Made by a program: the position numbers and the translations under genes. Of a stretch of DNA of 31,399 nucleotides, positions 1 to 31,399 are shown piece by piece (positions within the stretch are counted from its first letter, which is position 1; every line of letters begins with the position of its first letter). The stretch comes from Chloroflexota bacterium (GTDB lineage: Bacteria; Chloroflexota; Anaerolineae; Anaerolineales; Anaerolineaceae). Under the pieces are notes generated by a model. The model searched no databases. It worked only from the letters and a program-made list of their open reading frames with translations, and had not been told where the DNA came from. The stretch is taken from contig JAEXTI010000127.1 of assembly GCA_023406965.1 (NCBI GenBank), positions 1 through 31,399 of the forward strand, written 5' to 3'.

Positions 1-901
1 ATCCCGCCGCAGCGCTGCGCACCGTCGGCGCCGCCCCCCGCACGGTCGCATCCGTCGCGGAGACCTGCGGTTTGGGCAGCGGCCCCGAAACGCCCGCCAC
101 CAGGCTGCTCACAAAAGCGTCCACGCCATCAAAGCGCCCCTCCGGCTTGACCGAAAGAGCCCGCTCCAACGCCTGCGCCACCCCCTCGGGGACATCGGGA
201 GCCAGGGCGCGCACCGGCAGCAGGGTCTCTTGATTGAGCACCCGCTTGACCGCGTCCGCCGGACGCCCTCCGGTCAGCATGGTATACAATGTCGCCGCCA
301 GCGAGTACTGGTCGGAGAACGGCCCCGTGCGCATTGCGCTGTAGGCGCTGCCGTACTGCTCCGGCGGCGCATATCCGGCTGTGTAGCCCGATGCGCCAAT
401 CGCCGTGGCCTGGCTCGAATCGGCCGCCTTGGCAATCCCAAAATCCACCAGCACCACCTCGCCGCTGGCTGTCAGGCGGATATTGGCCGGTTTGATGTCG
501 CGATGAATGACCGGAGGCGCCTGGTTGTGCATATACGTCAGCGCGCTGCCCAACTGCCTGGCCCAGGCCAGCACCTTTTCCAGCGGCTGGCGGCCTTCTT
601 TCAACAGCAGCGCCTTCAGGTCGTCGCCCGGAATGTAATCCATCACCAGGTATTGTTCTTCGCCCAGGATGAAATAATCGGTCACGCGGGGCAGGTTGGG
701 ATGGTGCAGCGCTGCCAGCAGGCGCGCCTCGCGCAAGAACTGATTGGTGCTCTCCGGGCTGGGATCGCGGTTAGCCTTCACCGCCACATCGTGCTCCAGC
801 GAAATATCCCGCGCCAGGAAAACAGCCCCCATACCGCCCTCGCCCAGCTTGCGGACGATGCGGTAGCGGTCTTTCAACAGGGTGTCAGGCGACAAATCCA
901 T
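1..901 (-). CDS. Ser/Thr protein kinase, N-terminal part (cut by window edge)
   Basis: Hanks-type Ser/Thr kinase that phosphorylates proteins at the cytoplasmic side. The 300 visible residues hold a full kinase domain: glycine loop GEGGMG (about 20-25), VAVK with the ATP-binding Lys42, Glu58 in REARLL, the catalytic loop HRDIKPAN with Asp135, DFG with Asp153, and an APPE motif at about 178-181. After the domain (from about 275) the chain is Thr/Ala-rich with two TVR motifs, as in tails that become autophosphorylated and bind FHA domains; that role is inference. The start ATG at 899-901 is preceded by AGGTGG at good spacing. The C-terminus lies beyond base 1, so the sensor domain, if any, and the transmembrane segment are not visible. 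The gene is separated by a repeat-filled spacer from the next minus-strand genes, so it probably has its own promoter. Confidence 0.93.
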   Translation of the reverse strand, partial: MDLSPDTLLKDRYRIVRKLGEGGMGAVFLARDISLEHDVAVKANRDPSPESTNQFLREARLLAALHHPNLPRVTDYFILGEEQYLVMDYIPGDDLKALLLKEGRQPLEKVLAWARQLGSALTYMHNQAPPVIHRDIKPANIRLTASGEVVLVDFGIAKAADSSQATAIGASGYTAGYAPPEQYGSAYSAMRTGPFSDQYSLAATLYTMLTGGRPADAVKRVLNQETLLPVRALAPDVPEGVAQALERALSVKPEGRFDGVDAFVSSLVAGVSGPLPKPQVSATDATVRGAAPTVRSAAAG

Positions 902-934
902 ACCCACCTCGTTAAATCAAGGACATTATTCATC

Positions 935-940
935 ATTATA
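935..940 (-). promoter_or_regulatory. possible -10 box upstream of the kinase gene
   Basis: On the minus strand these bases read TATAAT, about 33 bases before the kinase start codon. No good -35 box is seen 16-18 bases further upstream, so this is a weak prediction. Confidence 0.35.
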
Positions 941-959
941 CTAAGAACGCGTCCAACGG

Positions 960-1375
960 GGAACACGAGGGCATCCTCTTGTAGGGGTCGGGTTTCCCAA
1001 CCCGGTGCCAGTGGGCCCAATCTTTGTAGCGCGGGTTTCTTACCCGCGTCTTAACACCAACATGGGTTCGGGAAACCCGAACCGGCGCCGGTGGGCCGTG
1101 ATCCGGGCTGGGATGCCCAACCCCAAATGCTTTGTCCCCGTAGGGACACAGGGCGTTCCCAGATTCACAAATCCACCAGTTATCCCCGTGTCCGCATCCC
1201 CTGTAAGCACAGGGGGGACATCCCACCCATCCTCGTGCCGCTACGAGGAAGTATGTCCTCTTGTAGGGGTCGGGTTTCCCGACCCGGAGCCGGTGGACTA
1301 CGACCTGGGCTGGGAGACCCAGCCCCTACTCCGCGTCTTAACACCAACATGGGGGTCGAAAAAACGCCCCCTTAC
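960..1375. repeat. spacer filled with short palindromic repeats
   Basis: The spacer between the kinase and the next gene (902-1391) has no convincing gene. It contains two spaced copies of one arrangement. A 25-base segment starting TCCTCTTGTAGGGGTCGGG occurs at 974-998 and again, identical, at 1256-1280, each followed by a variant CCCGG-x2-CC tail. A second 22-base segment, CGCGTCTTAACACCAACATG plus GG, occurs at 1045-1066 and 1332-1353. Between them lie many small hairpins of the form GGG-TTTCC-CCC, such as GCGGGTTTCTTACCCGC (1031-1047) and GCTGGGAGACCCAGC (1309-1323). The copies are 282-287 bases apart, so this is a degenerate duplication or a nest of REP-like elements. Open frames across it follow the palindromes and have no ribosome-binding sites. 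Confidence 0.75.
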
Positions 1376-1391
1376 TGGACCTGCTTCAAAA

Positions 1392-4193
1392 TTACCGCCG
1401 CTCTTCCAACGTGATCGTCTCCAACAAATGCTCAAACGCCCCCAACTCCGTCACGTTTTCCTCCGGAATATCGCAAAACGCACCCGCGCTCGTTTGGACC
1501 ACCACGGCATCCTCCCCGCGGATGAAAAAAGCCATCATCCCCAGACGGTTGGTCTCGCCAAAGCGGTACTCCACATACACCCCCTCCTGCCCATTCATCA
1601 GGCGGGTTTCCATGCTCTCAATCGTCCAACCCTCCCGCCATCCAATCGCCCGCTCTACCACCCCATTCAGGTCCAACCCCTCCCGGTCGGTGATCGACAC
1701 CACCGTGCGGAACCCCACCTGGATATCCGTGCGCGGGATGAAATACGGCGCGTTGAATTCCGCCCGCACTTCTTGCACGCGGATACCGCAGCCTCGTTCA
1801 GTGAGTTCGTCATACGCCGCCGGATACTCGAAGCCGAGCCCATAATCTTCGTTGGTATACACCGTCCAGCGCACAGAAGTCGAATCCCCCTCCTGCGTGC
1901 CCTGTTGAGCGGGCCCGGCGCCTTGCTGAACAAGCTGCGCCGAAGCCAGGAACCGGCCAAAATCGGCCCAGATGGCCGTTGACCAGTTATAGGGGTGCAC
2001 GATTATCAGCCCATCAGGGGTCTCAATGATCGCTGCCTGAACAATTTCACCATCCGAGAACTTGTAATCAAAGCGATGGATGGTTAACCCACCGGTAGCC
2101 ATAACACTATACGTTCCGGCGCCACCCGAATTCTGGAAATCCGCCAGCCAATCCTCCAGCGAGCGAGTTTCACGAGTCACAGACACAATAATCGCCTCAG
2201 GTGGCACGCTGGTGTATCCCAGCGGATCAGATGTCTTATAATTCGTGATGAGCGCCCAACCATCAGCTTCATCACCAGGGGAAAAATCTGCCGTCCATCC
2301 CACCGGTATCTCAAATGAAATTCCAAACGGCTGCAACCGCGCCTCCGTCATCTCGCCATCATACCCAGAGAAACCTGGCGGAAGCAGCTTCGCCTCGGGG
2401 GCACGATGCTGGCGGATGGAATCCATTTCGGATAGCATTCCCAACAGCAAACCCCGCTCCACAATCACTTGAAATTGCCCCGAGCGGGCGTCGATGCGCA
2501 AGATCTGGTTGAAATGGCGCTGGTCGCGCGCCGCCAGCAGGCTGCCCCCTTCCTCCGTCCATGCCAGCGTCTCGACCACCCCCACCTCCTGCCGCCAGCC
2601 GTTCCGCTCAAAATTCTGCCCGGTCAGCAAGGTCATCAGGTACGCCCGCCCACTGGTATCATCATGTACCACCACCATGCTTTCCCGGCTGGGAGAAAGA
2701 GACACCGCGCTGACCAAGCCGTACTGCACGCCCATCTTGGTTAACAACTGGGATTGCACCCCATAGCGGTCATTAGGCTGCGAGAGCAGCGGGCGTGGAA
2801 GGCTGCCATCCAAAGGGATTGCCCGAAAAAGCGGCGGGTACCAGACCTCATCCCCATTATCCGTCCACAGCAGCACCCCTGCGTCATCTTGACTCGCCCC
2901 GTCCCGTTGCCCTTCAAAGATCAGCCTTGAATTGCCCGACTGCGGGTTGATCGTCTCGATTTGCACCGGGACAACCATTTGCCGCTGTGCATCCTTGTGG
3001 ATATTCCCCTCCACTGTCACGGCAATCGGCGCCCCCACCGGTGACCAGGCCACGGCTCGAATTTCTCCGCCGAATTCGGCCAACTGCACCGGGCTGCGGC
3101 TCTCCAGGCTGTAATAGTACAGCGCCCCCGGCGCGCTTGGATCCGCATACGCCAGCGAGCGGCCATCCGGAGCCCAATCCAGCAGCGCCGGGTGATCCGC
3201 CAGCCGGATCTGCTCCCAGCCGTCCAATTTTAGCAAGTACGTGGCTCGATCCGCCGGTCGCACCACCGCCAGCCACTTCCCATCCGGCGAAGCGCTCAAC
3301 ACTTGTTCCTGCGCCGGCGCACCCTCTGAGAAGAATTTCTGTTCGGTGAGTAGGATTTGCTTCATCGAGGCCAGGTCCAGGCGAATCAACTGCCCTGTCT
3401 CGTTCACGTAAATCACCTGGTCCTGGCTGGTCGGGAAATCCACCTCGCTGGAGATGCGGCTTCTTTCCAATCCCGTCTCCTCGCTGAGTTCCTCCTTGCC
3501 CACCCGCTGGAGCAGCGTCAGCGCCGCCCCGGCGGCGATAAACAAAACCACCAGCACTGCCGCCACGCGCCGGAAGCGCCGCCAGATGGGCGCGGCGCGC
3601 ATCGCCCGCCGCTGGCGTTTGGGCAGCCTGCCCTTCACCCGCCGCGGCGCTTCTTCTCGCAGCGCGTTGGCCAGATGCCCGCCAAAGTACCCCACCGGCT
3701 GCACCAGCTCGGGCAATTCTCCCACCGCGCCTATCCAGGCCCCCACCAGCGGGGCCATTTGCTCTTCCTCCAGGCCGGTGATCAGAAAGACTTCGTCGGC
3801 GTTCAGCTTGCCAAAAAATCTCAGGGCCAGCGCGTCGCCTTTCTCGGCGGGCAGTTTACGCCAGGCCTCCGCCAGCGCCACCATGCCCGCAAAATGCTCC
3901 AATTGGTCGGGCGTGGGGTTCAGGCCGTTTTCGGTCAACGGCGGCAGGGTCTTGGTGCGGCGGTGCTGCTCCTGCAGCGCAGCCGCCAGCCCAAACAACC
4001 ACTCGCCGGGCGTTTCTCCATCCAGCCCCGCCGCCGCGTACCAATCCCGCCCCAGGCGCATAGTCTCGGCGGTCAGCGCCTCGGCTGTCTGCCAATCACC
4101 GCTGCGCGCCAGGTGATAGCGGAACAGCGCTGGTATCCGCTCTTCAAACAAGCCCAGGAATTCGGCAGCCAGTTTGTGCTCTTGCTCGCTCAT
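1392..4193 (-). CDS. membrane protein: sigma-70-like N-terminus, TM helix, beta-propeller and two PsbP-like domains
   Basis: 933 residues. Residues 8-55 resemble sigma-70 region 2 of ECF sigma factors (FEERIPALFRYHLARSGD, then a TAETMRLGRDW helix). Residues 104-155 resemble region 4 (LAEAWRKLPAEKGDALALRF, then a helix pair), both diverged. A basic stretch (182-209, KGRLPKRQRRAMR) precedes one membrane helix at about 208-227, so the sigma-like part should face the cytoplasm. Residues about 255-600 hold repeated strands of a TolB/WD40-type propeller, such as SPDGKWLAVV, WAPDGRSLAYAD, AWSPVG and WTEEGGSLLAARD. Two C-terminal domains (about 635-770 and 785-930) start with GISFEIPVGW and YGLGFEYPAAYD, typical of PsbP-like folds. 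The gene begins 13 bases after the small lipoprotein gene and has no clear ribosome-binding site, so coupling is likely. Function unknown; an envelope sensor or a structural protein are both possible. Confidence 0.85.
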   Translation of the reverse strand: MSEQEHKLAAEFLGLFEERIPALFRYHLARSGDWQTAEALTAETMRLGRDWYAAAGLDGETPGEWLFGLAAALQEQHRRTKTLPPLTENGLNPTPDQLEHFAGMVALAEAWRKLPAEKGDALALRFFGKLNADEVFLITGLEEEQMAPLVGAWIGAVGELPELVQPVGYFGGHLANALREEAPRRVKGRLPKRQRRAMRAAPIWRRFRRVAAVLVVLFIAAGAALTLLQRVGKEELSEETGLERSRISSEVDFPTSQDQVIYVNETGQLIRLDLASMKQILLTEQKFFSEGAPAQEQVLSASPDGKWLAVVRPADRATYLLKLDGWEQIRLADHPALLDWAPDGRSLAYADPSAPGALYYYSLESRSPVQLAEFGGEIRAVAWSPVGAPIAVTVEGNIHKDAQRQMVVPVQIETINPQSGNSRLIFEGQRDGASQDDAGVLLWTDNGDEVWYPPLFRAIPLDGSLPRPLLSQPNDRYGVQSQLLTKMGVQYGLVSAVSLSPSRESMVVVHDDTSGRAYLMTLLTGQNFERNGWRQEVGVVETLAWTEEGGSLLAARDQRHFNQILRIDARSGQFQVIVERGLLLGMLSEMDSIRQHRAPEAKLLPPGFSGYDGEMTEARLQPFGISFEIPVGWTADFSPGDEADGWALITNYKTSDPLGYTSVPPEAIIVSVTRETRSLEDWLADFQNSGGAGTYSVMATGGLTIHRFDYKFSDGEIVQAAIIETPDGLIIVHPYNWSTAIWADFGRFLASAQLVQQGAGPAQQGTQEGDSTSVRWTVYTNEDYGLGFEYPAAYDELTERGCGIRVQEVRAEFNAPYFIPRTDIQVGFRTVVSITDREGLDLNGVVERAIGWREGWTIESMETRLMNGQEGVYVEYRFGETNRLGMMAFFIRGEDAVVVQTSAGAFCDIPEENVTELGAFEHLLETITLEERR

Positions 4194-4206
4194 AATTGCA
4201 TAGACG

Positions 4207-4917
4207 TCAAGGCATTCGCGCCAGTTCCAACTCGGCGGCGGGTTGTTGGTCGCCGCGCGTAATCACCAGCCGATTTTCCAGGCAGGTGAAGCTCAAGCGC
4301 GCCTGGCCTTCTGGAGGCTCGCCGCCCCCGCCCACCCCCACCGACTCGGCCAGCGAAGCAAAAAAGGCCGGCCAGGCCGAGAGGTTCTCCTCAAACAGCG
4401 GCTGGTCGTTGATGGTCACCATCATGCGCACTCGTTCGCCCCCAAAATCGCTCAGCAGCAATTGCCCCGCGCCATCCTCCACCTGGTAGCGGGCTGTTGC
4501 GCTGCCGTTCAGCAGGCTGCCGGTGTGGTAGGTCTTGCCGTTGGACTCGCCGCCCAGCTTGACCTCAAACTGCTCAAAGGCCAGTTCAAACTGCCCCTCT
4601 GCCGAGAAGCGGTAAACCACCTGCCCCGTCACCGATTCCACCACGGCGCCCGGGCTGGACGCGCCTAACGAGCGCTCCATCTGCGCCCGAAGTCCGTCCG
4701 GTTGCCACGCCCCCACCAGGCAAGCCGACCCCGTCAGCGGCGCAGGGCTGGACGTTTGCGTCGGCTCGGGCGCAGTCATCGTAGCTTCCGTGCTTGCCTG
4801 CGCGGGGATAGGTTCCAAAGGGTCTTCGACCGGCGCCTCGACAGGCGGCGTTGCCGTCGAACACCCCGCGGCAGCCAATAGGACGATCATTAGGAAGAGC
4901 CAACCAGTTTTTTTCAT
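4207..4917 (-). CDS. small secreted lipoprotein of unknown function
   Basis: 236 residues. The N-terminus MKKTGWLFLMIVLLAAAGC is a lipoprotein signal peptide, with Cys19 as the lipidated residue. It is followed by a Pro/Thr/Glu-rich linker to about residue 60 and a compact domain beginning GSACLVGAWQPD, with strands such as VVYRFSAEGQFELAFEQF and ATARYQVEDGAGQLLLSDF. That pattern of a W-x-P start and a turn-rich beta sheet is reminiscent of small lipocalin-like 'does the value exceed a threshold' lipoprotein domains, but no family could be assigned. A longer frame extends to 4944. The start at 4917 is preferred because GGAGGAGGG lies just upstream (about 4922-4930) and the signal peptide begins there. 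It lies 23 bases after the solute-binding protein gene and 13 bases before the 933-residue gene, so the three are probably one transcript. Confidence 0.85.
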   Translation of the reverse strand: MKKTGWLFLMIVLLAAAGCSTATPPVEAPVEDPLEPIPAQASTEATMTAPEPTQTSSPAPLTGSACLVGAWQPDGLRAQMERSLGASSPGAVVESVTGQVVYRFSAEGQFELAFEQFEVKLGGESNGKTYHTGSLLNGSATARYQVEDGAGQLLLSDFGGERVRMMVTINDQPLFEENLSAWPAFFASLAESVGVGGGGEPPEGQARLSFTCLENRLVITRGDQQPAAELELARMP

Positions 4918-4940
4918 CCAGCCCTCCTCCCGCGCAGCCC

Positions 4941-6377
4941 TCACTCCGTACCGGTTTGGGTCAACTCTTGCGCCATGGCTTCCAAATCAGCAATCACCTG
5001 CTCGATCTGTCCGCCATCGGGCAAGCGCAGCACCTGCCAGGCCGCATCCTGCAGCACGCTCTGCACCAGCGCCCACGAGGCCGGGGCGGGCACCGGGCGC
5101 ACCTCGTCCGCCAGCGGCAGGATCACGCTCCAGGGGAAGTCATTTTGCCGGCTGCTCAATGCTTTTTGCGACTCTGCCCCAATTGGTAAAGACAGGTTCG
5201 CCACAGCCAGGCGGGTTTGCTGCTCGGGCAGTGACAGCCAGCGCAGCACCAACCAGGCAGCTAACTGCTCCTCGGGCGAACTGTTGAGGATGGCATAGGC
5301 TTCGCCCTGCGCGAAAACAACCCCCTCCCCGCTTTGGCTGGGATAAGGGATAAATACCCATTGATCCTCGCTCTCGAAGCGCTCCTGCACATGGGCCTGC
5401 AACGGCAGGTCTTGCAGCGTGCCCGAATAGATCAGCGCGAAGCGCTCGGCAAAGTAATCGTATGGCGTGGGGGTCATGCCCTCCCACAAACAGCCGTCTT
5501 GTTGCAGCCGCCGGTAAAAGCTCAAGCTTTCCGCCACCTGCGGCTGGTCAAAGCGGTAGGCCGCCTCGCCTTGTGCCGGGAAGGGGTCAGCGCCGAAAGC
5601 CGCCAGCCAGGAAAGGGTCGTCTCGGGTGCGGTGCTCACCAGCCAGCCACCCGTGCCGTACTTGCGGCGCTGATTGCTGGTATTGTTGACTTGCGCGGCA
5701 GCGCAAACTTGCGCATGGAATGCTTCGATTGCCGTGGGAGGCCTGTCAAAGCCCAATTCTCCCGCCCAGGTCTGGTTGTAGATCAAGCCGTGTGCCGTGC
5801 GCGTGGCTGGAATCGACCAGCGGCTCACCCCGGCCTGGCCCTGTGCCCAGAAAGCCGGGTTGAAATCCTGCAACTGCTCCTCGCTCATTCCCCACAGTTC
5901 ATTCTCCAGGTAAGGTTGCAAATCGACCAGCACATCGCGGGTCTGCTCCCAGCGAGCCAACTGCTCGTCGGGGGCAATGACCAGTTGCGGCATGGATTGT
6001 TGCTCCACCGCCAGGGCCATTTCCTCCCCCAACACCATGGCGCTGCCCAACGAGCGTACCTGCACCTGAATGCCCCACTCGTTTTGGCGGTTGAACTCTG
6101 CCGCCAGGGCCTGCATTTCGCTGTCCGGGCTGCCCACCCAGGGCGTCCACAAAGCCACCTTCACCCCGTGCAACTCATCCGCCCCCACCCGCAAATACTC
6201 GGGAATTTCTGGCGTAGGTGTGAAGGTCGGCGAAGGGATGGGGGTGGCCGTCGCCGGGCGTCGCGTGGCCGTGGGCGCAGCGGTGGGCTGCTCGGTCGGC
6301 GCGGGGGCCGGCGGCGTGTTGCAAGAAACCAGCAGGAAGATCAACAGGCTGCAGAGGATGGGGGGCAATCTACGCAT
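4941..6377 (-). CDS. extracellular solute-binding lipoprotein (ABC family 1 type)
   Basis: 478 residues. A signal peptide with a perfect lipobox LVSC (Cys19) is followed by a Pro/Thr-rich linker (about 20-60). The main body has the family 1 sugar-binding protein pattern: VALWTPWVGSPDSEMQALAAEFN near the start of the mature domain, a middle with IPATRTAHGLIYNQTWAGELG (an intact YN-xx-W signature used by these proteins when describing a passing ligand), and a late part with FAQGEAYAILNSSPEEQLAAWLVL. Such proteins bind a sugar or other small molecule outside the membrane and pass it to a permease. No permease or ATPase of that type is nearby, so this is either an orphan binding protein or a sensor subunit for the downstream membrane fusion. 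A longer frame reaches a TTG at 6413, but the ATG at 6375-6377 begins the signal peptide; no strong ribosome-binding site is seen. Confidence 0.85.
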   Translation of the reverse strand: MRRLPPILCSLLIFLLVSCNTPPAPAPTEQPTAAPTATRRPATATPIPSPTFTPTPEIPEYLRVGADELHGVKVALWTPWVGSPDSEMQALAAEFNRQNEWGIQVQVRSLGSAMVLGEEMALAVEQQSMPQLVIAPDEQLARWEQTRDVLVDLQPYLENELWGMSEEQLQDFNPAFWAQGQAGVSRWSIPATRTAHGLIYNQTWAGELGFDRPPTAIEAFHAQVCAAAQVNNTSNQRRKYGTGGWLVSTAPETTLSWLAAFGADPFPAQGEAAYRFDQPQVAESLSFYRRLQQDGCLWEGMTPTPYDYFAERFALIYSGTLQDLPLQAHVQERFESEDQWVFIPYPSQSGEGVVFAQGEAYAILNSSPEEQLAAWLVLRWLSLPEQQTRLAVANLSLPIGAESQKALSSRQNDFPWSVILPLADEVRPVPAPASWALVQSVLQDAAWQVLRLPDGGQIEQVIADLEAMAQELTQTGTE

Positions 6378-6518
6378 GGAAAAGAGTTTAACAGAAATAA
6401 GCCTTTCCTGCAAACCGCCCGCGCTCTAACCCTTTTACATTCCAGGATAAAACCGCCAAAGTGTTCGTTAGAGACTTTCTGAGAATTCAAAAATTATTTC
6501 GTGGGACTGAAAGGACAT

Positions 6519-6653
6519 GTCGTTGCGAGGAGCCTGAGGCTTTGCGAAGGCGACAACCCTGGCCGGGCCAGGGCGAAGCAACCTCCAAATCGATTGAACG
6601 ACCCTTTTGAGGGCTGCCGGCCAGGGTCGTCGCAATGCCTCCTCGCAGTAACT
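6519..6653. repeat. long imperfect inverted repeat
   Basis: The left arm (6519-6566, beginning GTCGTTGCGAGGAGCC) and the right arm (6617-6653) are imperfect reverse complements. Shared blocks are TGCGAGGAG, TTGCGA and CCCTGGCCGG. The loop of about 50 bases contains a second GGGCCAGGGCGAAGCAACCTCC-like motif. It fills most of the roughly 330-base space between the solute-binding gene and the triple-domain lipoprotein gene. The form, a long hairpin with a GTCGTTGCGAGGAGC start, is that of a dispersed intergenic repeat or a small non-autonomous element. The rest of the space (6378-6518 and 6654-6706) shows no gene. Confidence 0.7.
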
Positions 6654-6706
6654 GTAAGGCGAGTATTAACTCTCAGACAGTCTCTCATTTTATAAAAAGA
6701 CCTGCC

Positions 6707-7651
6707 CTACGGCTTATACAGCACCACCGCCGAGGCCGATTGGTTGGTGTGGTATTCCAGCGTAGTGTTCAGCACCTTCACCTTAATCAGGTATCCCGGT
6801 GTGATCACCATCATACACATCATGCCGTCGCGTTCCACCCCCAGGCAAGAGTTGCGCCACTGCACCGCCTCGCTGCTCACCAGGGTCACCTCTTCCAAAC
6901 CCACCCCCTTGTCAGCGGCAGCCTGTTGGCGCACGTTCACAATCGCGAAGGTCTCTTGCGGGCCGCCCAAACGGACATGGCTCAAATCCTTATTGGTGTG
7001 CAGGAAGTAAGTTCTCCCTTCGTATTCCAGGTCAAATTGATAGCCTGGAACAATGGCCTGCGTGCAGGATTCGCCGCGCTCGGCGGCGCCCAGGCATCCA
7101 TTCGGCCATTCCATCGGCTGGCTGTTCACCAGGCGAATGCTCTCCTTCGGCAGTCCGGCCAGTTCAGCCAGCTTCGCCACCGCATCAGCGCTGATAACAT
7201 CGCCAACGCTGCCGGTGTGCTCCGAGGGCAGCGTTTTTGGCCGCCGGATCACGCTGCCGTCCATATTGGTTCGCATTTCGTGGGTATTGCCGTCTACGAT
7301 CAACTCCACCCGGTAGCCCGGAGTAATCACCGCGGCGCATACCTCTTGTGCCACAGCCGCGCCCAGGCAAGCATCCGGCCATTCTTTTTCCTCGATCGCC
7401 GCAATGGTGATTTCATCTTCGGCAACATTCAACTCTTTCGCCAGCATCGCCCGCGCTTTAAGCACGGCTTCGGGCGGCTCGATAGGCGCGTCGTAGGGCG
7501 TTGGCACAAGGATTTCGCCCGACTCCGCCGTGTCTGTCGGCTGCGGCAAGGGTGTAGGCTGTTCGGCGCCCGGAAGTTCTCCCGGAGCGCAAGCGCTCGC
7601 CAGCAAAGCCGCAATCATCAATACAGAAGATAGTTGAATGATCTTTTTCAT
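6707..7651 (-). CDS. lipoprotein with three tandem W-x3-CLG domains
   Basis: 314 residues. The signal peptide ends in LASAC with Cys21 as the likely lipid site. A Pro/Thr-rich linker (22-60) leads to three copies of one domain of about 75 residues, at roughly 62-135, 152-226 and 234-309. Each copy has a predicted helix with the pattern A-x2-LA-x-L, then W-x3-CLG, a second Cys exactly ten residues after the first (Cys95/105, 186/196, 269/279), then (I/V)(T/V)PGY, a beta hairpin, and (R/H)TN near the end. The paired cysteines suggest one disulfide per domain outside the membrane. I know similar W-x3-CLG domains as uncharacterised repeats in secreted proteins but cannot name a function. The start codon is ATG at 7649-7651, with no strong ribosome-binding site. 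Confidence 0.88.
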   Translation of the reverse strand: MKKIIQLSSVLMIAALLASACAPGELPGAEQPTPLPQPTDTAESGEILVPTPYDAPIEPPEAVLKARAMLAKELNVAEDEITIAAIEEKEWPDACLGAAVAQEVCAAVITPGYRVELIVDGNTHEMRTNMDGSVIRRPKTLPSEHTGSVGDVISADAVAKLAELAGLPKESIRLVNSQPMEWPNGCLGAAERGESCTQAIVPGYQFDLEYEGRTYFLHTNKDLSHVRLGGPQETFAIVNVRQQAAADKGVGLEEVTLVSSEAVQWRNSCLGVERDGMMCMMVITPGYLIKVKVLNTTLEYHTNQSASAVVLYKP

Positions 7652-7853
7652 AGATTTAAGACGCCCTTGCCATCAATAAGTTCCTCATCTCTGCCCACTC
7701 CACCCATGAACGCCACCAAACCCTACAAGGTCCACCAGCGGCTAAAACACAAACTGGCTTCCCCCAACTCGGAATCAAGTTTGATCTTTTCTTGATGCAT
7801 AAATGGATTGTAGCACAGCAAAGCGTGATAATATTTTGGCTGAAAGGGAATGC

Positions 7854-9349
7854 ATGATGCCACAAACAACTCTAATCCTATTTCTTTCTCGAGCCTTGCC
7901 CTGGATAACCTTGTTATCCGTTCTCACGCTCGGATCCTGCACTGCTCAACCCACCCCCACATCGGAAGCAGAACCCACCCTGCCGCTGGAAGATTGCCAG
8001 CTTATGACGCCTGCCATGAGCTATGGCATCGACGCCAAATGCGGCACGTTGACCGTCTTTGAAAACCCCGCCACCCGCTCTGGGCGGCAAATCGAACTGA
8101 GCATCGCCGTCCTTCCGGCAGTCAGCCGCACCCCCGCGTCCGATGCCCTCTTCCTGCTGGCGGGCGGCCCCGGCCAGGCGGCCATCGAAACCTACGCCCC
8201 CCTGATCAGCGCCTTGACTGCGATCCATCAGAAGCGCGACATTGTCCTCTTCGACCAGCGCGGCACGGGCCAATCGGCCCCCCTCACCTGCCCGCTGGAT
8301 GAGGCCATGCCCGAAGACCCCACCCCCGAAGAGACCGCGGCTTACCTGGCCGGCTGCGCTGCCGGGCTGGATGCCGACCCCAGCCTGTATACCACCGCCC
8401 AGGCCGTGGAAGATCTGGAGCAGGTCCGCGCGGCCCTAGGCTATGCGCAGATCGACCTCCTCGGCGTCTCCTATGGCACCCGCCTCGCGCAGGCCTATGC
8501 CCGCGCCTACCCCGCCGCCACCCGCGCCCTCATCCTGGATGGTGTCACGCCTCTGGATTGGTCCCTGGGGCCGCTCAACCCGGCCAACGCCCAGCGCGCC
8601 CTGGACCTCATCCTCGAGCGCTGCGTTGCCGACCCCAGTTGCCAGACCGTTTTTCCCGATCTCAAAGCCGAGTTGGATCAGCTTCTGGAGCGCCTGGAAG
8701 CTGCCCCCGTCGAGCTCACCCTGCCCGACCCCCTCACCGGCCAGCCCACCCCACTCACCTACGATCACACAAAGTTGGGCTCCACGCTCCAGTTGATGAG
8801 TTACAGCGCCGAACATGCCGCTTTGATGCCCCTCTTGATCCACGATGCCGCCTTGAATGAGAACTACGACGCCCTCGCTGCCCAATATCTGATTTTATTC
8901 GGCTCGCTGGGCAACTCTTTGAGCGACGGCCTGTATCTCTCCGTGATCTGTTCCGAGGATGTGCCCCTCTACGATAAATTTACTGCCTCGGATGACTCCT
9001 ACCTGAACTTTGAAGCACAGGAAGTGCGTCAAGGCTGCCAGAGTTGGCCCCACACCGCCGTCACCGACGATTTCTACCTACCCCTCACGGGCGACGTGCC
9101 CACCCTGCTGCTCAGCGGCGAGGCCGACCCGGTCACCCCACCCACCAACGCCGCCCAGGTGGCCGAAAGTTTGACCAACGCGCGCCAGATCGTGGTGCAG
9201 GGCCTGGGCCATTCCGTGTTCTACTACGGGTGCATGCCCCGCCTGCTCTCCGAGTTCTTGCAAAGCACCGACCCCAACGCGCTGGATACCTCTTGCGTCG
9301 ACATGATCCAGCCCGCCGATTTCTTCACCAGTTTCACCGGGAGCCAGCC

Positions 9350-9353
<4 letters not shown>
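7854..9353 (+). CDS. secreted alpha/beta-hydrolase lipoprotein (TAP / proline iminopeptidase-like)
   Basis: 499 residues. A signal peptide with lipobox LGSC (Cys29) anchors it outside the membrane. The alpha/beta-hydrolase core starts with LFLLAGGPGQ (oxyanion loop) and DIVLFDQRGTGQS, as in prolyl aminopeptidases and the Streptomyces tripeptidyl aminopeptidase. The catalytic triad is visible: Ser206 in GVSYG, Asp425 in GEADPVTPP and His453 in GLGHSVF. The region after the Ser carries an inserted cap, and a C-terminal TAP-like part holds the Asp and His. Substrate is probably a short peptide or ester; not determinable here. Several ATGs are in frame; 7854 is preferred because GAAAGGGA ends four bases before it and the signal peptide starts there. 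The stop overlaps the ATG of the ABC ATPase gene, so the two are translationally coupled. Confidence 0.92.
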
Positions 9354-10080
<727 letters not shown>

Positions 10081-10084
<4 letters not shown>

Positions 10085-11268
10085 TGCGCCGCATCTGGAT
10101 CATCCTCAAGAAAGAAATGCTCGACAACGCCCGCGATGTGCGCTCGCTGCTCGGCTCGCTCAGTTCTTCCATTTTCCTGCCCCTGCTGCTCATCCCGCTC
10201 ATCATCGTGGTGGGCAAAATGATGAACTATGAGGCCATCGAGGCCCCGCTGCAAGTTCCCGTGGTTGGCGCCGAAAACGCCCCCCGCCTGATCGCCTACC
10301 TCGAGCAAAACAACGTCATCGTCCAGCCTGCGCCTGAAGACCCCAAGGCTGCCGTGGCGGAAGGCGCCCTGGAAGTCGTGCTGGTCATCCCCGAAGGCTA
10401 CGGCGAAGACTTTACCACCGGGCAATCCGCCACCGTCCAGGTCATTCAAGACACCTCGCGTTCTTCCACAATGGCTTCCCGCGCCCGGCTTGAAAACCTG
10501 CTGTACGGCTATTCCAGCCAGATCGGCGCCCAGCGCTTGCTGGCTCGGGGCATCAAACCCAGCCTCACCCAAACCCTGGTGGTACAGAGCGTAGACGTCT
10601 CCACGCCTCAATCTCAATCCATGATCTTCCTCAGCATGCTGCCTTTCATGCTCATTACAGTCATCTTCCTGGGCGGCATGTACGTGGTTATCGACACTAC
10701 CGCCGGAGAGCGCGAGCGCGGCTCGCTGGAGCCCCTCCTCATCAACCCCGCCCGGCGCAGCGAAATTGTCATTGCCAAGACTCTCGCCTCCATTCCCTTC
10801 GGCATTTTGGCCGTCGTGGTGGCTATGGCCGGCATTGGCGCGGGCTTCAACCTGGTGCCCATCGGCGACATCACCGGCATGCGTCTCAACATCAGCCTGC
10901 TCACCCTCTGGCAAATCTTCCTCATCTGCCTGCCCATGGTCGTACTGGCCTCGGGGTTGCAAATGGTGCTGGCTACCTTCACCCGCAGCTTCAAAGAAGC
11001 GCAAACCTACCTCGGATTCGTCCCGCTGATTGTGGGCATGCCCAGCATGTTCCTGGCCTTCAGCCCCGACCGCATCACCCTCACCAAAGCCTTGATCCCC
11101 ATCTACGGTCAATCGATGCTCATCAACCAGTTGATGCGCGGTGAGACCATTCTGCCCATCAACGTGTTGGCCGGAGCCGCCACCACCCTGCTGGCTGCGG
11201 TGATCTGCACCTTTGTAGCCATTCGCCTGTACCAGCGCGAGCAAATTCTACGCGGGAGCGACCGGTGA
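10081..11268 (+). CDS. ABC-2 type permease, NatB-like
   Basis: 395 residues. The first membrane helix (about 25-47) is followed by a large extracytoplasmic domain (about 50-175), with ENAPRLIAYLEQNNVIV and VVLVIPEGYGEDFTTGQ. Five or so further helices lie between about 180 and 385. The hallmark of this family, GERERGSLEPLLINPARR, lies just after the second helix and contacts the ATPase. This arrangement matches NatB-type sodium exporters and related ABC-2 permeases. ATG at 10081 overlaps the ATPase stop and is preceded by AGGAAGG. The last codons overlap the GTG of the next gene, so all four genes of this operon are coupled end to end. Confidence 0.93.
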
Positions 11269-11951
11269 AATTTGCCCGGGCCGATCTGAAGACTTGTGGC
11301 GAATCCACAGGCGTGGTCGTAGCCATTGATGTGCTGCGCGCCTTTACCACCGCGGCCTGTTTCTTCGCCGGAGGCGTAGAAGAAATCATCCTCGTCTCCG
11401 GCGTCGATGAGGCCTTTACCTTGCGCGAGCGCTTCCCCGGCAGCCTCATCGCCGGAGAGATCGACGGCATTCAAGTGCAGGGCTTCGACCTGGGCAACTC
11501 CCCCGCCGCCCTCACCGGCCTCGATCTGCGCGGGCGGCGCATCATCCAGCGCACCAGCGCCGGGACGCAGGGCGTGGTGCGCGCCCAAAAAGCCGACATC
11601 ATCCTGGCAGCCGCCCTCACCAATGCCACCGCCACCATTCGTTACATTCAAAAGCTGGCCCCGCCCGAAGTGACCTTCATTTTGACAGGTTACTTTCCCG
11701 AAGAAGGCTGGGGCGATGAAGACGCCGCCTGCGCCAACGTGTTCGAAGCCCTGCTCACTGGCCAGCCCTTTGACCGCCAGGAAGTCACCCGCCGCGTCCT
11801 GGCCTCCCGTTCCGGCCGGCACTACGACGGCACCCACCCAAGCTTTCCCCTCGCCGACCTGGACATCGTCCTCGATTTCGACCGCTTCGATTTCGCCATG
11901 CAGGTTTTCAAAGAAAACGGTCTTTTCCTCTTGCGCCCTGTTTCCCAATGA
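11265..11951 (+). CDS. comB: 2-phosphosulfolactate phosphatase family protein (ComB)
   Basis: 228 residues, the usual ComB length. In methanogens ComB removes phosphate from 2-phosphosulfolactate during coenzyme M synthesis; many bacteria that do not make coenzyme M carry it with unknown substrate. Features seen: VVVAIDVLRAFTTAACFFAGG near the N-terminus, GEIDGIQVQGFDLGNSP, RTSAGTQGV, and the acidic GWGDEDAACANVFEALL segment before the C-terminal SRSGRHYD. The GTG start overlaps the permease stop (GTGA) and GGGAG lies just upstream. Being last in an operon with a hydrolase and an ABC exporter is unusual and gives no support for coenzyme M synthesis. No other coenzyme M gene is present. Confidence 0.85.
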   Translation: MKFARADLKTCGESTGVVVAIDVLRAFTTAACFFAGGVEEIILVSGVDEAFTLRERFPGSLIAGEIDGIQVQGFDLGNSPAALTGLDLRGRRIIQRTSAGTQGVVRAQKADIILAAALTNATATIRYIQKLAPPEVTFILTGYFPEEGWGDEDAACANVFEALLTGQPFDRQEVTRRVLASRSGRHYDGTHPSFPLADLDIVLDFDRFDFAMQVFKENGLFLLRPVSQ

Positions 11952-11974
11952 TTACTTCCGTTTTCAGCTTGAGC

Positions 11975-11994
11975 CCACAGATCCTCATCTGTGG
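11975..11994 (+). terminator. short hairpin downstream of comB
   Basis: A perfect 8-base stem, CCACAGAT and ATCTGTGG, around a CCTC loop, 24 bases after the comB stop. No T-run follows, so it may stop transcription only weakly, or belong to the adjacent repeat. Confidence 0.4.
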
Positions 11995-12198
11995 TAGGGG
12001 CAGGTCTTTAATGCGGGCGACTCCATCCGATTAAACGACTTTTCGGCGGGCAAGACGCATGGACATTCGCACAAGACCTGCCCAGCCTACCCACATCTGT
12101 GGTAGGGGCAGGTCTCTAATGCGGGCGACCCCATCCGGTTGAACGATTTTTCGGCGGGCAAGACGCATGCGCATTCGTGCAAGACCTGCCCGGCCTAT
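11994..12198. repeat. two tandem 97-base elements with terminal inverted repeats
   Basis: Two copies, 11994-12090 and 12102-12198, differ at about 11 of 97 positions and start 108 bases apart. Each begins GTAGGGGCAGGTCT and ends AAGACCTGCCC followed by (A/G)GCCTA(C/T), so the ends are inverted repeats and each copy can fold into a long hairpin. Both have TCTGTGG directly before the left end. The size and the inverted ends are MITE-like, but no target-site duplication is clear. The remainder of the 400-base space (12199-12352) holds a small GGGACTTTAGTCCC palindrome at 12255-12268 and the sortase promoter area. Confidence 0.8.
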
Positions 12199-12323
12199 CC
12201 ATAATCGGCGGGATTAACCTTCCTCAACCCGAAGGGTTTCCATGAACTGAGCAAGGGACTTTAGTCCCGCGCGACCATGGACAACAACCGGCACTCGCCT
12301 CAACCCTATTTTGCCATTTATAG

Positions 12324-12329
12324 TATAAT
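12324..12329 (+). promoter_or_regulatory. possible -10 box for the sortase gene
   Basis: TATAAT, 24 bases before the GTG start. A fitting -35 box is not evident. Confidence 0.35.
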
Positions 12330-12352
12330 CGCCCCCAGGAAACACACTATTC

Positions 12353-13267
12353 GTGGCCCGTAATCGTTCCGTACAGGATCTGACCGTCGACGAGTTGCGC
12401 CAGCTTCTCATTGAGAAGCGCCGTAGCGAGCGCCAGCACCGTTTGGACCATTACCGCCAAACCGGGCGAGTGATCATGGTTGAATCCCAACCCATGGCCA
12501 CCCCCCTGGATTCGGGCCAGAGCGAGCCGCTCTTACTCGAAGGCGAAGCCGCCGCCCGCCCCTCGCCCGCCCGGGCACGCAGGCGGGTTTGGCTGGACCG
12601 CTTCCTCTTCTTGATCGAAGCCGCCGCGGTGGTCGGCCTGGCCCTAGTGCTCATCAACGGAATGAGTGTGCTGAGGAACCTTAACAAAGAAGTCGCAAGT
12701 GTACTGGAGCAGCCCACGCCCTCTCCCACCCCGTTGATCTCCGCCGTGGTGCTGCCCTCCGGGCACACCCCACCTGAACAGGGCGCGTCGCGCTTCAACG
12801 AGGCCGAGATCCCCGAGCATCTCCGCCCGCTGGTGCAGTCGCTGGCCAATCTGCCCGTGCCCACCCCCAGCCCGGCGCACGCCATCCGCATCCAAATCCC
12901 CGCCATCGGGGTGGATGCGCCCGTGGTGCAGGGCGATGGTTGGGAGCAGCTCAAGAAGGGCGTCGGGCAGCACGTCGGCACGCCCAATCCTGGTCAAGAA
13001 GGCAACATCGTTCTATCGGCTCACAACGATGTCTTCGGAGAAATCTTCCGTTATCTCGACCAGCTCCAGCCCGGCGACGAAGTGATCCTCTCCACCTCCC
13101 AGCAGGCCTACGTGTACGTCATCCAGCAGACCCAACTGGTGGAGCCGACCCAGGTGGAAGTGATGGCTCCCACCCAGGAGCCTGTGGTTACCTTGATTTC
13201 CTGCTACCCTTATCTGGTGGATAACCAGCGCATCGTGGTCACCGCCGAACTGCAAGGGCAGAAATAG
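12353..13267 (+). CDS. sortase (transpeptidase of surface proteins)
   Basis: 304 residues. Sortases cut a sorting motif in a secreted protein and link it to the cell wall or to a pilus subunit. A long basic cytoplasmic N-terminus (1-80) precedes one membrane helix (about 81-103), a Pro-rich linker, and the sortase beta-barrel (about 175-300). Catalytic residues are in place: His224 in VLSAHND, Cys284 in VTLISCYPY and Arg293 in NQRIVV. The TLISC-YPY form and the short domain point towards class D/E-like sortases rather than class A; this is a judgement by eye. The GTG start at 12353 has AGGAA about 11 bases upstream. No gene with an obvious LPxTG-type tail lies in the window, so its substrate is encoded elsewhere. 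It is followed at 106 bases by a small membrane protein gene. Confidence 0.92.
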   Translation: MARNRSVQDLTVDELRQLLIEKRRSERQHRLDHYRQTGRVIMVESQPMATPLDSGQSEPLLLEGEAAARPSPARARRRVWLDRFLFLIEAAAVVGLALVLINGMSVLRNLNKEVASVLEQPTPSPTPLISAVVLPSGHTPPEQGASRFNEAEIPEHLRPLVQSLANLPVPTPSPAHAIRIQIPAIGVDAPVVQGDGWEQLKKGVGQHVGTPNPGQEGNIVLSAHNDVFGEIFRYLDQLQPGDEVILSTSQQAYVYVIQQTQLVEPTQVEVMAPTQEPVVTLISCYPYLVDNQRIVVTAELQGQK

Positions 13268-13276
13268 ATGAAATCT

Positions 13277-13342
13277 AACCACTCAGAAGCGGAAGCCGCT
13301 CGAATTTTAAGCGCGGCAACTTTCTTCACCTTCTGAGTAGTT
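13277..13342 (+). promoter_or_regulatory. stem-loop between sortase and small membrane protein genes
   Basis: The arms AACCACTCAGAAG (13277-13289) and CTTCTGAGTAGTT (13330-13342) pair with one mismatch. A GCCGC/GCGGC pair can form inside. It lies nine bases after the sortase stop and ends about 20 bases before the ribosome-binding site of the next gene. It could slow transcription, or be a leader structure of the small gene. No T-run follows. Confidence 0.5.
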
Positions 13343-13373
13343 GTATTGAAATAAGTTCGAAGGAGTTATAGGA

Positions 13374-13592
13374 ATGGCAAAAAAATACAAACGCTACGTT
13401 TCACAATCGCTGAAAGAACAGACCGATGCCAATGCGGGCACGGGTACTGTCGCCGCGACCGCTGCCCCTCGCCGCACCGGCGTCGAGTTCAACCCGGACT
13501 ACGGTTACATCATCCGCGACCTGAAACGTATCGGCTTTCTCGCAGGCACGTTCATCGCCGTGCTGATCGTCCTGTCCTTCATTCTGAACTAA
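13374..13592 (+). CDS. small single-pass membrane protein, function unknown
   Basis: 72 residues. Lys-rich start MAKKYKRYVSQSLKEQ, then an Ala/Thr/Gly-rich stretch (20-35), then VEFNPDYGYIIRDLKRIG followed by one membrane helix (about 53-71) at the very end. The positive segment before the helix predicts the N-terminus in the cytoplasm. AAGGAG at 13360-13365 lies eight to nine bases before the ATG, so this is a real gene. I do not recognise the family. It follows the sortase gene and is closed by a strong terminator, so the two may be one unit or the small gene may have its own promoter. Confidence 0.85.
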   Translation: MAKKYKRYVSQSLKEQTDANAGTGTVAATAAPRRTGVEFNPDYGYIIRDLKRIGFLAGTFIAVLIVLSFILN

Positions 13593-13615
13593 CCTGTTAC
13601 GCCAACTGAAACTTA

Positions 13616-13648
13616 AAACCTGACGGGTTTTCACAACCCGTCAGGTTT
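13616..13648 (+). terminator. strong hairpin terminator, probably bidirectional
   Basis: Perfect 14-base stem AAACCTGACGGGTT / AACCCGTCAGGTTT with a five-base loop, followed by GATTTATT. On the minus strand, which ends the glycosyltransferase gene at 13713, the same stem also works and an A/T-rich tail follows. It separates convergent genes. Confidence 0.85.
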
Positions 13649-13712
13649 GATTTATTAACCACGCCCTTCTTCGTAGCAGCACGGGGATTGCGCCGATCAC
13701 GGTTATGATCTT

Positions 13713-14942
13713 TCAAACCCCGTGCCCTTCAGAATTCACCAGTCCCTCATAAAATGCCCCAATGCGCTCGCGCACTGCGCCCACCTCGGCCCGCTCGCGG
13801 ATGATTTGCAAATTCATATCCGCCGCCGAATGGCGCAAATCGGGATTGTCCAGCGCGAACTGAATCGCATCGGCTACCGCCGCCGGGCTGGTCGGCTCCA
13901 CCAGCAAACCGTTCACCCCCGGCGTAATCCACTCGCGGATCGACTCGATATCCCCAGCTACCGGGAAGCACCCGCAAGCCATCGCCTCCAGCAGCGAATT
14001 GGGCGTGCCGTCGTGCTGGCTGATCGACACCATCACCGAGGCGCGCACGAACATATCCCACAATTGGAACTGCGAGAGATGCGGCAGCAGCAGCACCGAC
14101 TTTTTCAATTGATATTGCTCCACCGCCCGCAAAGCCTCCGGCTGCCCGGCCATACCCGGACACACAAACACCACCCGCGGATCGTGCTGTAACACCTTCG
14201 GGATGGCCGCGAAAAACACGTCGTTGCGCACACTGCCGGGCCGAAACCCGCGCGGATTGACCACCAGCGGCACCCCGGCGGGCAAGAAATCTGTCAACGG
14301 CTCGCGCCGCTCAAAGCGAATCGCCTCGATCTCCGGCAAATTCACCCCGCCCGAACCGGGCGCCACCAACGTTATATTCTTTTCAAAGCCCCAGGCCTTG
14401 CCCAGGCGGATATCCCGCTGCGCGTCCGCCGCCAGGCCGTCAGCGCGTTGCAACGTCTTGCGCGTCAAATTACCCATCAGCCATGATCCGCTGGCGTGCA
14501 GGGTCAGGTCATTGCCCCACACCGAAACCGCCACCGGCACGCCCTTCGGCGCGTAGCTGGCCAGCATGCCCTCAAACGGAATTCGCAGCCCGTGGACCAC
14601 ATCGGGGCGCAAATGATCGACCATTTTGGCCAGCTTGCGCCCGTAATAAGGCAGGGTCGGCGGGCCTACCCAATAGCGCGCCGACATGAAGAACTGCCGG
14701 AAGCGGGCCACCACCTTGCGAAAACCCGAATTGGCCGTCTGAGGCCGCGCCAATCCAAACCCCGCCTGGCTTCCGGCAAACGAACCAAACGCCACCGGCA
14801 GGATATACATGGCTTCAATCCCTTCCACCGGCGAGCAGGGAAACGTCGATACCAGAGTCAATCGGTGATCAAACTCGCGAAGCGCCCCAATCCACCGGCG
14901 GGTGGTCGGGCTGCGTCCATCGGCAACTAGAAGAATGTGCAT
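13713..14942 (-). CDS. glycosyltransferase, GT4-like
   Basis: 409 residues. GT-B fold enzyme that moves a sugar from a nucleotide donor to an acceptor, probably in surface polysaccharide or glycolipid synthesis. The N-terminal domain begins MHILLVADGRSPTTRRW and contains DVVHGLRIPFEGMLAS and VAVSVWGNDLT, as in GT4 enzymes. The C-terminal domain has VVNPRGFRPGSVRNDVF, VFVCPGMAGQP and the donor-binding stretch HDGTPNSLLEAMACGCFPV, a D-x7-E form of the usual E-x7-E motif. A longer frame begins at 15068, but the ATG at 14940-14942 fits the family start; GGGAAGTG lies just upstream. It stands alone between a terminator and a spacer. Confidence 0.9.
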   Translation of the reverse strand: MHILLVADGRSPTTRRWIGALREFDHRLTLVSTFPCSPVEGIEAMYILPVAFGSFAGSQAGFGLARPQTANSGFRKVVARFRQFFMSARYWVGPPTLPYYGRKLAKMVDHLRPDVVHGLRIPFEGMLASYAPKGVPVAVSVWGNDLTLHASGSWLMGNLTRKTLQRADGLAADAQRDIRLGKAWGFEKNITLVAPGSGGVNLPEIEAIRFERREPLTDFLPAGVPLVVNPRGFRPGSVRNDVFFAAIPKVLQHDPRVVFVCPGMAGQPEALRAVEQYQLKKSVLLLPHLSQFQLWDMFVRASVMVSISQHDGTPNSLLEAMACGCFPVAGDIESIREWITPGVNGLLVEPTSPAAVADAIQFALDNPDLRHSAADMNLQIIRERAEVGAVRERIGAFYEGLVNSEGHGV

Positions 14943-15033
14943 TTCACTTCCCATTGTAAACGAATTTTGCGCGCCACGTCTGCTTTTCTTACCTCTCCCG
15001 GAGGGATCGCGCAGCATGCCTATGGCAGAGGTC

Positions 15034-15080
15034 GCGCCGGGCTTCCCTGGCACTTGCATCCAGGGCAAGTGCGACGGCGC
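15034..15080. repeat. nested inverted repeat in a spacer
   Basis: The 230-base space between the two glycosyltransferase genes has outer arms GCGCCG (15034-15039) and CGGCGC (15075-15080), and inner arms GCACTTG (15050-15056) and CAAGTGC (15066-15072). Around them are repeated GGTGAGGGT motifs. It resembles the other palindromic spacer repeats of this window, and no gene is seen. Confidence 0.45.
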
Positions 15081-15173
15081 GGGTGAGGGTGAAAAACGGC
15101 CCTACAAAGGCTTAACTCCAGGGTTAGGGTGAGGGTCTTTGATCCCCACAATTCCCGTCATTAATATTATCTT

Positions 15174-16271
15174 TTATAAAACACTAGATATCGCCTCGGC
15201 AAACACCCGCACCATGCGTTCCAAATTTACTTCTTCCGCCACTATCCGGTAAGACTCCGCGCCCATCTGTCGCAGCCGGGCCGGGTTGGAAAGCGCCGCC
15301 CCCAACTCCGCCACCAGCGCGTCCTCGTCGCCCGGCGGCAGCACGCGCCCATTCCCCTCGCGCACCAGGTCAGCCTGCGTGCCGTCGGCTTCCGCCACCA
15401 GCACCGGCAGCGCATAGCTCATCGCTTGCTGTACAGCCAGCCCGCCCGTCCCCGGCAGCACGAACAAATCCGCCTCGCGGAAGCGCTGCGCCAGTTCCTC
15501 GCCGCGCAAATCGCCACAGAACTCGGCCCGCGGGTACACCTGCTCCGCCAGCGCCTGCAATGCAGCCCGCTCGGGCCCCTCGCCCACCACCGTCAACTGC
15601 GGCTGCATCTGCTCCGGCAGCCTCGCGCAGGCCCGCAGCAGCAGGTCGATGCGCTTGCGAGCTTGCAGCCGCCCCACGAACAGCACCTTGCCACGCCCTC
15701 CCACAAACTCCCCGGCTCGCTGCGGAGCCGGTTCGTCCGGTTTGCGCGTCACGGCATTCGGCGCGGTGAACACCCGCCCCGCCGGAAAGCCCGCCGCGCG
15801 GTATTGTGCCGCGCCGGTCTGGCTGTAGGTGATCAGCGCGTCAAAACCGCCCAACAGGCGTTTGCGCCAGGCGCTGCGCAGCCACCCGCCTCCCAGCGGA
15901 ATGCCCAACCCCCAGCCGATCACCGGTCGGTGGCGGGATTTCATCCAGCGTTGCGCCGCTGGCGTGCTCATATAACGCGGGTTGGCTTCCACCACCAGCA
16001 CTTGCGGGTTCCAATCCTCCAGCCACCCCGTCACCCCCCTCTGCCAGCACAGATAAGCCTTCCCCCGCCCGATGTGTACATTCTTTGCCGGGGCCGGAAT
16101 GGCGATTTTCAGCTCGCCCTGCACGCCCAAGGCCTCATCCTCGCGCGGCTGCCCGTAAAACACGCTCAAGCCCCCCGCGCACGATTGGGCCAGCAAATCA
16201 AAAAACGGCGCCCGGTAAGCCGGCAGGACGCGCTGTATCAGGCCCACCCGCTGCGCAATCATCTCGCTCAC
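15174..16271 (-). CDS. glycosyltransferase, GT4-like
   Basis: 365 residues with the GT-B layout. The N-terminal half starts GLIQRVLPAYRAPFFDLLAQ, typical of GT4 enzymes, and has VIGWGLGIPLGG. The C-terminal half has VLFVGRLQARKRIDLLLRAC, LTVVGEGPERAAL, AEFCGDLRGEELAQ and LFVLPGTGGLAVQQAMSYAL. In that last segment the usual E-x7-E donor-site pair reads Gly and Gln, so the exact donor contacts differ from the model. Its GTG start overlaps the sbcC stop (GTGA); an ATG nine bases further in is the alternative start. Sharing an operon with sbcC and sbcD has no obvious functional reason, and simple read-through packing is possible. Confidence 0.88.
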   Translation of the reverse strand: MSEMIAQRVGLIQRVLPAYRAPFFDLLAQSCAGGLSVFYGQPREDEALGVQGELKIAIPAPAKNVHIGRGKAYLCWQRGVTGWLEDWNPQVLVVEANPRYMSTPAAQRWMKSRHRPVIGWGLGIPLGGGWLRSAWRKRLLGGFDALITYSQTGAAQYRAAGFPAGRVFTAPNAVTRKPDEPAPQRAGEFVGGRGKVLFVGRLQARKRIDLLLRACARLPEQMQPQLTVVGEGPERAALQALAEQVYPRAEFCGDLRGEELAQRFREADLFVLPGTGGLAVQQAMSYALPVLVAEADGTQADLVREGNGRVLPPGDEDALVAELGAALSNPARLRQMGAESYRIVAEEVNLERMVRVFAEAISSVL

Positions 16272-18826
16272 GTCACCACCCGGATCTGCGAGCCATGCAG
16301 GGTCTTTTCCACTTCTATCCGCGCCGGGAAGTGGTCTTTCAACTCTTCCAGGTGGGTGATCACCAAAATGCGCGAGAACTCGCCGCGCACCAGGTTGATC
16401 GCCTCCACCAGCCGCTGCCGCCCGTCGGCGTCCTGGCTGCCAAAACCCTCGTCGATGAACAAGGTTTGCAGCCGCGCCCCGGCCCGGTGCGCCAGTACCC
16501 GCGAAAGCGCCAGCCGGATGGCAAAATTGATGCGGAAGGCCTCGCCCCCCGAGAACATCTCGTATTCGCGCTGCCCCGCCGAATCGCTGATCAAGATATC
16601 CAGCGTTTCGCGCTTCTCGTCCTTCGATTTCAACTGGCGCTGCGTGGCAAAGCGCACCGACATGCCCCCCATCGTCAGGCGGTCGAGAATGTCATTGGCC
16701 TGGGTCTCAATCTCGGGCAACGCCTGCTCGATCAGCAGCGCCGGGACGCCGTCCTTGCCAAAAGCCCGCTCCAGCATCTTCAGCCGCGCCACCTGCCGCA
16801 CCGCCTCGCCGCGCTCACTATTCAGGCGCTCTTTGCGCTTGCGCTGCGTATCCAGCACCGCCACCATCTGCCGCACCATGCCCACGTCCATGCGCAGGCG
16901 GTTCTCTTCGGCTTGCAAGGCCAGCACCTCGCTCTCAGCCTGGTCCAGGTCGGGCAGATTCTGAGCGTCCTGCTCGTGGCGCGCTTCGGCGGCCTGAAAT
17001 TCCTTCTCCTGCGCGTCCAACTGCTCGCGCTCCTTGTTTAATTCCGCCCCCACCTGGGCCATCTGCCGCTCCAGTGGTTGCAGCGAGGCCCGCGCCGCTT
17101 CCAGATCACGCAGTTCGCGCTCCGCGGCCCGCCCGTCCATCTCGCTGCGCCGTGTCGCATCGTGCGCCGCTGTGTCGTACCCCAGGGCTTTGGCCTCCTG
17201 GTCAATCTGCGCCAGCAGCGCCCGCGCATCCTGGGCGAAATCCTCCCCGCCCAGCAATTGGTCAATCTCCGCCAGGCGCAGCGCTCCGGATTGTGCCCAT
17301 TCGGTCGCTGAGCGTTGAATCCGTTCGATCTCTCCGGCCAGTTGGTCCTGGCGCTGGGTCAAGAAGCGCAGTTCCTTCTCCTGCCCGCTCAAGCGCTCGA
17401 TGTCGCCCCGCAGATCGCGCCCCCGGTCTTCCGCGCTCTTCTGATCGGCCAAGTTCTGGCGATACAAATCGCCCATCTGCTTGCCTTCCAGGGTCAGCGA
17501 GTCGATCAACACCTGCCGGTCGTCGGGGCTCAGCGGCTGTCCGCACAATGGGCAGGCCGCCCCTTCCACTTCGCCCAGCCGGTCCAGGCGCTCGCGCAGC
17601 GCCTTCATGTCCACCTTCAAGCGCTCGTTATCGGCCCGCATGCGCTCGATCGATTGCTGCGCCTCGCGCCACTGTTCTTCCAGGGTGGTTCGCTCGCCCA
17701 GCTTGTCTTCCAGCGCCCTAATGGCCGTCTGCACGCCGGGCAGTTCGGCTTCCAACTCCGCCAGGCGGGCCTGCTCTTTTCCGCGCGCAGTTGCCTGCGC
17801 GGTCAGCGCGCGGCGTTCTTCCTCCAGGCGCGACTGTCCCGCGGCGATCTCTGCCATCGGTTTGCTGCGCCGGGCTTGCACCTCGTGGAACTGTGCGGCG
17901 GTTTTCTCCCAGCGTTCCAACTCCCGGCGGGCAGCTTGCCAGCGTTCGTAGGCCGCCTCGATCTCCCCGCCGCGCTCAATCCGCCCCTGCAGCAGTCGGC
18001 GTTCTTCTTCCAATCCTGCCGATTGGTTTTGCAACCGCTCGCAGCGCTTACGGGTTTCTTCCAGCCGCGCGCGCAGCAGTTCCAGCATGCGGGCCTGCTC
18101 AGCCAGGGCTGTCGCCAGGCGCTGCATGGCTGCCAGGGCGGCTTCTTTGTCCTTGCGCTGATCAGCCAACTCACCCAACCGTTTTTCGATCTCCGCCAGG
18201 CGCTCCTTGCGCGCGCCCTCCTGGGCCAGCTCAGCCTCGATCTCGGCCAACTGCGCGTCGATTGATTTCACTTCGGCTTCCATGTTCTTGCGCCGCTCGG
18301 CCGCGTTGGCCTTGTAGGTTTCCCACACTTCCAGCCCCAGCACGCTGCTCAAAATGCGCTTGCGGCTGGACGAATTCTGCTGAGCAAACTGGTCGGCTCG
18401 CCCCTGCAAGAAGAACGACGCGTTGATGAAGGTTTCGAAATCCATGCGCAGCACCTGGCGCAAGCGGTTTTCGGTATCGCGCACCGATTTCTCGGTCAGC
18501 ACGCGCCAGCCGCCCTCCGGATTGCTCAAGTAAAACTCCAGCAGGCTGGTCTTTCCCCGCGGCTTGCTGCGCTTCACCCGGTACAGGTTGCCCTCGTACT
18601 CAAAGTCCAGCTCCACTTCCGCAGAATTGACATGCGCATTGATCAGTTCGTCGTCATCCCGGCTGCGCGCCTCGCCAAACAACACCCAGGTGATCGCATC
18701 CAGCAGCGAAGACTTGCCTGCGCCATTCGATCCCGACACACAGGCCAGCGCAAAGCCGCTGAAGTCCAACTCGGTCGCGTTTTGATAGGAGAGGAACCCG
18801 TTCAGGAACAGGCGCACCGGGTTCAT
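16268..18826 (-). CDS. sbcC: DNA repair exonuclease subunit SbcC (Rad50-like ATPase)
   Basis: 852 residues. ATPase of the SbcCD nuclease, which opens hairpins and trims DNA ends. The two ATPase halves lie at the ends: Walker A GSNGAGKSS (32-40) at the N-terminus, signature FSGGE (758-762) and Walker B LFIDEGFGSQDADG at the C-terminus. Between them runs a long antiparallel coiled coil rich in Glu, Arg, Ala and Leu, broken by the zinc hook CPLC (Cys425 and Cys428), where two molecules join through a zinc ion. The length is typical of short-armed bacterial SbcC proteins. The ATG overlaps the stop of the CNNM/CorC gene (ATGA) and has GAGG four bases upstream. The partner gene sbcD lies one gene away. 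Confidence 0.96.
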   Translation of the reverse strand: MNPVRLFLNGFLSYQNATELDFSGFALACVSGSNGAGKSSLLDAITWVLFGEARSRDDDELINAHVNSAEVELDFEYEGNLYRVKRSKPRGKTSLLEFYLSNPEGGWRVLTEKSVRDTENRLRQVLRMDFETFINASFFLQGRADQFAQQNSSSRKRILSSVLGLEVWETYKANAAERRKNMEAEVKSIDAQLAEIEAELAQEGARKERLAEIEKRLGELADQRKDKEAALAAMQRLATALAEQARMLELLRARLEETRKRCERLQNQSAGLEEERRLLQGRIERGGEIEAAYERWQAARRELERWEKTAAQFHEVQARRSKPMAEIAAGQSRLEEERRALTAQATARGKEQARLAELEAELPGVQTAIRALEDKLGERTTLEEQWREAQQSIERMRADNERLKVDMKALRERLDRLGEVEGAACPLCGQPLSPDDRQVLIDSLTLEGKQMGDLYRQNLADQKSAEDRGRDLRGDIERLSGQEKELRFLTQRQDQLAGEIERIQRSATEWAQSGALRLAEIDQLLGGEDFAQDARALLAQIDQEAKALGYDTAAHDATRRSEMDGRAAERELRDLEAARASLQPLERQMAQVGAELNKEREQLDAQEKEFQAAEARHEQDAQNLPDLDQAESEVLALQAEENRLRMDVGMVRQMVAVLDTQRKRKERLNSERGEAVRQVARLKMLERAFGKDGVPALLIEQALPEIETQANDILDRLTMGGMSVRFATQRQLKSKDEKRETLDILISDSAGQREYEMFSGGEAFRINFAIRLALSRVLAHRAGARLQTLFIDEGFGSQDADGRQRLVEAINLVRGEFSRILVITHLEELKDHFPARIEVEKTLHGSQIRVVT

Positions 18827-20139
18827 GCGGCCTCGTCTTCTTGCGACTCAAGTGGCGTCACCAGCACTTTGTCTATGCGCAGCCCGTCCATGTCCAGCAC
18901 TTCCATGCGCAGCCCGCTCCAATCAAAGTGTTTGCCCGGTCCAGGAATGGCTCCCAATTGAGAAAGCATAAACCCCGCCACGGTCTGGTAACCAATGCGA
19001 TCCTCTTCGGGCAAGTCGTCCAGGTCCAACAGGTCCTTGAACTGGTCCACCGGCATCAGCCCGTCCACCAGCCAACTGCCGTCCTCGCGTTTCACAGCCA
19101 TCGTAGAGGTGAACTGCCCGGCTCCGCTGCCGGTCACAATGCTCTTCAGTACATCAAACAACGTCACCATGCCCAGCAAGCCGCCAAATTCGTCAATCAC
19201 CAGCAGCAAGCGGTCACTCGTATTTTGCAGCAAATCCACCAGCTTGAGCACCGAAGTGCTCTCCGGCACAAACACCGCTGGGCGGGCCAAACTGGCCAAG
19301 TCCATCTCATCGGCCCGGCCAAAGTAGCTCACGAAATCCTTCGAGGTGACCACGCCCAGGACGTTATCCAGGTTGCCTTCCGCCACCGGAAACAGGTCGT
19401 GCTGCGAGCGGATCACCACTTCCAGGTTCTTTTCCAACGGGTCTTCGGTGTCCAGCCAGTCGATCTCGGTGCGCGGGGTCATCACCGCGCCCACCAGCCG
19501 GTCGCTGAGCCGGAAGACGCCCTCGACCATGTCTGTCTCGGCTTCATCAAACACCCCCACCCGCTCGCCCTGCTCCATCAACCCCTTGATCTCCTCTGCC
19601 GTCACCGGCGGCTCGGTTGAACCCTTGAAGCCCATCAGGCGCAAAATCCCATCGGTGGAGGAACTCAGCAGCTTGACCAGCGGTGCCGTCGCCCGCGAGA
19701 GAAAGCTCATCGGCCCGGCCAGCTTGCTGGCCAAATCTTCCGGGTTGGCCAGGGCCAACTGCTTGGGCACCAATTCGCCCAACACCAGCGAGAGGTAGGT
19801 GATGATCAACACCACGATGAACACCGCGATGCCCTCGCTATATGGCGCGATCCACTCCCAGCGCGCCAGCAACGTTCCCAACGTCTCCGCCAGGGTGGCG
19901 CCGCCGACCGCGCCCGATAAAATCCCCACCAGGGTAATACCCACCTGGACGGTGGACAGGAACCGCTTCGGTTCCTGTGCCAGCGCCAAAGCTCTTTTGG
20001 CCTTCTCATCCCCATCTTCAGCCCGCTGCTGCAAGCGCATCTTGCGGCTCGAAAGCAAGGCCAGTTCGGCCATCGAGAAAATCCCGTTTGCCATTACCAA
20101 TGCCAGGATGATGATCACTTCCACGGCAATTTTCGACAT
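18823..20139 (-). CDS. CNNM/CorC-type membrane protein (hemolysin C family)
   Basis: 438 residues. An N-terminal DUF21 transmembrane domain (about 1-180, three to four helices) is followed by a pair of CBS domains (about 205-325, with GAVMTPRTEIDWL and LLLVIDEFGGLLGMVTLFD) and a C-terminal CorC_HlyC domain (about 345-430, with DGSWLVDGLMPVDQFKDLL and TVAGFMLSQLGAIP). Members move or regulate Mg2+ or Co2+; CBS domains sense ATP. GELVPKQLALANPE in the third part of the DUF21 domain is a family signature. One base separates it from the sbcD stop; GGGGAG there acts as the ribosome-binding site. Its position between sbcD and sbcC is unexpected, as those two are usually adjacent. Confidence 0.93.
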   Translation of the reverse strand: MSKIAVEVIIILALVMANGIFSMAELALLSSRKMRLQQRAEDGDEKAKRALALAQEPKRFLSTVQVGITLVGILSGAVGGATLAETLGTLLARWEWIAPYSEGIAVFIVVLIITYLSLVLGELVPKQLALANPEDLASKLAGPMSFLSRATAPLVKLLSSSTDGILRLMGFKGSTEPPVTAEEIKGLMEQGERVGVFDEAETDMVEGVFRLSDRLVGAVMTPRTEIDWLDTEDPLEKNLEVVIRSQHDLFPVAEGNLDNVLGVVTSKDFVSYFGRADEMDLASLARPAVFVPESTSVLKLVDLLQNTSDRLLLVIDEFGGLLGMVTLFDVLKSIVTGSGAGQFTSTMAVKREDGSWLVDGLMPVDQFKDLLDLDDLPEEDRIGYQTVAGFMLSQLGAIPGPGKHFDWSGLRMEVLDMDGLRIDKVLVTPLESQEDEAA

Positions 20140-20140
20140 G

Positions 20141-21385
20141 CTACTCCCCTTCCTCTCCCTGCGGTCCGCTCAAAATCTCTCCGGCCAGTTTTTGCAGCGC
20201 GGACACATCTTCTGCATCCGTTTCGACGGTGCGCCAATATAGTTCCAGCAGATCCAGGGGCGTCATGCTGCTAACGGCAGAATCTTCCGGCAAGCGCAGG
20301 CGTGTGTCGCGCTGCGGGCGGCGCACAAAGTGAAACTCCAGGCATTCTTCTGCATAGCGCCGCACAGCCGCTTCATCGATGACCGAATCCAGGTTGAAGG
20401 GGTAATCGATCACCAGCCGCACCACGGCGTCTTTCAACTCCTCTGGTTTGGGCAGCGCATCGATTAAGCGCTCCAGCACCCCATCCGTCGATTCCAGTCG
20501 CACGCGGCGATCATAGAACTTGCGCCCGTTCAGCTTGCGCCACTCCACCTGCGTGGGTTGGCCCTTTTCCACTCCGGCCACGATGAAGAACTTGTCATCC
20601 GCCGTCTCGCCAATATCCACGCGTTCGATGGAACCGGGATAGATCACCGGCGGGTGCGCGCCTTCATTCAAGTTTTGCGGCTTGTGGATATGCCCCAGGG
20701 CCACGTAATCCAGGCGAGGGTCGCGCACCAGCGAGCCCGGCAGCACCAAATCGTTGCCCAGCATGACCGTGCGCTCGCCGCCATACACAGCCCCCTGGAC
20801 CGAAGCGTGCGCGGTGAGCACCACCGGCAGGCTGTGATCCACCTGCTCATCCAGCCAGATCTTCACCAGCCCGCTCAGGCGCTCTTCCAGCGCGGTGAAC
20901 ACTTCTGCCGGTTCGGCCCCGCTGATGTTCAAGGCGGCCATCAGCGCCGATCGCGACACCCACGGCAGCGCCAGCACTTGCAGCGGCAGCCCGCCCAGGT
21001 TCTCAGGCTTGAGGAACTTGGGCTGTGAAACCACCTGCACGTGCGGTACTGCCAGTGTTTCAAATTCCTGCAAGGCGTGCGCCCGCCCGCTGGCCGGCGA
21101 AAGGTCATGGTTGCCCACCAGCAGGATAGTCTCGATTCCCGCTTCCGAAAGTCGCTTGATGCGCCGCCCCCATTCGCGTTGAAACGTAGGCACGGGGGTC
21201 CGGTCGCGGTAAGCATCCCCGGAAAAAATCACCAAATCCACCCGCTCGTCAATCGCGGTATCCACAATGGTATCCAGCGCGCGCAGGAAATCCATCGCCC
21301 GCACCGCCAGCCCGGTTTGGGGGTCGTGGCGGCCTTGAGTCACCATATCGATGTGAGCGTCGGCGAAGTGCAAAATGCGATGCAT
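20141..21385 (-). CDS. sbcD: DNA repair exonuclease subunit SbcD (Mre11-like nuclease)
   Basis: 414 residues. Metal-dependent phosphoesterase that is the nuclease of SbcCD. Metal-binding motifs appear in order: FADAHID (about 7-13), SGDAYRDR (about 55-62), GNHD (about 92-95), LTAHASVQG (about 190) and GHIHKPQ (about 230). The DAHID form of motif I, with Ala in place of the usual Thr or Ser, is a common variant. The C-terminal part (about 300-414) is the cap and the coiled-coil-binding region. The ATG is preceded by GGGAGGGG at good spacing, 17 bases after the upstream C39-like gene. Downstream is the CNNM/CorC gene, then sbcC. Confidence 0.95.
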   Translation of the reverse strand: MHRILHFADAHIDMVTQGRHDPQTGLAVRAMDFLRALDTIVDTAIDERVDLVIFSGDAYRDRTPVPTFQREWGRRIKRLSEAGIETILLVGNHDLSPASGRAHALQEFETLAVPHVQVVSQPKFLKPENLGGLPLQVLALPWVSRSALMAALNISGAEPAEVFTALEERLSGLVKIWLDEQVDHSLPVVLTAHASVQGAVYGGERTVMLGNDLVLPGSLVRDPRLDYVALGHIHKPQNLNEGAHPPVIYPGSIERVDIGETADDKFFIVAGVEKGQPTQVEWRKLNGRKFYDRRVRLESTDGVLERLIDALPKPEELKDAVVRLVIDYPFNLDSVIDEAAVRRYAEECLEFHFVRRPQRDTRLRLPEDSAVSSMTPLDLLELYWRTVETDAEDVSALQKLAGEILSGPQGEEGE

Positions 21386-21402
21386 AGGCGCCCCTCCCAG
21401 GG

Positions 21403-22677
21403 CTACGGTGTTTCTCCCAGGGCCTGGAGTTCGGCCACGCTGGGATCAAAGTTGGGATGCGCTTGCAGGCTCTCGCGCAGATCTCTCACCGCCCCTTCCC
21501 GGTCGCCCATTGCCAGCAAGGCCCGCGCCCGCCACAAGAAGTTCTCCTCCAGGTAAGGTTCGGGGGTCGAACCAATCGTCTGCGTGGTCAGGTTGATCAC
21601 ATCCTGGTACCGTCCCGACCAGTAATAAGCAAAATAGGGGCCGGTCTGGTAGAAAGTGATCCGGTATGGGCGGCTTTTTGCTTCCAAAGAAGGATACACC
21701 TGGTAGGCCTGGTCATAAGCTCCGGCAGCCCCGTAGTAATCTTGCAGCAGCACCAGGCTGGATCCACGGTTGAACCAGGCGAAGAACAGGTCCACGCCCT
21801 GAGTGCGGTAAATTTCCTCAGCGGCAAGCTGCGCCGCCATCTCGTTGGCCTTTTGCTCGTCGGCATAATCGCCCAGCAGGTCCATCAAGCGGCCTTCCTC
21901 CGCAAACGGGTAGACCACCAGGAAGACGTAATTGAACGAGCGCCAGCCGGTTAGAAACTTATCGTAGGTCTCGCGATAGTCGGCGTGATAAAACGAATCT
22001 TGAATGACCCATTCTTGCGTCGCGTCGTCATACCCGGTGATGGTCTGGTAATGCCCCATCCACGAATCCACCCCGGTCAGGTCGCGCATGATGGCGCCTT
22101 TCTCCACCAGCACCGGGTACCCCGCCGCCAGCAGTTCCTTGAGCAGTTCCGGCCTCCCGCCGTTACGGACAATGACACCCAACTGGGTCTTTTGCCGGAC
22201 GTAATCAGCCAGCTCATACGGCATGACGTTCTTGTCTTGGGGATGCGGCTTGACAAACGTGCCGATATCCTCGCGCGTGCCCTCCCAACCCCAGAAGTTC
22301 AGCTCCATCGCCAGGTTGGCCGGGGCGCAGTAGTTGAAAGCCCCGTGCTGGTCCACATACTTCACCCCCAGCAGCTCCACTCGTCCGGGCAGCGGAGTTG
22401 GGCTGGGCGCCGTGGTCGGCGTGGGCGCCTCGGGCGGCAGCGTGGCGGTGACGGTAGGTTCAAGCGTGGCGGTGGCAGTGGGCAGCAAGGGCGCCTCAAT
22501 CGGCGCTTGGGGCACAAAAACTTCCGCTTCCGGCGGGTTAATCATCTGCCGCACGCGCAATTGAATCAAATAAGCCCGGTACACTACACGCTCGCGGATG
22601 GCCGGGATGAGCATTGCAATCCCCCCCAGGGCCAGAAGTACGACCCAGGCCAGGAGAAATCTTTTTAACCATTTCAT
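21403..22677 (-). CDS. membrane-anchored C39-like cysteine peptidase with C-terminal TPR repeats
   Basis: 424 residues. A membrane anchor at about 7-28 and a Pro/Thr-rich linker (about 50-95) place the rest outside the membrane. The peptidase domain of the C39_2 type spans about 105-260: active-site Cys117 in FNYCAPANLAMEL, His209 in WMGHYQTITGYD, and a following QDSF that supplies the third residue. A C-terminal part (about 300-424) has helical TPR-like repeats, e.g. YDQAYQVYPSLEA and RARALLAMGDREGAVRDL. Members cleave peptides or remodel wall material; the substrate is unknown. A frame extending to 22917 would overlap pxpA and encodes Arg-rich sequence of no known family, so the ATG at 22677 is used. 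It probably opens the operon that contains sbcD. Confidence 0.88.
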   Translation of the reverse strand: MKWLKRFLLAWVVLLALGGIAMLIPAIRERVVYRAYLIQLRVRQMINPPEAEVFVPQAPIEAPLLPTATATLEPTVTATLPPEAPTPTTAPSPTPLPGRVELLGVKYVDQHGAFNYCAPANLAMELNFWGWEGTREDIGTFVKPHPQDKNVMPYELADYVRQKTQLGVIVRNGGRPELLKELLAAGYPVLVEKGAIMRDLTGVDSWMGHYQTITGYDDATQEWVIQDSFYHADYRETYDKFLTGWRSFNYVFLVVYPFAEEGRLMDLLGDYADEQKANEMAAQLAAEEIYRTQGVDLFFAWFNRGSSLVLLQDYYGAAGAYDQAYQVYPSLEAKSRPYRITFYQTGPYFAYYWSGRYQDVINLTTQTIGSTPEPYLEENFLWRARALLAMGDREGAVRDLRESLQAHPNFDPSVAELQALGETP

Positions 22678-22702
22678 ACTCAGGATTATATCAAAGAAGC
22701 GC

Positions 22703-23434
22703 TCACCGACCAGCCGCCAGCTTTCGCACCTCGATCCCGCTTTCCTCCAGCGCCGCGCGCACCGCTGCCGCCCGCGCTCCGGCATGGGGGCTGTCACCGT
22801 GGATGCACAACGTCTCCACGCCCCGCCCGGTTTGAGCCAGCCGCACCGCCTGCGCGCATATCTCCTCCAACGAATCCAGCACGGCCCCGGGCTCCTTCCG
22901 CGAGCGCAGACTCCCATCCGGTTGATAAGCCCGGTCGGGGAAACCCTCCCCCGCTGTGCGCAGCCCGGCCTCCTCGCCCGCCTCCGTCAGCATCGACCCC
23001 GCCAGCCCCACCAGGATCAACCCGCCCCCATACCGCCGCACCGCCCGCGCAATAGCCGCGGCGGTTGGACGGTCTTTGGCTGCCTGGTTGTAAAGCGTGC
23101 CATGCGGCTTGACGTGAGCCAGCTCCACGCCCTCGGCCCGGGCAATGCCCGCCAGCGCGCCAATCTGATACAGCACAAACGCCTCCACCTCCGCGGGCGA
23201 AAGATCCATCACCCGGCGGCCAAAACCCTGCAAATCCGGGTAGCCGGGATGCGCTCCCACCGCCACGCCCAACTCTGCCGCCAGCCTCACCGTCTGCTGC
23301 ATCACCAGCGGGTCCCCGGCGTGCAGCCCGCAAGCCACGTTGGCCGAGGTTACATAGCGCAGCGCCTCAACGTCGTCACCCACGGTATAACGACCGAACG
23401 ACTCGCCCAAATCGCAATTCAAATCAATGACCAT
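22703..23434 (-). CDS. pxpA: 5-oxoprolinase subunit A (LamB/YcsF family)
   Basis: 243 residues. With PxpB and PxpC it hydrolyses 5-oxoproline (pyroglutamate) to glutamate using ATP. Family motifs are all seen: VIDLNCDLGESFG at the start, TSANVACGLHAGDP, GVAVGAHPGYPDLQGFGRR, AHVKPHGTLYNQA and CIHGDSPHA near the end. A longer frame starts at 23506, but the ATG at 23432-23434 begins the conserved LNCDLGE region and has GGAGGGCGAGG upstream. It is transcribed away from the Lrp/AsnC gene; the 160 bases between hold promoters for both. Its partners pxpB and pxpC lie 6 kb away on the other strand. Confidence 0.95.
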   Translation of the reverse strand: MVIDLNCDLGESFGRYTVGDDVEALRYVTSANVACGLHAGDPLVMQQTVRLAAELGVAVGAHPGYPDLQGFGRRVMDLSPAEVEAFVLYQIGALAGIARAEGVELAHVKPHGTLYNQAAKDRPTAAAIARAVRRYGGGLILVGLAGSMLTEAGEEAGLRTAGEGFPDRAYQPDGSLRSRKEPGAVLDSLEEICAQAVRLAQTGRGVETLCIHGDSPHAGARAAAVRAALEESGIEVRKLAAGR

Positions 23435-23468
23435 CCTCGCCCTCCGCAGTTTCAATCCTTCAATATAA

Positions 23469-23474
23469 ATTATA
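23469..23474 (-). promoter_or_regulatory. possible -10 box for pxpA
   Basis: TATAAT on the minus strand, about 35 bases before the pxpA start. The -35 region is poor. Confidence 0.35.
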
Positions 23475-23512
23475 GCAAATTTCCAAAACACGCGAAAAAT
23501 GATCATTCGGAC

Positions 23513-23541
23513 TTGAAATTTGTCTACTTCGGAAATATAAT
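23513..23541 (+). promoter_or_regulatory. sigma-70 type promoter for the Lrp/AsnC gene
   Basis: TTGAAA (23513-23518) and TATAAT (23536-23541) with a 17-base gap, 54 bases before the start codon. This is the clearest promoter in the window. An ATTTCC at 23479-23484 and a GGAAAT at 23531-23536 form an inverted pair across it, a possible regulator site. Confidence 0.75.
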
Positions 23542-23595
23542 AAGGATTAATCGTGCCTTGTTAGACATGTTGATGATTTACGGAGGATATCCGCA

Positions 23596-24072
23596 ATGAC
23601 CATTAAACTTGACTCGATCGACAAGCAAATCGTCGACCTCCTCACCGAGGACGGCCGCATGTCCTGCGCTGACATAGCCCGGCAGATTGGCAACATCACC
23701 GAGCGGTCCGTGCGCTACCGATTGCAGCGATTGCTGGATGAGCACATCATCAATGTTTCAGCCGTGGTCGATCCCCGTGCGGTTGGGTTTCCGGTGGTCG
23801 CCGACGTTTTCATCGAGGTAGAGCCCGGCCAAATCCACGATCTGGCCGATAAACTGGCCGGTTACGATATCGTCACCTATGTCGCCTGCGCCACCGGCGA
23901 GCGCGACATCAGCATCCAGGTGGTTGCGCGCAACAACCAGGAATTGTACAACTTTGTGACCGAAGTGCTGGGCCGCCTGCCTGGCGTGCGCCGCACTTCC
24001 ACCTCTCTCGTCCCGCTCATCGTCAAAGATGACTCCCGCTGGCGCATCCCACAGTCGGTCATCAAAGATTAG
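23596..24072 (+). CDS. Lrp/AsnC family transcription regulator
   Basis: 158 residues. The N-terminal helix-turn-helix (about 5-55) has LDSIDKQIVDLLTEDGRMSC, ADIARQIGN and VRYRLQRLLDEHII, the standard AsnC form. The C-terminal RAM domain (about 65-145) has VVADVFIEVEPG and VACATGERDISIQVV, which binds amino acids and forms octamers. Such regulators control amino-acid genes, often their neighbours and their own promoter. It is divergent from pxpA and lies 50 bases ahead of the aminotransferase-like gene, so control of one or both is likely. GGAGG lies ten bases before the ATG. Confidence 0.94.
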   Translation: MTIKLDSIDKQIVDLLTEDGRMSCADIARQIGNITERSVRYRLQRLLDEHIINVSAVVDPRAVGFPVVADVFIEVEPGQIHDLADKLAGYDIVTYVACATGERDISIQVVARNNQELYNFVTEVLGRLPGVRRTSTSLVPLIVKDDSRWRIPQSVIKD

Positions 24073-24122
24073 CATCGCCCGCAAAGAACCGCCGTTAATC
24101 GGCACACAGAGGCGCACATCGA

Positions 24123-25412
24123 ATGATGGATAACCCAATCGATTCCTACGAAGACGTCCTGCCCCATCTATCTCCGGTGTGGACACGCTACACCGATCTC
24201 ATCATCTCCCGGGCCGAAGGCTGCTGCCTGTACGATCAGGACGGCAAGGAATACCTGGATTTTACCAGCGGCTTTGGCGTCACCAACACAGGTCATTGCC
24301 ATCCCCGCGTGGTTGAGGCCGTCCGCGAGCAAGCCGGGCTGCTGCTCCACGGTCAGCCCACCCTCGTCTATCACAAACCCATGCTCGAGCTGGTGCGTGC
24401 CCTCCTGCCCATCATGCCCTCCGGCATCGACGGCTTCTTCTTTAGCAACTCCGGCGCCGAAGCCATAGAAGGCGCGGTCAAGCTGGCCCGCCACGCCACC
24501 GGGCGCACCAACATCATCGCCTTTCAGGGTGGCTTTCACGGTCGCACCGCCGGCGCATTGGCCATGACCTCGACAAAAACCGTGTACCGCGCCGGCTACC
24601 AGCCCCTGCCCGCGGGCGTCTTCATCGCCCCCTACCCTTACGCCTACCGCTACGGTTGGAGCGAAGAGGAGACCAGCCAGTGGTGCCTGGACGAGCTTAA
24701 CTACCTGCTCCTCACCCAAACTGCTCCCCACGAAACCGCCGCCATTCTCATTGAGCCGGTGCTGGGCGAAGGCGGTTATGTCGTCCCGCCGCCGCCCTTC
24801 CTCAAGGGCTTGCGCGATCTGTGCAGCAAGTACGGCATCTTGTTGATCCTGGATGAGGCTCAGTCCGGTTTCGGCCGCACAGGCCGTTGGTTTGCCCTCG
24901 AGCATTTCAACGTGCAGCCCGATATCATCGTCGCCAGTGGGGGCATGGGCTCCGGCCTGCCCATCTCCGGCGTTTTCAGCCGCCTCGAGCTGATGCAGCA
25001 ATGGACCCCCGGTTCGCACGGCGGCACGTTTGGCGGCAACGCCGTTTCTGCCGCGGCCGCTGTGGCGACCATCCAGACCATTCAAGAAGACAAGTTGCTG
25101 GAAAACGCCCAGGAACGTGGCGCGCAATTACTGAGCGGCCTGCGCGCCCTGCAATTGCAGTACCCCGTCATCGGCGACATCCGCGGGCTGGGCCTTATGG
25201 TGGGTGTCGAGTTCCGCACCCCCGAACGCAAACCCGATAAAGCCGCCGCCAAGGCCGTTGTCCACGCCTGCCTCGAGCAAGGCCTGATCTTGCTCACCTG
25301 CGGCCCCTATGACAATGTCATCCGCTGGATTCCCCCGCTGGTGGTCACCGCCGAGCAGATCGACCTGGCTCTGGCCGTCTTCGCCGAAGCCCTCAAAGAA
25401 ACCGCTGCTTAA
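24123..25412 (+). CDS. class III aminotransferase-like protein lacking the PLP lysine
   Basis: 429 residues, the usual length of class III (GabT/ornithine-type) aminotransferases. Expected motifs are present: CLYDQDGKEYLDFTSGFGV, HPRVVEAV, NSGAEAIEGAVKLAR (phosphate binding), GGFHGRT, IEPVLGEGGY, LDEAQSGFGRTG with Asp244 to the pyridine nitrogen, and GGTFGGN with Thr302. The catalytic segment, normally AKG-x-ASGLPLS, reads VASGGMGSGLPIS, with Gly273 (codon GGG, 24939-24941) where the Schiff-base lysine should be. A Lys-to-Gly change from AAG needs two base changes, so a single sequencing error does not explain it. It therefore may not transaminate as its relatives do. Two ATGs (24123, 24126) could start it; no strong ribosome-binding site. 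It follows the Lrp/AsnC gene by 50 bases and ends at a strong terminator. Confidence 0.9.
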   Translation: MMDNPIDSYEDVLPHLSPVWTRYTDLIISRAEGCCLYDQDGKEYLDFTSGFGVTNTGHCHPRVVEAVREQAGLLLHGQPTLVYHKPMLELVRALLPIMPSGIDGFFFSNSGAEAIEGAVKLARHATGRTNIIAFQGGFHGRTAGALAMTSTKTVYRAGYQPLPAGVFIAPYPYAYRYGWSEEETSQWCLDELNYLLLTQTAPHETAAILIEPVLGEGGYVVPPPPFLKGLRDLCSKYGILLILDEAQSGFGRTGRWFALEHFNVQPDIIVASGGMGSGLPISGVFSRLELMQQWTPGSHGGTFGGNAVSAAAAVATIQTIQEDKLLENAQERGAQLLSGLRALQLQYPVIGDIRGLGLMVGVEFRTPERKPDKAAAKAVVHACLEQGLILLTCGPYDNVIRWIPPLVVTAEQIDLALAVFAEALKETAA

Positions 25413-25431
25413 AATCTGGCTTATCCTCCCC

Positions 25432-25468
25432 CACCCTAAGGGTCTTCTTCGACCCTTAGGGTGTTTTT
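25432..25468 (+). terminator. rho-independent terminator
   Basis: A 13-base perfect stem CACCCTAAGGGTC / GACCCTTAGGGTG around a six-base loop, followed by TTTTT. It lies 19 bases after the aminotransferase-like stop and ends that transcript. Confidence 0.95.
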
Positions 25469-25540
25469 GTCCATCTACCAGCAGGACGAACCTCCTACCC
25501 CCCGCGCCTCTGCCGTGTTTCATTTCTCTGTAATAATTTT

Positions 25541-25582
25541 CCTCCCTCTGCGTTCCTCTGCGTCCTCCGCGCCTCCGCGGTG
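25541..25582. repeat. short phased repeat of CTCTGCG type
   Basis: Four tandem degenerate copies of a nine- to ten-base unit: CCTCTGCGTT, CCTCTGCGTC, CTCCGCGC and CTCCGCGGTG. I know this pattern as a dispersed intergenic repeat in many bacteria. The spacer around it (25469-25608) has no gene. Confidence 0.55.
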
Positions 25583-25608
25583 CATCCTTCTTCCCGCCAT
25601 ATCTCCGG

Positions 25609-25614
25609 TATAAT
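25609..25614 (+). promoter_or_regulatory. possible -10 box for the lar genes
   Basis: TATAAT, 33 bases before the larB start and after a strong terminator, so a promoter is needed here. The -35 region is poor. Confidence 0.4.
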
Positions 25615-25647
25615 TCAACCATCCCGTCCCAATCCGGAGGTACTTTT

Positions 25648-26400
25648 TTGGAAGAACAAGCCCTCAAGACTCTTCTCGAGCAGGTCCGCGCCGGCGAAGT
25701 CGACACCGACGCCGCCCTGGCTCGCTTGCGCACTTTACCATTTGAAAGCGTGGGCAACTTTGCCCACCTCGACCAGCACCGCGCCCTGCGTTGCGGCTTC
25801 CCCGAAGTGGTCTTTGGCCAGGGCAAAACCCCCGACCAGGTCGTGCAAATCTCCAAGCGCCTGGCCGAGCGCAACGACCGTGTCCTCGTCACCCGCGTCA
25901 CCGCTGAGATGTACGCCCAGATCGGCGACCAGCTACCCGAGATGACCTACCACCCCCTCCCGCGTGTGCTCATCCTCGACCGCGCCGCCGACCAACCCCG
26001 CAAGCCCGGCATCCTGGTAGCCAGCGGCGGCACTGCCGACATGCCCGTGGCCGAGGAAGCCGCCCTGACCGCCGAACTGATGGGCAACCAGGTCGAGCGC
26101 GCTTATGATGTCGGCGTAGCCGGTCTGCACCGCCTGCTCAACCGCCTCGAGCAGCTTCAGGCCGCCCGCGTGGTGGTGGCCGTGGCCGGCATGGAAGGCG
26201 CCCTGCCCAGCGTGGTAGGCGGGCTGGTCTCGGCCCCGGTCATCGCCGTGCCCACCAGCGTGGGCTACGGGGCCAGCTTCCAGGGTCTGGCTGCCCTGCT
26301 CACCATGCTAAACAGTTGCGCCACCGGCATCTCAGTGGTCAACATCGACAACGGCTTCGGCGCCGGCTACCTCGCCGCCCTCATCAACCGCCTCGGTTAA
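25648..26400 (+). CDS. larB: nickel-pincer cofactor biosynthesis protein LarB
   Basis: 250 residues. LarB carboxylates nicotinic acid adenine dinucleotide at C5 of the pyridinium ring and releases AMP, the first step towards the nickel-pincer nucleotide cofactor. Family motifs: FAHLDQHRALRCGFPEVVFGQGKTPDQV, VASGGTADMPVAEEAALTAELMG, VAGMEGALPSVVGGLVSAPVIAVPTSVGYGAS, and the C-terminal MLNSCATGISVVNIDNGFGAG with Cys224, the residue that forms the substrate adduct in studied LarB. It resembles PurE in its C-terminal half. The start is TTG at 25648, with GGAGG eight bases upstream; no ATG fits. First gene of the lar set. Confidence 0.95.
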   Translation: MEEQALKTLLEQVRAGEVDTDAALARLRTLPFESVGNFAHLDQHRALRCGFPEVVFGQGKTPDQVVQISKRLAERNDRVLVTRVTAEMYAQIGDQLPEMTYHPLPRVLILDRAADQPRKPGILVASGGTADMPVAEEAALTAELMGNQVERAYDVGVAGLHRLLNRLEQLQAARVVVAVAGMEGALPSVVGGLVSAPVIAVPTSVGYGASFQGLAALLTMLNSCATGISVVNIDNGFGAGYLAALINRLG

Positions 26401-26413
26401 AAAGTCATTTTCT

Positions 26414-26506
26414 CCACGAATTACACGAATTGCACGAATTTGACCAGAAGCAGAAGAATGGTCGTAGCAACTCTTCCCCAATCCGTGTCATTCGTGAAAT
26501 TCGTGG
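26414..26506. repeat. inverted repeat of CACGAATT units
   Basis: The left arm carries CCACGAATTACACGAAT and a third CACGAATT; the right arm carries ATTCGTGAAATTCGTGG (26490-26506). The units are spaced by nine to ten bases. It fills the 130-base space between larB and larE. I know it as a dispersed intergenic repeat found in various phyla. It can fold as a hairpin in the transcript. Confidence 0.75.
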
Positions 26507-26532
26507 ATAGATCTTTCTGAGGTAATATACTT

Positions 26533-27348
26533 ATGGGTATCTCACCAGAACTAAACCAAAAATATCAATCCCTGCTCGACCGCCTGCGCGGTCTGGGCTC
26601 GGCCCTGGTGGCCTTCTCCGGCGGCGTCGACAGCGGCTTGCTGGCTGCCGTGGCCCACCAGGCCCTCGGCGAGCGCATGCTGGCTGTCACAGTGCGTTCG
26701 GTGGTCGAAACCGCCGCCGGAACCGAAGCCGCCGCCCGCCTGGCCCAACAGGTCGGCTTCGCCCACCGCATCATCGACTTCGATGATCTGGCCAACCCCA
26801 ACTTCGTCTCCAACCCGCCCGACCGCTGCTACCATTGCAAGCTGGAGCGCCTAGGCGCGCTGGTCAAGCTGGCCCAGGCCGAAGGCTACGCTTGCGTTCT
26901 GGAAGGTTCCAACGCCGACGACAGCGGTGACTACCGCCCCGGCAAGCGCGCCGTGGCCGAGTTGCGCGTGCTCAGCCCGCTGGCCGAGCTGGGCTTCAGC
27001 AAAGCCGAGGTGCGCGAGCTTTCCCGTCACCTGGGCCTGGAGTTGTGGAACCGTCCCAGCGCCCCATGCCTGGCCACCCGCTTCCCCTACGGCACGCCCG
27101 TCAGCGTGGAAGGGCTGGGCCAGATTGCCCGCGGCGAGGAATTCCTGCAATCCCGCGGCTACGCCCCCGTGCGCGTGCGCCATTACGGCTCCCTGGCCCG
27201 CCTGGAAGTAGCCCCCGAGCAAATCGCCCGCCTGGCCGCCGAACGAGAAGAAGTTGCAGCGTTTTTCCAGACGCTTGGATTCACCCACGTGGCAGTCGAC
27301 CTGGTCGGCTACCGCTCGGGAAGTTTAAACGAGGTGTTGACCCAATGA
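26533..27348 (+). CDS. larE: ATP-dependent sacrificial sulfur transferase LarE
   Basis: 271 residues. LarE adenylates the two carboxylates made by LarB and replaces them with thiocarboxylates, giving up sulfur from a cysteine. PP-loop SGGVDSG (29-35) binds ATP. Cys179 in SAPCLATRFPYG aligns with the sulfur-donating cysteine of the Lactiplantibacillus enzyme. A separate CYHC pair (Cys99, Cys102) is present. Some LarE proteins carry three clustered cysteines and an iron-sulfur cluster that recycles sulfur; whether this is one cannot be told by eye. GAGG lies ten bases upstream of the ATG. Its stop overlaps the larC start (ATGA). Confidence 0.94.
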   Translation: MGISPELNQKYQSLLDRLRGLGSALVAFSGGVDSGLLAAVAHQALGERMLAVTVRSVVETAAGTEAAARLAQQVGFAHRIIDFDDLANPNFVSNPPDRCYHCKLERLGALVKLAQAEGYACVLEGSNADDSGDYRPGKRAVAELRVLSPLAELGFSKAEVRELSRHLGLELWNRPSAPCLATRFPYGTPVSVEGLGQIARGEEFLQSRGYAPVRVRHYGSLARLEVAPEQIARLAAEREEVAAFFQTLGFTHVAVDLVGYRSGSLNEVLTQ

Positions 27349-28511
27349 AGCTGGCATTCTGTGATTGTTTTTCCGGAATAAGCGGAGACATGTTCCTGGC
27401 GGCCATGATTGACGCCGGGCTGTCGCCGCAGTTGTTGAACGAAAGCCTGGCCCAACTGAAGCTCGAAGAGCACGTGGAAGTGCAAGTCGAGGAAGTGCAT
27501 AAAGGCGCCCTGCGCGCCGCCCAGATCACCGTGGTGGCCCCGCACAGCCACCACCACCGCCACCTCTCCGACATCCAGGCCATCATCGGCGACAGCCCCC
27601 TGCCCGACCCGGTCAAGACCAACGCCCTCAAGACCTTCCAGGTGGTGGCCGAAGCCGAAGCCCGCGTCCACGGCTCGCCCATCGACCACGTTCACTTCCA
27701 CGAGGTCGGCGCCCTCGATTCCATCGCCGACGTGGTCGGCGCGGCGCTGGGCATGCACGAGCTGGGCATCGAACGCCTGTATGCCTCCGCCCTGCCCTAC
27801 GGCTCGGGCCAGGTGAACAGCGATCACGGCCCTCTGCCCTTGCCCGCCCCCGCCACCCTCGAGATTTTGGCCCGCGGGCACGCCCCCCTGGTGGCCTCTC
27901 CGGCCCAATCCGAGTTGGTCACTCCCACCGGGGCGGCCATCCTGGCTGCCCATGCCACCTTCGAGCGCTCCGACATGGTACTCACCCGCGTGGGCGTGGG
28001 CGCCGGGCGCAAAGACTTGCCCTGGCCCAACGTGCTGCGCCTGATGCTGGGCGAAAGCCCCGCTGCTGTCAACCAGCCGGTGGTGCTCATGGAAACCAAC
28101 ATCGACGACATGAACCCCGAGTTCTTCGGCAGCGTCATGGCCCGCCTGTTCGCCGCCGGAGCGCTGGACGTTTTCATGACCCCCATTTACATGAAAAAGA
28201 ACCGCCCTGCCACCCTGCTGGGCGTGGTGGCCCGCCGCAGCGATGAAGCCGAACTGGCTAAAATCATTCTCAGCGAAACCAGCACACTGGGCCTGCGCGT
28301 CCAGCCGGTCTATCGCTACGAAGCCCAGCGCGAGCTGCGCAGCGTGGAAACGCCCTTCGGCAAGCTGACCGTCAAGGTCAAACTGCTGGACGGGCGCGCG
28401 GTGCAGGCCCAACCCGAGTATGACGAGTGCCAGGCCGCCGCCCAGGCCCACAACGTCCCGGTGGGAGAAGTCTACCTGGCAGCCCTCCTGGCCGGGAAAG
28501 ATGTGCTATAG
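27345..28511 (+). CDS. larC: nickel-inserting protein LarC (single uninterrupted gene)
   Basis: 388 residues. LarC is a cyclometallase that inserts nickel into the pincer nucleotide, using CTP. N-terminal half: FCDCFSGISGDMFLAAMIDAG, the His-rich HSHHHRHL at about 65, DHVHFHEVGALDSIADVVG and SELVTPTGAAIL. C-terminal half: METNIDDMNPEFFGSVMARLF and KLTVKVKLLDGRAVQAQPEYDEC. In L. plantarum larC is split in two parts joined by a programmed frameshift; here it is one frame. A larger frame upstream (to 27045) lies inside larE and is not used; the ATG at 27345 overlaps the larE stop and has GAGGTG upstream. Confidence 0.95.
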   Translation: MKLAFCDCFSGISGDMFLAAMIDAGLSPQLLNESLAQLKLEEHVEVQVEEVHKGALRAAQITVVAPHSHHHRHLSDIQAIIGDSPLPDPVKTNALKTFQVVAEAEARVHGSPIDHVHFHEVGALDSIADVVGAALGMHELGIERLYASALPYGSGQVNSDHGPLPLPAPATLEILARGHAPLVASPAQSELVTPTGAAILAAHATFERSDMVLTRVGVGAGRKDLPWPNVLRLMLGESPAAVNQPVVLMETNIDDMNPEFFGSVMARLFAAGALDVFMTPIYMKKNRPATLLGVVARRSDEAELAKIILSETSTLGLRVQPVYRYEAQRELRSVETPFGKLTVKVKLLDGRAVQAQPEYDECQAAAQAHNVPVGEVYLAALLAGKDVL

Positions 28512-28608
28512 TTAATTCGGTACTTCACAGAGGTCAAAAGAAGTTCTTTCTTTTCTTGCTGAACAGTTTACGTTAATGGGATTGACCATCATCACAGGGA
28601 GAACAGGG

Positions 28609-29259
28609 ATGTCCGAATCAATCGATTTCGCCAATAACTATAATGATCTGAGCACAGAGCAAGGTTTCCAATTCGAGTTCATCTGTAACCGCTGCGGGAA
28701 CGGCAAGCGCACGGCCTTCAAGCCCTTCACCTTGGGCAAGGTCTCTGGCGTCATGGATACCGCCAGCGGGTTGTTGGGCGGCATCTTCAGTTCAGCCGCC
28801 AACGTGGCCGGGCAGGTCAGCTCGGCTGCCCATGAGCGCGCCCACGATGCGGCTTTTACCGAGGCCACCATCCAAATGCGCCCCAACTACGTTCAGTGCC
28901 CGCGCTGCTCCAGTTGGGTCTGCCGCGACCAGTGCTGGAACAACAAAAAAGGCCTGTGCAAGAGCTGCGCGCCCGACCTGGGCGTCGAGATGGCCGCCGC
29001 GCAGGCATCCAAGTCGGTTGAAGAGGTGTGGGCTAACGCCGTGATGGCCGAAGAAGACAAGAAGCTGGGCGAAGAGAATTGGCGGGGCGGCGTCCGCGCC
29101 ACCTGCCCTTCTTGCGGCAAGGCTCTGGCGGCCAATGTCAAATTCTGCCCCGAATGCGGCGGCAAGATCCAGCAGGTGGTGCATTGCACCGAGTGCGGAG
29201 CCAAACTGCCCCCCGACGCCAAGTTCTGCGGCGAGTGCGGCCACAAAGTCGCCGCCTAG
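28609..29259 (+). CDS. cysteine-rich zinc-ribbon protein, function unknown
   Basis: 216 residues with 16 cysteines in pairs: Cys26/29; Cys97/100, 105/109 and 117/120; Cys166/169 and 180/183; Cys193/196 and 207/210. The last eight make a double zinc ribbon (CPSCGKALAANVKFCPEC, then CTECGAKLPPDAKFCGEC), a common module. The middle cluster, CPRCSSWVCRDQC, is a zinc-binding module of another type. A Gly/Ala-rich stretch (45-85) with VMDTASGLLGGIFSSAANV could touch a membrane or another protein. Nothing shows the substrate. The ATG at 28609 has AGGGAGA upstream; a longer frame from 28576 lacks one. It lies 97 bases after larC and three bases before pxpB. Confidence 0.85.
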   Translation: MSESIDFANNYNDLSTEQGFQFEFICNRCGNGKRTAFKPFTLGKVSGVMDTASGLLGGIFSSAANVAGQVSSAAHERAHDAAFTEATIQMRPNYVQCPRCSSWVCRDQCWNNKKGLCKSCAPDLGVEMAAAQASKSVEEVWANAVMAEEDKKLGEENWRGGVRATCPSCGKALAANVKFCPECGGKIQQVVHCTECGAKLPPDAKFCGECGHKVAA

Positions 29260-29262
29260 CGC

Positions 29263-29949
29263 GTGGACTTTCCCCGCTTTCAGCCCGCCGGCGAAGCGGG
29301 CCTGCTGGTCACTCTGGGCGAGGAAATCAACCCGGCCCTCAACCGTCGGGTGCATTCCCTCGCCCAGGCGCTGGCTGGTTCCAATCTAGGCGGCCTGGGT
29401 GAGGCTGTTCCCGGCTATTCCACCCTGCTCATCCACTACGATCCACTAACCTGGGCCTACTCGGCCTTGTGCGAGCGGATCGCTGTTTTCCTGGAAGCCG
29501 GCAGCGATTTTCGGCAAGACTGGCAGCCGCGCCGTGTAGAAATTCCAGTGGTCTACGGTGGGCAATTCGGCCCTGATCTGAATGCCGTGGCCCAGGCCCA
29601 CAACCTGACTCCTGCCGAAGTCATTGCCCGCCACACGGCCCGCGATTACCCCGTCTACCTGATCGGCTTCATGCCCGGTTTCCCCTACCTGGGCGGCCTG
29701 GACCCCGCCCTGGCTACCCCGCGCCTGGAAACGCCCCGCAGCCACGTCCCGGCCGGGTCGGTGGGCATTGCCGGAGCCCAAACGGGCATCTACCCGCTCG
29801 AATCGCCTGGCGGCTGGCGAATTATTGGCCGCACACCCCTGCACCTGGTGGATTGGCAGCGCGAACCACCCTTCCTCCTCACGCCGGGAGACGTGGTCCG
29901 CTTCGTGCCCCTTGAGTCCGCGGAGTTTGACCATGCTGCGAGTTCTTGA
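29263..29949 (+). CDS. pxpB: 5-oxoprolinase subunit B (KipI family)
   Basis: 228 residues. With PxpC it forms the ATP-using part of 5-oxoprolinase; in Bacillus the relative KipI inhibits the sporulation kinase KinA. Key motifs: GEAGLLVTLGEEI, VEIPVVYGG, LIGFMPGFPYLGGLDP, PRSHVPAGSVGIAG, QTGIYPLESPGGWRIIGRTPL and LLTPGDVVRFVP. The start is GTG at 29263, three bases after the zinc-ribbon stop and without its own strong ribosome-binding site, so translation is coupled. The 3' end overlaps pxpC by 17 bases. Confidence 0.94.
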   Translation: MDFPRFQPAGEAGLLVTLGEEINPALNRRVHSLAQALAGSNLGGLGEAVPGYSTLLIHYDPLTWAYSALCERIAVFLEAGSDFRQDWQPRRVEIPVVYGGQFGPDLNAVAQAHNLTPAEVIARHTARDYPVYLIGFMPGFPYLGGLDPALATPRLETPRSHVPAGSVGIAGAQTGIYPLESPGGWRIIGRTPLHLVDWQREPPFLLTPGDVVRFVPLESAEFDHAASS

Positions 29950-30868
29950 GTCGGCCTTCGCTTGTATACAGGATGCCGGGCGCCCCGGATGGGAGCGCTT
30001 TGGCGTGCCCCCCGGCGGGCCGATGGATTGGGTCGCCCTCCGCGCCGCCAACGATCTGGTGGGCAACCCGCCCGAAGCCGCCGCTTTGGAGCTGGCCCTG
30101 GGCGCGCTGGCCCTGGAAAGCACCACCGACACGCTCATTGCATTGACCGGAGCAGGCTTCCAACTTTCCGTCGATGGCATCTCCATGCCCTCCTGGTCAG
30201 CGGTACGGGTGCGAGCGGGGCAGTATATCCAGGCCGCCCCCCTGCCAACCGCTCCCGGTATGTGGGCTTATCTCAGTATCATCGGCGGCATCGACACGCC
30301 GCCGGTGCTGGGTTCGCGCAGCACCTACCTGCGCGGCCAACTCGGCGGGTTGGAAGGCCGCCTTTTGCAACCCGGCGACCTCCTGCCAGTGCGGCACGTC
30401 ACGCCGGACTGGTCGCTGGCGGGCCGGCGCGTGCCGCCCCAGGCCCGCCCAGCCTACGGCGCACAAATCACTGCCCGGGTGGTGCTTGGCCCGCAGGAAG
30501 CGTGGTTCACCCCCGAAGCCGTGCTGCGCTTCTTGAGCGAAGCCTACACGCTCAGCCGCCTCTCAGACCGCATGGGCAGCCGCCTCGAAGGTCCGCGCCT
30601 CGAACGCGCCCGCGGCGGTGATTTGCTCTCCGAGGGCATGGTCACCGGCGCCATCCAGGTTCCGCCCGACGGGCAGCCCATCGTCATGATGCTAGACCGC
30701 CCCGCAACCGGCGGCTACCCAAAAATTGCAACCATCATCCGTGCCGACCTGCCCCTGGTGGCCCAGTTGCGCCCCGGTGAAGGCTGCTTGTGCTTCCAGG
30801 CTGTCACGATAGAAGAAGCGCGCCTGGCAATCCACCAGACGCGCATCCTCATCGAGAATATCTTGTAA
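29933..30868 (+). CDS. pxpC: 5-oxoprolinase subunit C (KipA family, biotin-dependent-carboxylase-like)
   Basis: 311 residues. Third subunit of 5-oxoprolinase. Motifs: IQDAGRPGWERFGVPPGGPMDWVALRAANDLVGN, then LALTGAGF-type strands, YLSIIGGIDTPPVLGSRSTYLRGQLGG, RLSDRMGSRLEGPRL, SEGMVTGAIQVPPDGQPIVMM and DRPATGGYPKIATII. All are standard for this family. A longer frame begins at 29768, inside pxpB, but the ATG at 29933 starts the conserved region and has GGAG eight bases upstream. It closes the plus-strand set. Confidence 0.95.
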   Translation: MLRVLESAFACIQDAGRPGWERFGVPPGGPMDWVALRAANDLVGNPPEAAALELALGALALESTTDTLIALTGAGFQLSVDGISMPSWSAVRVRAGQYIQAAPLPTAPGMWAYLSIIGGIDTPPVLGSRSTYLRGQLGGLEGRLLQPGDLLPVRHVTPDWSLAGRRVPPQARPAYGAQITARVVLGPQEAWFTPEAVLRFLSEAYTLSRLSDRMGSRLEGPRLERARGGDLLSEGMVTGAIQVPPDGQPIVMMLDRPATGGYPKIATIIRADLPLVAQLRPGEGCLCFQAVTIEEARLAIHQTRILIENIL

Positions 30869-30887
30869 GGATCGGGTATCCCGACCT
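30865..30887. repeat. palindrome at the pxpC stop, like those at 974-1280
   Basis: GGATCGGGTATCCCGACC, overlapping the TAA stop of pxpC. With the preceding TGTA it closely resembles the TGTAGGGGTCGGGTTTCCC segments of the first spacer. It may act as a transcription-ending hairpin for the lar/pxp set. Confidence 0.55.
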
Positions 30888-30916
30888 GAATTGTCCGCAG
30901 AGAAAAGACGACCGCT

Positions 30917-31162
30917 CTACTTTTCGCCCTGATAGTCCGGCGTGTCGATCACTTCCGGGTGCAGTGGGGCCGGTTCCTCGGGAATCAGCAACCACAGGGC
31001 CAGGTAAACAATCGCCGCTGTCCAGAACGTGGCGAACATGATGATCACGGTCAAAATCCGCACCACGGTCGGGTCGATGTTGAGATACTCACCCAATCCG
31101 GCGCACACCCCGCCCAACATACGTTTGCGGGAACGATATAGTTTTTTCATGGGTTCAGTCAT
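30917..31162 (-). CDS. PspC-domain membrane protein
   Basis: 81 residues. The PspC domain runs from about residue 6 to 62: LYRSRKRMLGGVCAGLGEYL, NIDPTVVRILTVIIMF, and a membrane helix with TFWTAAIVYLALWLLIPEEP. Members take part in the phage-shock or envelope-stress response; many, like this one, are short stand-alone forms. The ATG at 31160-31162 has AGGAG eight bases upstream. An alternative start lies four codons in. It is convergent with pxpC across about 50 bases. Confidence 0.92.
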   Translation of the reverse strand: MTEPMKKLYRSRKRMLGGVCAGLGEYLNIDPTVVRILTVIIMFATFWTAAIVYLALWLLIPEEPAPLHPEVIDTPDYQGEK

Positions 31163-31399
31163 GGCAAAGCTCCTTTTGTATATACCTCTTTACGCACCAA
31201 CGCGCCAAAAGTTGCAAGTGGTTTCGCTTTCCTCGTAACTACGTTGACCTATCACATTTCATATTCAAGTTTGCAGCCCACACCTGCCTGCCGCGTGATC
31301 CGCCAGCAAAGCACCTCGTTAAAATCAACCCATGAGCGGGGAAGAATTCTGCCTGGAACTCAGTCTTTATTCAAATCTCGGCATATTTTCTTCACCTCT

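Follow-up and report, generated by a model that had tools for sequence, protein, structure and literature searches.

Why should a gene for a class III aminotransferase be maintained with glycine in place of the lysine that forms the Schiff base with PLP? This question is raised by one open reading frame in the window, by which we mean the whole stretch of DNA analyzed, 31,399 nucleotides of an Anaerolineaceae contig (JAEXTI010000127.1). The gene and the codon concerned are as follows.

24123..25412, + strand: lysine-less class III aminotransferase with the GabT fold, 429 aa (by homology and fold)
24939..24941, + strand: codon 273, GGG, encoding Gly where E. coli GabT has its Schiff-base lysine, Lys268 (by alignment)

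The encoded protein matches Pfam Aminotran_3 (PF00202) over its full length (residues 22-424; 4.3e-129, 431 bits against a cut-off of 30.5); its only other Pfam match is Aminotran_1_2, and the HTH matches lie in a separate Lrp ORF. The top-scoring model for it, NF005993, reaches 547 bits against a cut-off of 574, and the cut-off of TIGR00700, the NCBIfam equivalog for 4-aminobutyrate transaminase, is not reached (386 bits against 507). From GabT/PuuE (4-aminobutyrate aminotransferase, class III), whose fold it has, the window protein differs in lacking the Schiff-base lysine and in having Phe at the Ile50 position; transaminase activity is theirs, and nothing indicates it for the window protein. 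A review (PMC9309667) calls the lysine absolutely conserved among all catalytically active aminotransferases. Homologues that have it bear the source name 4-aminobutyrate aminotransferase, and the same name would be misleading for the lysine-less members.

The initial annotation had placed glycine where PLP-binding lysine is expected, within 24921-24965, and had asked for an alignment with GabT and with relatives; that alignment confirms a real, clade-wide loss of the catalytic lysine. In the phmmer alignment, Gly273 stands opposite the lysine found in the E. coli GabT segment AKSIAGG, where window residue n corresponds to GabT n-5, so that 273 equals 268. Six sequences have glycine here (6/6 of the clade): the window protein, four database proteins (P0002-P0005) and a locus (L001) in the Anaerolineaceae MAG Zod_Metabat.414 (genome G001), the relatives being 86-93% identical to the window protein. 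P0002-P0005 are the four closest among the 120 homologues listed of 7999 scored candidates, and the other 116 have lysine. A profile of the six glycine-type proteins brought 17 further proteins among the matches listed, all with lysine and none of them glycine-type, so that lysine is read in 133 of the 137 listed homologues of both protein searches together. Among 46 GTDB loci, 39 cover the site at 50% identity or more, with lysine in 38 and glycine in one (L001); of the remaining seven, five more distant ones have lysine (L036, L037, L039-L041) and two have no orthologue match at the site (L042, L045). The protein is found at E <= 1e-150 in 32 of 101 genomes, and the 30 matches read as loci (all except those of G083 and G086) comprise the G001 copy and 29 with lysine. 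Within the same family, six matches at E <= 1e-205 were found among 147 genomes, the G001 copy at 91% and five at 69-74%, all five with lysine; the query of the contig scan was a single protein, and hence only close relatives are within its reach.

The tree of 70 sequences, built by a quick method with SH-aLRT support only and a distant outgroup, unites the six glycine-type sequences as one clade (support 100) nested within lysine-type sequences; its sister is P0006, which has Lys and is 81% identical (support 95). Among these sequences the lysine was lost once, and independent losses may exist elsewhere. The gene has since been under strong purifying selection: between the window and L001, 138 of 428 codons differ and 100 of these differences are synonymous, giving a dN/dS of 0.106 (NG86) or 0.079 (YN00). 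The three neighbouring genes compared in the same way give 0.03-0.05. Among 37 lysine-type orthologue pairs, NG86 was usable in 30 (0.036-0.108) and YN00 measurable in 17 (0.016-0.065, all below 0.079). The glycine-type value is at the top of the lysine-type range by NG86 and beyond it by YN00, so that constraint is somewhat relaxed relative to the lysine-bearing relatives. That the change is no random decay, as was supposed from the intact motifs, is borne out by its clade-wide occurrence, its one origin and a dN/dS of about 0.1. From its sequence, the gene would be a pseudo-aminotransferase. The evolutionary facts are firm, namely that a conserved gene lost its defining catalytic residue and did so once, and the function is open to test; a loss of single origin under purifying selection within a well-sampled orthologous group offers a clean case of an enzyme becoming a non-catalytic protein.

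What the clade has kept and changed around the lysine bears on that function. We compared the six sequences with the 116 lysine-type homologues, judging nearness to PLP by alignment to GabT and from PMC9309667. The residues needed below are these.

24273..24275, + strand: codon 51, Phe; Ile in 116/116 lysine-type homologues; GabT Ile50 position
24360..24362, + strand: codon 80, Thr; Asn in 116/116 lysine-type homologues
24531..24533, + strand: codon 137, Gly; Ser in 116/116 lysine-type homologues; directly precedes Phe138 of FHGRT
24852..24854, + strand: codon 244, Asp, the family's pyridine-nitrogen aspartate; kept in 6/6
24936..24938, + strand: codon 272, Ser; three Ser and three Gly in the clade; Ala in 116/116 lysine-type homologues
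25026..25028, + strand: codon 302, Thr; GabT Thr297, a cross-subunit phosphate contact; kept in 5/6, Val in P0005

The pyridine-nitrogen aspartate is presumably residue 239 of GabT, which agrees with the phmmer alignment. In GabT, PLP or the substrate carboxylate is contacted by Gly111, the next residue, Arg141, Gln242 and Arg398, and the roles of the aspartate, Arg141 and Gly111 are likewise taken from PMC9309667. All six glycine-type members keep these five positions together with the aspartate, Phe138 and His139, and ten PLP- and carboxylate-site residues are identical throughout the clade. The claim that the other PLP motifs are intact stands for the window protein (SGAEA, FHGRT, Asp244, Thr302) and fails for Thr302 in P0005, the most divergent glycine-type protein, which is recorded on five contigs and whose Val is a second PLP-site loss.

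The relatives indicate what the ancestral gene may have done. In Anaerolineae, lysine-type orthologues often lie within an operon-like run, headed in some loci by a related Lrp (L086 1813-11655, L085 6550-15090, L010 309-12786). The order in L086 is Lrp, a putrescine-aminotransferase-like protein (NF008570, 588 bits against a cut-off of 612), a sodium/solute symporter, a carboxynorspermidine-synthase-like enzyme (NF043000, 196 bits against 800), an amino acid permease, the orthologue and an aldehyde ferredoxin oxidoreductase. L085 resembles it but no putrescine aminotransferase was detected between, and L010 has an ABC transporter where L086 has the symporter. The carboxynorspermidine-synthase-like enzyme of these runs is of the saccharopine-dehydrogenase type. 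By the names of these families, the operon would serve catabolism from polyamine through GABA to succinate semialdehyde. Besides L001 there are 53 orthologue loci (51 with lysine, two not covering the site), 37 of which extend 5.3 kb or more upstream of the gene. On the same strand and no more than 10 kb upstream, the carboxynorspermidine-synthase-like gene (at least 60% identity) is present in 21 of the 37 and absent in 16, putrescine aminotransferase is present in 13, and Lrp (at least 50% identity) is present in 7 and absent in 30; the oxidoreductase lies within 5 kb on either side in 21/37. All four of L085-L088, at 70-74% identity to the window protein, have the carboxynorspermidine-synthase-like gene, the probe here being from L086. 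With a probe from G004, this protein has matches in G034 and G056 and none in G001, an absence we take as provisional. We infer from these relatives, in which the likely ancestral operon can still be read, that operon genes probably once stood beside the glycine-type gene and were later lost.

At the two readable glycine-type loci (of six members), no operon genes lie between Lrp and the lysine-less gene, and the gap from the end of Lrp to the start of the gene is 50 bp in the window and 53 bp in L001.

23513..23541, + strand: sigma-70-like promoter match, 11 of 12, ahead of Lrp
23596..24072, + strand: Lrp/AsnC-family regulator, 97% identical to the Lrp of L001
25432..25463, + strand: terminator-like hairpin, 13 pairs with a T tail, between the aminotransferase gene and larB

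Such matches are also expected by chance within 23400-25700: three promoter-like sites were found against 0.9 expected, and six terminator-like sites against 2.2, of which the one at 25432-25463 is the longest.

We tentatively favor, as a possibility somewhat short of probable, that a former GABA transaminase has been kept as a non-catalytic PLP- and amine-binding partner of Lrp. In this scheme, a single lineage would have lost the Schiff-base lysine from a GABA or omega-amino-acid transaminase of a polyamine/GABA operon, and the lysine-less protein would still bind PLP non-covalently. A GABA-like amine or amino acid, taken via Arg141 and Arg401, would then form an external aldimine, a dead end because neither transamination nor release could be driven without the lysine. 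Aminotransferases mutated at this lysine generally retain PLP and accumulate external aldimines, and since Asp244, Arg141 and Arg401 are kept, such a dead-end complex would be the natural expectation. The bound or closed state would modulate the co-encoded Lrp/AsnC regulator. The retained PLP and carboxylate residues are consistent with a protein that binds PLP but does not transaminate. The further step, that evolution removed the lysine so that the aldimine is trapped and the enzyme came to sense amines for the Lrp/AsnC regulator by which its operon had once been controlled, is a more doubtful proposal. If it holds, this candidate PLP-dependent sensor would be a two-protein counterpart of GabR, reached by loss of catalysis instead of domain fusion.

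GabR, of the MocR family, provides a precedent for a PLP-amine complex as a transcriptional signal (PMC6917764). The likeness would lie in the proposed logic only, a PLP and GABA-type external aldimine without turnover, here divided between two polypeptides. According to the same source, GabR joins a wHTH domain to an aspartate-aminotransferase-type domain in a single chain and retains its lysine, Lys312; the window protein does not combine a wHTH with the aminotransferase-like domain in one chain. Several observations speak against a sensor. Thr302, a PLP-phosphate contact, is replaced in P0005; adjacency of a regulator and an enzyme is common and no proof of co-function; constraint on the gene is somewhat relaxed, its YN00 value exceeding that of every measurable lysine-type pair; and among the lysine-type loci just counted, 16 are without the operon marker gene and 30 without Lrp. 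Nor does the pocket vary less than the remainder of the protein: 4 of the 27 pocket sites chosen differ within the clade, compared with 84 of all 429 (Fisher p 0.62), so that pocket conservation gave no signal as proof of ligand binding.

An alternative, unlikely although deserving attention, is that the protein is the lysine-less subunit of a heterodimer, which would lend interface loops to a lysine-bearing class III paralogue and regulate it, as SPT1 does for SPT2. Loops could be donated in this way because proteins of this fold build their active sites where the two subunits meet, and the window protein retains the fold and most motifs. The serine palmitoyltransferase subunit SPT1 is likewise a fold-type I PLP-family protein that has lost its lysine and is still maintained (PMC6148460); it differs in belonging to the AOS family and in pairing with a lysine-bearing partner, whereas none is known for the window protein. 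G001 does hold three other class III aminotransferases (43, 37 and 35% identity), all of which have the lysine. They score best, however, as PRK05769-like, PRK06062-like and LysJ/ArgD-like, none as putrescine aminotransferase, and none shares a contig with the lysine-less gene. The Val of P0005 also counts against a heterodimer, since Thr302 is the PLP-phosphate residue donated in trans.

Less probable is an enzyme independent of the lysine, whose PLP or PMP reaction would depend for acid-base catalysis on water, the substrate or some other residue. Such enzymes exist among aminotransferase relatives: the 3-dehydratases ColD, E1 and SpnQ lack the lysine and are active with His in its place, as catalytic base, and PMP (PMC8987622). 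The clade differs from them in having Gly in 6/6 and no clade-specific substitute base. Retention of the PLP, pyridine-nitrogen and carboxylate residues would suit such chemistry, as would the alteration of columns 51, 80, 137 and 272 alongside the lysine. Eight columns invariant in the 116 lysine-type homologues are altered in all six glycine-type sequences: these four, 273, 146 (Met to Leu), 151 (Ser to Thr) and 309 (Ala to Ser). None of the changes gives Lys, His, Cys or Tyr, which speaks against the suggestion, made when the gene was first read, that another residue serves as base. All six members have His203, Lys236 and Tyr396, but so does lysine-type P0006; Tyr83, found in 6/6, occurs in 19/116 lysine-type homologues as well. 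A replacement lysine was considered and rejected: nine lysines are invariant in the clade and none is clade-specific, Lys236 being the sole one rare in lysine-type homologues (11/116). The absolute conservation of the lysine in active aminotransferases stated by the review above weighs against this reading too. More broadly, 130 columns are at least 99% conserved in the lysine-type homologues, and 11 of them are altered in at least one glycine-type member. At column 246, which aligns with GabT Val241, members of the clade have Ala, Val, Thr or Ile; Ile50 and Val241 are the GabT positions altered in the solved variants 1szs (I50Q) and 1szu (V241A). By title and the start of the abstract, none of the papers listed in a search of one open-access library shows a lysine-less class III aminotransferase.

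We give little credence to a moonlighting or structural protein that binds no PLP and whose fold is selected for another surface function. The change at column 302 in P0005 and the ordinary conservation of the pocket would be in line with it, but the ten constant PLP- and carboxylate-site residues are not. Very improbable is a relic turning into a pseudogene after loss of the pathway: the missing operon neighbours and the raised dN/dS are what it would predict, yet most differing codons are synonymous, all six sequences encode full-length proteins, and changes at invariant columns are mostly common to the clade and not scattered, and we rejected it. A sequencing or assembly error, for which the sole favorable point is that codon 273 lies within a run of five G, can be rejected, since going from Lys (AAA or AAG) to GGG requires at least two base changes, as was argued at the outset, and six sequences share Gly and changes in neighbouring codons, L001 having the identical codons AGT GGG GGC in spite of 100 synonymous differences across the gene.

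The tentative pairing with Lrp leaves the downstream genes aside. The gene does lie between Lrp/AsnC and the lar genes, as initially described, but the strong terminator-like hairpin separates it from larB; beyond the hairpin are larB, larE and larC (nickel-pincer cofactor synthesis; 25648-28511), a zinc-ribbon protein and pxpB/pxpC. Because of the hairpin, and because the aminotransferase of lysine-type relatives groups with polyamine genes, the lar neighbourhood looks incidental; nothing points to co-function, and we rejected a functional link. No LarA match was found among the ten ORFs scanned at 21403-30868. In G001, one contig ends next to the aminotransferase and another next to larB, the match running up to window 25459 and from window 25455. 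One short sequence is found at both contig ends (L055, low end of C87; L130, high end of C122), in opposite orientations, and this suggests that a mobile element was inserted between the two genes in this MAG; their order is probably that of the window, with the insertion between. The 5-oxoprolinase subunit genes pxpA (22703-23506) and pxpB/pxpC (29263-30868) flank the region about 6 kb apart. Both are missing at the corresponding places of the otherwise colinear G001 contigs, as far as those contigs extend, and a link of the aminotransferase to them was discarded on this ground. pxpA and pxpB/pxpC may have been gained or lost jointly at two separate sites.
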